Origin: Aromatoleum buckelii
Lineage (GTDB): Bacteria; Pseudomonadota; Gammaproteobacteria; Burkholderiales; Rhodocyclaceae
Assembly: GCF_012910785.2 (NCBI RefSeq)
Contig: NZ_WTVH02000009.1
Span: 1-64,000, forward strand
Length of the DNA: 64,000 nt
Direction of reading: 5' to 3'
Position 1 is the first letter of the stretch, and the number at the start of each line of letters is the position of its first letter. Below the pieces are notes generated by a model. The model searched no databases. It was not told the DNA's origin and was given only the letters and a program-made list of their open reading frames with translations. Both the position numbers and the translations under genes were made by a program. Positions 1 through 64,000 of this stretch are shown here, in pieces.

Positions 1-281
1 CATCGCCCGGAGCTTTCGCTGCTGTTGCGCGTGCCGCGCATGGTGGCTTTCGGGGTGGCCGAAAAGGCCGTCATCGGGGTGTTTCGACTACTCATGGCGC
101 GGAGATTGTGTCGTCCCCGCTGCTCCTTTGCGTTGTATGCCTGCGCGCATCATGCCTCAGCGGTCCCGGGCTGTCACGTCCGGGGCCCCCCGCGACGGGG
201 GCGACGCCGCGTGCGGCAGGCCCGCGGCTTTGCGACGACAAGCGTTACAATGTCGCACTTTTTTTCGCTTGGAACGGTCGG
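1..281. other. Window edge and region upstream of accA, no confident gene
   Basis: One forward frame is open from base 1 to 285, but its product is Arg-rich and resembles no family I know. The first 100 bases may be the tail of a neighbouring gene cut by the window. A TACAAT hexamer at 246-251 lies 30 bases before the accA start and could be a -10 element, although no good -35 sits at 16-18 bases from it. Confidence 0.3.
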
Positions 282-1250
282 ATGAAGACCACCTTTCTGG
301 ATTTCGAACAACCCGTTGCCGATCTGGAAGCAAAGATCGAGAAGCTGAGATTCGTCCAGGACGATTCGGCAGTGGATATTTCCGAGGAGATCGCGCGCCT
401 CGAAGCGAAGAGTCAGACGCTGTCCAGGAACCTGTACGCGAAGCTCACGCCGTGGCAGATCGCGCAGGTCTCGCGTCATCCCCAGCGGCCCTACACGCTC
501 GACTACGCGCGCCATATCTTTACCGATTTCGTCGAGCTGCACGGCGACCGCAGCTACGCCGACGACAAGGCGATCGTCGGCGGCCTCGCGCGCTTCAACG
601 GCCAGAGCTGCGTCGTCATCGGCCACCAGAAAGGGCGCGATACGAAAGAAAAGATCCTGCGCAACTTCGGCATGCCGCGACCGGAAGGTTATCGCAAGGC
701 GCTGCGGCTGATGCGGCTGGCGGAGAAGTTCGGCCTGCCGGTGTTCACGTTCGTCGACACTCCCGGCGCGTATCCCGGGATCGACGCCGAGGAGCGCGGC
801 CAGTCCGAGGCGATCGGCCGCAATCTTTACGTGATGGCCGAACTCAGGGTGCCGATCATCGCGACGATCATCGGCGAAGGCGGTTCCGGCGGCGCGCTGG
901 CGATCGCGGTCGGCGACCAAGTGATGATGCTGCAGTACGCGACGTACTCGGTGATCTCGCCGGAAGGCTGCGCGTCGATCCTGTGGAAGAGCTCCGACAA
1001 GGCTTCCGAAGCGGCCGAGACGATGGGCATCACTGCAGCGCGCCTGAAGTCGCTCGGTCTCATCGACCGGGTCGTCAACGAACCGCCGGGTGGCGCGCAT
1101 CGGGATCATCGCGCGATGGCGCAGACTCTCAAGCGTGCGCTGCAGGATGCGTTGCGCCAAGTGGCGGACCTTTCTCCGGCCGAACTGGTCGAGAAGCGGT
1201 TCGAGCGCCTGATGAGCTATGGCCGGTTCAAGGAAGAGAACGTCGCCTGA
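282..1250 (+). CDS. accA: Acetyl-CoA carboxylase carboxyltransferase subunit alpha
   Basis: AccA pairs with AccD to move the carboxyl group from carboxybiotin to acetyl-CoA, giving malonyl-CoA for fatty acid synthesis in the cytoplasm. The 322-residue product matches the usual length of about 319. The N-terminal [16 protein letters not shown] block, the GDRSYADD segment, the VDTPGAYPG segment and the glycine-rich [10 protein letters not shown] loop near residue 200 are all typical of the crotonase-fold alpha subunit. The ATG at 282 is chosen over longer in-frame starts because family similarity begins exactly there. The gene overlaps the start of tilS by 32 bases, so the two are probably cotranscribed. 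Confidence 0.97.
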
Positions 1251-2556
1251 CCCTCTCCCCCCGCTTGTCGATGCTGTCGCCGGCGTGCTCGCGGCGGCAG
1301 CGGTGGCGTCCCGACAACGCCTGTGCGTCGCGTTCAGCGGCGGGGCAGACTCGACGACGCTGCTGCATCTGCTCGCCCGCCTGCGGCCGCGCTTCGGCTT
1401 CGACCTCTGCGCGGCCCACGTCCATCACGCACTGAGTCCGAACGCCGACGCGTGGCTCGACTTCTGCGCGCGACAATGCGCGGCGCTCGGCGTGACTTTC
1501 CAGCCGTTTCGCGAGCAGGTCGCGCGCCACCATCCGGCCGGTCTGGAGGCGGCCGCGCGCGACGTCCGCCATGCTGCGCTCGCGCGCGTCGCGTGCGACT
1601 GGCTCGTGTTCGGCCACCATCAGGACGACCAGGCCGAAACGCTGCTGTTCCGGCTGCTGCGCGGCGCGGGCGTGCGCGGCGCCGCGGCGATGGCAGCGAT
1701 CGAGCCGGGGTCGCCGGGACGGCTGCGGCCGCTGCTCGGCGTGCGCCGCGCCGACATCCGCGCGTTCGCGCAGGCAGCGTCACTCGAATGGATCGAGGAC
1801 GAGAGCAACGCCGATCCGCGCCATGCCCGCAATTTCCTGCGTCACCACGTATTTCCGCTGCTCGGCGAAGCTTTTCCCGGCGCGGTCCCGGCGCTCGCGC
1901 GGGCGAGCGGCCATTTTCGCGAGGCGGACGGACTGCTCGGCGATCTCGCGGCGCTCGACTACGCCGCGTGCGGCGGCTCGCCATGGCTGCGGGACCGGCT
2001 GCTGATGCTGTCCGACGAACGGGTGCGCAACCTCTTGCGTTGGCGGATCCGGCAGATGGGGTGCGAGGCGCCGGCGCGCGCGCGGCTCGTCGAGGCCGTC
2101 CGGCAACTGCGCGCGACGCACGCCCCGCTGTACCTGCCGCTCGGTACAGCCGCGTGCTGCACTTACCGGGATCGGCTGTGGCTGGAGCCGCAGCGCGACG
2201 GCGCTCCCGAGCAGCCCGTGCCCTGGCGGCAGGAGCCGGCGCTGTGCTGGGGTGCCGGCGTCGTGCGCTTCGAGCCGGTGACCGGCGCGGGCATCGGCCG
2301 AGGGGCGCTGCAGCGTGCCGTGGACGTCGCGCTGGTGCCGCGCTGGCCGGGGCTGATGTTGCGGCAGGACAGCGGGCGTCCGCGGCGCAGTTTCAAGAAC
2401 CTGTGCCAGGAAGCCGGCATCCCGGCGTGGCTGCGGCCACGGCTGCCGGTGCTGCGCGTCGACGGCGAGGCGGCGTGGATCGGCGAGATCGGCGTCGCGG
2501 CCGAATTTCGCTGCGGTCAAGGCGAAGCCGGACTGCTGCCGGTGTGGCAGCGCTGA
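1219..2556 (+). CDS. tilS: tRNA(Ile)-lysidine synthase
   Basis: TilS converts the wobble cytidine of the AUA-reading tRNA-Ile to lysidine, using ATP and lysine. The PP-loop signature SGGADS is at residues 40-45, followed by the HHQDDQAET motif of the N-type ATP pyrophosphatase fold. The C-terminal portion carries the TilS substrate-binding domains, ending in an [18 protein letters not shown]-type segment. At 445 residues it has a normal length. The ATG at 1219 lies inside accA. A GTG at 1285, after the accA stop, would shorten the N-terminus by 22 residues and cannot be excluded. Confidence 0.94.
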
Positions 2557-2581
2557 ATTCATCGCCTGCCGGAACGGCTTC

Positions 2582-3190
2582 CTAGCGTCCGCCGACTAGA
2601 TTGATCAGCTGCGCGAGCTCGACGGCCGAGCGCACTGCCATTTTGTCGAAGACTTTCGAGCGATGCGCCTCGACCGTGCGCATCGAGATGTTCAGGTGGT
2701 CCGCTATGACCTTGTTGTACTTGCCGGCGAGGATTTGCTCCATCACTTCGCGCTCGCGCGCGGTCAGCAGCGCGAGCCGTGCTTCGACCGTTTCACGTGT
2801 CGCGGCGGCGAGCTGGCGTTGCGCGTCGGCGTCGAGGGCGCGCACCACGACGTCGACAAGGTCACTGTCGTTGAACGGCTTTTCGATGAAGTCGAAGGCG
2901 CCTTTCTTCAGCGCCGCCACCGCCATCGGCACATCACCGTGGCCGGTGATGAACACCACCGGCAGCAGGTTGCCGCGCGCGCGCAGCGCGTCGAAGCACT
3001 CGAGCCCGCTCATGCCTTCCATGCGAATGTCGATCACCGCACAGCCGCCCCAGTCCGGCTGCACCGCAGCAAGGAATTCTTCGGCGCTCGGCCACGTCGT
3101 GCACGCCACGTCGCGCGTCTTGAACAGCCACTGCAGCGCGTCGCGGATCGCTTCGTCGTCGTCGATGATGTGGGCGCAGGCGGGATTCAT
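2582..3190 (-). CDS. dctR: Response regulator of the C4-dicarboxylate system (FixJ/DctR type)
   Basis: This 202-residue protein has an N-terminal receiver domain and a C-terminal LuxR-type helix-turn-helix. The acidic cluster D10-D12, the phospho-acceptor D54 in the VIDIRM segment and K104 in IEKPF are all present. The output domain starts around residue 133 with LTAREREVMEQI and includes the TVEAHRSK recognition helix. Its start overlaps the end of the sensor kinase gene by 4 bases (ATGA), so the pair is translationally coupled. The divergent TRAP genes are the likely target, by analogy with Rhodobacter DctSR-DctPQM. Confidence 0.9.
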   Translation of the reverse strand: MNPACAHIIDDDEAIRDALQWLFKTRDVACTTWPSAEEFLAAVQPDWGGCAVIDIRMEGMSGLECFDALRARGNLLPVVFITGHGDVPMAVAALKKGAFDFIEKPFNDSDLVDVVVRALDADAQRQLAAATRETVEARLALLTAREREVMEQILAGKYNKVIADHLNISMRTVEAHRSKVFDKMAVRSAVELAQLINLVGGR

Positions 3191-5163
3191 GAGAGTTCGA
3201 CCGGGAACGACAGGATGAAGATGGTACCGCCGCCCGGATTGCTTTCGAAACCCAGGCGTCCGTGGTGAAGCTCGGCGATCGAGCGGCAGATGTTCAGGCC
3301 CATTCCCATTCCTTCGGGCTTGGTCGTGAAGAACGGTTCGAACAGGCGGCGCGCGATGTCCGGGTCGATGCCGCGGCCGGAATCGGCGACCCGCACGACG
3401 AGCTGGCCGCCTTCCTCGCGCGTCGCGACGCGCACCGTGCGCCATCCGGGCGGATTGTCGTGCATCGCATCCATGCCGTTGCGCACCAGGTTGACGATGA
3501 CCTGCTCGATCATCACCGGATCGGCGGGGATGTCCGGCAGACGCGCTGCCAGGTCCGTTTCGATGCGCATGCGCCGCTTGCGTGCGTCGGCTTCGATCAG
3601 GCCGATCGCTTCGCGAATCACCGTGTTGAAGTCGAGCGTCTCGCGTTTGGGCTCGGCGCGGCGGACGAAATCATGGACGCGGCGGATGATCTCGCCGGCG
3701 CGCCGCGCCTGGCGGCCGAGTTTCGCATGGATGTCGCGCAACTCGTCGCGATCGATCGTCGCCTGCTCGAGGCGGTTCAGGCAGCCGGTGTTGTAGCTCG
3801 CGATCGCGGCCAGCGGCTGGTTCAGCTCGTGCGCGAGCGTCGAGGCCATTTCGCCCATCGTCACCAGCCGTGAAGTCGCTTGCAGGCGCTCTTCCTGCTG
3901 GCGCCCGAGTTCGCGCGCGCGTTTTTGCTCGGTGATGTCGAGCAGCGACCCCATCCAGCCGGTATGGCAACCGGCCGCGTCGATCAACGGCGCTTCGAAG
4001 ATCAGCGCGTCGAGCCGCTCGCCGTTCTTGCGGCGCAGGCGCAGCTCGACGCCTTCGGGCGGCGCGGCGCCGGAGAGGATCATGTCGTGGACTTCCTGCG
4101 TTCGTTCGAGGTGATCGGGATCCCAGTACGGCATTGGCGGCAACTGGCCGATCAGCTCTTCCGGGCTGTAGCCGACCATCCTGCAGAACGCCGGATTGAC
4201 GTAGGTGATGCGGCCGTCGAGATCGCGAGCGCGCAGCCCGGTCAGCAGCGAATCTTCCATCGCCTTGCGGAACAGCGACTCGCTGCGCAATGCCTGTTCG
4301 GCGCTGTGGCGGCGCACCAGCTGGCGGCGCAGCTGCCACACGCTCCACACGATGATGCCGGCGAGCAGCACGATCGAGGCGATCAGCAGCACCGGCACCC
4401 AGCGCGTCTCGCCGCGGTAGGCGGTGATGTGCAGGCTCAGCCCGTGGCCCGGCGGGTCGAAAGGGATCGTGTAGTTCATGTCCCCGGACAGCGGCGCGAC
4501 TTTCGACTTGGCGACGATCTGCCGGCCGTCCGCATCCAGCACGCTGACGCGGTAGCGCCCCGAGAACCACCACGGCAGCTCGCGCGCGATCAGTTCGTGC
4601 AGCGAGTAGATCCCGACCACGGCGCCGATGAACGCGTCTTCGGAATGGATCGGCACGTGGACCTCGAACTGATGGCTGCCGTCGGCGACCTCGTAGGCCG
4701 GCCCATAGGCGCGCCGGCCGATCGCGCGTGCAAGGCGGAAAACCGAGTCCGCTGGCACGGCGCCCACGCTCTCGCCGATCAGGTGACTGCCGGACATCGG
4801 CGGCATCTCGCCTTTCCGGCGGCCTTCGGCGTCGAGCCATATCACGCGCACGAGCCCGCTCTCGGGACGCAGCAGCTGGCGCAGCTTCGCGTCGGTCGAG
4901 GGCGGATGGGTGTCGTGCGCGAAGAGTTCGGGGCCGATCTGGGCGAGCAGGGAAGCGTTGCGGTCGAGCTGGAACTGGAGGTTCTGTTCCATCCACAGCA
5001 CGTCGTTGATCAGCGTCATCCGCTGCTCGTCCCGGTCGGCGCTGCGCGTCAGCCATACCAGCGCCGCGATGATCGCGAGAAACAGCGGCAGCGTCAGGTA
5101 CGGCAGCACGGCGAGCCATTTCGCCGGGGCCGGCGTTAACGCAGGGTCGGGCCGGCGGCTCAT
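3187..5163 (-). CDS. dctS: Sensor histidine kinase of the C4-dicarboxylate system
   Basis: A 658-residue membrane kinase. Transmembrane helix 1 covers about residues 16-38 and helix 2 about 256-277, flanking a periplasmic sensor domain. A PAS domain follows at about 300-410, with the GYSPEELIG motif. The HisKA domain has the phospho-acceptor H445 in LAHELNQPLAAI. The ATPase domain has an N box (NLVRNGMDAM), a G1 box (DSGRGI) and an FFTTKPEGMGMGL lid. It should phosphorylate the adjacent response regulator and so control the divergent dctPQM genes. The ligand is inferred from context only. Confidence 0.9.
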   Translation of the reverse strand: MSRRPDPALTPAPAKWLAVLPYLTLPLFLAIIAALVWLTRSADRDEQRMTLINDVLWMEQNLQFQLDRNASLLAQIGPELFAHDTHPPSTDAKLRQLLRPESGLVRVIWLDAEGRRKGEMPPMSGSHLIGESVGAVPADSVFRLARAIGRRAYGPAYEVADGSHQFEVHVPIHSEDAFIGAVVGIYSLHELIARELPWWFSGRYRVSVLDADGRQIVAKSKVAPLSGDMNYTIPFDPPGHGLSLHITAYRGETRWVPVLLIASIVLLAGIIVWSVWQLRRQLVRRHSAEQALRSESLFRKAMEDSLLTGLRARDLDGRITYVNPAFCRMVGYSPEELIGQLPPMPYWDPDHLERTQEVHDMILSGAAPPEGVELRLRRKNGERLDALIFEAPLIDAAGCHTGWMGSLLDITEQKRARELGRQQEERLQATSRLVTMGEMASTLAHELNQPLAAIASYNTGCLNRLEQATIDRDELRDIHAKLGRQARRAGEIIRRVHDFVRRAEPKRETLDFNTVIREAIGLIEADARKRRMRIETDLAARLPDIPADPVMIEQVIVNLVRNGMDAMHDNPPGWRTVRVATREEGGQLVVRVADSGRGIDPDIARRLFEPFFTTKPEGMGMGLNICRSIAELHHGRLGFESNPGGGTIFILSFPVELS

Positions 5164-5314
5164 CGTGTCGGTGCGAGGGGAGCGGAGTTGTGGATGACCA
5201 CAATATGGCCGGATCGAGGACGGTACTAGACTTTACCTGTATCCCGGGCCTCAGGCTTGGTTTTGCCAAGGCTCGGGTACTCGAGAATCGACAAATTCAC
5301 CGGAGGAGAGGGTA
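5164..5314. promoter_or_regulatory. Divergent dctS / dctP promoter region
   Basis: This 151-base gap separates the divergent kinase and transporter genes, so both promoters and any DctR operator must lie here. A short inverted repeat, CTTGG-TTTTG-CCAAG, sits around 5258-5272, and the dctP start is preceded by a strong GGAGGAGAGG ribosome binding site. I could not assign -35/-10 boxes or a convincing sigma-54 site. Confidence 0.4.
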
Positions 5315-6319
5315 ATGAAAATTCGCGCACTTTTGGTTGGCCTGTTTGCCGTCGGCCTGTCGGCCACCGCGGTCGCCGCCGAGCCCATCGTCATCAAGTT
5401 CAGTCACGTCGTGGCGAACGATACGCCGAAAGGCAAGGCGGCCGAAAAGTTCAAGGAGCTCACCGACAAATACACCAAAGGGGCGGTGAAGGTCGAAGTC
5501 TACGCGAACAGCACGCTGTACAAGGACAAGGAAGAAATGGAGGCGCTGCAACTCGGGGCGGTGCAGATGCTCGCGCCGTCGCTCGCCAAATTCGGTCCGC
5601 TCGGCGTGAAGGAATTCGAGGTCTTCGATCTGCCTTACATCTTCGACGGCTACGATGCACTGCACAAGGTCACGGGCGGTGAGGTCGGCAAGGAGTTGCT
5701 CGGCAAGCTCGAGAAACGCGGCATCAAGGGTCTCGCGTTCTGGGACAACGGCTTCAAGTCCTTCTCGGCGAACTCTCCGATCAGGAAGCCCGAGGACCTG
5801 AAAGGCAAGAAAATGCGCGTCCAGTCGTCGAAAGTCCTCGAGGAGCAGATGCGCGCGCTCGGTGCGATTCCGCAGGTCATGGCGTTCTCCGAGGTCTACC
5901 AGGCGCTGCAGACCGGCGTCGTCGACGGCACCGAGAACCCGCATTCGAACCTGTACACACAGAAGATGCACGAAGTGCAGAAGCACATGACGCTGACCGA
6001 CCACGGCTACCTCGGCTACGCGGTGATCACGAACAAGAAGTTCTGGGACGGCCTGCCGGCCGAGACGCGTACGCAGCTCGAACAGGCTGTGAAGGAATCG
6101 ACCGAGTACGCGAACCAGATCGCGAAGGAAGAAAACGACAAGGCGCTCGAAGCGGTGCGCGCGTCGGGCAAGACGGAGATCTACCAGCCGACCGACGCCG
6201 AGAAGTTGGCGTTCAAGAAGGCGCTGGTTCCGGTGCACAAGAAGATGGAATCGCGCATCGGTGCCGAAACCATCCAGTCCATTTACAAGGACACCGGGTT
6301 CGACCCGTCCAAGCTGTAA
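5315..6319 (+). CDS. dctP: TRAP transporter periplasmic C4-dicarboxylate-binding protein
   Basis: This 334-residue solute-binding protein captures malate, succinate or fumarate in the periplasm and delivers it to the DctQM membrane complex. The signal peptide runs to about residue 22 with a VAA cleavage site. The mature part has the DctP family blocks IVIKFSHVV, an AF-S-EVYQALQTGVVDGTENP segment and LTDHGYLGY. The conserved Arg of the family that binds the substrate carboxylate is expected in the KKMRVQSSKV segment. A strong GGAGGA ribosome binding site precedes the ATG. It is the first gene of dctPQM and is followed by a hairpin that may set its excess over the membrane subunits. Confidence 0.95.
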   Translation: MKIRALLVGLFAVGLSATAVAAEPIVIKFSHVVANDTPKGKAAEKFKELTDKYTKGAVKVEVYANSTLYKDKEEMEALQLGAVQMLAPSLAKFGPLGVKEFEVFDLPYIFDGYDALHKVTGGEVGKELLGKLEKRGIKGLAFWDNGFKSFSANSPIRKPEDLKGKKMRVQSSKVLEEQMRALGAIPQVMAFSEVYQALQTGVVDGTENPHSNLYTQKMHEVQKHMTLTDHGYLGYAVITNKKFWDGLPAETRTQLEQAVKESTEYANQIAKEENDKALEAVRASGKTEIYQPTDAEKLAFKKALVPVHKKMESRIGAETIQSIYKDTGFDPSKL

Positions 6320-6334
6320 TCCATCATCCGCTCA

Positions 6335-6378
6335 ACGCCCGCCGGCTCTGCGCAACACCGCATTCCGGCGGGCGTTTT
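6335..6378 (+). terminator. Hairpin between dctP and dctQ (partial terminator or mRNA-stabilising stem)
   Basis: An 11-base-pair perfect stem (ACGCCCGCCGG at 6335-6345 with its complement at 6365-6375) encloses a 19-base loop and is followed by only four T residues. It lies 15 bases after the dctP stop and 18 bases before the dctQ start. This suggests partial termination or protection of the dctP message rather than an operon end. Confidence 0.65.
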
Positions 6379-6395
6379 CGTGACGGGAGTATCCC

Positions 6396-7112
6396 ATGCT
6401 AAAAATCCTTGACCATGTCGAGGAGTGGCTCATCACCTTCCTCATGGGTGTGGCCACGATCATCATCTTCGTCTCGGTCGTGCACCGCTACGGCTCCGGC
6501 CTGGCGATTCCCGGCCTGCAGGACTGGCTGCTGTCGCTGCATTTCGGCTGGGCGCAGGAGCTGTGCATCATCATGTTCGTCTGGATGGCCAAGTTCGGCG
6601 CCGCCTACGGCGTGCGCACCGGCATCCACGTCGGCGTCGACGTGCTGATCAACCGGCTGTCCGCCCCCAACCGCGCCAAGTTCGTCGTCATCGGGCTCGG
6701 CGCCGGCGCGCTCTTCACCGGCATCGTCGGGACGCTCGGCCTGACGTTCGTGCTCGAGAACGGCGCCCATTATCAGTTCCTGACGTGGTTCGGCATGGAC
6801 ACCGGCGAGCTGTATGAAGGACCGACGACGCCGGACCTCGAATGGCCGACGTGGATCGTGTATTCGGCGATCCCGCTGGGGTCGTACCTGATGTGCTTCC
6901 GCTTCCTGCAAGTGATGGCGGCGTTCCTGCGCACCGGCGAGCTGCCGACGCACGACCACGGTCACGTCGAGGGCATCGACGAGGAGCACCTGCCAGTCGA
7001 CGCGAACTACTACGACATGGACGACAACCTGCACCCGCACGACCTCACCCATAAACAGCTGGGCGAAAACGGCAAGAAGGGCGGCAATCGCACCCGGGGA
7101 GACAAGCAATGA
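6396..7112 (+). CDS. dctQ: TRAP transporter small permease subunit
   Basis: This is the four-helix membrane subunit that joins the binding protein to the large permease. Hydrophobic segments lie at about residues 14-30, 49-68, 89-114 and 146-170. The W-A-QE motif (FGWAQELCIIMFVWMAKFGAAYGV) is characteristic of DctQ. At 238 residues it is longer than the usual 160-200, because of a hydrophilic His/Asp-rich cytoplasmic tail of about 60 residues (HDHGHVEGIDEEHLP). The function of that tail is unknown, but it could bind metal. The stop overlaps dctM by 4 bases (ATGA). Confidence 0.9.
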   Translation: MLKILDHVEEWLITFLMGVATIIIFVSVVHRYGSGLAIPGLQDWLLSLHFGWAQELCIIMFVWMAKFGAAYGVRTGIHVGVDVLINRLSAPNRAKFVVIGLGAGALFTGIVGTLGLTFVLENGAHYQFLTWFGMDTGELYEGPTTPDLEWPTWIVYSAIPLGSYLMCFRFLQVMAAFLRTGELPTHDHGHVEGIDEEHLPVDANYYDMDDNLHPHDLTHKQLGENGKKGGNRTRGDKQ

Positions 7113-8392
7113 GCGCCGCCATCATCTTCGTATTGCTCCTGGTGCTGATGCTCACCGGGATGCCGATCTCGATCTCGCTCGGCCTCACGGTCCTGACCTT
7201 CCTGTTCACGATGACTGAAGTGCCGATCGAGTCGGTCGCGCTGAAGCTCTTCACCGGCATCGAGAAGTTCGAGATCATGGCGATCCCGTTCTTCATCCTC
7301 GCGGGCAACTTCCTGACGCATGGCGGGGTTGCGCGGCGCATGATCAACTTCGCGACCTCGATGGTCGGCCACTGGCACGGGGGCTTGGGTCTGGGCGGCG
7401 TGGTTGCCTGCGCGCTGTTCGCTGCGGTATCGGGCTCGAGCCCGGCGACGGTCGTCGCGATCGGCGCGATCCTGTTGCCGGCAATGGTCAGGCAGGGCTT
7501 CCCGAACAAGTTCGGCGCCGGCGTGATCACGACTTCGGGCGCGCTCGGCATCCTGATCCCGCCGTCGATCGTCATGGTCATGTACTCGGTGTCGACGAAC
7601 ACCTCGGTCGGCTCGCTGTTCATGGCGGGCGTCGTGCCGGGCCTGTTGCTCGCGATGTTTCTCGGCTTCACGACCTGGTACCGTGCGCGCAAGTACGATT
7701 ACCCGCGCCAGCCGAAAGCGAGCTGGGGGCAGCGGCTGAAGGCGTTCAAGGAATCCGCGTGGGGCCTGTTCCTGATCGTCGTCGTCATGGGCGGGATCTA
7801 CACCGGCATCTTCACGCCGACCGAGGCGGCCGCGATGAGCGCGGTGTACGCATTCTTCGTCGCGGTGTTCATCTATAAGGATCTCGGCATGAAGGACGTG
7901 CCGAAGGTGCTGCTGAACTCCGCGAACATGAGTGCGATGCTGCTGTACATCATCACCAACGCGGTGCTGTTCTCGTTCCTGCTGACGCACGAGAACATCC
8001 CGCAGGAGATGGCGGACTTCATGATTGGCACCGGCGTCGGCGTGATCGGCTTCCTGATCATGGCCAACATCCTGATGCTGATCGCCGGCAACTTCATGGA
8101 GCCGTCGTCGATCGTGCTGATCCTCGCGCCGATCCTGTTCCCGATCGCGATCAAGCTCGGCATCGACCCGGTGCATTTCGGCATCATCATGGTAGTGAAC
8201 ATGGAAGTCGGCATGTGCCATCCGCCGGTCGGCCTGAACCTCTACGTCGCTTCCGGCATCACGAAAATGGGCATCACCGAGCTGACGGTCGCAGTATGGC
8301 CGTGGCTGCTGTCGATGCTGGTATTCCTGATCCTCGTCACCTACGTCCCGGCCATCTCGCTGGCCCTGCCGCGCGCGCTCGGCATGATGTAG
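7109..8392 (+). CDS. dctM: TRAP transporter large permease subunit
   Basis: The 427-residue DctM subunit forms the sodium-coupled transport channel of the C4-dicarboxylate TRAP system in the inner membrane. Family marks include MPFFILAGNFLT-like IPFFILAGNFLTHGG, the FAAVSGSSPATVVAIGAI loop, LGILIPPSIVMV and the C-terminal HPPVGLNLYV segment. About twelve hydrophobic segments are visible. Translation is coupled to dctQ through a 4-base overlap, and a strong terminator follows. Confidence 0.95.
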   Translation: MSAAIIFVLLLVLMLTGMPISISLGLTVLTFLFTMTEVPIESVALKLFTGIEKFEIMAIPFFILAGNFLTHGGVARRMINFATSMVGHWHGGLGLGGVVACALFAAVSGSSPATVVAIGAILLPAMVRQGFPNKFGAGVITTSGALGILIPPSIVMVMYSVSTNTSVGSLFMAGVVPGLLLAMFLGFTTWYRARKYDYPRQPKASWGQRLKAFKESAWGLFLIVVVMGGIYTGIFTPTEAAAMSAVYAFFVAVFIYKDLGMKDVPKVLLNSANMSAMLLYIITNAVLFSFLLTHENIPQEMADFMIGTGVGVIGFLIMANILMLIAGNFMEPSSIVLILAPILFPIAIKLGIDPVHFGIIMVVNMEVGMCHPPVGLNLYVASGITKMGITELTVAVWPWLLSMLVFLILVTYVPAISLALPRALGMM

Positions 8393-8418
8393 CGAGGCCG
8401 TGTCGTCGCACAGCAAAG

Positions 8419-8444
8419 GCCCGCCTTTCGAGGCGGGCTTTTTT
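8419..8444 (+). terminator. Rho-independent terminator after dctM
   Basis: A perfect 8-base-pair stem, GCCCGCCT / AGGCGGGC, with a stable TTCG tetraloop is followed by six T residues. It lies 27 bases after the dctM stop and ends the dctPQM operon. Confidence 0.93.
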
Positions 8445-8469
8445 CACTGAACGGCCTGCCCCCGCGAGC

Positions 8470-8475
8470 TAGAAT
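8470..8475 (+). promoter_or_regulatory. Possible -10 box upstream of the cyclodeaminase-like gene
   Basis: A TAGAAT hexamer lies 64 bases before the start codon in the gap between the dctM terminator and the next gene. No good -35 is visible, so the call is weak. Confidence 0.3.
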
Positions 8476-8539
8476 ACGTCGCCCCGCATGCATTGACGGG
8501 GCCCTTGCGTGAATTGCCGGATGGCCGGGCAGGAGATAC

Positions 8540-9493
8540 ATGGCGATATATCTGAACGAAGCCGAAGTCGGCAGCCTCCTCGACATGCCGACGGTGCTCG
8601 ATGCGGTCGAGCAGGTCATGGCGGCCCACGGGCGCGGCGAAACGATCGACTTCCCGCGGCAGCGCGTGCGCCTGCCGGCGACGATGACGCACCTGCTGCA
8701 GGGCGGGGTGCCTGCCGTCAACCTCTCGGGGCTGAAGGTGTATACGACCGGCAGCGGCCGCAACCGCTTCTGGGTGCATCTTTTCGACGCGACCAGTGGT
8801 GATCCGGTCGCCGTGCTCGAGGCCGACCGCCTCGGCATGATGCGCACCGGCGCCGCGGGCGGGATCGCGGCCAAATGGCTCGCGCGCGCGGACGCCCGCG
8901 TCGCAGGCGTGTTCGGCGCCGGCTGGCAGGCGCAGGGACAGATCCTCGCGCTGTGTGCGGTACGGCCGCTCGAACGCATCAAAGTGTTCGCGCGCAACCA
9001 GGAGCGGCTGCAGGCTTTCTGCACGCAGATGAGCCTTGACACCGGCCGTGACGTGGTGCCGGCGGCGAGCGCCGAGGACACGGTGCGCGGCGCCGACGTC
9101 GTCGTCACGATCACGACCTCGCCAAAGCCGCTGTTCGACGCCGCGTGGCTCGCTCCGGGCACGCATGTCACCGCCGCCGGCTCGAACAGCCTCGCCCGTC
9201 AGGAGCTGTCGGAAGCGGCGGTGAGGCGCGCCGACGTGATCTGCGTCGATTCGCGCGAGATCGCGCTGCGCGAAGCGGGCGACCTGCTGCCGCTGCTCGA
9301 AAAAGGGCGCACGCAGCCGGGACGATGGGTGGAACTCGGTGAAGTGGTTGCAGGGATTCGCCCGGGACGCACGAGCGACGCCCAGGTCACGCTGTTCGAA
9401 TCGCAGGGCATGGCGATCCAGGACATCGCCGTGGCGGCGCAAGTCGTCGCGCGCGCCCGCGAACGCGGCCTCGGCACCGGGCTGCCTTACTGA
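8540..9493 (+). CDS. Ornithine cyclodeaminase / mu-crystallin family protein
   Basis: This 317-residue protein belongs to the family of ornithine cyclodeaminases, ketimine reductases and pyrroline-2-carboxylate reductases. The N-terminal segment MAIYLNEAEVGSLLDMPTVL, the LKVYT block, the EADRLGMMRTGAAGGIAAKWLAR segment and the NAD(P)-binding GVFGAGWQAQGQ glycine motif are all present. The ribosome binding site GGAG lies 9 bases before the ATG. Its substrate cannot be read from the sequence. Most bacterial members outside ornithine pathways are imino-acid reductases, so the ornithine activity should not be assumed. Confidence 0.85.
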   Translation: MAIYLNEAEVGSLLDMPTVLDAVEQVMAAHGRGETIDFPRQRVRLPATMTHLLQGGVPAVNLSGLKVYTTGSGRNRFWVHLFDATSGDPVAVLEADRLGMMRTGAAGGIAAKWLARADARVAGVFGAGWQAQGQILALCAVRPLERIKVFARNQERLQAFCTQMSLDTGRDVVPAASAEDTVRGADVVVTITTSPKPLFDAAWLAPGTHVTAAGSNSLARQELSEAAVRRADVICVDSREIALREAGDLLPLLEKGRTQPGRWVELGEVVAGIRPGRTSDAQVTLFESQGMAIQDIAVAAQVVARARERGLGTGLPY

Positions 9494-9551
9494 AAGCCGT
9501 GCCCGCGGTGCGCGCCGCGCGCTTGCCCACTCGAGAAATGGAACAAATGCA

Positions 9552-10277
9552 ATGCCGAAGTTGATCCTCAGCATGGACGGGCTGGTCCTCAAGGAAATCG
9601 TCCTCGACAAGCCGCGCACGACGATCGGGCGCAAGCCCAACAATGACGTCCAGATCGACAACCTGGCGATCAGCGGCCAGCATGCAGTCATCACGACGAT
9701 CCTCGAGGACGCCTTTCTCGAGGACCAGAACAGCACCAACGGCACCTACGTGAATGGCCAGCCGATCAAGAAGCATGTGCTGCGCAACAACGACCTCGTC
9801 GAACTCGGCAAGTACCGTCTCAAGTACATCGTCGAGCCGCCTGCGCCGGCGGTGCACGCGTTCGGCTATGCCGCAGCGGTCGCGGACGGGCCGGTGTTCG
9901 TGCCCCCCGAGGTCGCACCTGCCGCCACCACCCCCGCTGGCAGCCCGACGCCCGGCGCAGCGGCGTCGGAGATGCGATCCGCTCCGGCTGCGTCGCCCGC
10001 TGCGCGGGCCGGCGCGCTGGGCGTCATGCAGCTGCTCAACGGCCCGAATGCGGGACGGGAACTGGAGCTGACGAAGTCGCTGACGACGCTCGGCAAGCCG
10101 GGCAAGCAGGTGGCGGCGATCACGCGGCGGGTGAACGGGTACTTCCTCACGCACGTCGAAGGCGAAGTGTTCCCGCTCGTCAACGGGTGCCCGCTGGACG
10201 CGCAGGCGCGCCGCCTCGACGAACACGACATCGTCGAGCTGGCCGGAGTCAAGATGGAGTTTTTCCTGCGCCCGTGA
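9552..10277 (+). CDS. FHA domain protein
   Basis: The 241-residue protein has an N-terminal forkhead-associated domain (about residues 1-92) with the phosphothreonine-binding signatures TTIGRKPNNDVQI, ISGQHA and NSTNGTYVNG. An Ala/Pro-rich linker follows at about 93-155. A second, degenerate FHA-like half begins near residue 156 (GVMQLLNGPNAGRELEL, TTLGKPGKQV) and lacks the canonical GR/SxxH residues. Such proteins read Thr phosphorylation in signalling or secretion. No Ser/Thr kinase is nearby, so the partner is unknown. The gene lies 58 bases after the cyclodeaminase-like gene. Confidence 0.85.
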   Translation: MPKLILSMDGLVLKEIVLDKPRTTIGRKPNNDVQIDNLAISGQHAVITTILEDAFLEDQNSTNGTYVNGQPIKKHVLRNNDLVELGKYRLKYIVEPPAPAVHAFGYAAAVADGPVFVPPEVAPAATTPAGSPTPGAAASEMRSAPAASPAARAGALGVMQLLNGPNAGRELELTKSLTTLGKPGKQVAAITRRVNGYFLTHVEGEVFPLVNGCPLDAQARRLDEHDIVELAGVKMEFFLRP

Positions 10278-10427
10278 CGCGGCCGCGACATCGCCGATTG
10301 CCGGCCGCATCGCATCGTGAAGTAATGCACGCGGGACGATCGGAAGGTAGTGATAGCGTGCTGCGTCACCTTTACCGGAGCGACGCTCGTAGCCTGCCGC
10401 GGTGGACTCCCGGCGCGACCCCAACCC

Positions 10428-11195
10428 ATGAAGCTCAGAATACTCGGCTGCAGCGGCGGAATCGGCGGACGGGCTTCGGGCACGACGGCCTTCCTCGCCG
10501 ATGACGACATTCTCGTCGATGCGGGCACCGGCGTCGGCGAACTGGAACTCGACGAGTTGCTGCGCATCGATCATGTTTTCGTCACCCATGCGCATCTCGA
10601 CCACATCGTGTCGATTCCGCTGCTCGTCGATTCGGTCGGCGAACTCCGCGACACGCCGCTGACGGTGTACGCCACGGCCGAAACCATCCGCATCCTGCGC
10701 CTGCACGTCTTCAACTGGCAGATCTGGCCGGATTTCACGACGATCCCGGACTGCCACCGGCCGTACCTCAGGTTTCATCCCGTCGAACCCGGCCACCCGC
10801 TCCGGCTCGGAGCACGAACGGTCACGCCGCTGCCGGCCCGCCACAGCGTGCCGACGGTCGCCTACTGTCTCGACAGTGGCGAGGGCAAGCTCGTCTATAC
10901 CGGCGACACCGAGTATTCGGCCGAACTGATCGCCGCCATCAACGCGCTCGACAGCGTGCGCCACCTGATCGTCGAGACCGCTTTCCCCGAAAGCCAGCAC
11001 GGCCTCGCGCTCATGGCGCGCCATCTGTGCCCGAGCCTGCTGCAGGCGATGCTCGAAGAGCTCGCCGGAGCGCCCGAGGTGCACATCACCCACCTCAAGC
11101 CCGGCCAGTGCGAACGCATCATGCGCGAGATCGCGGCCGGAGCCGGGCGCCTGCGTCCGGTGAGGCTCGAGCAGGGCACGATCCTCGAGTTCTGA
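10428..11195 (+). CDS. Metallo-beta-lactamase-fold hydrolase, class II cyclic-nucleotide phosphodiesterase-like
   Basis: The 255-residue product carries the dinuclear metal motif THAHLDH near residue 50, a later ARHSVPTVAY histidine and the YTGDTEYS aspartate, so the zinc site looks intact. The C-terminal IVETAFPE and HITHLKPGQ blocks resemble class II 3',5'-cyclic-nucleotide phosphodiesterases. Substrate assignment is an inference. The protein follows the FHA gene by about 150 bases on the same strand and precedes a GAF-containing ATPase, which would be consistent with a signalling group. Confidence 0.8.
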   Translation: MKLRILGCSGGIGGRASGTTAFLADDDILVDAGTGVGELELDELLRIDHVFVTHAHLDHIVSIPLLVDSVGELRDTPLTVYATAETIRILRLHVFNWQIWPDFTTIPDCHRPYLRFHPVEPGHPLRLGARTVTPLPARHSVPTVAYCLDSGEGKLVYTGDTEYSAELIAAINALDSVRHLIVETAFPESQHGLALMARHLCPSLLQAMLEELAGAPEVHITHLKPGQCERIMREIAAGAGRLRPVRLEQGTILEF

Positions 11196-11214
11196 ATTTC
11201 CTCGCGACGCCGGC

Positions 11215-11220
11215 TAGAAT
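11215..11220 (+). promoter_or_regulatory. Possible -10 box upstream of the GAF-ATPase gene
   Basis: A TAGAAT hexamer sits in the gap between the hydrolase gene and the ATPase gene, 54 bases before the chosen start. There is no convincing -35. Confidence 0.3.
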
Positions 11221-11274
11221 GGCCAGCCCCTGCACGCCCCGTTGAATCCCCTGACACCACGAACAGGAATGCCC

Positions 11275-13629
11275 ATGACAGCAGCGCCCGGACGAGCCGG
11301 GAAAGCGAGCGACGTTGCCGGCCGTCTCGCGTTTTTCAAAGGACTGCAGACGATGACGGCACGCATCGATGCCGCCGACGACGTCGATCGCGTCATCCTC
11401 GATCTTTCCGCCGACCTGTGCGCGCTGTTCGACGCCGACAGCCTGTGCTTCTTCGCCCTCGATGAGGCCGGCACGACGCTCGTTTTGCGCGTCAGGACCG
11501 GCGCGGCCCCTGTCGAAGCGCGACTCCCGGTCGCGGCGCACAGCATCGCCGGCTACGTCGCACTGCGCCGCCAGCCCGTCAATATTCGCGACGTGCATGA
11601 CCAAACCGAGCTCCGCGCGCTTTCCCCGGAGCTGCGCTTTCCCCGGAGCGGAGACGAGCGCAGCGGCTACCGCACGCGACAGGTGCTTGCGGCGCCCGTC
11701 ATCGATCCTGCCGCCGGCGCGCTGCAGGGCGTGATCCTGCTGATCAACGCGACGCGCGGCGAGGACTTTTCGGGCGTCGCGAAGGACGGCCTGCTCGGGC
11801 TCGCGCAGGCACTGGGCGTCGCGTACGCCCGCCAGGGCAAAGCGCCGGCGGCGCTGCGCTCGCGCTACGACGCGCTGGTCGTCGACGGGCGCCTCGACGC
11901 GGACGAACTCGACGAGGCGGTGCGCCGCGCTCGCGAAGGGGGGGCGACGGTCGATGAAGTGCTCGCCGCGACCCGCGGCATCGCGCTGTCCGAGCTCGGC
12001 GACGCCGCGTCGCGCTTCTTCCACGTGCCGTACGAGCCTTACCGCCAGGATCGCGTCAAGCAGCTCGACCTGCTGCGCAACATCAAGCGCGAGTATGTGC
12101 AGCAGACCGGATGGCTGCCGCTCGAGGAGACGCCCGAAGGCATCGTCGTGCTAGCGTGGGACCCCGAGCAGGTCCGTGCATCGCGCATCGCGCACAACGT
12201 GTTCCCGAAGCGCCGGCTCGCCTTCCGCGTGACGACGCGCGACGAGTTCGACCGCACGGTGGATCAGTATTTCGAGCCATCGATGGAACTCGGCTCGGTG
12301 TCCGACCTGCTGCAGGGCCTGCCCGAAGACGAGCAGGACTTCCCGGTCGCCGACGACGTCCTGGCCGCGGCGGACAACGAACTCGTCAAGCTCGTGAACA
12401 AGATCATCATCGACGCGTACCGGCAGGGCGCGTCGGATATCCATGTCGAGCCGCGCCCGGGCAAGGACAAGACCCATATCCGCTTCCGCAAGGACGGCAC
12501 GCTCGTGCCGTACATCCAGGTGCCGGCGAGCTACCGCAACGCGCTCGTGACGCGCATCAAGATCATGTGCGACCTCGACATTTCGGAGCGGCGCAAGCCG
12601 CAGGACGGCAAGATCCGCTTTCGCAAGTTCGCGCCGCTCGATATCGAGCTGCGCGTCGCGACGCTGCCGACTGCCGGCGGCATGGAAGACGTCGTGATGC
12701 GCCTGCTCGGCCACAGCGAGCCGATTCGCCTCGAGCAGCTCGGCCTGACCGCGCACAACCTCGAACGTCTCAGGCGCACGATCGCCACGCCCTACGGCCT
12801 GTTCTTCGTCTGCGGGCCGACCGGCTCGGGCAAGACGACGACGCTGCATTCGATCCTCGGCCATCTCAACACGCCGGAAACGAAGATCTGGACTGCCGAA
12901 GATCCCGTCGAGATCACGCAGAAAGGGCTGCGCCAGGTGCAGGTCAACCGCAAGGCCGGCCTCGATTTCGCCACGACGATGCGCGCATTCCTCCGTGCCG
13001 ACCCGGACGTCATCATGGTTGGCGAGATGCGCGACCTCGAGACGGTGTCGGTGGGCATCGAAGCGTCGCTGACCGGGCATCTCGTGCTGTCGACGCTGCA
13101 TACCAACAGCGCGCCGGAATCGATCGTGCGCCTGCTCGACATGGGCATGGACCCGTTCAACTTCGGCGACGCGCTGCTCGGCGTGCTCGCGCAGCGCCTG
13201 GCGAAGCGGCTGTGCGTCCAGTGCCGGCAAGCTTACTGCCCAGACGAGACGGAAATCCAGCAGCTGCTCGACGAGTACTGCGAAGACATGCACGCGACGC
13301 CGGAATTTCGCGCCGATTCGCGCGGCGCCCGCGCCGCAGTGTTCGTTCGGCTGCGCGCGACGCATGCGGATGCCGAAGGGCGCTTCACGCTTTACCGGCC
13401 GGTCGGCTGCCCGGAGTGCAACTCCGGCTACAAGGGGCGGGTCGGACTGCATGAGCTGATGCTCGCCTCGACCGAGATCAGGCGGATGATCCAGGAGCGC
13501 GCGCGCGTCGCGCAGCTGCTCGGTGTGGCGCTTGCCGAGGGCTTGCGCACGCTGCGCCAGGACGGCATCGAGAAAGTGCTCGGCGGCGTCACCGACATGG
13601 CGCAGGTACGGCGCGTCTGCGTGCGTTGA
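11275..13629 (+). CDS. GAF domain-containing GspE/PilB-type ATPase
   Basis: The 784-residue protein joins an N-terminal GAF domain (about residues 15-185) to a MshEN/T2SSE-type N-domain and a secretion ATPase. Walker A GPTGSGKTTT is at about 514-523. It is followed by the Asp box, a Walker B region around VIMVGEMRD and the His box HLVLSTLHTN. A CVQC...CPEC tetracysteine zinc motif lies near the C-terminus. It should hydrolyse ATP as a hexamer to drive a type IV pilus or type II secretion-like machine, but no other pil or gsp gene is present here. The start at 11275 is preferred to ATG 11269 because AGGA stands 6 bases upstream of it. Confidence 0.88.
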   Translation: MTAAPGRAGKASDVAGRLAFFKGLQTMTARIDAADDVDRVILDLSADLCALFDADSLCFFALDEAGTTLVLRVRTGAAPVEARLPVAAHSIAGYVALRRQPVNIRDVHDQTELRALSPELRFPRSGDERSGYRTRQVLAAPVIDPAAGALQGVILLINATRGEDFSGVAKDGLLGLAQALGVAYARQGKAPAALRSRYDALVVDGRLDADELDEAVRRAREGGATVDEVLAATRGIALSELGDAASRFFHVPYEPYRQDRVKQLDLLRNIKREYVQQTGWLPLEETPEGIVVLAWDPEQVRASRIAHNVFPKRRLAFRVTTRDEFDRTVDQYFEPSMELGSVSDLLQGLPEDEQDFPVADDVLAAADNELVKLVNKIIIDAYRQGASDIHVEPRPGKDKTHIRFRKDGTLVPYIQVPASYRNALVTRIKIMCDLDISERRKPQDGKIRFRKFAPLDIELRVATLPTAGGMEDVVMRLLGHSEPIRLEQLGLTAHNLERLRRTIATPYGLFFVCGPTGSGKTTTLHSILGHLNTPETKIWTAEDPVEITQKGLRQVQVNRKAGLDFATTMRAFLRADPDVIMVGEMRDLETVSVGIEASLTGHLVLSTLHTNSAPESIVRLLDMGMDPFNFGDALLGVLAQRLAKRLCVQCRQAYCPDETEIQQLLDEYCEDMHATPEFRADSRGARAAVFVRLRATHADAEGRFTLYRPVGCPECNSGYKGRVGLHELMLASTEIRRMIQERARVAQLLGVALAEGLRTLRQDGIEKVLGGVTDMAQVRRVCVR

Positions 13630-13634
13630 ACGGT

Positions 13635-13640
13635 TAGAAT
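13635..13640 (+). promoter_or_regulatory. Possible -10 box upstream of rpe
   Basis: TAGAAT lies 6 bases after the upstream stop codon and 28 bases before the rpe ATG. No -35 is recognisable. Confidence 0.35.
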
Positions 13641-13668
13641 CCGCGGCTCGAACGAACAGGAGAACTTC

Positions 13669-14364
13669 ATGCACCGCATCGCCCCCAGCCTGCTCTCGGC
13701 GGATTTCGCCCGCCTGGGCGAAGAGGTCCGGAATGTGGTCGCGGCCGGCGCCGACTGGATCCACTTCGACGTCATGGACAACCATTACGTGCCGAACCTC
13801 ACGATCGGCCCGCTCGTCTGCGAAGCGATCCGGCCGCACACGAGCGCACCGATCGACGTCCACCTGATGGTCAAGCCGGTCGACCGCATCGTCCCGGACT
13901 TCGCGAAAGCCGGGGCGAACATCATCACTTTCCATCCCGAGGCGTCCGAGCACGTCGACCGTACGCTGCAGCTGATCCGCGACTGCGGCTGCCAGGCAGG
14001 CCTGGTGTTCAACCCGGCGACGCCGCTGCACTATCTCGACCATGTGCTCGACAGCATCGACATCGTGCTGCTGATGAGCGTCAATCCCGGCTTCGGCGGG
14101 CAGAAGTTCATTCCCGGCACGCTGCCGAAACTGCGCGCGGCGCGCGAGAAGCTCGATGCGTACGAAGCGGCGAGCGGGCGGCGGATCCTGCTGCAGATCG
14201 ACGGCGGCGTGAAGGTCGACAACATCGCACAGATCGCCGCCGCCGGCGCCGACACCTTCGTCGCCGGCTCGGCGGTGTTCGGCGCCGGGCGCGACGCCGA
14301 CCCGCACCGCTACGACAGCGTGATCGCCGCGCTGCGCGCCGAACTCGCGAAGGTGGGCGCGTGA
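13669..14364 (+). CDS. rpe: Ribulose-phosphate 3-epimerase
   Basis: Rpe interconverts ribulose 5-phosphate and xylulose 5-phosphate in the pentose phosphate and Calvin cycles. The 231-residue TIM barrel shows [13 protein letters not shown], the metal-binding [13 protein letters not shown] (His and Asp), DVHLMV with its His, [12 protein letters not shown] and the phosphate-binding DGGV and AGSAVFG segments. A GGAG ribosome binding site precedes the ATG. The stop codon overlaps the GTG start of gph. Confidence 0.96.
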
Positions 14365-15083
14365 GTGCTTCGCCGAGCTCCTCCAGCGAGCGCGACGGTG
14401 CAGCAGTGAACGGACGCCGCTTCCCGGTGCGGGCAGTGCTGTTCGATCTCGACGGCACGCTGCTCGACACGATCGCGGACCTCGCCGAAGGCGCGAACCG
14501 CATGCTCGCCGAACTCGGCCGGCCGACGCGGCCGCTCGCCGAGATCCATTCCTTCGTCGGCAAAGGCATTCCGCATCTCGTGCGGCGCTGCATGACCGAG
14601 AACGCGCAGGCGAGCGAGGCCGAGATCGAAAGCGCAGTGGGGGTCTTCCGTCGTCACTACTCTGAAGTAAACGGCCGGCACACGACGATCTACCCCGGCG
14701 TCGTCGAGACTCTCGATGCGATGCGGGCGATGGATCTGCGGCTCGCCTGCGTGACGAACAAGGCCGAAGCTTTCACGCTGCCGCTGCTCGAACGCATGCG
14801 GCTCGACCGCTACTTCGACGCCGTCGTCAGCGGCGACACGCTGCCGGTGAAGAAACCCGACCCGGCAGTGCTGCACCACGCCTGCAACCTGCTCGGTGTC
14901 ACCAGCGCGCAGGCGCTGATGATCGGCGACTCCGCGAACGACGCGCTCGCCGCGCGTGCGGCGGGCATGCCGGTGCTGCTCGTGACCTACGGTTATAGCG
15001 AGGGCATGCCCGTGGACACCATCGAATGCGATGGGCTACTATCGGTCGCCACCGGGGCGCTCGAACTCATCGACGCGATCTGA
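14361..15083 (+). CDS. gph: Phosphoglycolate phosphatase
   Basis: This HAD-superfamily enzyme dephosphorylates 2-phosphoglycolate. Motif [12 protein letters not shown], motif II (CVTNKAE), motif III (KKPDPAVL) and motif IV ([18 protein letters not shown]) are all intact. The GTG start at 14361 overlaps the rpe stop and has an AAGGTGG ribosome binding site, but leaves an unusually long Ser-rich N-terminus. A GTG at 14406 would give a more typical length. Genes rpe-gph-trpE in this order are common in beta- and gammaproteobacteria. Confidence 0.93.
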
Positions 15084-15175
15084 CGGTTTCCCTGCCGCGA
15101 CTTCACCCACTACGGCGAATCGACGTGACGCACGACCACCGGCTTTCGGACAAGGAACGCAACGAGACCTCCGCC

Positions 15176-15223
15176 ATGCGCTGCTGCTGGCGGCGCTGGC
15201 GCTCGTGGCCCGCGGGCCACTAA
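15176..15223 (+). CDS. trpL: trp operon leader peptide
   Basis: A 15-codon ORF between gph and trpE encodes [15 protein letters not shown], with three Trp codons (positions 5, 8 and 11), plus Cys and Arg. Such Trp enrichment immediately before trpE is the hallmark of ribosome-mediated attenuation. The stop codon follows directly on a 16-base perfect palindrome at 15205-15220. The ribosome binding site is weak (GAG 11 bases upstream). It is too short to be found by ordinary gene callers. Confidence rests on the three-Trp pattern and its position. Confidence 0.72.
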
Positions 15224-15259
15224 AACGCGACCGCTTTCGCGGGCTGCCGATGCGCCCGC
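15205..15259 (+). promoter_or_regulatory. trp attenuator hairpins
   Basis: A perfect palindrome GTGGCCCGCGGGCCAC (15205-15220) overlaps the end of the leader peptide. A second stem pairs GCGGGC at 15239-15244 with GCCCGC at 15254-15259. The GCCCGC strand could instead pair with CGGGC of the palindrome (15213-15217), giving mutually exclusive structures as expected of an attenuator. No U-run follows the second stem, so the output may be translational or Rho-dependent rather than a classical terminator. Confidence 0.5.
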
Positions 15260-15299
15260 ACCCCCTTGTTCCGATCGAACCGTTTCTCGTGGAGTCACC

Positions 15300-16787
15300 A
15301 TGCTCGAACATGAATTCAACGCGCTGGCCGCGCAGGGCTATAACCGCATCCCGGTCACGCTCGAAACCTTCGCCGACCTCGACACGCCGCTGTCGATCTA
15401 CCTGAAGCTCGCGAACGAGCCATACAGCTACCTGCTCGAATCGGTGCAGGGCGGTGAGCGCTTCGGCCGCTACTCGATGATCGGCCTGGCCGCATCGACG
15501 CGCATCGAAGTCTATGGCCGCTCGGCGCTGCTCCTGACCGGCAACCGCCTCGTCGAGCGGCGCGACTACGGCGATCCGCTGAACTACGTCGCCGAATTCA
15601 TGGCGCGCATCAAGGTACCGCCGCGCGCGGGCCTGCCGCGCTTCGCCGGCGGGCTCGTCGGCTGTTTCGGCTACGACACGGTGCGCTACATCGAGCCGCG
15701 CCTTGCGAAGACCGAGAAGACCGACACGATCGGCACTCCGGACATCCTGCTGTTGCTGTCCGAGGAAATTGCGATCGTCGACAATCTGTCGGGCAAGCTG
15801 ACGCTCGTCGTCTATGCCGAGCCGGAAGTGCCCGGCGCGTACAAGCGCGCGAAGAAGCGCCTGCGCGATCTCCTCGCGCGGCTGCGCGCGCCGGCGGTGA
15901 TTCCCGAGGATGCGCACGCCGAATCGCAGCCCGCCACATCGAGCTTCGGCGAGGACGCGTTCAAGGCTGCGGTGACCCGCGCGAAGCAGTACATCATCGA
16001 CGGCGACATCATGCAGGTCGTGCTGTCGCAGCGCATGAGCAAGCCGTACGCGGCGAGCCCGCTGGCGCTCTATCGCGCGATCCGCACGCTGAACCCGTCG
16101 CCTTACATGTTCTATTTCAACTTCGAGGATTTCCACGTCGTCGGGGCATCGCCCGAAATCCTCGTCCGGCTCGACCAGGACGGCGACGCGAAGCGCGTCA
16201 CGGTGCGCCCGATCGCGGGCACGCGCCCGCGCGGCGCGACCGCAGCGGACGATCTCGCGCTCGAAGCGGACCTGCTCGCTGACGAGAAGGAACGCGCCGA
16301 GCACTTGCAGCTGCTCGACCTCGGACGCAACGACGCCGGCCGCGTCGCCGAGATCGGCAGCGTCAAGGTCACCGAGCAATTCACGGTCGAGCGTTACTCG
16401 CACGTGATGCACATCGTCTCGAACGTCGAAGGGCGCCTGAAGGACGGGCTCAACGCGCTCGCCGTGCTGCGCGCGACCTTCCCGGCGGGCACGGTGTCGG
16501 GCGCGCCGAAGCTGCGCGCGATGGAGATCATCGACGAGCTCGAGCCGGTCAAGCGCGGCATCTATGCTGGCGCCGCCGGCTACATCGGTTTCCATGGCGA
16601 CATGGATCTGGCGATCGCGATCCGCACCGCCGTCGTCAAGGACTGCCACATCCACGTCCAGGCCGGGGCCGGCATCGTCGCCGATTCGAACCCTGACGCT
16701 GAATGGACCGAGACGCAGAACAAGGCGCGCGCGATGCTGCGTGCGGCGGAGATGGCGGAATCGGGTCTGGACACGCGGGTCGACTGA
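15300..16787 (+). CDS. trpE: Anthranilate synthase component I
   Basis: TrpE converts chorismate and ammonia (from TrpG) to anthranilate, the first committed step of tryptophan synthesis. The 495-residue protein has the LLES motif near residue 45, associated with tryptophan feedback binding. The chorismate-binding domain shows [59 protein letters not shown] and the IAIRT/GAGIV segments. A GGAG ribosome binding site is 7 bases upstream. Its partner gene trpG lies 12.6 kb downstream instead of next door. Confidence 0.97.
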
Positions 16788-16974
16788 CACGTGGGACAAC
16801 GCTCTTCCGCGTGGCCGTCCTGTCATCGCAGGCAGCGCCCGAGGCAGGCAGCGGGCAGAATCTCGACGTTGTGTTGAACCGGATCGTCGGATCAGCCTCT
16901 GAATGAGCGATGGTGCGATCGCGCATTCACCGGCTGTTCTTTCCCCGTCACTCTGCACACTCTGGGAGGCCCCG

Positions 16975-17412
16975 ATGACCGAAACCCTGACCATTGCCTG
17001 TCCTCACTGCCACGTCCTGAACCGCTTGCCTGGCGGGCGTTTGAGCGACGACCCGAACTGCGGCAAATGCCATCAGGCGCTCTTCACCAGCCATCCGGTC
17101 GAACTCGACGCCGCGAGCTTCGACGTGCACGCCGGTCATGGCGACCTGCCGCTGCTCGTCGATTTCTGGGCGTCGTGGTGCGGTCCGTGCCGGACGATGG
17201 CGCCGGCGTTCGAGGAGGCCGCGGCGAAGCTCGAACCGCATGTCCGGCTCGCGAAAGTCAATACCGAGGAGGCGCAGGATCTCGCGGCGCGCTACGCGAT
17301 CCGCAGCATCCCGACGATGGTGCTGTTCCGCGCCGGCCGCGAAGTCGCACGCCAGTCCGGGGCGATGAACACCGGCCAGATCCTGCAGTGGGCGAAAGCG
17401 CAGGGACTGTGA
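16975..17412 (+). CDS. trxC: Thioredoxin 2
   Basis: TrxC reduces protein disulfides in the cytoplasm. The 145-residue product has the zinc-binding N-terminal extension typical of Trx2 (Cys 9, 12, 29 and 32) followed by a thioredoxin domain with the active site WCGPC at 68-72 and the cis-proline in SIPT. GGGAGG precedes the ATG at 7 bases, which settles the start against an upstream in-frame ATG at 16903. Confidence 0.95.
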   Translation: MTETLTIACPHCHVLNRLPGGRLSDDPNCGKCHQALFTSHPVELDAASFDVHAGHGDLPLLVDFWASWCGPCRTMAPAFEEAAAKLEPHVRLAKVNTEEAQDLAARYAIRSIPTMVLFRAGREVARQSGAMNTGQILQWAKAQGL

Positions 17413-17516
17413 GGACGTCCGCCGGCCGGCAACGGCGTTGCGCAGGACGCAAGAGTTGCCGAGGCAGGGCGGGGCGCGGATACTGCCGGCCTTCGAACCC
17501 GATACCCTGAGGAACC

Positions 17517-17858
17517 ATGTCCACGATCCCTGCCTGCCCCCGATGCGCGATGGAGAACACCTACCCGGACGGCGACAATTACATCTGTGCCGATTGCGCC
17601 CACGAGTGGCCGATTGTGGCAGCCGCCGATGCCGACGATGAGACTGCTGCGCTCGTGAAGGATGCCAACGGCAACGTGCTGGCGGATGGTGACTCGGTCG
17701 TGCTGATCAAGGACCTCAAAGTCAAGGGATCCTCGATCACGTTGAAGGTCGGCACAAAGGTCAAGAGCATCCGCCTCGTCGGCGGAGACCACGAGGTTGA
17801 CTGCAGGATGGACGCCGGCAGCTTCATGCTGAAGGCTTGCTACCTGAAGAAGGTCTGA
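17517..17858 (+). CDS. yjdM: Zinc ribbon protein YjdM (PhnA family)
   Basis: The 113-residue protein has an N-terminal zinc ribbon (Cys 7, 10, 24 and 27) and the PhnA C-terminal domain with DANGNVLADGDSVVLIKDLKVKG. Despite the old PhnA name, the family has no proven role in phosphonate use, and its function is unknown. It stands alone with a GAGGA ribosome binding site. Confidence 0.92.
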   Translation: MSTIPACPRCAMENTYPDGDNYICADCAHEWPIVAAADADDETAALVKDANGNVLADGDSVVLIKDLKVKGSSITLKVGTKVKSIRLVGGDHEVDCRMDAGSFMLKACYLKKV

Positions 17859-17872
17859 GCGGCCTTCCTTCT

Positions 17873-17905
17873 GCCTGACCCGCCCCTGCCGGGCCCGGGT
17901 CAGGC
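17873..17905. terminator. Hairpin between convergent yjdM and the Wzz-like gene
   Basis: A perfect 10-base-pair stem (GCCTGACCCG with CGGGTCAGGC) encloses a 13-base loop. It overlaps the stop codon of the minus-strand gene. Neither strand has a T-run, so it may be a bidirectional stabilising stem or weak terminator. Confidence 0.5.
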
Positions 17906-19897
17906 GGAGCGTACATTGCGCAGTGCCGGATGAGTCCGGTCGATCTCTTCGAGGGGGCGCTTCCTGCCCGCCGGCGACAGCGCCGTGTAGGCGCCCAGCA
18001 TGTCGGCGGGGAGCCGTCCGACAATGCCGAACAGGTCCGCGAAACGCACGCCCTGGTGCACCAGATAAGCGATGTAGCTGTGGCGCAGCGCCGCGGACGT
18101 GATCTCGTCCGGGTCGGGGATGCCGGCATCGTGCGCGGCGTAAAGAAGCGTCGCGTCGAGCGCGTCGGGCGTCCCGTCACTCGTGGTCGGGGCGACCAGG
18201 GCGTCGTCTGTTTCCGGATGCTGTTCCCGGTACCGGCCCAACTGCGCCGCGAACGCCGCAGGCAGCGGCACGGCGCGGTCGGGCAGGAGAATCTGCCGGC
18301 CGGCCAGGTCGACCGCCGTCCATTTGAGCCGGGCGAGCTCGTCGAACGACACGCCGGAAAGCAGCGCGAGCGCGCCGATGCGGGGGTCGTCGGGCAGCTC
18401 GTCGAGCAGTTGCCCGATCTCGGCTTCGTCGAGTTCGCGCGGCAGGGGCGCCGCACCCGCGAGCAGCGCCGACGGGGCGAACTGGCCGAGCGCCTCCGGT
18501 GAGCGCGACGCCGGCAGCTGCACATTGCCGAGCCATGCCGGTGCGACAACGAGTGACGGCGCCGGGGGGGGGCGGTTGAACAGCTCGACGATCCAGGTCG
18601 TCAGCAACGCCAGCAGCAGCGATGCCGTGAGGCCGATCGCCGCGTCCCGGCCGTACTGCGGCCGCCACGGCTCGGCCGGCGGGAAAGCCGCTTCGAGCGT
18701 CGTGACTTCCGGGACGCGGATCCGCTCCGCAGCCTGCAGTCCGGTCGCCCTGACGACCGCCACCCGGTGCATCTCCTCGAGTCCGGTCAGCTCCTCCTGC
18801 ATCGCCTTGAACTCGCCCAGACGCGCCGTGAACGCCTGGACCGTCCGCCGCTCGCCGCCCGCCTGTTGAGCCAGCCGGTCCACGGCCGCGCGCGCCGCTG
18901 CGACTTCCTCTTCGGCGTCGCTCAGCGCTGCCTGCTGCCCCTTTTCGCGGACCTGCTGCAATTGTTCGTCCAGATTCGCGATGCGCATGCGCAGGGCCTT
19001 GGCGCGCGGATCGAAGGTGAGGAAGTCCGGCGTGTAGGCACGTTCCAGTTCGTGCTGCTCCTCGCGCAATTGCGATGCCCGCTGCTCCAGGTTCGACAGC
19101 GTCGGGTTGTCGCGCGCGCGGACGATCGACTTGCCGGCCGCGATCGAATCGCGCAGCGAACGCAGTTTCGCTTCGGCCGCGACGAGTCGGTCGTTCGCCG
19201 CGTTCAGCGATTGTCCGACGCCCTTGACCTGGCTGAGAACGCGGTTTTCGTCGCGCTCCAGCGAGACGATGTCGTGGTCGCGGCGATAGTCGTCGAGCGC
19301 GCGCCGTTTCTCGGCGACGCGCTCTTCGAGTTTCGCGGCTTCGTCCTGCGCCCTGGTCGCACGGCTGCCCGAATCCTGGCGATAACGCTCGGCGAGCTCG
19401 CTGCGGTAAGTCTCGATCAATGCGTTGACGAGCGGAGCGAGCGCTTCGGCCGGCCGGCCGCTCGCCGCGAGCTCGACGACGTCGGTTCCTTCGACCGGCG
19501 CCGCGTCGAGCATCTGCCGATAGTCCTCGACGCTATCCCCGCCCTCGTCTGAGCCGGCCGGCAGCGGCATACCGATGCCGGCGACCCGGGCGACCGCTTT
19601 CTCGACGAGCGGGCGGCTCGTGAGCACTTCGACTTCGGTCAGGAACGCCGCCTGGACTGCGGCTCTGCGCTCATCGGCGGTGTCGCCGTTGCCCGGCATG
19701 TCGATCCGCAGTCGTGCGGCGGTGCGGTATTCGGCGGGACGCGAGTAATCGTAGATCAGGCTCGCGGCGGCGAGCAGCAGGAAACTCAGGCCGAAGACCG
19801 CGATACGCCGCCGTTTGGGCGGTGCCGGATAGGCAGTCGGGGCGAGGCCGGGCCAGAACGGATCGACAGTAGTGGGGCCGGTGTCGTCGCGGATCAT
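17900..19897 (-). CDS. Wzz-like coiled-coil membrane protein fused to a degenerate tyrosine-recombinase domain
   Basis: The 665-residue product has two transmembrane helices (about 33-50 and 421-440) around a long, coiled-coil-rich extracytoplasmic part (about 185-380), as in Wzz/GumC chain-length regulators. The cytoplasmic tail (about 490-660) reads like the catalytic domain of a tyrosine recombinase: LLSGVSFDELARLKWTAVDL, then AALRHSYIAYLVHQGV, then GAYTALSP. R605, H606 and Y637 fit the RHxxY scheme. The first catalytic Arg is Ser (S517), the box II His is Ala and the second His is Arg, so strand exchange is unlikely. Polysaccharide genes are not adjacent. The ATG at 19897 is chosen because it overlaps the stop of a small leader ORF; in-frame ATGs also exist upstream. 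Confidence 0.75.
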   Translation of the reverse strand: MIRDDTGPTTVDPFWPGLAPTAYPAPPKRRRIAVFGLSFLLLAAASLIYDYSRPAEYRTAARLRIDMPGNGDTADERRAAVQAAFLTEVEVLTSRPLVEKAVARVAGIGMPLPAGSDEGGDSVEDYRQMLDAAPVEGTDVVELAASGRPAEALAPLVNALIETYRSELAERYRQDSGSRATRAQDEAAKLEERVAEKRRALDDYRRDHDIVSLERDENRVLSQVKGVGQSLNAANDRLVAAEAKLRSLRDSIAAGKSIVRARDNPTLSNLEQRASQLREEQHELERAYTPDFLTFDPRAKALRMRIANLDEQLQQVREKGQQAALSDAEEEVAAARAAVDRLAQQAGGERRTVQAFTARLGEFKAMQEELTGLEEMHRVAVVRATGLQAAERIRVPEVTTLEAAFPPAEPWRPQYGRDAAIGLTASLLLALLTTWIVELFNRPPPAPSLVVAPAWLGNVQLPASRSPEALGQFAPSALLAGAAPLPRELDEAEIGQLLDELPDDPRIGALALLSGVSFDELARLKWTAVDLAGRQILLPDRAVPLPAAFAAQLGRYREQHPETDDALVAPTTSDGTPDALDATLLYAAHDAGIPDPDEITSAALRHSYIAYLVHQGVRFADLFGIVGRLPADMLGAYTALSPAGRKRPLEEIDRTHPALRNVRSA

Positions 19898-20007
19898 GCT
19901 TTCGATCCGCGCTGGATATCGGAACTGGGTGATGCGGCGCGCGAAGGGACGCCGGGGGTCACGACTGCACGACGCGGTGAGCAAATGCGCGAAGTGAATT
20001 CTTCCAT
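19894..20007 (-). CDS. Possible 37-residue leader ORF coupled to the Wzz-like gene
   Basis: An ATG at 20007 has the best ribosome binding site in this stretch (AAGGAG, 8 bases upstream). It opens an Arg/Ser-rich 37-codon frame whose TGA overlaps the ATG of the Wzz-like gene in an ATGA. The layout fits translational coupling or a regulatory leader peptide. No family is recognised, so it could also be a chance ORF. Confidence 0.4.
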   Translation of the reverse strand: MEEFTSRICSPRRAVVTPGVPSRAASPSSDIQRGSKA

Positions 20008-20182
20008 GTGCCTGTCTCCTTCCTCGCCGCATCGCGTCGACTTGACGGATGGATTGAGGGGATTAACTGCGTATGCCTATTGAAGCATTCCGGCGGCGAA
20101 AACTCATGCAGTTATTCATCCGCTTACAGTCTTGCCGGGCAAGCGCTTGCGCCGCCCGCTCCGGCGCGCGGCAGCGCAAGGT

Positions 20183-20758
20183 TCAGTTGAAGCCGGGCGT
20201 GAAATCGGACGCTGTGCCCTCGTCCGGGGCAAGGGAGGGACGGACCCGCAGGGCGGTGAGAATGCCGGCGAGGATGTCAGCCGGAGGAGGGGGACAGCCG
20301 GGAACGGTGACGTCGACCGGGATGACGTTCGACACCCGCCCGCAGCTCGCGTAGCTCTCGCCGAAAATGCCGCCGGTGCAGCCGCAGTCGCCGATCGCGA
20401 CGACGAGCTTCGGCGCCGGGATCGCATCGTAGGTGCGCTTCAGCGCGAGCTCCATGTGACGCGACACCGGTCCGGTGACGAGCAGCATGTCGGCATGACG
20501 CGGGCTTGCGACGAACTTGATGCCGAGTCCCTCGATGTTGTAGTAGGGGTTGTTCAGCGCGTGGATCTCGAGTTCGCAGCCGTTGCACGAGCCGCCGTCG
20601 ACGTGTCGGATCGCCAGCGCGCGGCCGAGGATCGCGAGAATGTCGGGGTGGATCAGGTGGGCCCGGTGGCGCGACGGGGAAAGGGTCGGGGAGCGGGTCG
20701 GGGAGGCCGATGCGCCGGGACGGCGATGGCGGGCGATGTACTTGAGAATGTGCCACAT
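20183..20758 (-). CDS. NuoB/HyfI-like iron-sulfur subunit of an Ehr-type complex
   Basis: A 191-residue homologue of the small subunit of hydrogenase-4 and of complex I NuoB. All four ligands of the proximal [4Fe-4S] cluster are visible: the C58-x2-C61 pair in GSCNGCELE, one Cys of GDCGC (125/127) and C155 in PGCPP. The segments ADMLLVTGPV and VVAIGDCGCTGG are typical of the fold. The N-terminal 35 residues are basic and Ser/Pro-rich. The start overlaps the stop of the large-subunit gene by 1 base (TGATG). It is the last gene of the cluster, which is transcribed from about 28.3 kb. Confidence 0.88.
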   Translation of the reverse strand: MWHILKYIARHRRPGASASPTRSPTLSPSRHRAHLIHPDILAILGRALAIRHVDGGSCNGCELEIHALNNPYYNIEGLGIKFVASPRHADMLLVTGPVSRHMELALKRTYDAIPAPKLVVAIGDCGCTGGIFGESYASCGRVSNVIPVDVTVPGCPPPPADILAGILTALRVRPSLAPDEGTASDFTPGFN

Positions 20759-22302
20759 CACAGATCCTGCGCGGAATAGCCGAGGTTGAAGGATTTGTTG
20801 ATCAGCGGGAAGTCGGCGACGATGTTGTCGATGATCGCGTGCTCGATCACCGGCCAGTTCTGCCACGACGGATCGTGGCAATGGCAGCGCGCGATGCGCC
20901 CGCGCGCATCGGTTTCGAGCGCGACGAATATTTCGCCCCGCCAGCCTTCGATCCAGCCGGCACCGGACGCCGCGTCGCGAATCGCGATCGGGACATCGAG
21001 CGGGCCATCCGGCAGCGCGGCAAGCAGCGCGTCGATCAGCCGCAGCGACTCGAAACATTCGTCGAAGCGCACCGCGACGCGGGCCGCGACGTCGCCGTTG
21101 AACTGCGTGGACGCCGTCACTGCGAGCTTGTCGTACGGCGGCCACGGAAAGTCCACGCGCAGGTCGGCGACCTGCCCGCTCGCGCGCCCGGCGAGCCCGG
21201 TCAGCCCGAACCGCGCGGCGAGTTCCGGAGCGACCCGGCCGGTCGTCACGAAACGATCCTGCAAACCGGCATGCTCGTCGTAGATGTCCTTCAGTTCGGC
21301 AACTTCGGCGACGAGCGCAACTGCGTCGCGACGCAGTTGCGCCGCCGCGGCGGCGTCGAGGTCGCGCGCGACGCCCCCCGGCCGGATGCAGTCCATCAGC
21401 AGCCGGTGGCCGAACGCCTCGAAGTTCGCGCGCAGCCAGTCTTCGCGCAGGCGCGAGAACTGCGCGAGCGCGAAGCCGAACGCGGCATCGTTGCCGAGCG
21501 CACCGAGGTCGCCGAGGTGGTTCGCGACGCGCTCGCGCTCGAGCAGCAGCGCGCGCAGCCACGCGGCACGCTCCGGCACCGCCACGCCAGCAGCCGACTC
21601 GGCCGCCATTGCGTAGGCCCACGCATACGCCACCGTGCTGTCGCCGGACACGCGCCCCGCCAGCCGCGCCCCTTCGTCGATGTCCATGCCCATGAAGCGG
21701 CGCTCGATGCCTTTGTGCGTGTAGCCGAACCGCTCCTCGAGGCGCAGCACTTTCTCGCCAACGACCGAGAAGCGGAAATGCCCCGGCTCGATCGTACCGG
21801 CATGCACCGGCCCGACCGCAATCTCATGCACGCCGTCGCCTTCGACAAAGACGAAGGGGTAGTTGTCGGGCTGCGGAGCGAAGCGCTCCTGGCCGGTGTT
21901 CTCGATGCGCAGCGGGAAGTAGTCGGCCGGCCACGCGCCGTGGCGCAGCCACTGGCGGGAGTCCACGCTGTCCTCGGCGTCGATGCCGACGAGGTCGTGC
22001 GCAGCGCGCTGCATGCGGAGCGCGGGGACGAAGAAGCGCGAGATGTCCGGGTAGGCCGGGCGCATGACGTCGAGTCCGAGCTCCACCCAAAGCAAGCCTT
22101 CCGCGGTCGCGTAGGCGGTCGCCACCGCAAAACCGTCGCCCATCGCGCGTCGGTCGCTGCCCCACAGACTCACGAGCCGGCCTTTCGTTGTGGCGACCGC
22201 GAACGCGAGCGCGCTCCACTGCGTGGCATCGACGCGGGCGCGGTGCATCGGCAGCGGCGCAGCGAGTCGTTCGAAGCGGCAATCGAGTCCGGAAAATTGC
22301 AC
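20758..22302 (-). CDS. HyfG-like large subunit without NiFe cysteines (fused NuoC-NuoD type)
   Basis: The 514-residue protein combines a 30-kDa NuoC-like N-terminal part with a 49-kDa NuoD/hydrogenase-large-subunit part (VGPVHAGTIEPGHFRF, RFGYTHKGIERRF). In true group 4 hydrogenases the Ni-Fe site needs RxCGxC and DPCxxC. Here these read RVSGDS (217-222) and DPSWQN (477-482), so all four cysteines are lost. It therefore cannot be a classic hydrogenase and fits the described Ehr (energy-converting hydrogenase-related) family. The GTG start has GGAGG 5 bases upstream. Confidence 0.88.
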   Translation of the reverse strand: MQFSGLDCRFERLAAPLPMHRARVDATQWSALAFAVATTKGRLVSLWGSDRRAMGDGFAVATAYATAEGLLWVELGLDVMRPAYPDISRFFVPALRMQRAAHDLVGIDAEDSVDSRQWLRHGAWPADYFPLRIENTGQERFAPQPDNYPFVFVEGDGVHEIAVGPVHAGTIEPGHFRFSVVGEKVLRLEERFGYTHKGIERRFMGMDIDEGARLAGRVSGDSTVAYAWAYAMAAESAAGVAVPERAAWLRALLLERERVANHLGDLGALGNDAAFGFALAQFSRLREDWLRANFEAFGHRLLMDCIRPGGVARDLDAAAAAQLRRDAVALVAEVAELKDIYDEHAGLQDRFVTTGRVAPELAARFGLTGLAGRASGQVADLRVDFPWPPYDKLAVTASTQFNGDVAARVAVRFDECFESLRLIDALLAALPDGPLDVPIAIRDAASGAGWIEGWRGEIFVALETDARGRIARCHCHDPSWQNWPVIEHAIIDNIVADFPLINKSFNLGYSAQDL

Positions 22303-22303
22303 G

Positions 22304-23758
22304 TCAGCCTCCGATCATGCGCGCGGCCTCGCGGTACCAGCCGTCGAGCCAGGGCGGGATGTAGAGCCCGAGCATCAGCGCGAGCCCGAGATGGACGAAC
22401 ACCGGCAGCAACGCGGGCGGATGCGGGAGCGGGCGCAGCGAGGTTTCGCCGAACACCATCGGCTGGACGTGGCCGAAGATCGCCGCGAAGGCGACGCCGA
22501 GCGCGACGAGCAGGAACGGCGTCGCCCACGGCAGCTCGCGCATCGCGGTGGTGAGAATCAGGAACTCGCTCGCGAAGACGCCGAACGGCGGCATGCCGAG
22601 GATCGCCAACGCGCCGAGCATCAGGCCCCACCCGACCGTCGGATTGACTTTCAGCAGGCCGCGGATGTCCTCCATCAGCTGCGAACCGGCTTTCTGCGCG
22701 GCATGGCCGACGGCGAAGAAGATCGCCGATTTCACCAGCGCATGCACCGTCATGTGCAGCAGCCCGGCGAAATTCGCGATCGGGCCGCCGAGGCCGAACG
22801 CGAACGTCATCAAACCCATGTGCTCGATCGACGAGTACGCGAACATGCGCTTGACGTCACGCTGGCGCGACAGGAAGAAGGTCGCGACGACGACCGTGAC
22901 CAGGCCGAAGCCGATCATCATGCGCCCCGGCAGCCCGTTCGCCAGCGCGCCGTCGGCGAGCACCTTGCAGCGCAGCACCGCGTACAGCGCGACGTTGAGC
23001 AGCAGCCCCGACAGCACCGCCGAGATCGGCGTCGGCCCTTCAGCGTGCGCGTCGGGGAGCCAGTTATGCACTGGCACGAGGCCGACTTTCGTGCCGTAGC
23101 CGAGCAGCAGGAACACGAATGCGAGCGACAGGATCGACGGGTCGAGCAGATGCTTCGATTCGGCAAGATGCGTCCACAGCAGCGCGCCGTCGCCACCGCC
23201 GATCGCGCGTTCCGCGGCGAGGTACAGCAGGATCGTGCCGAAGAGTGCCTGGGCGATGCCGACGCCGCACAGGATGAAGTATTTCCACGCCGCTTCGAGG
23301 CTCGCCGCGGTGCGATACACCGACACCAGCAGCACCGTCGTCAGCGTCGCGGCTTCCATCGCGACCCACAGGATGCCGAGATTGTTGGTCGTCAGCGCGA
23401 GCAACATCATGCCGTTGAAGAGCTGGTACATGCTGTGGAAGAGCCGCATGCGCTGCGGCGTCATCTTGCCGTGGTCGCGCTCGATGCGCATGTACGGGCG
23501 CGAGAACAGCGACGTCGTGAAACCGACGAACGCGGTCAGCGTCACGAGGAACACGTTGAGCGCATCGACGAAAAACCACTCGCTCCATGCGAGCAGCGGC
23601 CCGCCGCGGATCACCTGCACGGTCAGCCACGCCGCCGCGGCCAGCGTGGCCAGACTGACGGCGGCGTTCAACTCCGGCGCCCATTCGCGTTCGCCCCACA
23701 GTGCGAGCAGCGCACCGCCGGCGAGCGGGATCGTGAGGACGAGGAGGAGGGCGTCCAT
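22304..23758 (-). CDS. HyfF-like antiporter subunit of the Ehr-type complex
   Basis: A 484-residue polytopic membrane protein of the NuoL/M/N-MrpA family. The functional Glu of the fifth core helix (WVAMEAATLT) and the Lys of TKVGLVPVHNWLPDAH are conserved. The position that is Lys in helix 8 of many relatives is Asn here (SGLLLNVALY). It should contribute to ion pumping. The ATG at 23758 has GGGGGA just upstream, and a GTG one codon earlier is possible. The stop precedes the next start by only 1 base. Confidence 0.88.
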   Translation of the reverse strand: MDALLLVLTIPLAGGALLALWGEREWAPELNAAVSLATLAAAAWLTVQVIRGGPLLAWSEWFFVDALNVFLVTLTAFVGFTTSLFSRPYMRIERDHGKMTPQRMRLFHSMYQLFNGMMLLALTTNNLGILWVAMEAATLTTVLLVSVYRTAASLEAAWKYFILCGVGIAQALFGTILLYLAAERAIGGGDGALLWTHLAESKHLLDPSILSLAFVFLLLGYGTKVGLVPVHNWLPDAHAEGPTPISAVLSGLLLNVALYAVLRCKVLADGALANGLPGRMMIGFGLVTVVVATFFLSRQRDVKRMFAYSSIEHMGLMTFAFGLGGPIANFAGLLHMTVHALVKSAIFFAVGHAAQKAGSQLMEDIRGLLKVNPTVGWGLMLGALAILGMPPFGVFASEFLILTTAMRELPWATPFLLVALGVAFAAIFGHVQPMVFGETSLRPLPHPPALLPVFVHLGLALMLGLYIPPWLDGWYREAARMIGG

Positions 23759-23761
23759 CAC

Positions 23762-23831
23762 GTCCCCCGCTGGGCCGCCCCGAGGGGGGCGTGCGTCCCC
23801 TGGGGGGGCAGCGCGGTGGCGATAGCCACAA
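23762..23831. repeat. GC-rich palindromic intergenic element (REP-like)
   Basis: The gap between the HyfE-like and HyfF-like genes holds nested G/C-run palindromes, for example GCCGCCCC against GGGGGGC and CCCCTGGGGG. Elements of this look are often scattered between genes in Rhodocyclales. Only this copy was seen in the window, so repeat status is inferred. It would form a stem inside the operon message. Confidence 0.4.
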
Positions 23832-23848
23832 GCGTGGGGGCTGTCATC

Positions 23849-24508
23849 TCAGTCCTCCTTGAGCTTTTCGAGATGGCGGATGTCGAGGCTGTCGAACTGT
23901 TCGCGGATCTGGAACATGAACACGCCGAGGATCAGGATGCCGACCAGCACGTCGAACGCGATGCCGAGCTCGACGATCATCGGCATGCCGGAGGTCGCCG
24001 CGGTCGCCGCGAAGAACAGGCCGTTCTCCATCGACAGGAAGCCGATGACCTGGGGCACCGCTTTCGCGCGCACGATCATCATCAGGAACGACAGCAGTAC
24101 GCACGCGAGCGCGATGCCGAGCGTGCCGCGCGCGATCGACGCCGACAGCCCGGCGATCGGCGCGGCCAGATTGAACGCGAAGATCACCAGCACGATGCCG
24201 ATCAGCATCGTCGTCGGGATGTTGAAGAGGGTCTCGACGTCCCAACGAACGTTGAGCCGTTCGATGACCCGGTGCAGCAGGATCGGGATCAGGATCACCT
24301 TCAATACGAAGGTCATTGCGGCCGAGTAGTACAGGTGATGCTGGCCGGTGAGAAAGCCGACGATCAGCGTCGCCGCCGCCAGCGCCGCGCCCTGCAGCGT
24401 GAAGAGGTGGATCAGCGTCAGGATGCGCCGCTGCGCGATCATCGCGAACGCGAGCACCAGCAGCACGACGGCGAACAGGTTGATCGACTGGGCGAGCAGC
24501 GAGGTCAT
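23849..24508 (-). CDS. HyfE-like membrane subunit of the Ehr-type complex
   Basis: A 219-residue protein with about six hydrophobic segments. It corresponds to HyfE, whose C-terminal part resembles NuoK (MIVRAKAVPQVIGFLSMENGLFF, IPILLHRVI). NuoK-type subunits carry a buried Glu in the ion path, and E is present in the SMENGLFFA segment. The gene follows hyfC-like by 6 bases. Confidence 0.85.
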   Translation of the reverse strand: MTSLLAQSINLFAVVLLVLAFAMIAQRRILTLIHLFTLQGAALAAATLIVGFLTGQHHLYYSAAMTFVLKVILIPILLHRVIERLNVRWDVETLFNIPTTMLIGIVLVIFAFNLAAPIAGLSASIARGTLGIALACVLLSFLMMIVRAKAVPQVIGFLSMENGLFFAATAATSGMPMIVELGIAFDVLVGILILGVFMFQIREQFDSLDIRHLEKLKED

Positions 24509-24514
24509 CGGTCC

Positions 24515-25462
24515 TTACGCTCCGAGCAGCACATGCACGAGCAGCGCAATGACTGCCAGCAGGAATGCGGTCGCGAGGAATTCCGGCACGCGGAAGAGCC
24601 GCATCTTCGCGTTGATCGTCTCGATCAGTGCGAGCAGCACGCCGCCGATCGCGAGCTTCGCGACGAGCACCGGAATCGCGAACAGGATCGTCAGCGGCGT
24701 GCCGGCCTCGGCAATGCCCCACGGTACGAACAGCGCGAGGCCGATGCACGAATACGCGAAGAGCTTCAGCGACGCCGCCCATTCGACGAGCGCGAGATGG
24801 CGGCCGGAGTACTCGAGGATCAGCGCCTCGTGGATCATCGTCAGCTCGAGGTGGGTCGCCGGGTTGTCGACCGGCACGCGCGCGTTCTCCGCGAGCGACA
24901 CCATGGTGAAGGCGACGCCGGCGACTGCCAGGCTCGGGTAGATCGCGAACGGCTGGTGCGCGAGCGTCTCGACGATCTTCGCGAGCGACGTCGATTGCGT
25001 GATCAGCGACGCGGAAAACAGCACCATCAGCAGCGCCGGCTCGGCGAGGAAGCCGACCAGCATCTCGCGGCGCGCACCGAGCGTGCCGAAAGACGTGCCG
25101 ATGTCCATCGCCGCGAGCGAGATGAACACGCGCGCGAGCGCAAACAGGCCGACCAGCGCGATCGCGTCGGCGGCCGGGGCGAGCGACAGGTCGGTCGACA
25201 GCGTCGGGGCGATGCCGCACGCGAGCGCCATGCTGCCGAACATCACGTAAGGCGCGACACGGAACAGCGGCGAGGCCGTCTCGGCGACGACCGATTCCTT
25301 GTTGAACAGCTTGTGCAGCACGCGGTACGGCTGCAGCAGGCTCGGCGCGCGCCGGTTCTGCAGCCACGCGCGCCACTGGTTGACCCAACCGGTCAACAGC
25401 GGCGCGAGCGCCAGCGCGAGGACGATCGCGAGCAACTGCGCGAAGAGGCCGGTGAAGGTCAT
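24515..25462 (-). CDS. HyfC/NuoH-like membrane subunit of the Ehr-type complex
   Basis: The 315-residue protein corresponds to HyfC/HycD and NuoH, the membrane subunit that docks the soluble arm. Typical blocks are GWVNQWRAWLQNRRAPSLLQ, FNKESVV, the acidic loop LAENARVPVDNPATHLELTMIHEAMILEYSG-like region and the C-terminal KMRLFRVPEFL. It overlaps the HyfB-like gene by 4 bases (ATGA). Confidence 0.9.
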   Translation of the reverse strand: MTFTGLFAQLLAIVLALALAPLLTGWVNQWRAWLQNRRAPSLLQPYRVLHKLFNKESVVAETASPLFRVAPYVMFGSMALACGIAPTLSTDLSLAPAADAIALVGLFALARVFISLAAMDIGTSFGTLGARREMLVGFLAEPALLMVLFSASLITQSTSLAKIVETLAHQPFAIYPSLAVAGVAFTMVSLAENARVPVDNPATHLELTMIHEALILEYSGRHLALVEWAASLKLFAYSCIGLALFVPWGIAEAGTPLTILFAIPVLVAKLAIGGVLLALIETINAKMRLFRVPEFLATAFLLAVIALLVHVLLGA

Positions 25463-27459
25463 GATTTCGCCACCAGCAGCAGCACGATCAGCGTGACGAA
25501 GCTGTACAGCAGGTAGATCGCGATGCGCCCCCGCTGCAGCCGCCCGACCACGCGCGCGATGCGCTCCGTGAGGCGCGCGAGAGGCAGGTACAGCCAGTGC
25601 CAGAAATGGTCCTCGATCGTCACTCGATACACCGGCCGCGCGTCGAAGGGCGCCGGCAGCTCGCGGCGCATGCGGAACACCGGCTCGAAGATCTGGCGGA
25701 TCGGCTGGCCGAAGCCCTCGGCAGTGTCCTGCATGCGTGCGGTCTGCGCCGGATAGCCGCAGTCCCATGCCGGCGCGCGGCGCAGCCGGCCGTGGTAGAA
25801 CCGGCGCACCAGCACGGCCGCGAGCAGGACCGCGAGGCCGACGACAACGAGGAATGCCAGCGGGTTGTAGCTCGCGCGCTCGAGCGAGCTCGGCGCAAGC
25901 AGCAGCCAGCCGTTCGCCCGCACCGTGGCGCCGATACCGCCGCCGACGAGGAGCTGCGTGACGCGGTCGATGATGCCGATGACCGGCACCGGGAACAGGC
26001 CGAGCAGCACGCAGCCGGCGCTGAGCCACACGAGCCCGGCGCGTTCGAGCGGCGATGCCGGGTGGGCTTCGGCGAGCTTCGGTTCGCGCGGCTGGCCGAG
26101 AAAGATCACGCCGAAGAACTTCACCATCGTGTAGCCGGCGAGCGCCGCGATCAGCGCGATGCCCGCGGCGAGCACCGGCACCAGCATGTTGAGGAAGGAG
26201 TCCGGCAGGTCGGTCGTGAACAGGAAGCTCTGCAGCAGCAGCCATTCGGAGACGAAACCGGAAAACGGCGGCAGCCCCGAGCTCGCGAGCACGCCGACGA
26301 GCGACAACCACGCGACCCACGGCATGCGCCGCATCAGCCCGCCGAGCTTGCCGAGACTGCGCTCGCCGGTCGAGTGCAGCACCGAGCCGGTCGCGAGGAA
26401 CAGCAGGCTCTTGAAGAACGCGTGGCCGATGACGTGGTACAGCGCCGCGGTCAGTGCCAGCGCGGACAGCGCGGTCATCCCGTACGCATTGAACAGCACG
26501 CCCAGGCCGAGGCCGACGAAGAGCAGCCCGATGTTCTCGATCGACGAATACGCGAGCAGGCGTTTCATGTCGGTCTGCACCGCGCTGAACACGACGCCAT
26601 ACAGCGCCGTCGCCAGCCCCACCGCGAGCAGAGCCACGCCCCACCACCACTGCTGCGCACCGAGGAGATCGAAGCCGACGCGCAGCAGCCCGTAGATTGC
26701 GGTCTTCAGCATCACGCCGCTCATCAGTGCCGACACCGGCGACGGCGCAGCCGGATGCGCTTCGGGCAGCCACACGTGCAGCGGCAGGATGCCGGCCTTC
26801 GCGCCGAAGCCGAGCGTCGCGAGCAGGAACGCGACCGACGCCCACAGCGGCGGCAGCGACTGTGCGCGCATGTTGGCGAAGGTGTAGTCGCCGGTGTTCG
26901 CCTGCAGCACGCCGAAGCACAGCAGGATCGCGATCGCGCCGACGTGCGCGATGAGCAGGTACAGGAAGCCGGCCGCGCGGATCGCCGGCACGCGGTGGTT
27001 TGTCGTGACGAGGAAGAACGACGACAGCGCCATCGTCTCCCACATCACCATGAACGCATAGGCGTCGTCGGCGAGCACGACCATCGCCATGCTGGCGAGG
27101 AAGAGATGGTATTCGAGGCACAGCAGGCCCGGCGGCGTTCCTTCGCCTTGACGGAAATAGCCGGCGGCGAAGACCGAGATGCCGACGCCGGTCGCGCCGA
27201 TCACAAACAGGAAGAATGCCGACAGGCCGTCGAGCCGCAGGTGGAACGGCAGATCCGGCAGGCCGAGCGCGAGGATCGCGGTCTGCGGCGTGTCGAACAT
27301 CGCCGCGAGCGCGAATCCGGCCAGCGCGAGCCCGAGCGCGGCGCCCGCCGGGAACAGCGTGCGGGCAACGAAAGCGGTGTTGCGCAACGCCGCGATTCCG
27401 GCGAGCCCGAGCGCGAGCCAGCCGGCGATGACGATCAGGATCCAGTCGAGAAGCAGCAC
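25459..27459 (-). CDS. HyfB-like antiporter subunit of the Ehr-type complex
   Basis: The 666-residue product has about sixteen hydrophobic segments, and the NuoL/M-type core shows the helix-5 Glu (MVMWETMALSSF), the helix-7 Lys (GFGAKAGILPLHVWLPEAHP) and the helix-8 Lys (SGVMLKTAIYG). The C-terminal extension ends with a further helix. The frame is open far upstream, but the hydrophobic N-terminus and the stop of the preceding gene point to the GTG at 27459, 13 bases after that stop. The ribosome binding site is weak, so the start is uncertain. Confidence 0.87.
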   Translation of the reverse strand: MLLLDWILIVIAGWLALGLAGIAALRNTAFVARTLFPAGAALGLALAGFALAAMFDTPQTAILALGLPDLPFHLRLDGLSAFFLFVIGATGVGISVFAAGYFRQGEGTPPGLLCLEYHLFLASMAMVVLADDAYAFMVMWETMALSSFFLVTTNHRVPAIRAAGFLYLLIAHVGAIAILLCFGVLQANTGDYTFANMRAQSLPPLWASVAFLLATLGFGAKAGILPLHVWLPEAHPAAPSPVSALMSGVMLKTAIYGLLRVGFDLLGAQQWWWGVALLAVGLATALYGVVFSAVQTDMKRLLAYSSIENIGLLFVGLGLGVLFNAYGMTALSALALTAALYHVIGHAFFKSLLFLATGSVLHSTGERSLGKLGGLMRRMPWVAWLSLVGVLASSGLPPFSGFVSEWLLLQSFLFTTDLPDSFLNMLVPVLAAGIALIAALAGYTMVKFFGVIFLGQPREPKLAEAHPASPLERAGLVWLSAGCVLLGLFPVPVIGIIDRVTQLLVGGGIGATVRANGWLLLAPSSLERASYNPLAFLVVVGLAVLLAAVLVRRFYHGRLRRAPAWDCGYPAQTARMQDTAEGFGQPIRQIFEPVFRMRRELPAPFDARPVYRVTIEDHFWHWLYLPLARLTERIARVVGRLQRGRIAIYLLYSFVTLIVLLLVAKS

Positions 27460-27472
27460 GGGCGCGGGGCTT

Positions 27473-28285
27473 TCAGCGCCGGCGCTGGCCGGACGCCCAC
27501 GGGTCGTCGCGATCCTCGCGGCGGCGCTCGAGCCGGTGCTGGATCCGCTGTGCCAGCGGAACCAGGCCGAACGGATGGTCGAGGGCGAGCGCCCGGGCGC
27601 GGTCGAGCAGTTGAGCTCGGCCCGGCGGAAAATGCGGGCTCTTGCTCGCGAACACGATACGGTTCGAATCCTCGTCGGCGCGCACGGCGACCATCCGGCC
27701 GTCGAAGCTGTCGCGGATGCGCGACACATAGAGCCCATAGCGCCGGTCGCCCGACCATAGGTTCACCACCATCATGCCGCCCTCCGCAAGCATCGCGCAG
27801 CAGTGATCGTAGAAGCCGGCCGAGCACAGCTGCTCCGGCATTCCTCCGATATCGAAACCGTCGACGATCAGCACGTCGGGCGCCTCGCCCGGGTCGCGCA
27901 CGTATTCGGCTCCGTCGCGACACAATACCTGCAAACGCGGTCCGTCCGGCGGGATTCCGAACGCATCGCGAAGGGCGATCACCTCCGGGTTGATTTCGAT
28001 GGCGGTGACGCGCGTTCCGGGCATCGTCTTGAGACAGTACTTGAGCAGCGAACCGCCGCCCAGGCCGATCATCGCCACGTGACGCGGCGCAGGGTGGAAC
28101 AGCAGGAAACCCATCATCGTGCGGGTGTAGTCGAGCGCGAGCGCGTCCGGATCGTCGAGCGCCATCTGGCTCTGGATCGTGAGGCCGTCGAACTGCAGCG
28201 TGCGCTGGCCGTCGGCGTCGACGACGAACGGATGACCGTCACCGGGCCGTGAAAGCAGAGCGCACCACCCGACCAGACCCTCCAT
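27473..28285 (-). CDS. Spermidine synthase-like protein (SAM-fold)
   Basis: A 270-residue Rossmann-fold protein of the spermidine/spermine synthase family. The nucleotide-binding loop MIGLGGGSLLKY, the acidic end of strand 2 (AIEINPEV) and the DVLIVDGFD catalytic-region aspartate are present. No decarboxylase gene is nearby, and many such stand-alone relatives do not make polyamines. It is the first gene of the minus-strand run that continues into the Ehr-type complex, 13 bases upstream of the HyfB-like start. A GTG at 28294 is an alternative start. The C-terminus is unusually Arg-rich. Confidence 0.75.
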   Translation of the reverse strand: MEGLVGWCALLSRPGDGHPFVVDADGQRTLQFDGLTIQSQMALDDPDALALDYTRTMMGFLLFHPAPRHVAMIGLGGGSLLKYCLKTMPGTRVTAIEINPEVIALRDAFGIPPDGPRLQVLCRDGAEYVRDPGEAPDVLIVDGFDIGGMPEQLCSAGFYDHCCAMLAEGGMMVVNLWSGDRRYGLYVSRIRDSFDGRMVAVRADEDSNRIVFASKSPHFPPGRAQLLDRARALALDHPFGLVPLAQRIQHRLERRREDRDDPWASGQRRR

Positions 28286-28545
28286 GTCGCCCACGTTACC
28301 GACTCCTTGCGCGTGTAATTCGCATTTTCAGCCGATACACACTACGTTGTAACCGGCCGTGCTTTCAAGGTTCATTCGATCTCAACTGCCGACGGATACC
28401 CGAACTGAAAGAAAGCCGCGTCGGGCTGGCATCGCTGATCGACGCGCCGATCGCACCTTTCTTGCGCGCCGTGCGAAGTGTCGCGACGGGCAGCCAGGCA
28501 ACATCGCGCGGACCGGTCGGAGCGAAAAAGAGGAGGGGCCGTCCA

Positions 28546-28812
28546 ATGACACCGCTGCACGAACTCCTGAGCCGGATCCGCTGGGACGCCGACTTCGGCG
28601 CGGCGCAATTCGAACTCGGCTATTACGACCGCGTCGCCGACCGCATCGTCCGCGTCGATCTACGCGACCTGTCGTTTGACTCCGAAAACCGTGCGATGCT
28701 CGACTTCGTTGACGACGAGGGTCGCGCGCGCAGCATACCGCTACACCGAGTCAAGGAAGTCTGGCGGGACGGGCGCTCGATCTGGCGGCGGGAACATCGA
28801 GGCGGCGGTTGA
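28546..28812 (+). CDS. DUF504 family protein
   Basis: The 88-residue protein matches the DUF504 (UPF0248) pattern: LHELLSRIRWDADFG near the start, a central YYDR...VDLRDL strand pair and an IPLHRVKEVWRDG C-terminal block. The function is unproven. The ATG at 28546 follows AGAGGAGGGG by 8 bases, which rules out the longer frame that opens at 28249. It is the first plus-strand gene after the divergent Ehr-type cluster. Confidence 0.82.
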   Translation: MTPLHELLSRIRWDADFGAAQFELGYYDRVADRIVRVDLRDLSFDSENRAMLDFVDDEGRARSIPLHRVKEVWRDGRSIWRREHRGGG

Positions 28813-28888
28813 GGCGCGATGGGGCACGGCGATTGCGTGAGGACTGGTCCGATCGCTTCCGAATCGGATTCGCAAGGGAGACATTCCG

Positions 28889-29164
28889 ATGAAGAGTCCT
28901 TTCCATGCCGGTCCCGGCCCCGAGATCCCGAATCCGGTGCAGCCCAAGCCCGAGATCCCGGATACGACCCCGGCAAAGCCGGAGATCCCCAAGCCCGACC
29001 AGCCGGTGCCCGAGGAGCCGCGCCCGATTCCGCCGAAGCCGGAAATCCCGGACCCGGGTCCCGCCCGGCCTGAGACCGAGCCGGACACGCCCCCACCCGA
29101 CTTGCCCCCAGTCGGCCAACCGCCCGACATCGTTGCCGTCACAGCCCGCGGATTCGACAGGTAG
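28889..29164 (+). CDS. Small Pro-rich repeat protein
   Basis: A 91-residue, almost entirely disordered protein made of imperfect repeats of the unit KPEIP with spacers of Asp, Pro and Thr (at least five copies, residues 10-60). It then has a PPPDLPPVGQPP tail and a short non-repetitive end. It has no signal peptide, membrane segment or cysteine. A GGGAGA ribosome binding site lies 8 bases upstream, so translation is plausible. Function unknown; such segments often act as linkers or cell-wall spacers. Confidence 0.6.
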   Translation: MKSPFHAGPGPEIPNPVQPKPEIPDTTPAKPEIPKPDQPVPEEPRPIPPKPEIPDPGPARPETEPDTPPPDLPPVGQPPDIVAVTARGFDR

Positions 29165-29368
29165 CTTCTTTCCTGCGCACGAAACGCTGGCCCGCTTCCT
29201 CCGTTGGGCCCGTGCCTTTGCGCGAAAGCCGTTCGCGGCCGATAATGCTCCGCTCGGGTGCCGTCCCATCCGTTGTCGTGCCAGTGAAGAAAACAGCGCG
29301 TAGTTGAGTGGATATCAAATGACGGCATCGCGCCCGCGATCCGGTTAATTTAATGTGATACGCCAACT

Positions 29369-29935
29369 ATGCTGCTAATGATCGACAACTACGACAGCTT
29401 CACCTACAACCTCGTCCAGTACTTCGGCGAGCTCGGGGCGGACGTCAAGGTATATCGCAACGACGAAATCACCCTCGAACAGCTCGCGCTGATGAAACCT
29501 GCGCAGCTGGTGATTTCGCCCGGCCCGTGCACGCCGGCCGAAGCGGGAATCTCGGTCGCGGCGATTCGCGAGTTCGCCGGCAAGCTGCCGATTCTCGGCG
29601 TGTGCCTCGGGCACCAGAGCATCGGCGCGGCGTTCGGCGGCCGGGTCGTGCATGCGCAGCGCCCGATGCACGGCAAGACGTCGCCGGTGTTCCACGAAGG
29701 GCAGGGCGTGTTCCGCGGGCTGCCGAATCCGGTCACGTGCACCCGCTATCATTCGCTCGCGATCGAACGCGACCGCCTGCCCGACTGTCTCGAGATCACG
29801 GCGTGGACCGAAGACGGCGAGATCATGGGCGTGCGGCACCGCACGCTCGCGGTCGAAGGGGTGCAGTTCCACCCCGAATCGATCCTTTCCGACCACGGCC
29901 ACCAGCTGCTGCGGAATTTCCTCGAACAGAACTGA
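29369..29935 (+). CDS. trpG: Anthranilate synthase component II (glutamine amidotransferase)
   Basis: TrpG hydrolyses glutamine and passes ammonia to TrpE. The 188-residue class I amidotransferase has the nucleophile Cys in GVCLGHQS, the oxyanion segment ISPGPCTP and the His-Glu pair in GVQFHPES. The N-terminal [16 protein letters not shown] is diagnostic. The leader carries an AT-rich patch (29345-29360) that could hold the promoter, and there is no clear ribosome binding site. It is the first gene of trpGDC here, away from trpE. Confidence 0.96.
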
Positions 29936-29998
29936 AACCGGCGCCGGGATGCCGCGAAACGCTCCCGCACTTTTACGAATTGCTCCTACAGGCCCACC

Positions 29999-31030
29999 AT
30001 GACCATCACCGCCCAGGAAGCGCTGCAGCGCACGATCGACCACCGCGAGATTTTCTATGACGAAATGCTGTCGCTGATGCGCCAGATCATGGCCGGCGAG
30101 ATCTCGCCGGTGATGACCGCGGCGATCCTCACCGGCCTGCGCGTCAAGAAAGAGACGATCGGCGAGATCACGGCGGCGGCGACGGTGATGCGCGAGATGT
30201 CGACGCCAGTGCGCGTGCCGGGCGCGGACCAGAACTTCCTCGATGTCGTCGGCACCGGGGGTGACGGCGCCAACACGTTCAACATCTCGACGACGACGAT
30301 CTTCGTCGCCGCGGCCGGTGGCGCGCGCGTCGCGAAGCACGGCGGGCGCAGCGTGTCGTCGAAAAGCGGCGCTGCCGACGTGCTCGAGGCGCTCGACGTG
30401 AAGCTCGGGCTGACGCCGGAGCAGGTGGCCGAATCGATCGAGGCGACCGGCATCGGCTTCATGTACGCGCCGGCCCACCACAGCGCGATGAAGAACGTCG
30501 CACCGGTGCGCCGCGAGATGGGCGTGCGCACGATCTTCAACATTCTCGGGCCGCTCACCAACCCGGCCGGCGCGCCGAACACGCTGATGGGGGTGTTCCA
30601 TCCCGACCTCGTCGGCATCCAGGCGCGCGTGATGCAGCGCCTCGGCGCGGATCACGTGCTCGTAGTCCATGGGCTCGACGGCATGGACGAAGTGAGCCTC
30701 GGCGCCGCGACGATGGTCGGCGAGCTCAAGGACGGCGAGATCCGCGAATACCAGATCCACCCGGAGGACTTCGACCTGCAGATGGTCGGCAGCCGCAACC
30801 TGCGGGTCGAAACCGCCGACGAATCGAAGGCGGTGCTGCTCGGCGTGCTCGACAACCAGGCCGGTCCAGCGCGCGAGATCGTCATCCTCAACGCCGGCGT
30901 CGCGCTCTACACCGCGAACCTCGTCGATTCGATCGACCTCGGCATCCGGCGCGCCCGCGAGCTGATCGCGAGCGGCGCAGCGCGTGCGAAACTCGACGAG
31001 TTCATCGCCTTCAACCGCAAGTTCGCGTGA
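29999..31030 (+). CDS. trpD: Anthranilate phosphoribosyltransferase
   Basis: TrpD transfers phosphoribose from PRPP to anthranilate. The 343-residue protein shows the PRPP-binding [14 protein letters not shown] loop, the [21 protein letters not shown] segment, [25 protein letters not shown] and DGMDEVS. Its stop overlaps a GTG start option of trpC by 4 bases. Confidence 0.97.
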
Positions 31031-31038
31031 GCGCAACG

Positions 31039-31827
31039 ATGAGCAACATCCTCGACAAAATCCTCTCGGTCAAGCGCGACGAAGTCGCCGCCGGCAGTGC
31101 GGCGCGCCCTCTCGCGCAAGTCCGCGCCGACGCCGAAGCGCTCGCTGCGCCGCGCGATTTCGTCGGCGCGATCTGCGCTAAGATCGCTGCCGGAGACGCT
31201 GCGGTGATCGCCGAGATCAAGAAGGCGAGCCCGTCGAAAGGGGTGATCCGCGAGGATTTCCGCCCCGCCGAGATCGCGCTGCAGTACGAGCGCGGCGGCG
31301 CCGCCTGCCTGTCGGTGCTGACCGACCGGCAGTTTTTCCAGGGGGCGCCGGCGTATCTGCAGGCGGCGCGCGGGGCCTGCAGCCTGCCGGTGCTGCGCAA
31401 GGATTTTCTCGTCGACCCGTGGCAGGTGTACGAGGCGCGCGCGATGGGCGCGGATGCGGTGCTGCTGATCGTCGCCGCGCTCGACCTCGCGGCGATGCGC
31501 GACATGGAAGCGGTGGCCGGGAGCCTCGGCATGGCGGTGCTCGTGGAGGCGCACGACGCGGCCGAGCTCGACGTCGCGCTGCAGCTCTCGACGCCGCTCG
31601 TCGGCATCAACAACCGCAACCTGCGCACCTTCGACGTCAGCCTGCAGACGACGCTCGATCTGCTCGGGCGCGTCCCGGCCGGGCGGATCGTCGTCACCGA
31701 GTCGGGCATCCTCACGCCCGCGGACGTCACGCTGATGCGCACGAATGCGGTCAATGCTTTCCTCGTCGGCGAAGCGTTCATGCGCGTGCCGGACCCGGGC
31801 GAGGGATTGCGCTCGCTGTTCGGCTGA
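31039..31827 (+). CDS. trpC: Indole-3-glycerol phosphate synthase
   Basis: TrpC closes the indole ring from CdRP. The 262-residue TIM barrel has the [10 protein letters not shown] loop with the catalytic lysine, the FQGAPAYL and [26 protein letters not shown] segments, [10 protein letters not shown] and the phosphate site VTESGI. The start is placed at ATG 31039, where the family similarity MSNILDKIL begins. A GTG at 31027 overlapping the trpD stop is the alternative. Confidence 0.96.
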
Positions 31828-31839
31828 GCCGGACCGACG

Positions 31840-34800
31840 ATGGCGCCCGCAGTCGAGACTTCGGTGCGGCGCCGGTTTTTCCGCATCACGGGCGGACTGC
31901 TGCTGCTCGTGCTGCTGCTCGTCGTCGCGGCGGCGCTGTTTGCGACGTGGCTGGTGCGTACGGAATCCGGCCTGCGCTTTGCCGCCGACGCTGTTGAACG
32001 CCTGAGCGGCGGGCAGATCGACGTCGAGAACGCATCCGGCCGTCTCGCCGGGCCGCTGCGGATCGACGCGCTGCGCGTCGCCACGCCGGACCTGCGGCTG
32101 CGGATCGATAACCTCGCGCTGCAGTGGAACGCGGCAGCGCTGTTCGACCGCCATCTCGACATCACGTCTGTCGCGATCGACGAAATCACGCTCGCGCGCC
32201 GCCCCGCTGACGCGCCCGCTCCCCCCCAAGGTCCTCCAGCCACGCTCGAACTGCCGTTCTCGCTGTCGTTGCGAGCGCTGCAGGTCGGGCGCATCGCGGG
32301 GCTCGACTGGCCGGCGGAAGGTGGCGATGCGGCGCCGGCCGAGGCAGTGAAGTTCGAACTCTCGTCGCTCGCGGCCACGCTCGCGAGCGACGGGCGGCAC
32401 CATCGCGTCGAAGCCCTCTCTGCGACGCTGCCGTTCGGTCAGGCGAGCCTGTCCGGTGAAATCGACGGCGGCGCGGCGCCGTTCGCGCTGTCGGCAAGCG
32501 GCAAGCTGCGGGGCGAGCGCGCGGGCCATGCCTACACGTTGAAGCTCCGCGCCGACGGCGATCTGGTCGCTCCGCACCTGCTCGTCGAAGGCGAAGGCGC
32601 AGGCCTGTCCGGCAGCGCCGACATCGTCGCCGCGCCGTTCGACCCGGTGCCGCTGCGCCGCCTGCGCGCCGCGCTCGGCGACCTCGACCCGTCCGCGTTC
32701 CAAGCGGACGCGCCCAAGGCCGCGCTGCGCATCGAAGCCGACCTTACGTCCGCTCCCGGCGAAGCGTGGGTGCTCTCCGGGCCGCTCACGATCGAAAACC
32801 GGGCGCCCGGCACGATCGACCGCAACGCGCTGCCGGTCGAGCGCATCGCGGCGCAACTGCGCTGGACGCCGACCGAAACGAGTGCCGATTCGCTGCTCGT
32901 CGAGCTGCCCGGCGCCGGCACCGTCGCCGGAAACGTCCACTGGTCGCCGGATGCCGGCACCGCATTCGGGCACGTGACTGCGATGCTGCAGCTCGCCGGC
33001 ATCGATCCCGCCCGGCTCGACGCGCGACTGCCGAAAAGTAAGGTCACCGGCAGCATCGAAGCGGCAGGCGACGCGTCGCGGCAGACGGCGCGGCTCGACC
33101 TGCGCGTCGGCGCTGCGCGGATTCGTGCCGAGGGCGAACTGACGGCGGCGGGGGCGGACGACGCCGCGCAAACGCTCGTCGCAACCGGCCAGCTCGCGGC
33201 GTTCGATCCGCACGCGCTGCTCAGCCGCGCGCCTGCCGGAGACCTGAACATGAGCTTCGAACTGCGGGGTGAACTGGGTGAGCGGCGGCGTTTCGACGCC
33301 CGCTGGCAACTGCAGCCGAGCCGGCTCGAAGGCCGGCCGCTGAGCGGAAGCGGCCACGTCGTCGTCGACGGCGAGCGGCTCGCCGACAGCGATATCGACA
33401 TGACTCTTGCCGGCAACCGGGTGCAGGTGAAAGGCGCGTGGGGCGGCCGCGGAGATGCGCTGGAGATCGACGTCGATGCTCCGGCGCTCGCCGCACTCGG
33501 TGATGAATTCGGTGGCCGTGCCCGGATCGAAGGGACTTTGAGCGGCACGCTCGAACGCCCCGGCGCGACGCTCGACCTGTCGGCAACGGCGCTGCGCCTG
33601 CCCGGCGGGCTGCGCGTCGCGGGACTGGACGCGCAGGGCCGGTTTGCCGACGGCATCGACGGGCCGCTCGAGCTCGCGCTCGACGTCACTGGATTGGGCC
33701 GCGGCGAGGGCGAGAACCTCCTCGACCGCGCGAAGCTCGGCGTCAGCGGGAAAGGTACGGACCACGTCATCGACTTCACGGCGAGCGGCCTCGAGGACGA
33801 CACGCTGCGCATGCGCCTCGAAGGCGGCGTCGTGAGGAAGCCCGATGCTGGCGGTTCGGCGGACACCACAGGCGCGGCGGGGGGTGCGGCCAAGCCCGAC
33901 TCCGCCCCATCCGGCGATCTGCGCCCCCGCTTCGCGTGGCAGGGGCGGGCCGTGACGCTCGAGACCGGCGGGCGGTTCGTCGCACGGCTGACCTCGCCGG
34001 CGGAGCTCTACATCGGGGCCGAACGCATCGCGCTCGGGACGGCTGCGTTCGACGCCGGCGAGCGCGGCCGTATCCGGCTCGACGAGACGCAATGGACGCC
34101 GCAGCTCATCGCCGCACGCGGTTCGCTGACCGGTCTCGCGCTGCGCCTCGCGAGCCGGCCCGACGGACGCCGCGAGGGGCGCGTCGGGCGCGAGCGCGGG
34201 GCGCTGGTGCTCGGCGCCGAATGGGACCTGCAACTCGGGCAGAGCGCGAACGGGACGGCGCGCGTGTTCCGCGAGTCGGGCGACCTGAGCGTCAGCGGCG
34301 AGCTCCCGGCGCGGCTCGGTCTCGAACATCTCGAAGCCCGGTTGACCGCGCGCGACAACCGGCTGGCGCTGTCGCTCGACGCGCGAGGGTCCGAGCTCGG
34401 TGAACTGGTCGGTTCCGCGACCGCGCTGGCCGAACGCGACCCGGGGGCAGGCTGGCGACTCGCGCCCGACGCGGCGCTGCTCGGCTCGGCGCGGCTGGAG
34501 ATGCCGTCGATCGCGTGGCTCGGGCGCTTGATGCAGGAAAACATCGTCACCGGCGGCAGCCTCGCGGCCGATTTCGCGCTTGCCGGCACGCCGTCCGACC
34601 CGCGCGCGAGCGGCAGCATCGACGGACGCGGGCTGTCGGTCGCCCTCGTCGACCAAGGGCTGCAGTTGACGGGAGGCGAAGTCCGCGCGGAGTTCGATCG
34701 CGACCGGCTGCGTCTCGTCCGGCTCGAGTTCGTGTCGCCGAATCGCGTCCGGCCCGCCGACGGGCGCGTCCCGGTGGCACGCTTCACGCGCGAGCCGGGC

Positions 34801-35844
34801 CGCCTCACCGCGTCGGGCGAAATCGCGCTCGACAGCGGCACGGGGAGTTTCATCTACCAGGCCGACCGCCTGCCGATCCTGCAGCGCCCCGACCGCTGGC
34901 TGATCCTGTCCGGCGGCGGTACCGCGCAGAGCACGTGGACCAGCCTCGACCTGGAAGCGGAGTTTCGTGCCGACGCGGGATACATCGAGCTGGCCGACTC
35001 GCCGCCGCCGAGCCTCTCCGAGGATGTCGTGATCCTCGGGCGCGAAACGCCGTCCGGCAAAGGTGGCTTCAAGCTCTCTGCCGACGTGCTGGTCGCGCTC
35101 GGCGAGAACCTGTACCTGTCCGCGCTCGGCGTCGATACGCGGCTCGCGGGCGAACTGCGGCTACGCGTGCGCGACGGCGAGCCGCTGAGCGCGGTCGGCA
35201 CGATCGCGACGGTCGGCGGCACCTATCAGGGCTATGGCCAGAGCCTCGTGATCGAGCGCGGCCGGATCAATTTCCAGGGACCGCTGAACAACCCGGGCCT
35301 GAACATCGTCGCGTTGCGCAAGGGGCTCGCGGTCGAAGCCGGAGTCGCGATCGTCGGCAGCGCAAGGCGGCCGCAGGTGCGGCTGGTGTCCGAGCCGAAC
35401 GTACCCGACCCGGAGAAACTGTCGTGGCTCGTCCTCGGCCGGCCGCCGACGGCCGGCGGCGGAGCGGACCTCGGCCTGCTGCTGCCGGCCGCGCAGGCGC
35501 TGTTCGGCGGGCCCGGCGGGGGCATGACCGAACAGCTGTCGCGCAGCCTCGGCTTCGACCAGTTCTCGATCGGGCAGGGGGAACTCAGCAGCGTCACGCG
35601 CGGCGCGACGAGCCGCGTCGTCGGCGAAGGTTCGGTCGTGACCGGGGAAGGCACCGTCAGCGGACAGGTGCTGTCGCTCGGCAAGCGCCTGTCGTCGGAC
35701 CTGTTCCTGTCGTTCGAGCAGAGCCTCGGCGGCGCCGAGAGCCTCGTCAAGCTGACCTACCAGCTGACCCGGCAGGTGTCCCTCGTCGCGCGCGGCGGCA
35801 GCGACAACTCGGCGGACGTCTATTACACAATCTCCTTCAAATAA
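31840..35844 (+). CDS. tamB: Translocation and assembly module protein TamB (DUF490)
   Basis: TamB is an AsmA-like bridge protein that spans the periplasm and helps place autotransporters and lipids in the outer membrane. The 1334-residue product has one N-terminal signal anchor (about residues 15-38), a long repetitive beta-rich body and the conserved C-terminal DUF490 domain. That domain includes GTYQGYGQSLVIERGRINF, the NNPGLNIVA block, LSWLVLGRPP and a terminal ISFK. The length agrees with the family. Its usual partner tamA is not adjacent. The gene begins 12 bases after trpC, so it may be cotranscribed with the trp genes. Confidence 0.92.
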   Translation: MAPAVETSVRRRFFRITGGLLLLVLLLVVAAALFATWLVRTESGLRFAADAVERLSGGQIDVENASGRLAGPLRIDALRVATPDLRLRIDNLALQWNAAALFDRHLDITSVAIDEITLARRPADAPAPPQGPPATLELPFSLSLRALQVGRIAGLDWPAEGGDAAPAEAVKFELSSLAATLASDGRHHRVEALSATLPFGQASLSGEIDGGAAPFALSASGKLRGERAGHAYTLKLRADGDLVAPHLLVEGEGAGLSGSADIVAAPFDPVPLRRLRAALGDLDPSAFQADAPKAALRIEADLTSAPGEAWVLSGPLTIENRAPGTIDRNALPVERIAAQLRWTPTETSADSLLVELPGAGTVAGNVHWSPDAGTAFGHVTAMLQLAGIDPARLDARLPKSKVTGSIEAAGDASRQTARLDLRVGAARIRAEGELTAAGADDAAQTLVATGQLAAFDPHALLSRAPAGDLNMSFELRGELGERRRFDARWQLQPSRLEGRPLSGSGHVVVDGERLADSDIDMTLAGNRVQVKGAWGGRGDALEIDVDAPALAALGDEFGGRARIEGTLSGTLERPGATLDLSATALRLPGGLRVAGLDAQGRFADGIDGPLELALDVTGLGRGEGENLLDRAKLGVSGKGTDHVIDFTASGLEDDTLRMRLEGGVVRKPDAGGSADTTGAAGGAAKPDSAPSGDLRPRFAWQGRAVTLETGGRFVARLTSPAELYIGAERIALGTAAFDAGERGRIRLDETQWTPQLIAARGSLTGLALRLASRPDGRREGRVGRERGALVLGAEWDLQLGQSANGTARVFRESGDLSVSGELPARLGLEHLEARLTARDNRLALSLDARGSELGELVGSATALAERDPGAGWRLAPDAALLGSARLEMPSIAWLGRLMQENIVTGGSLAADFALAGTPSDPRASGSIDGRGLSVALVDQGLQLTGGEVRAEFDRDRLRLVRLEFVSPNRVRPADGRVPVARFTREPGRLTASGEIALDSGTGSFIYQADRLPILQRPDRWLILSGGGTAQSTWTSLDLEAEFRADAGYIELADSPPPSLSEDVVILGRETPSGKGGFKLSADVLVALGENLYLSALGVDTRLAGELRLRVRDGEPLSAVGTIATVGGTYQGYGQSLVIERGRINFQGPLNNPGLNIVALRKGLAVEAGVAIVGSARRPQVRLVSEPNVPDPEKLSWLVLGRPPTAGGGADLGLLLPAAQALFGGPGGGMTEQLSRSLGFDQFSIGQGELSSVTRGATSRVVGEGSVVTGEGTVSGQVLSLGKRLSSDLFLSFEQSLGGAESLVKLTYQLTRQVSLVARGGSDNSADVYYTISFK

Positions 35845-35890
35845 CCGGGAATGGACGTGCGGCAGCGCTGTCCTATCAGCAACGATTCCC

Positions 35891-35903
35891 AAGGAGGTGA
35901 TCC
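35891..35903 (+). promoter_or_regulatory. Extended 13-base Shine-Dalgarno of msrA
   Basis: AAGGAGGTGATCC is the exact complement of the 3' end of 16S rRNA, far longer than the usual 4-6 bases. Its AAGGAGG core stands 8 bases before the msrA ATG at 35906 and fixes that start against an in-frame ATG at 35897. Confidence 0.85.
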
Positions 35904-35905
35904 GT

Positions 35906-36469
35906 ATGACGGAACAGGAAATGCCCGCGGCACGTGAAACCGCCATTCTGGCCGGTGGCTGTTTCTGGTGCCTGGAGGCCGTGTTCAAGGATGTGGAAGG
36001 CGTGGAGGCGGTGACGTCCGGCTATACCGGCGGGCGCGTCGATTCTCCGTCTTATCGCCAGGTCTGCGAAGGTGGAACGGGCCACGCCGAAGCCGTGCGT
36101 ATCGTGTTCGATCCCGAAGTGATCGGCTACCGCGATCTGCTGGAGATATTTTTCGTTATCCACGACCCGACGAGCCTCAACCGGCAGGGCAACGACGTCG
36201 GCACGCAATACCGCTCCGCGATCTTCGCGACGACCGACGAGCAGTTGCACGAGGCGCTCGCGCTAATCGAGGAAATGGGCGAGATGCGTGTGTACCCGTC
36301 GGCGATCGTGACCAAAGTCGAGCGTGCCGGCACGTTCTGGCCGGCGGAGGATGTGCACCGCGATTATTACGCACGCAACTCGGACCAGTCGTATTGCCAG
36401 TACGTCGTCGCGCCGAAGATCGCGAAATTCCGCGAGAACTTCGCCAGCCGGCGCAAGCGTGGAGGGTAG
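35906..36469 (+). CDS. msrA: Peptide-methionine (S)-S-oxide reductase
   Basis: MsrA repairs methionine-S-sulfoxide in proteins using thioredoxin. The 187-residue product has the catalytic [11 protein letters not shown] motif near residue 16, GYTGG, the GTGHAEAV block, [21 protein letters not shown] and a C-terminal SYCQYV cysteine as a likely resolving residue. The stop codon TAG forms part of a TAGAAT that may be the -10 of the next gene. Confidence 0.96.
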
Positions 36470-36472
36470 AAT
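36467..36472 (+). promoter_or_regulatory. Possible -10 box upstream of the FKBP gene
   Basis: TAGAAT overlaps the msrA stop and lies 31 bases before the FKBP start. No -35 is apparent. Confidence 0.3.
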
Positions 36473-36503
36473 CCGGATTTTCGCCTCAATCAGGAGAGTA
36501 CCG

Positions 36504-36848
36504 ATGTCCCAGACCACGACCGCGAGCGGCCTCATCATCGAAGACATGGAGGTCGGCAGCGGCGCGACGGCCGAGAAAGGCAAGAGCGTGTCGGTGCATT
36601 ACACCGGCTGGCTCACCGACGGCCGCAAGTTCGATTCGAGCAAGGATCGCAACGATCCGTTCGAATTTCCGCTCGGCGCCGGCCACGTCATCCGCGGCTG
36701 GGACGAAGGCGTGCAGGGCATGCAGGAAGGCGGCCGGCGCAAGCTGACGATTCCGCCCGAACTCGGCTACGGCGCGCGCGGCGCTGGTGGCGTGATCCCG
36801 CCGAACGCAACGCTGGTGTTCGAAGTGGAGTTGCTGAAAGTCCGCTGA
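36504..36848 (+). CDS. FKBP-type peptidyl-prolyl cis-trans isomerase
   Basis: A minimal 114-residue FKBP domain without signal peptide, so cytoplasmic. The active-site residues are present in [35 protein letters not shown], the [15 protein letters not shown] strand and the final FEVELLKV. It speeds prolyl isomerisation during folding. The AGGAG ribosome binding site is 7 bases upstream. Confidence 0.95.
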
Positions 36849-36975
36849 GCACGGTTCATAGGGCGACGAGTCGAGCGTCGGTTGCCGGCTGCGCGGCCGC
36901 CCAGCACCTTGAAGCGTTCTCGTCGTTCACGCTCAGCTTCCTGCTCAAGATCCCGGAAGTCGACATCCCCCGGTC

Positions 36976-37164
36976 GAGCGTCGTGTTCGCGATTGCGACG
37001 GTGCCTGCGGCGCGGATCAGGTTGATGTCCCGGGCGAGATAAGACCCGTACGCAATCATCACGCCCATGCCGGGCGACAGCGTGAACAATGCATGCCCGA
37101 GCGCGGCGAGCACGACGGCAGCGGAGCCGGGCAAGGCGCGCAGGACGATCGCCGTGATCCCCGC
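36976..37164 (-). pseudogene. Remnant of a sodium:neurotransmitter symporter (NSS) family gene
   Basis: About 60 codons on the minus strand read like one internal helix pair of NSS transporters: VVLAALGHALFTLSPGMG, then GVMIAYGSYLARDINLIRAA, then a TVAIANTTL helix start. Full transporters exceed 430 residues. Upstream and downstream sequence in this frame shows no further similarity and no start signal, so it is a gene fragment. Confidence 0.6.
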
Positions 37165-37242
37165 CTGAGAGCTGACCCCGCGCTCCGAACGGTCGCACGG
37201 GGAGCGTTTTTCCCGGTCCAACCGCGGACCGATCAGCACTCC

Positions 37243-37293
37243 GCGGCACTTCCTTCCGCCATCGCCACAAGCGACGGCGGAAGGAAGTGCCGC
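37243..37293. repeat. Perfect 18-base-pair inverted repeat upstream of the leucine-dehydrogenase-like gene
   Basis: GCGGCACTTCCTTCCGCC at 37243-37260 is matched exactly by its reverse complement at 37276-37293. The 15-base centre can add four more pairs (TCGC/GCGA). No T-run follows. It ends 28 bases before a start codon and may be a mobile-element relic, a leader structure or a terminator of upstream transcription. Confidence 0.75.
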
Positions 37294-37321
37294 ATCCTCG
37301 ACACCCGCGAAGGAGACCAGC

Positions 37322-38374
37322 ATGAGCGTGTTTTCCACTCCCGATTTCGCCGACCACGAACAGGTCGTGTTCTGCAGCGACGACAGGAGCGGCCTGAAGG
37401 CGATCATCGCGATCCACAATTCGAATCTCGGTCCGGCGCTCGGCGGTTGCCGGATGTGGCCGTACGCGAACGAGGACGAGGCGACTCGCGACGTGCTGCG
37501 GCTGTCGCGCGGCATGACTTACAAGTCGGCGATGGCGAACCTCGAGCTCGGCGGCGGCAAGTCGGTCGTCATGGGTAACCCGCGCACCGACAAGACGCCT
37601 GCGTTGCTCGAAGCGCTCGCGCGTGCGATCGACCGGCTCGGCGGACGCTACGTCGCGGCGGAGGACTCGGGCACCGGCGTCGCCGACATGCAGCTCATGT
37701 CGCAATTCACGCCGCATGTCTGCGGGGTCCGCGACAAGCCGGCCGAGCACGGCACCCGGAGCGGCGACCCGTCGCCGTCGACGGCATACGGCACGCTCGT
37801 CGGCATCCGCGCGGCGGTGAAGGAGCGGCTCGGGCGCGATTCGCTCGACGGCCTGCGCGTCGCGGTGCAGGGGCTCGGCCATGTCGGCCTCGATCTGGCG
37901 CGCCGGCTGAAGGCGGCGGGCGCCGAGCTGTGGGTCACCGACCTCTGCCGCGAGCCGCCGCGCGCTGCGGGAAAGGAGCTCGGTGCGATCGTCGTCGCGC
38001 CGGAGGAAATTTTCGGCCTCGACGTCGACGTGTTCGCTCCGTGCGCGCTCGGCGCCATCCTGAACGACCGGACGATCCCCGAGCTGAAGGCGAAAATCGT
38101 CGCCGGCGCCGCGAACAACCAGCTTGCCGAACCGCGGCACGGCACGGCGCTGATGAACCGCGGCATCCTGTACGCGCCGGACTACGTCGTCAACGCCGGC
38201 GGCATCATCGACGTGTATTACGAACGCATCGGCAACTTCGATCCCGCGGCGCTCAGGCGGCACATCGAGGGCATCCACGACAGCCTGCGGGAGATCTTCG
38301 CCCGGGCGCGCGCCGAAGAGCGGCCGACCGGCGAAGTCGCCGACGCGATCGCCGAAGAACGTTTCAGGCGCTGA
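37322..38374 (+). CDS. Glu/Leu/Phe/Val dehydrogenase family, leucine dehydrogenase-like
   Basis: The 350-residue enzyme should oxidatively deaminate a branched or aromatic amino acid with NAD. The substrate-site lysine K68 (MTYKSA) and the catalytic K80 (GGGKSVV) are conserved, as are the [10 protein letters not shown] block and the dinucleotide motif [12 protein letters not shown]. The C-terminal half has AGAANNQL and [12 protein letters not shown], which favour leucine or phenylalanine over glutamate. A GAAGGAG ribosome binding site precedes the ATG. The true substrate is uncertain. Confidence 0.88.
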
Positions 38375-38487
38375 CGTCGCGGCGCCGGGCAGCCGCCGCC
38401 CGTCGTCCGGGCCTTTCCCGTGCGGCGCGCCTGCGGCGAACGGCCGGCGTGGTTTACCATGTCCGCCGTCCCGTTCCCGTTGTCATC

Positions 38488-39348
38488 ATGCGCACCCTCA
38501 CTCCGCACCAGGCCCTGCTGCTGTCGATCCTCGCCGCGCTGACAACGATCGGCATGAAGGCGGGGGCGTGGTGGCTGACCGGCTCGGTCGGATTCCTCTC
38601 CGATGCGCTGGAGTCCCTCGTCAATCTCGCCGGTGCGTCGTTCGCGCTGCTGATGGTGTCGTTGGCGCACGCTCCGGCCGACCCCGAGCACCCGTACGGC
38701 CACGGCAAGGCGGAGTATTTCTCGGCCGCTTTCGAAGGCATGCTGATCTTCGTCGCCGCGCTGGTGATCCTCGCGACGGCCGTCGAACGCCTGATCCATC
38801 CGCAGCCGCTCGGCGCGCTCGGTCTCGGCACGGTGCTGTCGGTCGGCGCGAGCCTCGTCAACCTGGTCGTTGCACGCATCCTGTTCCAAGTCGGGCGGGC
38901 GCACCGTTCGCTCGCGCTCGAAGCGGACGCCCGCCATCTGATGACCGATGTGTGGACGACCGCGGGCGTCGTCGCCGGCGTCGGCTTGGCGAGCCTCAGC
39001 GGCTGGAACTGGCTCGATCCGCTCGTCGCAGCCGGCGTCGCGGTGAACATCCTGCGCGAAGGCTGGGGCCTGATGCACCGCTCGGTCGACGGCCTGATGG
39101 ACCGTGCGCTCGACGACACCGAAATCCGGCGCATCGAGGCAGTGCTGCAGTCCTGCTGCAACGGGGGTGGACGCTTCGTCAACCTGAAGACGCGCGTCGC
39201 CGGTGCGATGCAGTTCGCGCATGTCGATCTGCGCGTGCCGGGAGACTGGACCGTCGCCCACGCTCACGCGCTTGCCGACGCGGCCGAGGAGGCGGTCAGG
39301 ACCCAGACCGGGACGCGCCTGACGACCCATATCGAGCCGATCGATTAG
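38488..39348 (+). CDS. Cation diffusion facilitator (CDF) metal transporter
   Basis: A 286-residue CDF protein with six hydrophobic helices and a cytoplasmic C-terminal domain. The helix-5 metal pair H150-x3-D154 (RHLMTD) is intact. The helix-2 site, usually DxxxD or HxxxD, reads E42-S-L-V-N46 (DALESLVN), which suggests a metal choice other than zinc. The HPYGHGKAEYFSA segment is typical. No ribosome binding site is obvious. Metal specificity cannot be stated. Confidence 0.87.
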   Translation: MRTLTPHQALLLSILAALTTIGMKAGAWWLTGSVGFLSDALESLVNLAGASFALLMVSLAHAPADPEHPYGHGKAEYFSAAFEGMLIFVAALVILATAVERLIHPQPLGALGLGTVLSVGASLVNLVVARILFQVGRAHRSLALEADARHLMTDVWTTAGVVAGVGLASLSGWNWLDPLVAAGVAVNILREGWGLMHRSVDGLMDRALDDTEIRRIEAVLQSCCNGGGRFVNLKTRVAGAMQFAHVDLRVPGDWTVAHAHALADAAEEAVRTQTGTRLTTHIEPID

Positions 39349-39376
39349 CTCTCCGCGGCACGCGCCGAGGGTTCCC

Positions 39377-39898
39377 TCACGTCGTTGCCGCGGCCCCTCC
39401 GGGTTCGGCGGCCATCGAATCGCCGATGATCTGCCGCGCGTAGGTCGTCTGCTCCTCGGTCGCGGTGTGCGCGACGAGGACCACGTGGCCGCTTGCGAGC
39501 GCATCCTTGACGAGATCGGCGACGTCGCCCTTGCTGTTCTCCGCGCCGGCCGCCGCGCCGACGATCGCGCCGAGGCTCGCTCCCCAGCCGAGCATCGACA
39601 GCGCGCCGAGCACCGGGCTGGCGACGAACAGGCTGATGTTCGCCGCCGCCAGCGCAACGGTTCCCGCAGCGCCAGCGAGCGTCCCGACCGCGGTGCCGAT
39701 CGCGCCGTCGCGCAGCACTTCCTTCAGCACGTCGTCGCTGTCAGCCGTGGCTTCCTCGTTCTCGCGGCTGCGGCCCGGTTCCAGCAGCCTCGCCTTGTCC
39801 CGCGGCAGGCCGCGCTGAACGAGGCGGTCCAGCGCCGCTTCGGCCGCCGCGCGCGTCTCGTAGACACCCAATACTCTGTGCAGGTAGTTTTCCATCAT
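39377..39898 (-). CDS. Stress-type glycine-zipper membrane protein (general stress protein 17M-like)
   Basis: The 173-residue protein begins with a small alpha/beta domain (VLGVYETRAAAEAALDRLVQRGLPRDKARLL) that resembles the GSP17M/YflT family. It continues with a Gly/Ala-rich hydrophobic stretch at about 65-120 (IGTAVGTLAGAAGT, LGAIVGAAAG), and ends with a short domain containing HVVLVAHTATEEQ. AGGAG lies upstream of two consecutive ATG codons, and the first is used. Function unknown; relatives are often stress-induced. Confidence 0.75.
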   Translation of the reverse strand: MMENYLHRVLGVYETRAAAEAALDRLVQRGLPRDKARLLEPGRSRENEEATADSDDVLKEVLRDGAIGTAVGTLAGAAGTVALAAANISLFVASPVLGALSMLGWGASLGAIVGAAAGAENSKGDVADLVKDALASGHVVLVAHTATEEQTTYARQIIGDSMAAEPGGAAATT

Positions 39899-40240
39899 GT
39901 GCTCCTGTCCGGCGGGCGGTGCGCGGTCGCACGCGTTCTCCGCATCCGGGATAGAGTGCGCCGGAGAGGCTCGCGTTCCGAAGCGCTGCACGGACGCGCC
40001 TGCGAAGGGCTCTCCCTACGCATGCGCCGATCCGGGTTCAATCCTTGCGGGAGTCGTCGAACCGTTTCCGGCTGCGGCGCACGGCGATGTGCGCGGCGAG
40101 CCCGATCGCAGCGACGAGGACGATGAAAATGAGAGGATGCAGCAGGTCACGCACGGAGCGTACTGTATCGCGGCAGGCGCTCGCGCGAGCGAGCGGCGCG
40201 ACCCGATTCCGCAAACTTCGCCCATGATGCGCCCGCGCCG
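39899..40240. other. 342-base gap
   Basis: This divergent gap must hold promoters for the stress-type gene and the membrane synthase homologue. The only coding candidate is the small membrane ORF at 40038-40154. No promoter or terminator was resolved. Confidence 0.5.
40038..40154 (-). CDS. Possible 38-residue single-helix membrane protein
   Basis: A GTG-started frame encodes a short N-terminus, one transmembrane helix (LIFIVLVAAIGLAAHIAV) and a strongly basic tail (RRSRKRFDDSRKD), a positive-inside arrangement typical of real small membrane proteins. There is no clear ribosome binding site, so the call is tentative. Confidence 0.4.
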   Translation of the reverse strand: MRDLLHPLIFIVLVAAIGLAAHIAVRRSRKRFDDSRKD

Positions 40241-41626
40241 ATGACCCGCCCCGACCGTCCCGTTCGCACCGCCGTCCTGTTCGCCACGGTTTTTGTCGAG
40301 GGCTTTTCGTCGCTCGGCGCGGAGATCATCGCGTTGCGCCGCTTGGTGCCGCATCTCGGCAGCGCGATCACCGTGACGGCGCCGACGATCGGTTTCTTCC
40401 TGCTCGCGCTCGCGCTCGGCTACCAGGCGGGCGGACGCGTCGAGCGCGATTTCCTCGGCCGCGTGCGGCGCAACTTTCTGCTCGCCGCCGCATTGATCGC
40501 AGTCGGACTGGCCGGACCGGTCATCGACGCGTTGTTCGCCCACGTCACTCCCGCGCCGCTCGCGTACCTGATCTTCGTCGCCGGCGTGCTGTGCCCGATC
40601 GCGTGGCTGCTCGGCCAGACGGTGCCGGTGCTGACCAACCTGCTGCGTGACGATCGCGTCGGCGCGCGCAGCGGCGCAGCGCTGTACTGGTCGACCCTCG
40701 GGTCTTTCCTCGGTTCGCTGTCGCTGTCGCTGCTGGTCATGCAGTGGCTTGGCGTCGCCGCGGCGATCCTCGTCTGCGCGGCGCTGCTCCTCTTTCTCGT
40801 GCCATGGCTGCAGGATTCGCGGGAACGGACGGTGGCGGCCGACCTGCCGATCATCGCGCTGGTCGCCGTCGCGGCGTTCGGCGGCAATGTGCTGCTGCCG
40901 CAGCAGATCGAGACTGCCTACGCGACTTACAAAGTTGGCCCGGTGGCGGTGTCCGGCATGATCGACCCGCGGGTGTTCTGGATCAACAACCAGGTCGCTT
41001 CGATCATCGACGACAGCGAGCCGCCGCGCTACACGCGTTACATCGAGCGGCTGCGCACGGTGATGCTCGAAGAAATGGGTTTTCGCAACCGCAGCATCCT
41101 CGTGCTCGGCGCCGGCGGCTTCACGCTCTCGCACCGTGAACCGCTCAACGACTACCTCTACGTCGATATCGACCCGGCGATACGCGAACTGGCGGAGCGG
41201 GAATTCCTCGGTGCCGGCAGCCGCGGGCGTTTCGTCGCCGCCGACGCGCGACGTTTCGTCACCGACACCGACGAGCGCTTCGACGCGGTCGTCGTCGACG
41301 CCTACAGCGCGCTCACGAGCATTCCCGCCCATCTGGTCACGCGCGAATTCTGGCAGGGGACGCAGCGCGTGCTGGCGCCGCAAGGCGTGATGTTCGCGAA
41401 CCTGATCCTCGATTCGCGTCTCGCGACGCCTTACGCCCGCAACCTGCTCGCGACGATCCAGTCGGTATATGGCCCGTGCGCCGTTGAAATCCTGTTCCGC
41501 GACCGCCCGCTCTCGAACGTCCTGGTGCAATGCTTCGCCGGCAGCCCGCCGCCCGCCGCCGAGCCCTACACCGACGAGCGCAACCGCGCGGATATCGACG
41601 TGCTGCGTTCGAATCCGAACGACTAG
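40241..41626 (+). CDS. Membrane-anchored spermidine synthase-like protein
   Basis: The 461-residue protein has an N-terminal membrane half with about six or seven helices (residues 10-220) and a C-terminal spermidine-synthase-like Rossmann half. That half has the loop LVLGAGGFTLSHR, the acidic YVDIDPAIRE and the AVVVDAYSAL region. The EGFSSLGAEIIALRRLVPHLG segment is shared by this membrane subfamily. Enzymatic activity is unknown. The stop overlaps the convergent YihY-type gene by 4 bases. Confidence 0.82.
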   Translation: MTRPDRPVRTAVLFATVFVEGFSSLGAEIIALRRLVPHLGSAITVTAPTIGFFLLALALGYQAGGRVERDFLGRVRRNFLLAAALIAVGLAGPVIDALFAHVTPAPLAYLIFVAGVLCPIAWLLGQTVPVLTNLLRDDRVGARSGAALYWSTLGSFLGSLSLSLLVMQWLGVAAAILVCAALLLFLVPWLQDSRERTVAADLPIIALVAVAAFGGNVLLPQQIETAYATYKVGPVAVSGMIDPRVFWINNQVASIIDDSEPPRYTRYIERLRTVMLEEMGFRNRSILVLGAGGFTLSHREPLNDYLYVDIDPAIRELAEREFLGAGSRGRFVAADARRFVTDTDERFDAVVVDAYSALTSIPAHLVTREFWQGTQRVLAPQGVMFANLILDSRLATPYARNLLATIQSVYGPCAVEILFRDRPLSNVLVQCFAGSPPPAAEPYTDERNRADIDVLRSNPND

Positions 41627-42504
41627 CGTGGCGCGGGAGGCGCAGTTTCGCCGACCTTCGAGCCTGCTCCGTGCGCATAGACATGAGTGAATTCGGCGCC
41701 GAGCAGGAACACGAGGCTCGAGTAATACACCCACACGATGACGACGATGAAAGTGCCGGCCGCGCCGAAGCCGGACGCGAGCGCGCTTTTACCGATGTAG
41801 AGGCCGATGAGGAATTTGCCGATCGAAAACAGCAGCGACGTGACCGCAGCCCCGATCCAGACGTCGTCCCAGGCGATTCTGACGCTCGGCAGGATCTTGA
41901 AGATCATCGCGAAGAGCCCGGTGATGACGGCGAACGACACGAGGAAATTCACTGCCTGCAGCGTCAGCTCCCAGTTGCCGAACCAGCCGCCCCACCACTC
42001 TCCCAGCGCTGCGAGCGCGGTGTTGAGGATCAGCGACACGATCAGCAGGAAGCCGACGCCGAGCACGATGCCCAACGACAGCAGGCGCGCGCGCACGAGA
42101 CCGCTGATGCCTGTTTTCTGCTTGTCCGGTGGCACTTTCCACACGATGTCCAGGTCGGTCTGCAGTTCGGCAAACACGGTCGTCGCGCCAATGAGGAGCG
42201 TCACCGTGCTGACGACGGCGGCGATCGTCCCGCCTTCAGGGTCGTTGGCCGCCTCCAGCACGGTTTGGATCCCCTGCGCACCGGTTTCTCCGACCATGCC
42301 GCCGAGCTGCTCGACGATCGCGTTGCGCGCGGCCTCTTCACCGAACACCAGGCCGGCGATCGCGATCGAGATCAGCAGCAGCGGGGCGAGCGAGAACACC
42401 GTGTAAAAGGCGATCGCCGCGCCCATGCTCGACGCGCGGTCGTCGATCCACGCAGTGACCGACTGCTTCGCCAGCCTCCACAGCATGCGTGCCGAAATTG
42501 CCAC
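41623..42504 (-). CDS. YihY/BrkB family inner-membrane protein
   Basis: A 293-residue protein with six hydrophobic segments. The family hallmark is ASSMGAAIAFYTVFSLAPLLLI near the N-terminus, with FKILPSVRIAWDDVWIGA and YYSSLVFLLGAEFTHVYA later. The GTG at 42504 is chosen because GGAGG stands 7 bases upstream; the next ATG is 18 bases inside. Although once called ribonuclease BN, the family is a membrane protein group of unknown role. Confidence 0.88.
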   Translation of the reverse strand: MAISARMLWRLAKQSVTAWIDDRASSMGAAIAFYTVFSLAPLLLISIAIAGLVFGEEAARNAIVEQLGGMVGETGAQGIQTVLEAANDPEGGTIAAVVSTVTLLIGATTVFAELQTDLDIVWKVPPDKQKTGISGLVRARLLSLGIVLGVGFLLIVSLILNTALAALGEWWGGWFGNWELTLQAVNFLVSFAVITGLFAMIFKILPSVRIAWDDVWIGAAVTSLLFSIGKFLIGLYIGKSALASGFGAAGTFIVVIVWVYYSSLVFLLGAEFTHVYAHGAGSKVGETAPPAPR

Positions 42505-42596
42505 GGTCCACCTCCGATGGCGACCTTTCGCTGCGACGCCGGCAAACCGCGTACCCGCTGTCTGCGGACGTGCTGCCTGCGGGGAGTGCCGCCGCC

Positions 42597-44429
<1,833 letters not shown>

Positions 44430-44513
44430 TTTAACGGCGTCGTGCGTCGTCGGGCGCCCGATCAGCCAGCCGTTACCGTAGCGGCGCTCGCACCCGTTGC
44501 CGCGCGCGCGGTT

Positions 44514-45002
44514 TCAGCTGCTGCGGATGCGCCCGAGCAGCGCAGTCGTCGAGCGCTCGTGCTGGAACGGAATCGAATGCACGGTGCCCCCCCAACTGCG
44601 CACTTCCGCCGCGCCGACGATCCGTTCGGGCGCCCAGTCACCGCCCTTGACGAGGACATCCGGCCGGGCTTCGAGGATGCACGCGAGCGGCGTGTCTTCA
44701 TCGAACCACGTCACGAGGTCCACGCATTCGAGCGCGGCCATGACGGCAGCGCGATCCTCGAGCGGATTGACCGGCCGGTCGTCTCCTTTGCCCAGACGCC
44801 GCACCGACGCATCGGTGTTCAGCGCGACGATCATGGCCGCGCCGAGCGCGCGCGCCTGGGCGAGGTAGGTCACGTGGCCGCGATGCAGGATGTCGAAACA
44901 GCCGTTCGTGAATACGAGCGGGCGGGAAAGGGCCGCGGCACGGCTCGCCAGTTCCTCGGGCGGACAGATCTTGGTCTCGAAAGCGGGACGGGAATAGCGC
45001 AT
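44514..45002 (-). CDS. rfaE2: D-glycero-beta-D-manno-heptose 1-phosphate adenylyltransferase
   Basis: The enzyme forms ADP-heptose for the lipopolysaccharide core. The 162-residue nucleotidyltransferase has the [14 protein letters not shown] segment with its H-x-G-H motif near residue 40, [18 protein letters not shown] and the C-terminal ERSTTALL loop. It is the stand-alone C-terminal domain of E. coli HldE; the kinase domain must be encoded elsewhere, as is usual in betaproteobacteria. Confidence 0.94.
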
Positions 45003-45395
45003 TTTTCGTTTCGTAGTGGGTGGGCGCCGCGATTCTAGCGCGGGAGCTGCGGCAAGTTGCCCGCTGCAGTGCACGCCCTGCGGGAAAACCCTGATACGGT
45101 CTTCCATTCCTTGCGGACAGTAAGCGGTTAGCACGTATTGCGCTGCAAAATATTGATGATGCTCAAAAACCTGTATTGCGAATGCCGATTTTGCTATGGC
45201 ATGATCGGTTCGACTACACGGAAAAGTCTTCCATCATCAAGGCTGCGATTCCTTCCGGGTAGCGGTTTGTTCTCGCCGATTCGCCGCAATGCGCGGCTTC
45301 CGGCGCCGGCTGTCACGGTTCGGGAAACGGGCTCGCGCGTCATGCGATTCCGCTTTCCCGGCGACGCCGACACTGCATTCGATAGAGGTTGGGAC
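45003..45395. other. 393-base divergent gap upstream of the cox operon
   Basis: This gap separates rfaE2 from coxB. It contains a possible FNR-type site (45153-45166) and several AT-rich patches between 45140 and 45205 that may be promoters. An in-frame extension of coxB back to 45138 exists but lacks a signal peptide at its start. Confidence 0.5.
45153..45166 (+). promoter_or_regulatory. Possible FNR/Anr-type binding site upstream of coxB
   Basis: TTGATGATGCTCAA differs from the FNR consensus TTGAT-N4-ATCAA at one of ten positions. It lies 230 bases before the coxB start in the long upstream region. An oxygen-responsive regulator here would fit an aerobic terminal oxidase. Binding is inferred only. 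Confidence 0.45.
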
Positions 45396-46298
45396 ATGCG
45401 TCTTGCCGGTCGCGTTGCAGCTCCAGTCATCCTGCTCCCCGTAGCTTCCGCTGCCGTCGCGCAGAGCATACCGAGCAAATTCAACCTCCCGCCGCCCGTC
45501 ACGCCGATCGGCGCCCAGATCTACGACCTGCACAACCTGATGCTGATCATCTGCCTGGTGATCTTCGTCGCGGTGTTTGGCGTCATGTTCTGGGCGGTAT
45601 TCCGACACCGCAAGTCGCGCGGCGCGGTGGCGGCCAATTTCCACGAGAACACGTCGGTGGAGATCGCCTGGACGATCATCCCGGTGTTCATCCTGCTCGG
45701 GATGGCGTGGCCGGCGACCAAGACGGTGCTCGACATGAAGAACACCGCCGACCCCGACATCACGATCAAGGCCACCGGTTATCAGTGGAAATGGGGCTAT
45801 GACTACCTGCAGGGCGAAGGGCAGGGGATCCGCTTCGTCTCGAACCTGTCGACGCCGCGCGACCAGATCGAGGGCGCTGCGCCGAAAGGCGAGCATTACC
45901 TGCTGGAGGTCGACAACCCGCTCGTCGTGCCGGTCGGCAAGCGCATCCGCGTGCTGACGACGGCTAATGACGTGATCCATTCGTGGTGGGTGCCGGCGTT
46001 CGGCGTCAAGCAGGATGCGATCCCCGGTTTCATTCGCGACGCGTGGTTCCGCGCCGATACCGAAGGCGTGTATCGCGGCAACTGCGCCGAGCTGTGCGGA
46101 CGCGATCACGGCTTCATGCCGGTCGAAGTGCACGTCGTGTCGCAGCAGGCTTACACCGAATGGGTCGCCCGCCAGCTCGCGGCAGGGGCGGCATCTGACA
46201 CGGGCGCAACGGCGCAGGGCGCGACGCCGGTGCCCGCCGCACCGACTGAAGGGGCTGCGCAATCCGCACCGGCGAACGCCGCCCCGGCAGGCAACTGA
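45396..46298 (+). CDS. coxB: Cytochrome c oxidase subunit II
   Basis: Subunit II receives electrons from cytochrome c at its CuA centre. The 300-residue precursor has a signal peptide ending near AVAQS (about residue 23) and two transmembrane helices (about 50-70 and 90-110). A periplasmic cupredoxin domain follows, with YQWKWGYDY and the full CuA motif [12 protein letters not shown]. The tail after residue 265 is Ala/Pro/Thr-rich and low in complexity. ATG 45396 is chosen because the signal peptide starts there; the frame is open upstream to 45138. Confidence 0.95.
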
Positions 46299-46362
46299 AC
46301 GGCAGCACGAGCGCAGCACCCCCTCCGGCCAGCAAGCCGGAGCGGAACGTCAAGGAGGCAGC

Positions 46363-47940
46363 ATGGCCGCGGTAACCCCCGATCAGTTGCACGACCACCA
46401 TCATGGCCCGACCGGGCTGATGCGCTGGATCACGACGACGAATCACAAGGACATCGGCACGATGTACCTGATCTTCGCCTTCGTGATGTTCCTGTCCGGC
46501 GGCGTGCTGGCGCTGACGATCCGGGCCGAACTGTTCCAGCCAGGCCTGCAGATCGTGCAGCCGGAGTTCTTCAACCAGCTCACGACGATGCACGGCCTGG
46601 TGATGATCTTCGGCGCGATCATGCCGGCCTTCGTCGGCTTCGCGAACTGGCAGATCCCGCTGATGATCGGTGCCAGTGACATGGCTTTCGCGCGCATGAA
46701 CAACTGGAGCTTCTGGCTGCTGCCGCCGGCGGCGATCCTCTTGATCGGCTCGTTCTTCGTGCCCGGCGGCGCGACCGCAGCCGGCTGGACGATGTACGCA
46801 CCGCTGTCGGTGCAGATGGGCATCGGCCAGGACATGGCGATTTTCGCGGTGCACATCATGGGGGTCAGCTCGATCATGGGCGCGATCAACATCGTCGTCA
46901 CGGTGCTCAACATGCGCGCGCCGGGCATGAAGCTGATGAAAATGCCCCTGTTCTGCTGGGCGTGGCTGATCACGGCCTATTTGCTGATCGCGGTGATGCC
47001 GGTGCTCGCCGGCGCGGTGACGATGGTGCTCACCGACCGGCACTTCGGCACGAGCTTCTTCAACGCCGCGGGCGGCGGCGACCCGGTGATGTACCAGCAC
47101 ATCTTCTGGTTCTTCGGCCACCCGGAGGTGTACATCATGATTCTCCCGGCCTTCGGCATCATCAGCCACATCATCCCGACGTTCGCCAGAAAGCCGCTTT
47201 TCGGCTACGCATCGATGGTGTACGCGCTCGCAGCGATCGCGATCCTGAGCTTCTCGGTGTGGGCGCACCACATGTTCACGACCGGCATGCCGGCTGTCGG
47301 GCAGCTGTTCTTCATGTACGCGACGATGCTGATCGCGGTGCCGACGGGCGTGAAAGTGTTCAACTGGACCGCAACGATGTGGCGCGGCTCGATGAGTTTC
47401 GAGCCACCGATGCTGTGGGCGGTCGGCTTCATCCTGGTATTCACGATCGGCGGTTTCACCGGCCTGATCGTCGCGGTCGCGCCGATCGACATCCAGGTGC
47501 AGGACACGTATTACGTCGTCGCGCATTTCCACTACGTGCTGGTGGCCGGCAGCCTCTTCGCGCTGTTCGGAGGCGCGTACTACTGGCTGCCGAAATGGAC
47601 CGGCCACATGCCCGACGAGCGCCTCGGCAAGATTCACTTCTGGTGCTCGATGGTGTTCTTCAACATCGCGTTCTTCCCGATGCATTTCCTCGGGCTCGCC
47701 GGCATGCCGCGGCGCATCCCGGACTACGCGCTGCAGTTCGCCGACTTCAACATGCTCGCGACGATCGGCGCGTTCGGCTTCGGCCTGTCGCAGCTGATCT
47801 TCATCGTCGTCGCGGTGAAATGCGTGCGGGGCGGCGCGAAGGCATCGGCGCGTGCGTGGGAGGGTGCCGACGGACTGGAATGGACCGTCCCGTCACCGGC
47901 GCCGTACCACACTTTCGAGGAAGCGCCGGTCGTGAGGTGA
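46363..47940 (+). CDS. coxA: Cytochrome c oxidase subunit I
   Basis: The catalytic subunit of the aa3-type oxidase reduces oxygen to water and pumps protons. The 525-residue protein has twelve helices and the heme and CuB ligands: the His in [24 protein letters not shown] with its cross-linked Tyr, the HH pair in [10 protein letters not shown] and AHFHYVL. The HPEVY-type E belongs to the K channel side of A-type oxidases. AAGGAGG stands 6 bases before the ATG. The stop overlaps the next small gene (TGATG). Confidence 0.98.
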
Positions 47941-48062
47941 TGAGGAACATGACAAGGGATCCGCGCCGCTCCGCCAACCTCCGCACCGCCCTGGTGCTGG
48001 CGGCGCTCGCCGTCGCGTTCTTCGTCGCCGTCATCTTCAAGTACGGAGTGTTCGCGCGATGA
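47940..48062 (+). CDS. Cytochrome oxidase small assembly protein
   Basis: A 40-residue protein with a basic N-terminus and one helix (ALVLAALAVAFFVAVIF). A small gene of this type sits between coxA and ctaG in many betaproteobacteria. The first ATG overlaps the coxA stop, and a second in-frame ATG at 47949 has GAGG upstream. Its stop overlaps ctaG by 4 bases. The exact role is not established. Confidence 0.8.
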   Translation: MRNMTRDPRRSANLRTALVLAALAVAFFVAVIFKYGVFAR

Positions 48063-48616
48063 GCATGATCGCTACCGAGAACCGCCGGCTGCTGTTGCGC
48101 CTCGCCGTGGCGGCGGTGGTGATGTTCGGCTTCGGCTTCCTGCTCGTGCCGTTCTACGAAAAGATCTGCGAGGTCGCCGGCGTCAACAACCTGCTGCGGC
48201 CGGACCGCGTCGCGAACTCGCAGGTGGATGCATCACGCACGATCACCGTGCAGTTCGACGCCAACACCCACGACCTGCCGTGGCGCTTTCGCCCGCTTCA
48301 GGCAGCCGTGAAAGTCCACCCGGGGGAGCTGGTGACGATCGCATACGAAGTGTCGAACATCCGCGACGAGCCGATCACCGGACAGGCCGTGCCGAGCTAC
48401 GGGCCGCAGCGCGCGGGAAAGTTCTTCCGCAAGCTGGACTGCTTCTGCTTCACGCAGCAGACGCTCCAGGCGGGCGAAAAACGCACGATGCCAGTCGCCT
48501 TCGTCGTCGATGCCGAACTGCCCGCCGAAATCACGACAATCACGCTGTCCTATACCTTCTTCGAAATCGCGGGCCGGCGGGTGGTCGGCGCACCCGGAGG
48601 CGGAGCCGCGTCTTGA
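48059..48616 (+). CDS. ctaG: Cytochrome c oxidase assembly protein CtaG (Cox11)
   Basis: CtaG delivers copper to the CuB site of subunit I. The 185-residue protein has one N-terminal helix (about 10-30) and a periplasmic immunoglobulin-like domain. The copper-binding LDCFCFTQQTL motif and the FFRKL/KRTMPVAFVVD blocks are conserved. Both ends overlap neighbours by 4 bases, so translation through the operon is tightly coupled. Confidence 0.96.
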   Translation: MSMIATENRRLLLRLAVAAVVMFGFGFLLVPFYEKICEVAGVNNLLRPDRVANSQVDASRTITVQFDANTHDLPWRFRPLQAAVKVHPGELVTIAYEVSNIRDEPITGQAVPSYGPQRAGKFFRKLDCFCFTQQTLQAGEKRTMPVAFVVDAELPAEITTITLSYTFFEIAGRRVVGAPGGGAAS

Positions 48617-48864
48617 GGGATGAACGGGACGACGGCCAATTGCCGGAGCCGGGGCCGCAACCGCAGGGTGAGCCGCGCCGGGCGGGGTTCTGGGCGACTT
48701 TCAGGGCTGTGCTGTGGTCGTTTCTCGGCGTGCGGCGGCACGACGCCTACCACCGCGACGCCACTTCGCTCGACCCGAAACTGGTCGTCGCAGTCGGGTT
48801 GTTGGCGGGATTGCTGTTCGTGCTCGGCCTCGTCACGGTCGTGCACTTCGTCGTCGGAGCATAG
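48613..48864 (+). CDS. DUF2970 protein, small membrane protein of the cox operon
   Basis: The 83-residue protein has a Pro/Glu-rich N-terminus, then the conserved FWATFRAVLWSFLGVR block and one C-terminal helix. A TTG start at 48613 overlaps the ctaG stop and has GGAG about 7 bases upstream; no in-frame ATG exists before the conserved block. DUF2970 genes accompany cox genes in betaproteobacteria. Function unknown. Confidence 0.78.
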   Translation: MRDERDDGQLPEPGPQPQGEPRRAGFWATFRAVLWSFLGVRRHDAYHRDATSLDPKLVVAVGLLAGLLFVLGLVTVVHFVVGA

Positions 48865-48882
48865 AAGGCCTGGGAGGCAGTC

Positions 48883-49734
48883 ATGGCGCACACGCTGGAC
48901 AAATATTTCGTGCCGGAACCGTCGAAGTACCCGATTTTCGGCTCGATCGCGCTGCTGCTGTTCGCGTCCGGCGCGGTGATGTGGCTGAACAAAATCGGCG
49001 GCGGGCGATGGGTGCTGCTGCTCGGCGTCGCGACGCTCGTCTATATGCTGTTCGGCTGGTTCGGGCAGGTGATCCGCGAATCCCAGAGCGGCAAGTACGG
49101 CAAGCAGGTCGACCGCTCGTTTCGCTGGTCGATGGGCTGGTTCATTTTTTCGGAAGTGATGTTCTTTGCCGCGTTCTTCGGCGCGCTGTTCTACGCCCGC
49201 GTGCTGAGCGTGCCATGGCTCGCGAGCGGCGCGAACGAGGCATTGATCTGGCAGGGTTTCACCGGCGCGTGGCCGTCCGACGGACCCTATCTGGCGGACC
49301 CGTTCACGCCCATGGGGGCGTGGGGCATCCCGGCGCTGAACACGCTGATCCTGCTGTCGTCGGGCGCGACGCTGACGTGGGCGCATTATGGCCTGCTGAA
49401 GGACAACCGCAGCCAGCTCAAGATCGGCCTGGTGCTGACGATCCTGCTCGGCGTGACGTTCCTCGGCTTCCAGATCTACGAATACGTCCACGCCTACCAG
49501 GAACTCAATCTGCAGCTCGATACCGGCATCTACGGCTCGACGTTCTTCATGCTGACCGGCTTCCACGGCCTGCACGTGACGATCGGCGCGATCATGCTCA
49601 CGGTGACGCTCGGCCGCGTGCTCGCCGGGCACTTCAACCCGGAGCACCATTTCGGCTTCGAGGCCACCGCGTGGTACTGGCACTTCGTCGACGTCGTGTG
49701 GCTGATGCTCTTCGTCGTCGTGTATTGGCTATGA
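48883..49734 (+). CDS. coxC: Cytochrome c oxidase subunit III
   Basis: The 283-residue subunit III has seven helices and the family blocks VDRSFRWSMGWFIFSEVMFF, GAWGIPALNTLILLSSGATLTWAHYG, FHGLHVTIG and a final HFVDVVWLMLFVVVYWL. It stabilises the oxidase core and its proton uptake. GGGAGG lies 8 bases upstream. Its last 6 bases overlap the end of a minus-strand gene. Confidence 0.97.
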   Translation: MAHTLDKYFVPEPSKYPIFGSIALLLFASGAVMWLNKIGGGRWVLLLGVATLVYMLFGWFGQVIRESQSGKYGKQVDRSFRWSMGWFIFSEVMFFAAFFGALFYARVLSVPWLASGANEALIWQGFTGAWPSDGPYLADPFTPMGAWGIPALNTLILLSSGATLTWAHYGLLKDNRSQLKIGLVLTILLGVTFLGFQIYEYVHAYQELNLQLDTGIYGSTFFMLTGFHGLHVTIGAIMLTVTLGRVLAGHFNPEHHFGFEATAWYWHFVDVVWLMLFVVVYWL

Positions 49735-49929
49735 GCCGAGGCGCTGCGTGATCAGGCCCGACGCCAACCCCGCCATCAGCAGTACGAACAGCGCGATCGA
49801 CAGCGCGACGCGCAGCGCAAGCGCATGTACGGTGCGCCGGCCCTTGCCCTGGTCGCGCAGCAGGAACACCAGCGCCGACGCGAGGCTGCCGACGATGAGC
49901 ACCAGAAAGACGATCACGACGACGTGCAT
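49729..49929 (-). CDS. Twin transmembrane protein (DUF2909)
   Basis: A 66-residue protein with two helices (about 3-23 and 43-62) joined by a short basic loop (RDQGKGRR). It lies on the strand opposite to the cox operon, between coxC and surf1, where betaproteobacteria often keep this gene. GGAG precedes the ATG. It overlaps the 3' end of coxC by 6 bases. Role unknown. Confidence 0.75.
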   Translation of the reverse strand: MHVVVIVFLVLIVGSLASALVFLLRDQGKGRRTVHALALRVALSIALFVLLMAGLASGLITQRLGS

Positions 49930-49989
49930 GATGGGACTCCGGCGAACTGGCGAAGAGTTCCATTCTGGTCGAAACGGACGGCGGCGGCG

Positions 49990-50682
49990 ATGATTTTCCG
50001 CCGCTTTCATCCGCTGCCGCTGGTCGCCGGCGTCGCGCTCGCGCTGCTGGCCGCCCAGCTCGGCAGCTGGCAGCTGGGCCGGGCGGCCGAGAAGACCGCG
50101 CTGCAGGCACGCATCGAATCCGCAGCGGCCGCCGCACCCGTTTCGCCTTCGGCACAGATGCAGGTGGCCGAATGGCAGCCGGTGCGGCTGCACGGCGAAT
50201 GGGTCCCGGCGGCGACGATCTATCTCGACAACCGCGTCCGCCACGGCCGCGCAGGCTACGAAATCCTGACACCGCTGCGCCTCGCAGGGGATGCCGGCTG
50301 GGTGCTGGTCAATCGCGGCTGGACCGCCGCGGGCGCCGACCGTGCCGTATTGCCCGATGCGACGCCTGCGGCGGGAGCGGTCACCCTTGCCGGCATCGTC
50401 CGCGTACCGCAGGCCGACCCTTTCACCCTTTCAGCGGAAGCCGCGCAGGGGCGGGTCTGGCAGTACCTCGACATGGAGCGCTATCGCGCGCTGTCCGGGC
50501 TCGCGGTGCGCGACTGGATCGTCCACCAGACCTCGGCCGCCGCGGACGGCCTGCAGCGCGACTGGCCGCGACCTGACGCCGGCATCGACCGCCACCACGG
50601 CTATGCGCTGCAGTGGTACTCGCTCGCCGGACTGTCGGTGGTGATGACCGGCGTGTATGTCTTCAGGAGGCTCAAGTCGTGA
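49990..50682 (+). CDS. surf1: SURF1 family cytochrome oxidase assembly protein
   Basis: Surf1 helps insert heme A into subunit I. The 230-residue protein has one helix at each end (about 10-28 and 208-226). The QLGSWQLGRAAEK start, PVRLHGEWVPAATIYLDNRVRHGRAGYEILTP-type region and the WVLVNRGW strand are hallmarks. It overlaps the next gene by 4 bases. Confidence 0.93.
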   Translation: MIFRRFHPLPLVAGVALALLAAQLGSWQLGRAAEKTALQARIESAAAAAPVSPSAQMQVAEWQPVRLHGEWVPAATIYLDNRVRHGRAGYEILTPLRLAGDAGWVLVNRGWTAAGADRAVLPDATPAAGAVTLAGIVRVPQADPFTLSAEAAQGRVWQYLDMERYRALSGLAVRDWIVHQTSAAADGLQRDWPRPDAGIDRHHGYALQWYSLAGLSVVMTGVYVFRRLKS

Positions 50683-51248
50683 CGCAACGCAGTGCCAAAC
50701 TCACGCTCGCCGCGCTTGTGCTGGTGTGCACCCTTCCGGTTGCAGCGTCGTATTTCGCCTATTACGTGTGGCAGCCGAAGGGGCAGGTGAATTACGGCGA
50801 GCTGATCCCGCCCGCTCCGCTGCCCGACGCGGTCCTCCCCGGCGTGGCCGGCCAGCCGCCGTTCGAACGGGAGGTGCTGGACGGCCGGTGGACGCTCGTC
50901 TATGCCGGCTCCGGCGCCTGCGGGCCAGATTGCGAACGGGCGTTGTACGCGGTGCGCCAGTCGCGTCTCGCGCAAGGCAAGGAGATGACGCGCGTCGAGC
51001 GGCTGTGGCTCGTCACCGACGATGTCGATCCGCCGGCGGCGCTGCTCGGCCCGCACGAAGGGTTACGTGTCGCGCGCGCCGGATCGCCGTGGCTCGTCCG
51101 CTTTCCGGGCGCGGCGCAGGGCGTTCATGTGTTCCTGGTGGATCCGCTGGGCAACGTGATGATGCGTTTCCCCGTGCCGACCGACATCAAGAGGGTGATC
51201 AAGGACCTGGAGCGCCTGCTCAAATATTCCGGGCTCGGGCGGGGGTGA
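50679..51248 (+). CDS. Thioredoxin-fold cytochrome oxidase assembly protein
   Basis: A 189-residue membrane-anchored protein: one N-terminal helix (about 9-29), then a Sco-like thioredoxin fold with a C-x3-C pair (GACGPDCERAL) and FLVDPLGNVMMRF. It may keep CuA cysteines reduced or carry copper. The GTG start overlaps the surf1 stop and has AGGAGG 9 bases upstream. It is not Sco itself, which is encoded downstream. Confidence 0.8.
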   Translation: MTQRSAKLTLAALVLVCTLPVAASYFAYYVWQPKGQVNYGELIPPAPLPDAVLPGVAGQPPFEREVLDGRWTLVYAGSGACGPDCERALYAVRQSRLAQGKEMTRVERLWLVTDDVDPPAALLGPHEGLRVARAGSPWLVRFPGAAQGVHVFLVDPLGNVMMRFPVPTDIKRVIKDLERLLKYSGLGRG

Positions 51249-51285
51249 CGACGTGCGCGCTGCGAACGCTGCGGAAGAGGCACGG

Positions 51286-52323
51286 ATGACGCTCTACCGC
51301 CGCCTGGTGCTGGCTGCGCTGGCGCTGACGACGCTAGTGGTCGTGTTCGGCGCCTATGTGCGGCTCTCCGACGCCGGTCTCGGCTGTCCCGACTGGCCCG
51401 GGTGCTACGGCCGGCTCACGCCGCACCACGCGGCGACGGATATTCTGGAGACGCACGCGGCCGATCCGCACGGGCCGGTGAGCCTGCCCAAGGCGTGGAA
51501 GGAGATGATCCACCGCTATCTGGCGGCGAGCCTCGGGCTGCTGATCATTGCGGTCGCGGTGCTCGCGTGGCGTAGGCGCGACGACTCCGCGAGTTCGCCA
51601 CGTGTCGCCGCTGCGCTCGTCGGCCTCGTGATCTTCCAGGGGTTGCTCGGGAAATGGACCGTCACGCTGCTCCTCAAGCCGGCGATCGTCACCGCGCATC
51701 TGCTCGGCGGCCTGGCGACGCTGGGATTGCTCGCGTGGCTTGCGCTGAAGGCGTGGCGCATGCCGCCGGTCACCGTGTCGCGCCGCCTGCTGGGCGGGGC
51801 ACGGGTCGCGCTCGTGCTGCTCGTGGTCCAGATCACGCTCGGCGGCTGGACCAGCACGAATTACGCGGCGCTCGCGTGCAGCGATTTTCCTGCGTGCCAG
51901 GGGACCTTCTGGCCGCCTGCCGACTACGCCGATGCGTTCCATGTCGTGCGCGAACTCGGCATGACCGCCGACGGCGAGATCCTGTCGTTCGCCGCGCTGA
52001 CTGCGATCCATTGGTCACACCGGATTGGGGCTGCGCTCATTGCGCTGGCGCTGTCGCTCCTCGCATGGGCGTTGTTCCGGGGCCGCGCGACGCGGGCAGC
52101 GGGCCTCGCGCTGTTCGCCGCGCTCGCGCTGCAGACCGCGCTCGGCGTCGCGAACGTTCTGTTCAGCCTGCCGCTGCCGCTTGCCGTCGCGCACAACGCG
52201 GGCGCGGCGCTGCTGCTCGGAGTGATGGTGACGATCAACTACCGGATGCGCGTCATGCCTCGGCTGGCCGCAGTGGGGAGAAGCGAACATGAGCGTGCTG
52301 AACACGAGAACTCTTACGCTTGA
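51286..52323 (+). CDS. ctaA: Heme A synthase (Cox15/CtaA)
   Basis: CtaA oxidises the C8 methyl group of heme O to make heme A. The 345-residue protein has eight helices and the expected histidines in [23 protein letters not shown] and [11 protein letters not shown], plus the loop cysteines in [12 protein letters not shown] and [11 protein letters not shown] 51286 has AGAGG upstream; a GTG at 51253 is an alternative. The end overlaps ctaB by 35 bases. Confidence 0.95.
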
Positions 52324-53203
52324 CCGCCATGCCGCCGGCCGGCGGCTGCATGCGTTCTATGTGCTGACGAAACCGCGCGTCAATACGCTGATCGTGTTTT
52401 GCGCGGTGATCGGCATGTTCCTCGCGGTGCCCGGCGGGCTGCCGGATCCGAAAAGCGTCGTCGCCGCGACGCTGGGCATCGCCTTCGTCGCCGGCGCCGC
52501 AGCGGCGATGAACTGCCTCATCGAAGCCCACATCGACGCCCGCATGGCGCGCACCCGTCACCGCCCGCTGCCCCGCGGTGACCTTGCGCCGGCCGAAACA
52601 CTGCTTTTTGCCGGCGTGCTCGGCGGCACCGGGCTGACGGTGCTGTACCACTGGGTGAATCCGCTGACGATGTGGCTGACGCTCGCGACTTTCGTCGGCT
52701 ACGCCGTCGTCTATACGGTCCTGCTCAAGCCGCGCACGCCCCAGAACATCGTGATCGGGGGCGCATCCGGCGCGATGCCGCCGGTGCTCGGCTGGGCCGC
52801 CGTCACCGGCGAGGTCAGCGCCGACGCCCTGTTGCTGTTCCTGATCATCTTCGCCTGGACGCCGCCGCATTTCTGGGCCCTGGCGCTCTATCGCAGCGCC
52901 GACTATGCGCGCGCCGGCCTGCCAATGCTGCCAGTGACCCACGGACCGGAATTCACCCGCCTGTCGGTGCTGCTCTACACCTGCATCCTGTTCGGCGTCA
53001 CGCTGCTGCCGTTCGCGACGCGCATGAGCGGTCCCCTGTATCTCGTCAGCGCCATCGCGCTCGGCATCGGCTTCCTGGGCCATGCGTGGCGGCTGTACGT
53101 CGATTACAGCGATGCGTTCGCGCGGCGCACGTTCCGCTTCTCGATCCTGTATCTGTTCTTGCTCTTCGCGGCGCTCCTGGCGGATCATTACCTCCCGTTC
53201 TGA
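52289..53203 (+). CDS. ctaB: Protoheme IX farnesyltransferase
   Basis: CtaB attaches farnesyl to heme B to form heme O, the step before CtaA. The 304-residue UbiA-type prenyltransferase has eight or nine helices, LTKPRVNTL at the start and a first aspartate-rich site [12 protein letters not shown]. There one Asp is replaced by Glu. The second site is [10 protein letters not shown] after [15 protein letters not shown]. The start lies inside ctaA. Confidence 0.96.
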
Positions 53204-53235
53204 TCGCGCTGCCGTTGCAGCCCGCCGACGTCCCG

Positions 53236-53823
53236 ATGCTACGCACCCTGATCCTCGCGACCGCGCTTGCGCTCGCCGGCTGTACCGATTCCTCCGCGCC
53301 CAAGCCTTCTTTCCACGCCACGGACATCACCGGCGCCGAATACGGCAGCACGTTTGCGCTGACCGACCACCACGGCACGCCGCGCACGCTCGCGGACTTT
53401 CGCGGCAAGGTCGTGACGATGTTCTTCGGCTATACGCAATGTCCGGACGTCTGCCCGACGACGCTGTCGACGATGAGCGAAGTGATGCGCCTGCTCGGAC
53501 CGGACGCCGAGCGCGTGCAGGTGCTGTTCGTCACCGTCGATCCAGAGCGCGACACGCAGGCACTACTGGCGAACTACGTTCCGCAGTTCGACGCGCGCTT
53601 CCTCGGTTTGTATGGCGACGCTGCGCAGACGCAGGCGGTGGCGAAGGATTTCCGGATTTTCTACCAGAAAAGCGGCGATACCGAAGGTGCGAACTACACC
53701 GTCGACCACGTCGCCGGCACCTACATCTTCGATCCGACGGGACGGTTGCGGCTGTACGTGCGGCACGGGGAATCGGCTGAAAACATCGCGGCAGACATCA
53801 GGGCGTTGCTGCCGGCGAAGTGA
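53236..53823 (+). CDS. sco: SCO family copper chaperone lipoprotein
   Basis: The 195-residue protein delivers copper to CuA of subunit II. A lipoprotein signal with lipobox LALAGC gives a lipidated Cys at 16. The copper motif QCPDVCPTT (C-x3-C) and the distal His in TVDHVAGTYIF are present, on a thioredoxin fold with LFVTVDPERDT. It closes the operon, 32 bases after ctaB. Confidence 0.94.
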   Translation: MLRTLILATALALAGCTDSSAPKPSFHATDITGAEYGSTFALTDHHGTPRTLADFRGKVVTMFFGYTQCPDVCPTTLSTMSEVMRLLGPDAERVQVLFVTVDPERDTQALLANYVPQFDARFLGLYGDAAQTQAVAKDFRIFYQKSGDTEGANYTVDHVAGTYIFDPTGRLRLYVRHGESAENIAADIRALLPAK

Positions 53824-53877
53824 CGTTCCTGCGGCAGGACAGGAGCCGGCGGATGCCGGCCCCTGCGAGCACCCCCT

Positions 53878-53896
53878 GAAACGGCTTTGCCGTTTC
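53878..53896. terminator. Short hairpin between convergent sco and rpoH
   Basis: A perfect 8-base-pair stem, GAAACGGC/GCCGTTTC, with a TTT loop lies in the 122-base convergent gap. No T-run follows on either side, so a bidirectional role is possible but weakly supported. Confidence 0.4.
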
Positions 53897-53945
53897 CGTC
53901 CCCGGAGGGGCAAGAAATCCCGGAAGGAGCGTTTTCCCGAGAGCC

Positions 53946-54797
53946 TCACGCAGGCGCCAGCAAACCCCGCATCTTCTGCATCGCCTTGGCTTCGATCTGG
54001 CGGATGCGTTCCGCCGACACACCGTATTCGGCGGCGAGTTCGTGCAGCGTCGCGCTGTCGCCTTCGGTCAGCCAGCGCCGCTTGACGATCGTGCGGCTAC
54101 GGTCGTCGAGGCTCGCAAGTGCGTCGCTCAGCCCTTCGTCCTGCAGGCGGGCGAGCTGCGCCTGTTCGAGCACTTCCGAAGGCTCGGCGTTCGGGTCCGG
54201 CAGATACGCGATCGGCGCGAAGTGGTTTTCGTCGTCGTCCGGCCCGCCCTCGAGCTGGATGTCGCGACCAGTGAGCCGGGTTTCCATTTCGACGACTTCC
54301 TCGGGTTTCACGCCGAGCTGCTTCGCGACCGCGATCACTTCGTCCCGATTCAGCGTGCCGGTGTCCTGCTTGAGACTGCGCAGGTTGAAGAACAGCTTGC
54401 GCTGGGCTTTGGTCGTCGCGATCTTGACGAGGCGCCAGTTCTTCAGAATGTACTCGTGGATCTCGGCCTTGATCCAGTGGATCGCGAACGAAACGAGCCG
54501 CACGCCGCGATCCGGGTCGAAGCGCTTCACCGCTTTCATCAGGCCGATGTTGCCTTCCTGGATCAGGTCGGCGTGGGGCAAGCCATAGCCAAGGTAGCCG
54601 CGCGAGATCGCGACCACCAGGCGCAGGTGAGACATCACCAGCCCGCGCGCAGCTTCCAGGTCGCCTTCGTTACGCAGGCGCGTGGCCAGACTCACCTCTT
54701 CCTGCTCGGTGAGCAGCGGGATGCGATTCACCGACTGGATGTACTGGTCGATACTGCCGACGGCAAAAGGTACCGGGAAAGACAGGGCTTGGCTCAT
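53946..54797 (-). CDS. rpoH: RNA polymerase sigma-32 factor
   Basis: RpoH directs transcription of heat-shock genes. The 283-residue protein has sigma region 2 (LVMSHLRLVVAISRGYLGYGLPHADLIQEGNIGLMKAVKRFD in part), the RpoH box QRKLFFNLR at 132-140 that separates sigma-32 from sigma-70, and a region 4 helix-turn-helix (LHELAAEYGVSAERIRQIE). AGGAGG lies 10 bases upstream of the ATG. A CIRCE element stands 28 bases before the start, implying HrcA control. Confidence 0.97.
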   Translation of the reverse strand: MSQALSFPVPFAVGSIDQYIQSVNRIPLLTEQEEVSLATRLRNEGDLEAARGLVMSHLRLVVAISRGYLGYGLPHADLIQEGNIGLMKAVKRFDPDRGVRLVSFAIHWIKAEIHEYILKNWRLVKIATTKAQRKLFFNLRSLKQDTGTLNRDEVIAVAKQLGVKPEEVVEMETRLTGRDIQLEGGPDDDENHFAPIAYLPDPNAEPSEVLEQAQLARLQDEGLSDALASLDDRSRTIVKRRWLTEGDSATLHELAAEYGVSAERIRQIEAKAMQKMRGLLAPA

Positions 54798-54824
54798 AGG
54801 TACGGGTCCTCCTCGAAACCAATG

Positions 54825-54851
54825 TTAGCACTCATGGCCTTGGAGTGCTAA
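54825..54851 (-). promoter_or_regulatory. CIRCE element (HrcA operator) upstream of rpoH
   Basis: TTAGCACTC at 54825-54833 and GAGTGCTAA at 54843-54851 form a perfect 9-base inverted repeat with a 9-base spacer, identical to the CIRCE consensus. It lies 28 bases upstream of the rpoH start codon, inside its leader or promoter. Confidence 0.95.
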
Positions 54852-55238
54852 ACGCATGCCCGGGTTCCGTGTGAGAGCATTCGGCCTTGGGGCACGCAGC
54901 ACCGGCAGGGACACCCTCCCAGCGCAGAAAACCTTTGCCGCCTGCCGGTTTCGCTGGGCTTCGGGTACATGCATATGGCGTTGAAGTCGCAGTGCAGCAA
55001 TGCTTGAAGTATATGCTCGGCACGTCGTGGGAAAAGGGCCGGCATGCCCCCGTGTACTGCATCGGGTATCCATGTTGCGTCGGTGCAACATCTTTTGCCG
55101 GCTGGGGGCGTTCCAGCCCTGCTTGACTTGCGCCTGCATGCTCCCGTTTTGCACAATCGCTTCAACTTCTCGCTTGAGAGGTAAGTCGGGCCGTGGTGGA
55201 CTCCCCGGTCTCAGCTTCAAATTAGAGGAGAAACATAC
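54852..55238. other. 387-base gap between CIRCE/rpoH and the porin
   Basis: No gene is visible. The stretch holds the rpoH promoter beyond CIRCE, the porin leader, and a 7-base-pair hairpin ATGTTGC/GCAACAT at 55072-55091. The porin promoter was not resolved. Confidence 0.5.
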
Positions 55239-56321
55239 ATGCAGAAGAAACTGATTGCCCTGGCCGTTGCCGGCCTGGTCTCCGCCCCGGTTTTCGCGCA
55301 GTCGAACGTCACCGTGTACGGTGTTGCCGACGCTTTCTTCGGCTACGGCAAGATGGACGACAACAAGTTCACCGGCGTCGAGAGCGGCGGCTGGGCGGGT
55401 TCCCGCCTGGGCTTCAAGGGTAGCGAAGACCTCGGCAACGGTCTGAAGGCCGTGTTCACGCTCGAGTATGGCCTCGAGCTCGACGACAACGAAGGCGTCG
55501 GCGCAGGCGGTCCCCGCAGCCGTCAACAGTTCGTCGGCCTGCAGGGTGGCTTCGGCTTCATCGGTCTCGGCCGCCAGTACTCGCCGGGCTACTACGTCTT
55601 CAAGTACGACGCGATCAACGTCATCCCGTTCAGCCCCCAGTTCGTTCTCGCGAACGCCCTCGGTTCGAACATCGTCGCAGCCACCCCGGCTCGCGTCAGC
55701 AACTCGATCAACTACAAGTCGCCCGATTTCGGCGGTCTGACGCTGAACGCGGTCTACGGCTTCAACGAAGTGAACCAGGACGACAACCGCCAGGCAGGCG
55801 ACTTGGCGGCGATCGGCGCCGATTATGCGAACGGCCCGCTCGCGATTGGCCTTGTGTATAGCCAAGTAAAGCAGGACGCCGGCGCGATCCCGAGCGAGAA
55901 GTTCCCCGTTACCACTGCCGATGAAACCAAGAAGGAAGCGTACCTGGGTGCCGCTTACGACTTCGGCATGTTCAAGCTGATGGGCTCGTACCAGGTCATC
56001 AAGGATGCCACTCTGGACGAAGACAGCGACAAAGTCTGGCAGCTCGGCGGCGTGGTCCCGGTCAGCTCGGCTGGTAAGGTCCATCTGTCCTACGGCCGCA
56101 CGGATGCGGATAGGGATGACAGCGATGCTGCTGCCTGGTCGCTGATGTACTCGCACAGCCTGTCGAAGCGGACGCTCGCTTACGTGGGTTACACGCAAGT
56201 CCAGAACGACGATGCGACCAACATTTCGATCCTCGCCAAAAGGACCGACGAGATCACCGGCGCCCCCCTCACCGACGAAGACAGCCGCAACTTCCTGATC
56301 GGTGTGAATCACTCGTTCTGA
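55239..56321 (+). CDS. Gram-negative trimeric porin (Burkholderia/Neisseria type)
   Basis: The 360-residue precursor has a 20-residue signal peptide ending at VFAQ and a 16-strand barrel. SNVTVYGVADAFFGY and GSRLGFKGSEDLGNGLKAVFTLEYG are typical, and the C-terminal Phe (GVNHSF) serves outer-membrane assembly. It allows passive entry of small solutes. The ribosome binding site AGAGGAG is 8 bases upstream, and codon use suggests high expression. A terminator follows. Confidence 0.95.
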   Translation: MQKKLIALAVAGLVSAPVFAQSNVTVYGVADAFFGYGKMDDNKFTGVESGGWAGSRLGFKGSEDLGNGLKAVFTLEYGLELDDNEGVGAGGPRSRQQFVGLQGGFGFIGLGRQYSPGYYVFKYDAINVIPFSPQFVLANALGSNIVAATPARVSNSINYKSPDFGGLTLNAVYGFNEVNQDDNRQAGDLAAIGADYANGPLAIGLVYSQVKQDAGAIPSEKFPVTTADETKKEAYLGAAYDFGMFKLMGSYQVIKDATLDEDSDKVWQLGGVVPVSSAGKVHLSYGRTDADRDDSDAAAWSLMYSHSLSKRTLAYVGYTQVQNDDATNISILAKRTDEITGAPLTDEDSRNFLIGVNHSF

Positions 56322-56346
56322 TCGTCTCCTGACGATTTGAAACCCG

Positions 56347-56371
56347 CGGGCGCTTCGGCGCCCGTGTTCTT
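56347..56371 (+). terminator. Rho-independent terminator after the porin
   Basis: CGGGCGC/GCGCCCG stem with a TTCG loop is followed by a T-rich TGTTCTTT stretch, 25 bases after the porin stop codon. Confidence 0.8.
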
Positions 56372-56763
56372 TCCTGCTGGTCCCCGAAAAATGCCGTTGT
56401 TGCGCTGTGCCGATCGTTCGCATCGCAGGCAGGCAACGAATCCGATGTGCTGCCGCGGTTTATCCCTGCAGCGGATAGCAGCGCCTCTCCTCAGGCATGA
56501 CAATCTGGCCCCCGGCAGCGAGAGAACCCGCTGCGGCGAACAGAATCGCAACCGCCGATGCCCGGCGAGCAGAAGTCCGCCGCGAGTCGAAGGAAACCCG
56601 GGCGATGCCCTCTGGCCTGTACCCTCATGACGCAACTACGTCCACCGGGAGATGGATCGTGCAGAGTGTTGCTGGAATTGATCCGCGAATCCGTTCCGCT
56701 GTTCAGGAACAATAAGCGTCGAGTACTGATGTTGATTGGCGCCCGATAAGGCGCGCCGTCAGT
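56372..56763. other. 392-base gap, no supported gene
   Basis: Between the porin terminator and the end of the minus-strand acyltransferase no gene is supported. One short frame ends with LLELIRESVPLFRNNKRR and a hydrophobic end, but it has no ribosome binding site and no known relative. Confidence 0.5.
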
Positions 56764-57534
56764 TCAGACTGCGAAGCGCAGACCTTGCAGGTCGCGCAGC
56801 ATTTTGTCTTGTTCGGGGGGCGAGAAGAACAAGCGGTAGAGGCTGCGGTCCCGCGCCGACTCGTTTCCGCCGATGCGCCGGATTTCGCGTTCCGCGTGTT
56901 CGAGTGAAAGCCGCATCAGCACTGCCGGTGCGCCGACGCGCGGGCAGATGCGTTCCGGCCCTGCAACTTCGTAGCCCATCATGCGGCTATAGAAGGCCGT
57001 ATGCCGAGGATGCACCTCGACGAAGAGATCCGTCATGCGATGCACGAGGCGCGTGATCATGAAGGCCAGGTGAAAAACCGACGCCAGCACTTCCGGCGAA
57101 CTGTGCGATGGATCCATTGCCAGTCGGGTCACTTCGCATACCCGTGCGCCGTTGCTGCGCGCCTCGTCGATTTCGCCTTGGTAAAGTGTGTCGGCGAGTA
57201 AGCCTCGGGGCGTATCGATACCCACGGTCAGAGTGCCAAAAAGAAGGTCTCCCTTGCATGCCGCCAGCGTTGTCTGACCGGCGTGTTTCGGGAGCTTCGC
57301 CGGCTGATCCGTTGCAAGTCCTCGCCAAGAATACATTCGTTGGATGAGCTTGCTGATTTTGCCGTGTACCTCGTCCATCTCGTCATGAATAATTCGAACG
57401 TGATATCCATCCCGCGTGATTGCGAAGTCCGGATTGATTGCGCCGAATCTGTCGTCGACGATTGAAAGGGACGGTTTCAAGCGAGACTGCTTCGCTTTTT
57501 TAATGCCCTCGGCGTGGTAAGCTGATTCTGTCAT
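56764..57534 (-). CDS. FeeM-like N-acyl amino acid synthase / exosortase-associated acyltransferase
   Basis: The 256-residue protein resembles the GNAT-type N-acyl amino acid synthases (FeeM domain) that accompany PEP-CTERM/exosortase loci. Blocks include GTLTVGIDTPRGLLADTLY, the EVTRLAMDPSHSS strand and a FYSRMMGYEVAGPE segment near the end. It would acylate an amino group with a long fatty chain from acyl-ACP. Its position, divergent from an XrtA cluster, supports that link. The product is unknown. Confidence 0.75.
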   Translation of the reverse strand: MTESAYHAEGIKKAKQSRLKPSLSIVDDRFGAINPDFAITRDGYHVRIIHDEMDEVHGKISKLIQRMYSWRGLATDQPAKLPKHAGQTTLAACKGDLLFGTLTVGIDTPRGLLADTLYQGEIDEARSNGARVCEVTRLAMDPSHSSPEVLASVFHLAFMITRLVHRMTDLFVEVHPRHTAFYSRMMGYEVAGPERICPRVGAPAVLMRLSLEHAEREIRRIGGNESARDRSLYRLFFSPPEQDKMLRDLQGLRFAV

Positions 57535-57753
57535 GTGTGTTCGCGCCTCATCGTTGGAGGAGGAAAGCGCCCGAATTTCAGGGGCAAGAAGAGCGCGATC
57601 CGTTTCAGGCCGCGCGCCGAACTCTACCGGCAGGGGATTAGGGACACTGTAAGCGGTTGTGTATTTTTTCCTGCGGCATAAGGGGTTACGATTCGTAGCA
57701 TGAAGGAAATTTGCTCGGTGCATGATGGGCGCCGATCCAGAAGGGGAGCATAG
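57535..57753. promoter_or_regulatory. Divergent promoter region of the XrtA locus
   Basis: 219 bases separate the acyltransferase from the export lipoprotein gene. The region is richer in A+T than its surroundings (for example GTGTATTTTTTCC at 57657-57670). I found no convincing sigma-54 or sigma-70 pair. The lipoprotein gene has a clear AAGGGGAG ribosome binding site. Confidence 0.35.
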
Positions 57754-58389
57754 ATGATGGTAGAAAGTGCATCGATGTCGGGGGACAGTCTCCGCAAGTT
57801 CCTTGGGGTGACCGTTGCAGCGGGTCTGTTGTCGGGCTGCGCGACGTCCTCGTTTCCACCTGCTCCGGCCGTCGCGTCGGATGCTGCATACAACTACGTG
57901 ATCGGGCCGGGCGACAGCGTGAATGTCGTCGTGTGGCGAAACCCCGAGTTGTCGATGGCCGTGCCGGTCCGGCCCGACGGCAAGATCACGACGCCGCTCG
58001 TCGAAGATCTCCCGGCTCTCGGGAAGGATTCCTCGACCCTGGCGCGCGACATCGAGCAGGCCCTCGCGAAGTTCATTCGCGAGCCGGTCGTGACCGTGGT
58101 CGTGACCAGCTTTGTCGGCCCGTACAGCGAGCAGGTTCGTGTGGTCGGCGAAGCGGCCACTCCGCAGGTCCTGCCTTACGTCCAGAAAATGACGCTGCTC
58201 GACGTGATGATCGCAGTCGGGGGCGTCACCGAGTTCGCCGACGGCAATGGCGCCTCGATCCTTCGTACCGGCGAAGGAAACAAGCAGTACAGCGTCCGCA
58301 TCAAGGACCTGCTCAAACGAGGCGACGTGTCCGCGAACGTCGAGATGCGGCCAGGTGACGTGCTGATCATTCCCCAGAGCTGGTTCTGA
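57754..58389 (+). CDS. XrtA-system exopolysaccharide export lipoprotein (Wza-like)
   Basis: The 211-residue lipoprotein has a lipobox LLSGC at about residues 25-29. Its poly-export domain (YNYVIGPGDSVNVVVWRNPELS) is followed by a SLBB-type domain (VRVVGEAATPQVLPY). It should form the outer-membrane exit for the polysaccharide. It is shorter than E. coli Wza, as is usual for XrtA loci. It heads the plus-strand eps genes. Confidence 0.9.
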   Translation: MMVESASMSGDSLRKFLGVTVAAGLLSGCATSSFPPAPAVASDAAYNYVIGPGDSVNVVVWRNPELSMAVPVRPDGKITTPLVEDLPALGKDSSTLARDIEQALAKFIREPVVTVVVTSFVGPYSEQVRVVGEAATPQVLPYVQKMTLLDVMIAVGGVTEFADGNGASILRTGEGNKQYSVRIKDLLKRGDVSANVEMRPGDVLIIPQSWF

Positions 58390-58461
58390 TTTCCTGACTT
58401 GGGCTGCGTGCCTGCGCAACACGGCAGGACACATCGATTCGGACGGTGACAAGGGGCGCTG

Positions 58462-60006
58462 ATGGAAGAGCTATTTTCGCAGATAGCCGGATACGTGCGG
58501 GGAATGTGGCGGTTCCGCTGGTGGGGACTCGCCTTCGCGTGGATCGCCGGCATCACGGGGGGCTTCGTGATCTATTCGATGCCGGACCGATACGAATCCA
58601 CGGCCCGCATCTACGTCGACACGCAGTCGGTGCTGCGGCCGCTGATGTCGGGACTCGCAGTCCAGCCCAACATCAATCAGCAGATCGCGATTCTCAGCCG
58701 CACGCTGATCACGCGGCCGAACGTCGAAAAACTCATCACGATGGCCGATCTCGACTTGGGGGCCCGCACTCCGGCCGAGCGCGAGGCGCTCATCGCCGAA
58801 CTCACTGGGGGGCTCCAGATCCGGAGTGCCGGTCGGGACAACCTGTTCACGCTGGCTTACCAGGACGCTCATCCCGACCGCGCGCAGCGCATCGTCCAGG
58901 CCCTCGTATCATTGTTTGTGGAATCGGGCCTGGTCGGCAAGCGGCAGGATTCGACGTCGGCGCGGCGATTCATCGACGAGCAAATCGCCGGTTACGAACA
59001 GAAGCTCGGCGAAGCGGAGAACCGCCTGAAGGATTTTCGTCTGCGCAACATGGCGTTGCTCGGGGACGGGCGACGCGACTACGTTTCGCAGATGACGGAA
59101 CTGTCCACGCAACTGCGGCAGGCGGAACTTGAGCTGAAGGAAGCGGAGAATTCCCGCGATTCGCTCAAGCGTCAGCTTGTTGGGGAAGATCCGGTGCTCC
59201 TGGCACAACCGCCTAACCCGTTGTCGGTGGCGTTGCCGGAGATCGACGGACGGATAGATGCGCTGAAAAAAAACCTGGATGGCCTGCTGCTGCGGTACAC
59301 CGATGAGCATCCCGACATCGTCGGCGCACGGCGCGTGATTGCGCAGCTCGAGGAGCAGAAACAGAAGGAAGTCGAAGCCATGCAGAAGGCTGATACCGGC
59401 GCTCCGTGGGCGCCGAATGCCAACCCGGTCGTCCAGCAGATGAAGATTTCGCTCGCCGAGGCTGAGGCCCGGGTCGCATCGCTTGGGGCGCGGGTGGGCG
59501 AGTTCGGCTCTCGACTTGCACAGCTGCAGTCGTCGGCCGAACTCCTGCCGAAGATCGAAGCCGAGCAGACGCAGTTGAACCGGGATTACGAAGTGCATAA
59601 GCGCAATTACGAAGCCTTAGTGGCGCGCCGCGAATCGGCCAATATGTCCGTGGAAATGACCACCCAGGGGGGGGTCACTGAGTTTCGCGTTATCGACCCG
59701 CCCAGCTTGCCGAACAAGCCGGCGGCGCCGAACCGCGCGCTACTGATGCCGCTTGCCGGGCTGATCGGGCTGGCCGCCGGCATCGCATTGGCTTTCCTGC
59801 TTTCGCAGCTTCGCCCGGCTTTCGACAACGTGCGTTCGCTGCGGGAAGTCACCGGCTTGCCGGTGTTGGGCGCAGTCTCGCTGGTCGCGGATCCGGTGCT
59901 CCAGAAGAGACGACGCCGGGGCCTGATGGCGTTCGGTGGAGGCGTTGCGGGGTTCGTCGTGGTGGTCGCCGGGATGACCGCTATGGTTCAGTTGCTGCAG
60001 GGCTAG
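58462..60006 (+). CDS. XrtA-system polysaccharide chain-length determinant
   Basis: A 514-residue Wzz-family protein with helices near residues 23-43, 430-455 and 490-510 and a long coiled-coil domain between them (about 170-400). The Pro-rich IDPPSLPNKPAAPNRA motif precedes the second helix, as in the family. It controls sugar-chain length with the kinase encoded next. It has no recombinase-like tail, unlike the protein at 17.9-19.9 kb. Confidence 0.9.
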   Translation: MEELFSQIAGYVRGMWRFRWWGLAFAWIAGITGGFVIYSMPDRYESTARIYVDTQSVLRPLMSGLAVQPNINQQIAILSRTLITRPNVEKLITMADLDLGARTPAEREALIAELTGGLQIRSAGRDNLFTLAYQDAHPDRAQRIVQALVSLFVESGLVGKRQDSTSARRFIDEQIAGYEQKLGEAENRLKDFRLRNMALLGDGRRDYVSQMTELSTQLRQAELELKEAENSRDSLKRQLVGEDPVLLAQPPNPLSVALPEIDGRIDALKKNLDGLLLRYTDEHPDIVGARRVIAQLEEQKQKEVEAMQKADTGAPWAPNANPVVQQMKISLAEAEARVASLGARVGEFGSRLAQLQSSAELLPKIEAEQTQLNRDYEVHKRNYEALVARRESANMSVEMTTQGGVTEFRVIDPPSLPNKPAAPNRALLMPLAGLIGLAAGIALAFLLSQLRPAFDNVRSLREVTGLPVLGAVSLVADPVLQKRRRRGLMAFGGGVAGFVVVVAGMTAMVQLLQG

Positions 60007-60019
60007 GAGAGATCAATCC

Positions 60020-60997
60020 ATGAGTCTCATCGAAAAGGCCGTCGAGCGGCTCGGCCAGTTGCAGCGCGCCGACGGGCAGGTGCCGGAGGATGACGCCTGC
60101 CCCCTGGTTGAAGCCGCGAAAACCGCGGACGTTCCCGACCCCACGTCGACCGTTTCGCATGTGCGCGCCGCGCGGAGCGAACGTGCCGCGGAGATGCACC
60201 AGGCTGTCGGCATCGAACTCGATCTGGATCGCCTGACGCAAATCGGACTTGTCACGCCAAACCACCCGCGCTCGGTGATTGCCGAGGAGTATCGGGTGAT
60301 CAAGCGTCCGCTGATTCGCAACGCGCAGGGCAGGGGTGCTGCGGCGGTGGCCAATGGCAACCTCATCATGGTCACCAGTGCGCTGCCGGGCGAAGGCAAA
60401 TCGTTTACCGCGATCAACCTCGCGATGAGCATCGCGATGGAACTTGATCACACGGTCCTGCTGGTCGATGCCGATTTTTCCCGGCCGGCGGTCCTTTCGC
60501 GTCTCGGTTTGCCGCCCAGGAAGGGTCTCATGGACGTGCTGGTCGGCGATATCGGGGACCTTTCCGAAGTCATGCTGCGAACCAACGTCGAGAAGCTTTC
60601 GATTCTCCCCGCTGGCATGGCCCATCAGCGCGCGACCGAGCTGATTGCCTCGGATGCGATGAACCGTCTCCTCGAAGAAATGGCAACGCGTTACGCGGAA
60701 CGAATCATCGTGTTCGATTCTCCGCCGCTACTGGCCACCACCGAAGCGCGGGTTCTCGCGACCCACATGGGGCAGGTCGTGATGGTCGTCGAGTCCGACC
60801 GCACGACTCACGGCACTGTGCAGCAAGCGCTTTCGACAATCGACGCATGCCCGGTCAAGCTCCTCGTGCTCAACAAGGCGGCTGAGGGCGGGCGCGGCAG
60901 TCTCTACGGATATGGATACGGCTACGGATATGGTTATGGCGGAGGTTCTCGAACGGAAGAGCACGGTGCGGACGCACGGACAGACGCGGCGGCCTGA
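60020..60997 (+). CDS. XrtA-associated tyrosine autokinase (BY-kinase)
   Basis: The 325-residue cytoplasmic kinase has Walker A PGEGKSFTAINLA near residue 130, Walker A' VLLVDADFSRP and Walker B IIVFDSPP, the three motifs of bacterial tyrosine kinases. The C-terminus has six Tyr-Gly steps (YGYGYGYGYGYG) followed by GGGS, the expected autophosphorylation cluster. It partners with the chain-length protein upstream, 13 bases away. Confidence 0.92.
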   Translation: MSLIEKAVERLGQLQRADGQVPEDDACPLVEAAKTADVPDPTSTVSHVRAARSERAAEMHQAVGIELDLDRLTQIGLVTPNHPRSVIAEEYRVIKRPLIRNAQGRGAAAVANGNLIMVTSALPGEGKSFTAINLAMSIAMELDHTVLLVDADFSRPAVLSRLGLPPRKGLMDVLVGDIGDLSEVMLRTNVEKLSILPAGMAHQRATELIASDAMNRLLEEMATRYAERIIVFDSPPLLATTEARVLATHMGQVVMVVESDRTTHGTVQQALSTIDACPVKLLVLNKAAEGGRGSLYGYGYGYGYGYGGGSRTEEHGADARTDAAA

Positions 60998-61004
60998 AAT
61001 TCGC

Positions 61005-62507
61005 ATGGGTTGCAGGGGCAGCGCGAGCGTAAAACTTCTTGCGCTTGCCGGCATGGTGATCGTGGTCGGGAACGTGAACGCGCAAGTCTTCATCGTGCAG
61101 CCCTCGGTCCATTCGAGGCTGACCTATACCGACAACGTCGGCGCGACCGAGAACGGCGAGAGCGACTGGATCGCCGAAGTCACGCCGGCGATCGCGGTTG
61201 CCCGCGACCACGGCCGCATCACCGGGAACCTCGACGCCCGCCTGCGCAGTGTCATGTACGCCAACGACAGCGACCGGAATACGGCCTTCGTCGCGATGCA
61301 GGGGCGAGGCCAGGTCGAAGCGGTCGAAGACGTCCTTTTCGTCGACATGTCAGCTTCGGTCAGCCGCAACAACAGATCGGAGCTGAGGGGTCGGGGGTCG
61401 GAGGACTTTCTCTCTACCGACAGCGACAACGAGACTCGGATCTTTTCGCTCGGCCCGCGCCTGCACTTCAGGCTCGGTGCCGGCCCGGAGGGGGTGGCGA
61501 GCTACCGGATGAACTGGTTCGACAGCGGCGCGGGCATCGTTTCGCGCACGGTCGAGAACACGCGCGGCCAGCTCTCCGACCCGCAGGCTTTCGGCAGGGT
61601 GGGCTGGGCGCTGGATTATTCGTGCGCCGACACCCGTTATGACGACGTGAGGGACAGCGAGTTATCGGAGGAAATCGCTCGCGCGACGATGTTCCTGCAC
61701 GTGTCGCCCCAGTTCCGCCTGCGTGCCATCGCCGGCCACGAATCGAACGAGTATTCCGTGCGTTCCGGCGAGAGCAACTCGATCACCGGCGCAGGTTTCG
61801 ACTGGAATCCGACGCCGAGAACGAGTCTCTCCGCCACCGGCGAAGACCGGATTTTCGGTCGCAGCTATTACCTGGATTTCAACCATCGCCGGCCGCTGTC
61901 GTGGTGGAATGTTTCCTATTCGCGCGACATCACGTCCTCGGCTGAGACGGACGGCAGCGTCTTCGACGATCCGGCCTTTGCGAGCCTCTTCGACGCGCTC
62001 GCGACCGAAGTGCCGGACCCGTTCGAGCGCGAGGCTCTCGTGCGTCAGCAACTCGGATATCCGGGAATCGGGCTGTTCGATACGTTCGTGACCAACAACT
62101 ATTTCCTCGCCCGCACGCTGCGCGGCAGCGTGTCGCTGGTCGGGGCACGCAACGTTCTGACGCTCTCGGTACAGCGCAGCGAACGCACCCGCCTCGGCGA
62201 GCCGTTGGTCAGCGACCCGCGCGACGATCTTTCGCTCTTCAACGACGTTGAGACGCGCTCGGGAACCGTTTCCCTGAGTCACAGGCTGTCGCCCGCCGCG
62301 ACGTTGAACACCAGCCTCGTCCGTTCCTACTCGGAAGGTTCAGGTACGTCCGACGCCGAGACGAGGCGTACGACGTTTTCGCTCGGAGTCAGTTCACGCT
62401 TCGGCAGGCGAACCACCGGGAGCCTGATTTACCGCCACCAGCGGGCGGCGGGAACCAGCGATTTCACGGAAAACATCCTGACTGCCAGTGTCGGCATGCA
62501 GTTCTGA
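61005..62507 (+). CDS. XrtA-system outer-membrane beta-barrel protein (TIGR03016 type)
   Basis: The 500-residue precursor has a signal peptide (to about residue 27, VNA-QV) and a body of alternating beta strands ending in SVGMQF, a barrel-type C-terminus. It matches the PEP-CTERM system-associated outer-membrane family of unknown function. ATG 61005, 7 bases after the kinase stop, starts the signal peptide; the frame extends upstream into the kinase gene without one. Confidence 0.85.
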   Translation: MGCRGSASVKLLALAGMVIVVGNVNAQVFIVQPSVHSRLTYTDNVGATENGESDWIAEVTPAIAVARDHGRITGNLDARLRSVMYANDSDRNTAFVAMQGRGQVEAVEDVLFVDMSASVSRNNRSELRGRGSEDFLSTDSDNETRIFSLGPRLHFRLGAGPEGVASYRMNWFDSGAGIVSRTVENTRGQLSDPQAFGRVGWALDYSCADTRYDDVRDSELSEEIARATMFLHVSPQFRLRAIAGHESNEYSVRSGESNSITGAGFDWNPTPRTSLSATGEDRIFGRSYYLDFNHRRPLSWWNVSYSRDITSSAETDGSVFDDPAFASLFDALATEVPDPFEREALVRQQLGYPGIGLFDTFVTNNYFLARTLRGSVSLVGARNVLTLSVQRSERTRLGEPLVSDPRDDLSLFNDVETRSGTVSLSHRLSPAATLNTSLVRSYSEGSGTSDAETRRTTFSLGVSSRFGRRTTGSLIYRHQRAAGTSDFTENILTASVGMQF

Positions 62508-62518
62508 CCGGGGATCGA

Positions 62519-63598
62519 ATGTACGAATCGTATTTCAAGCTCCGCGCAAAACCCTTTCAGCTCAATCCCGATCCGGCATTTTTTTATGGCAGCCGGGGTC
62601 ATCGACGGGCGATGGCGTATCTCGAATACGGGCTGCACCAGAACGAGGGGTTCATCGTCGTGACGGGAGAAATCGGCGCCGGCAAGACGACGCTGGTGCG
62701 CAGCCTGCTCGAGCGTCTCGAGCCCAGCAAGGTCGTCGCGGCGAACCTGGTCAGCACGCAGGTCGATCAGAACGACATCTTGCGTATGGTCGCGGTGGCG
62801 TTCGGCGTGCCGAGCCGGGGGCTCGACAAGGCCGGCCTGCTGCTCGCACTCGAAACCTACTTCGTGTCGCTGGCCGCTGCGGGCAAGCGGGCGCTGCTGA
62901 TCGTCGACGAGGCGCAGAACCTCTACGAGAAAGCGGTCGAAGAGCTTCGCATGCTGTCGAACTTCCAACTCGAGGATCACGCGCTGCTGCAGAGCTTCCT
63001 TGTCGGCCAGCCCGAGTTCAGGGAGGTCATGCAGAGCCCGCAGATGCAGCAGCTGCGGCAGCGGGTGATCGCCTCGTATCATCTCGGTCCGATGGACGCC
63101 GAGGAGACGCGCGCCTATATCGAGCATCGCCTGCATCACGTCGGATGGGAGAACGACCCGGTTTTCGCCCCCGAAGCGTTCGACGCGATTTACGGCTACA
63201 CCGGAGGCATCCCACGGCGCATCAACGCCCTGTGCGACAGGCTGATGCTGTCCGCATTCCTCGCGGAGTGTCACGAAGTGTCCGGGGAAGACGTGCGCGA
63301 AATCGTCGCCGAACTGAAGGAAGAGTTCGACTCGGCGCCGCGGCGGGGTACGAACGGAAAACCGGTTCCGTTCCAAGGCGGCGCCTTTGCGCCGGGATCA
63401 ATCGATCCGGCTCGTCTGGTAGTCCCCCAAGGGCTCGCGGGGCAGGTCGCCGGCATGGCGGCCGGTTTCGATGTGCAGCGCATCGAGGCGCGCATCGTCG
63501 GACTCGAACATTCGCTGTCGGCCACGCTCGACGTCCTCAACCAGCTCCTGGCGGCAGTGCGGCGCGACGGCACGACGGAGGATTCGCCTCATGACTGA
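62519..63598 (+). CDS. XrtA-associated secretion ATPase (ExeA-like)
   Basis: The 359-residue AAA ATPase has Walker A TGEIGAGKTTLV near residue 46 and Walker B ALLIVDEAQNL near 125, with the MYESYFKLRAKPFQLNPDP N-terminus typical of the ExeA/GspA and PEP-CTERM-locus ATPases. Its C-terminal 80 residues are variable and may contact partner proteins. The stop overlaps wecB by 8 bases. Confidence 0.9.
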   Translation: MYESYFKLRAKPFQLNPDPAFFYGSRGHRRAMAYLEYGLHQNEGFIVVTGEIGAGKTTLVRSLLERLEPSKVVAANLVSTQVDQNDILRMVAVAFGVPSRGLDKAGLLLALETYFVSLAAAGKRALLIVDEAQNLYEKAVEELRMLSNFQLEDHALLQSFLVGQPEFREVMQSPQMQQLRQRVIASYHLGPMDAEETRAYIEHRLHHVGWENDPVFAPEAFDAIYGYTGGIPRRINALCDRLMLSAFLAECHEVSGEDVREIVAELKEEFDSAPRRGTNGKPVPFQGGAFAPGSIDPARLVVPQGLAGQVAGMAAGFDVQRIEARIVGLEHSLSATLDVLNQLLAAVRRDGTTEDSPHD

Positions 63599-64000
63599 GC
63601 CAGGAGCGGCGGCGCCGGTGATCTGCGTCGTCGGGGCGCGGCCGAACTACATGAAAATGGCGCCGATCATCCGCGCCCTCGCAGCCCATCGGCCGCCGCT
63701 GCGGACGCTGCTCGTGCACACCGGGCAACACTACGACAGCGCGATGAACGAGCGCCTGTTCGCCGACCTCGATCTGCCGCACCCGCAGGTGAACCTCGAA
63801 GTGGGTTCGGCCAGCCACGCGGTGCAGACCGCCGAAGTGATGAGGCGTTTCGAACCGGTCATCGATGAGCACGGCGCCCGCGCGGTGCTGGTGGTCGGCG
63901 ACGTGAACTCCACGCTGGCGTGCGCGCTGGTCGCGGTCAAGCGCCATGTGCCGGTGGCGCACGTCGAATCCGGCCTGCGCAGCCACGACCGCAGGATGCC
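63591..64000 (+). CDS. wecB: UDP-N-acetylglucosamine 2-epimerase (partial)
   Basis: The visible 136 residues (start to window end) match WecB: VICVVGARPNYMKMAPI, HTGQHYD, VVGDVNSTLA and HVESGLRS. The enzyme makes UDP-ManNAc for the polysaccharide. The gene runs past the window edge and its C-terminal half is not seen. Confidence 0.93.
   Translation, partial: MTEPGAAAPVICVVGARPNYMKMAPIIRALAAHRPPLRTLLVHTGQHYDSAMNERLFADLDLPHPQVNLEVGSASHAVQTAEVMRRFEPVIDEHGARAVLVVGDVNSTLACALVAVKRHVPVAHVESGLRSHDRRM

Follow-up and report, generated by a model that had tools for sequence, protein, structure and literature searches.

What does a polysaccharide co-polymerase (PCP) gain from a recombinase-like domain at the place of a kinase? 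PCPs determine the growth length of bacterial surface polymers, and this control is thought to go through tyrosine phosphorylation. The question is raised by a gene in a stretch of 64,000 nucleotides of Aromatoleum buckelii (contig NZ_WTVH02000009.1, positions 1 to 64,000), which we refer to as the window. A sequence-only reading had described its product as a Wzz-like chain-length protein with two transmembrane helices around a coiled coil, followed by a cytoplasmic tail with the layout of a tyrosine recombinase and three altered catalytic positions.

Architecture of the Fusion Protein

The gene occupies 17900..19897 on the minus strand and encodes a Wzz/Wzc-type co-polymerase joined to a degenerate tyrosine-recombinase catalytic domain. 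Its frame of 665 residues runs from an ATG at 19897 to a stop codon ending at 17900. In a relative from the same genus (G005, locus L002), the frame offers no start codon within reach other than the counterpart of 19897, which favors the 665-residue start. A scan for promoters and terminators found none.

From the N-terminus, the minus-strand segments are a first transmembrane helix (TM1, residues 28–52; 19742..19816), a periplasmic α/β base with a long coiled coil (residues 53–415; 18653..19741), a second transmembrane helix (TM2, residues 416–441; 18575..18652), a cytoplasmic linker (residues 442–486; 18440..18574), and the tail, a tyrosine-recombinase catalytic fold without most of the catalytic residues (residues 487–665; 17903..18439). 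The periplasmic part was delimited from the model, Foldseek, and TIGR03007, and the tail from profile searches, the model, and Foldseek. The two membrane helices of the sequence-only reading are borne out, since hydropathy peaks start at residues 31–32 and 419, on either side of the coiled coil, and the full-length model contains helices at residues 28–52 and 415–441. This model has a pLDDT of 81.8 and a low pTM of 0.38, which leaves the placement of the domains open.

Two transmembrane helices flanking an α/β base and a coiled coil are the architecture typical of a PCP. The two best curated family matches of the protein, each under its cut-off, are TIGR03007, the chain-length determinant of XrtA systems (2.7e-13, residues 35–377; 49 bits, cut-off 278.85), and NF040815, the NCBIfam XerA family (6.2e-7, residues 485–623; 29 bits, cut-off 220). 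Pfam gives weak matches only, including Phage_integrase at 0.044 and Wzz at 0.17. Foldseek on the full-length model returned Wzc (9r68, 9e-10), KpsE, and WzzE, and also XerA, through the tail; the TM-scores of these matches are low (0.2–0.3 on the query), which a chain of this length and flexibility would lead one to expect. In PCP and Wzz–Wzc co-polymerases, a Pro-rich motif precedes TM2. Here, P413 is invariant in alignments of 16 and of 27 rows, and P407 is found in at least 90% of the 27 rows. The N-terminal two thirds are thus homologous to PCPs and share their fold, and they would presumably oligomerize and function as a PCP as well.

The fusion resembles Wzc-type PCP-2a and CapAB-type PCP-2b proteins in its two transmembrane helices, α/β base, and long periplasmic coiled coil, and it shares with Wzc a folded cytoplasmic C-terminal domain. 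However, Wzc-type PCP-2a proteins carry a BY kinase and a Tyr-rich tail, whereas the fusion carries a recombinase fold; Pfam and the curated families gave no match to a kinase domain in its cytoplasmic part, and there is no Tyr-rich tail.

Recombinase Fold and Catalytic Residues of the Tail

The proposed tyrosine-recombinase layout of the tail is corroborated by profile and structure searches. The window tail alone matches PF00589 at 0.0049, under the Pfam cut-off, and 40 of the 46 homologous tails match this family at E ≤ 1, the best at 1e-10. A profile built from the 46 tails retrieved from the PDB XerA (6.4e-15), an archaeal XerC-like protein (3.4e-14), IntI4 (4.3e-14), and XerD (8.9e-12). 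An AlphaFold2 model of residues 470–665, based on 27 alignment rows, has a pLDDT of 87.6 and a pTM of 0.84. Its best Foldseek match is a tyrosine recombinase, XerA (5hxy_F; E 6.3e-6, TM 0.62 on the query, rmsd 3.9), with an integron integrase, other Xer proteins, and integrases at the next ranks. The models therefore support a tyrosine-recombinase catalytic fold, with a fit that is clear but moderate. No core-binding domain is seen ahead of the tail in the full-length model, where only the linker is present, disordered at residues 445–481 (pLDDT <50).

With Xer and XerA proteins the tail has in common the catalytic-domain fold, the GxxxxEL, LRH, and G..Y motifs, and a C-terminal Pro. The core residues G515, E520, R541, G616, and G627, together with P657 in the C-terminal region (44 of 46 tails), occur in the intact Xer domains as well. 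Unlike these proteins, the tail has lost key residues, has a short Lys hairpin, is acidic, shows no core-binding domain, and is tethered to the membrane.

The catalytic positions were located by alignment with intact recombinases. The Arg-I position is S517 in the window protein (18347..18349) and is Arg in none of the 46 tails; the box-II His position is A602 (18092..18094) and is His in none. At the third-box position, R628 in the window (18014..18016), the His or Trp has been lost in 44 of 46 tails, with His retained in L028 and Trp in L056. The three substitutions named by the sequence-only reading (Ser at position 517, Ala for the box-II His, and Arg for the second His) are confirmed by this comparison. 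A fourth alteration, absent from that reading, is the shortening of the catalytic Lys hairpin. The Lys column between β2 and β3 is a gap in 46/46 tails, and the window hairpin, shorter like the others than in recombinases, has no Lys; this placement depends on the alignment, and in a few tails (L056 and L025, for example) a Lys does occur close by within the shortened hairpin.

The 21 intact recombinases used for comparison came from the source genome and its order relatives and are biased to XerC/XerD. They were selected with a motif requiring Arg-I, HxxR, the third box, and Tyr, which fixes their counts at these positions by construction; the motif made no requirement of Lys. The complete loss of Arg-I and of the box-II His, together with the nearly complete loss of the third-box residue, leads us to reject an active recombinase. 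Judged from its residues, the tail is no recombinase, and neither DNA cleavage nor recombination is to be expected of it.

Some positions are conserved in the tails and not in recombinases, namely D590 (44/46), Q615 (45/46), R618 (36/46), and D621 (38/46). From the alignment, this patch is a candidate interface.

Recurrence and Descent of the Fusion

Homologues were found as 46 distinct proteins from 46 genomes, 45 of them with both halves. The remaining one (L026, from G135) lacks its N-terminus at a contig end and was left out of the half-by-half comparison, for which 45 of 46 proteins were used. Among the 61 nearest genomes, 11 matched at E ≤ 1e-3; both halves are present in eight, including the source genome, and G027, G041, and G045 have the Wzz half only. 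The fusion is also carried by 10 of 399 genomes of the order sample, with the source genome and G051, one of the eight above, among them and G135 cut by the contig end, and by 6 of 369 genomes of the class sample, again including the source genome; a seventh match there, G622, has the Wzz half only. Among named genomes, a scan found 28 fusion loci, whose carriers include Aromatoleum, Thauera, Accumulibacter, Paucibacter, Rhodoferax, Ectothiorhodospiraceae, and Chromatiales, and further Alteromonas, Colwellia, Paraglaciecola, and Motiliproteus. The carriers thus range from Rhodocyclales to Alteromonas and Colwellia in a patchy distribution, and identity to the window protein falls to about 20–23% at its lowest.

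The distances of the two halves are closely correlated across the 45 proteins (Mantel r 0.939, reached by 0 of 2000 permutations), with mean distances of 0.67 for both the PCP half and the tail. Of 26 splits with good support in the PCP tree, 17 reappear in the tree of the tails, and set against the 21 intact recombinases the tails group as a single clade (support 0.93). Because the halves diverge in parallel and the tails form a single clade, the sequences look like the outcome of one old fusion that was passed on as a unit. An assembly error or a chance fusion is ruled out by this recurrence with parallel divergence. Neither of the two refuting conditions set by the sequence-only reading, a model that fails to match the recombinase fold and a lack of fusions elsewhere, thus came true.

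At 1e-20, all six matches of the tail in the 369 class genomes lie within frames of 663–720 residues, and no free-standing tail was found there, with at most eight candidates scored per genome. Six tail matches were obtained in 349 phylum genomes at 1e-18. They comprise G000, G051, a carrier-like G1096 (680 residues), and three matches in frames of 295–426 residues (G858, G993, G1015), which were taken to be ordinary recombinases.

Mobile cargo was also considered and rejected. A plasmid collection gave no match at 1e-15. Among the neighbors in 27 loci, inspected by eye, a transposase-like gene adjoins L038 and an integrase-like one is close to L049, but there is no mobile gene that accompanies the fusion repeatedly. 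Elsewhere in the source genome, two trios of adjacent integrase matches lie in opposite orientation (G000:C1, approximately 67757-70145 on the plus strand and 85269-87704 on the minus strand), an arrangement that we take to be reminiscent of recombinase-in-trio elements. Another co-polymerase-like match, at G000:C2:1538938-1540305, contains one in-frame TAG and is possibly a broken or misread gene.

Within the genus, dN/dS over 10 pairs is 0.30 for the tail, 0.16 for the periplasmic part, 0.27 for the linker, and 0.05 for TM2, the lowest value among the five regions compared. Purifying selection therefore acts everywhere; it constrains the tail less than the periplasmic part, and the disordered linker is constrained at least as much as the tail.

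Association with XrtA Polysaccharide Systems

The description of the gene as lying alone, away from the eps locus, holds for its immediate surroundings, where it is flanked by TrxC- and YjdM-type genes and, on the opposite side, by a complex I-like cluster. An XrtA polysaccharide locus is nevertheless present in the window, about 38 kb away. The neighboring complex I or group-4 hydrogenase-like membrane cluster spans 20183-27459 on the minus strand. Its NuoD-like subunit (20758-22302), inspected by eye, seems to lack the Cys pairs that, we assume, bind the NiFe site; the cluster may therefore be a hydrogenase-related complex, presumably of the Ehr type, rather than a hydrogenase.

The XrtA locus is encoded on the plus strand, and its window genes all score over the respective cut-offs. 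The first XrtA-type gene encodes the XrtA/PEP-CTERM exopolysaccharide export protein (TIGR03027; 57754..58389). It is followed by the canonical XrtA chain-length co-polymerase, the paralogue of the fusion (TIGR03007, 664 bits; 58462..60006), the XrtA-associated tyrosine autokinase, a separate protein (TIGR03018; 60020..60997), a TIGR03016 outer-membrane protein (60912-62507), and a TIGR03015 ATPase (62519-63598). A PF09721 profile search located an exosortase past the window end (G000:C4:66767-67519). TIGR03007 is the closest curated family of the PCP half of the fusion, and co-occurrence places both in the same system. However, the canonical member has 514 residues, an adjoining kinase gene, and no recombinase-like tail, and the fusion scores far under the family cut-off.

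An exosortase (PF09721) was found in 44 of 46 carriers (20/20 and 24/26), the exceptions being G1105 and G1122, both MAGs. It is present in 26 of 53 noncarrier relatives (34 of 61 less the eight carriers) and in 61 of 185 class genomes, 59 of them over the cut-off. Fisher tests, which ignore relatedness, give 1.8e-5 for 20/20 carriers versus 26/53, 8e-4 when counted by genus (10/10 versus 17/41, the latter hand-counted), and 3e-16 for 44/46 versus 58/182, the class sample minus three known carriers. Thirty-five of the 46 carriers were tested for the canonical XrtA PCP, which scores over the cut-off in 33 of them; G135 and G1122 are the misses.

In some lineages, the fusion is found beside polysaccharide genes. 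In Colwellia G1123, a single contig carries the canonical PCP at 346 kb, the fusion at 364 kb, and the exosortase at 383 kb; the fusion lies inside the XrtA locus there. Within 10 kb of the fusion at this locus (L073) are glycosyltransferase-, pyruvyltransferase-, and flippase-like genes and an XrtA-type ligase (TIGR03097), all called from NCBIfam matches under the curated cut-offs. At L064, an XrtA-type ATPase gene, over the cut-off, is two genes away from the fusion, and galE adjoins it. In most other loci, where the neighbors were partly named by eye, the fusion stands among unrelated genes. No conserved operon partner was found, the fusion gene being the only family common to all loci (20/20; 45/45, among the matches listed). 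Other neighbors are common only within related groups, for example, Aromatoleum, the Thauera-like group, Alteromonas, Colwellia, and some other Alteromonadaceae, so that direct linkage to polysaccharide genes is confined to some lineages (Colwellia, L064, L041). VanZ-like membrane proteins are encoded near the fusion at L064:4221-4643 (NCBIfam) and, by eye, at L041:3171-4547 and L039:428-3712; they are perhaps another loose tie to polysaccharide systems. The XrtA/PEP-CTERM polysaccharide machinery is the likely partner system of the fusion.

Proposed Role of the Pseudo-Recombinase Tail

We propose that the fusion is a second, kinase-free PCP of XrtA/PEP-CTERM exopolysaccharide systems, in which the pseudo-recombinase tail would act as a protein scaffold; we assign this a probability of roughly 0.55. 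The computation shows the architecture and that it recurs, that catalytic residues and charge were lost, and that carriers are associated with XrtA; the proposal builds on these findings and would predict an oligomer, a partner, and an effect on the polymer. By homology and fold, the N-terminal two thirds are an inner-membrane PCP, which would form a ring around a Wzy-type polymerase and the export channel. In this family, which goes back to one old fusion, the recombinase fold has lost catalysis and positive charge and is under purifying selection. The tail may have become a binding or sensing module, and most likely it works as a protein–protein module. It could self-associate, perhaps through ring-forming recombinase contacts, or it could instead dock a cytoplasmic partner. 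Such a module would govern how the PCP assembles, with no need for phosphorylated tyrosines.

In the cyclic tetramers of tyrosine recombinases, each subunit hands a C-terminal segment to its neighbor. The retention of the Pro in the C-terminal region of nearly all tails makes self-association within a PCP ring an attractive, if unproven, idea. A comparable arrangement is offered by EcpK, a pseudokinase proposed, in the available part of PMC12004946, to scaffold PCP assembly and thereby replace phosphorylation. EcpK and the tail are alike in being dead enzyme folds; EcpK, however, is described there as a dead kinase and a separate protein, whereas the tail is a dead recombinase fold and is fused to the PCP. 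By analogy, the fusion would fit a further solution, with a dead recombinase fold as the scaffold.

More tentatively, the fusion could represent a third route of PCP control, in which a recombinase fold without chemistry or DNA contacts drives ring assembly through its old cyclic contacts. We regard this as possible, though doubtful. If it were true, XrtA systems would contain a class of PCPs independent of kinases and phosphorylation. Counting against the proposed role are the presence of a canonical PCP besides the fusion in nearly all tested carriers, the two carriers without an exosortase, and co-occurrence counts that ignore relatedness. The restriction of direct linkage to some lineages, the rather relaxed selection on the tail, the low pTM and TM-scores of the full-length model, the Arg-II and Tyr kept in most members, and the one net positive tail (L028) also weigh against it.

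Several other roles have to be weighed against this scaffold. The tail might sense the state of the pathway by binding a small anionic ligand, such as a lipid-linked sugar phosphate or a nucleotide, in the remnant site formed by Arg-II, His606, and Tyr637. While the other catalytic residues are gone, Arg-II (R605 in the window) is kept in 40 of 46 tails (replaced by His in four, Trp in one, and Phe in one), the following His in 38, and the nucleophile Tyr (Y637; 17987..17989) in 38 (Leu in seven, Cys in one). The retention of Arg-II and Tyr in most members makes a residual pocket function possible. However, these residues are missing in some lineages, and R605 and H606 may serve the stability of the fold only. 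We therefore consider ligand sensing unlikely. In the lineage of L023, L024, and L026, the tails have kept neither Arg-II nor the His after it nor the Tyr; nothing of the remnant active site is left there, yet the fusion persists.

The fusion might also be a negative or competing PCP that co-assembles with the canonical XrtA PCP, its tail keeping the kinase off and thereby tuning chain length. The presence of the canonical PCP and its kinase in the same window, and of this PCP in most carriers, would suit such a role, as would the homology of the two PCP halves. The fusion aligns with the canonical window PCP over residues 31–441 (E 1.3e-6 against that single sequence), and the canonical protein scores 66.8 bits with a profile made from the PCP halves of the fusion family. 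However, the two window proteins share only 24% identity, which makes mixed rings doubtful, and we find this role quite unlikely.

Another possibility is that the tail, tethered to the membrane, binds DNA as a regulator derived from a recombinase that became a repressor; it would then link the state of the periplasmic polymer to transcription in the way of ToxR/CadC-like regulators. The fold itself is a DNA-binding one. According to the available part of PMC10516654, MrpR of the Bacillus phage SPβ (8A0A) has, like the tail, a tyrosine-recombinase fold that has lost recombination, and it binds DNA; the tail shows a weak structural match to it (8a0a, rank 50, E 0.11). In that same text, MrpR keeps its core-binding domain and is not part of a membrane protein, unlike the fusion, in which a disordered linker stands in place of this domain. 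The charge of the tail is also unfavorable. Net charge is negative in 45 of 46 tails (mean −4.05 per 100 residues, mean pI 5.2; −5.6 and pI 4.8 for the window tail), whereas all 21 intact recombinase domains are net positive (mean +4.2, pI 10.1), and a looser set of 44 recombinase frames, individually unchecked, is basic throughout. The absence of Arg-I, of the box-II His, and, in most tails, of the third-box His also speaks against this role, as does the shortened Lys hairpin. Since the tail is acidic and no core-binding domain is seen, DNA binding is unlikely, and a regulator of this kind is distinctly so. The acidic tail suggests that the fusion family took another path than MrpR, in which the chemistry was lost and DNA binding was kept. 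The sole positive tail, that of L028 (+1.5 per 100 residues), is also the only one with a third-box His, and it still lacks Arg-I and the box-II His.

Finally, it is very improbable that the fusion has no function, being in decay, a product of chance, or an artifact of assembly: the patchy spread and a tail dN/dS no lower than that of the linker would agree with this, but the 46 distinct homologues in 46 genomes, the parallel divergence of the two halves, dN/dS values well under 1, and tail-specific conserved residues all argue against it.

Conclusions

Among the matches listed, no description of a PCP–recombinase fusion appeared in titles and abstract openings of the open-access literature. 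In the available parts of the articles, the word "recombinase" is absent from PMC1569441, PMC9850573, and PMC3684757, and "integrase" from PMC9850573 and PMC3684757. A domain search could label such genes as integrases, so that they could be missed.

The fusion is a clear case of the fold of a DNA-processing enzyme relocated to the membrane, probably for a job that does not involve DNA. A PCP family with a dead recombinase at the place of the kinase provides a natural test of phosphorylation-free control. Some XrtA/PEP-CTERM systems matter for floc formation, as stated in the available part of PMC9850573, and the fusion may be an additional component of XrtA/PEP-CTERM systems.
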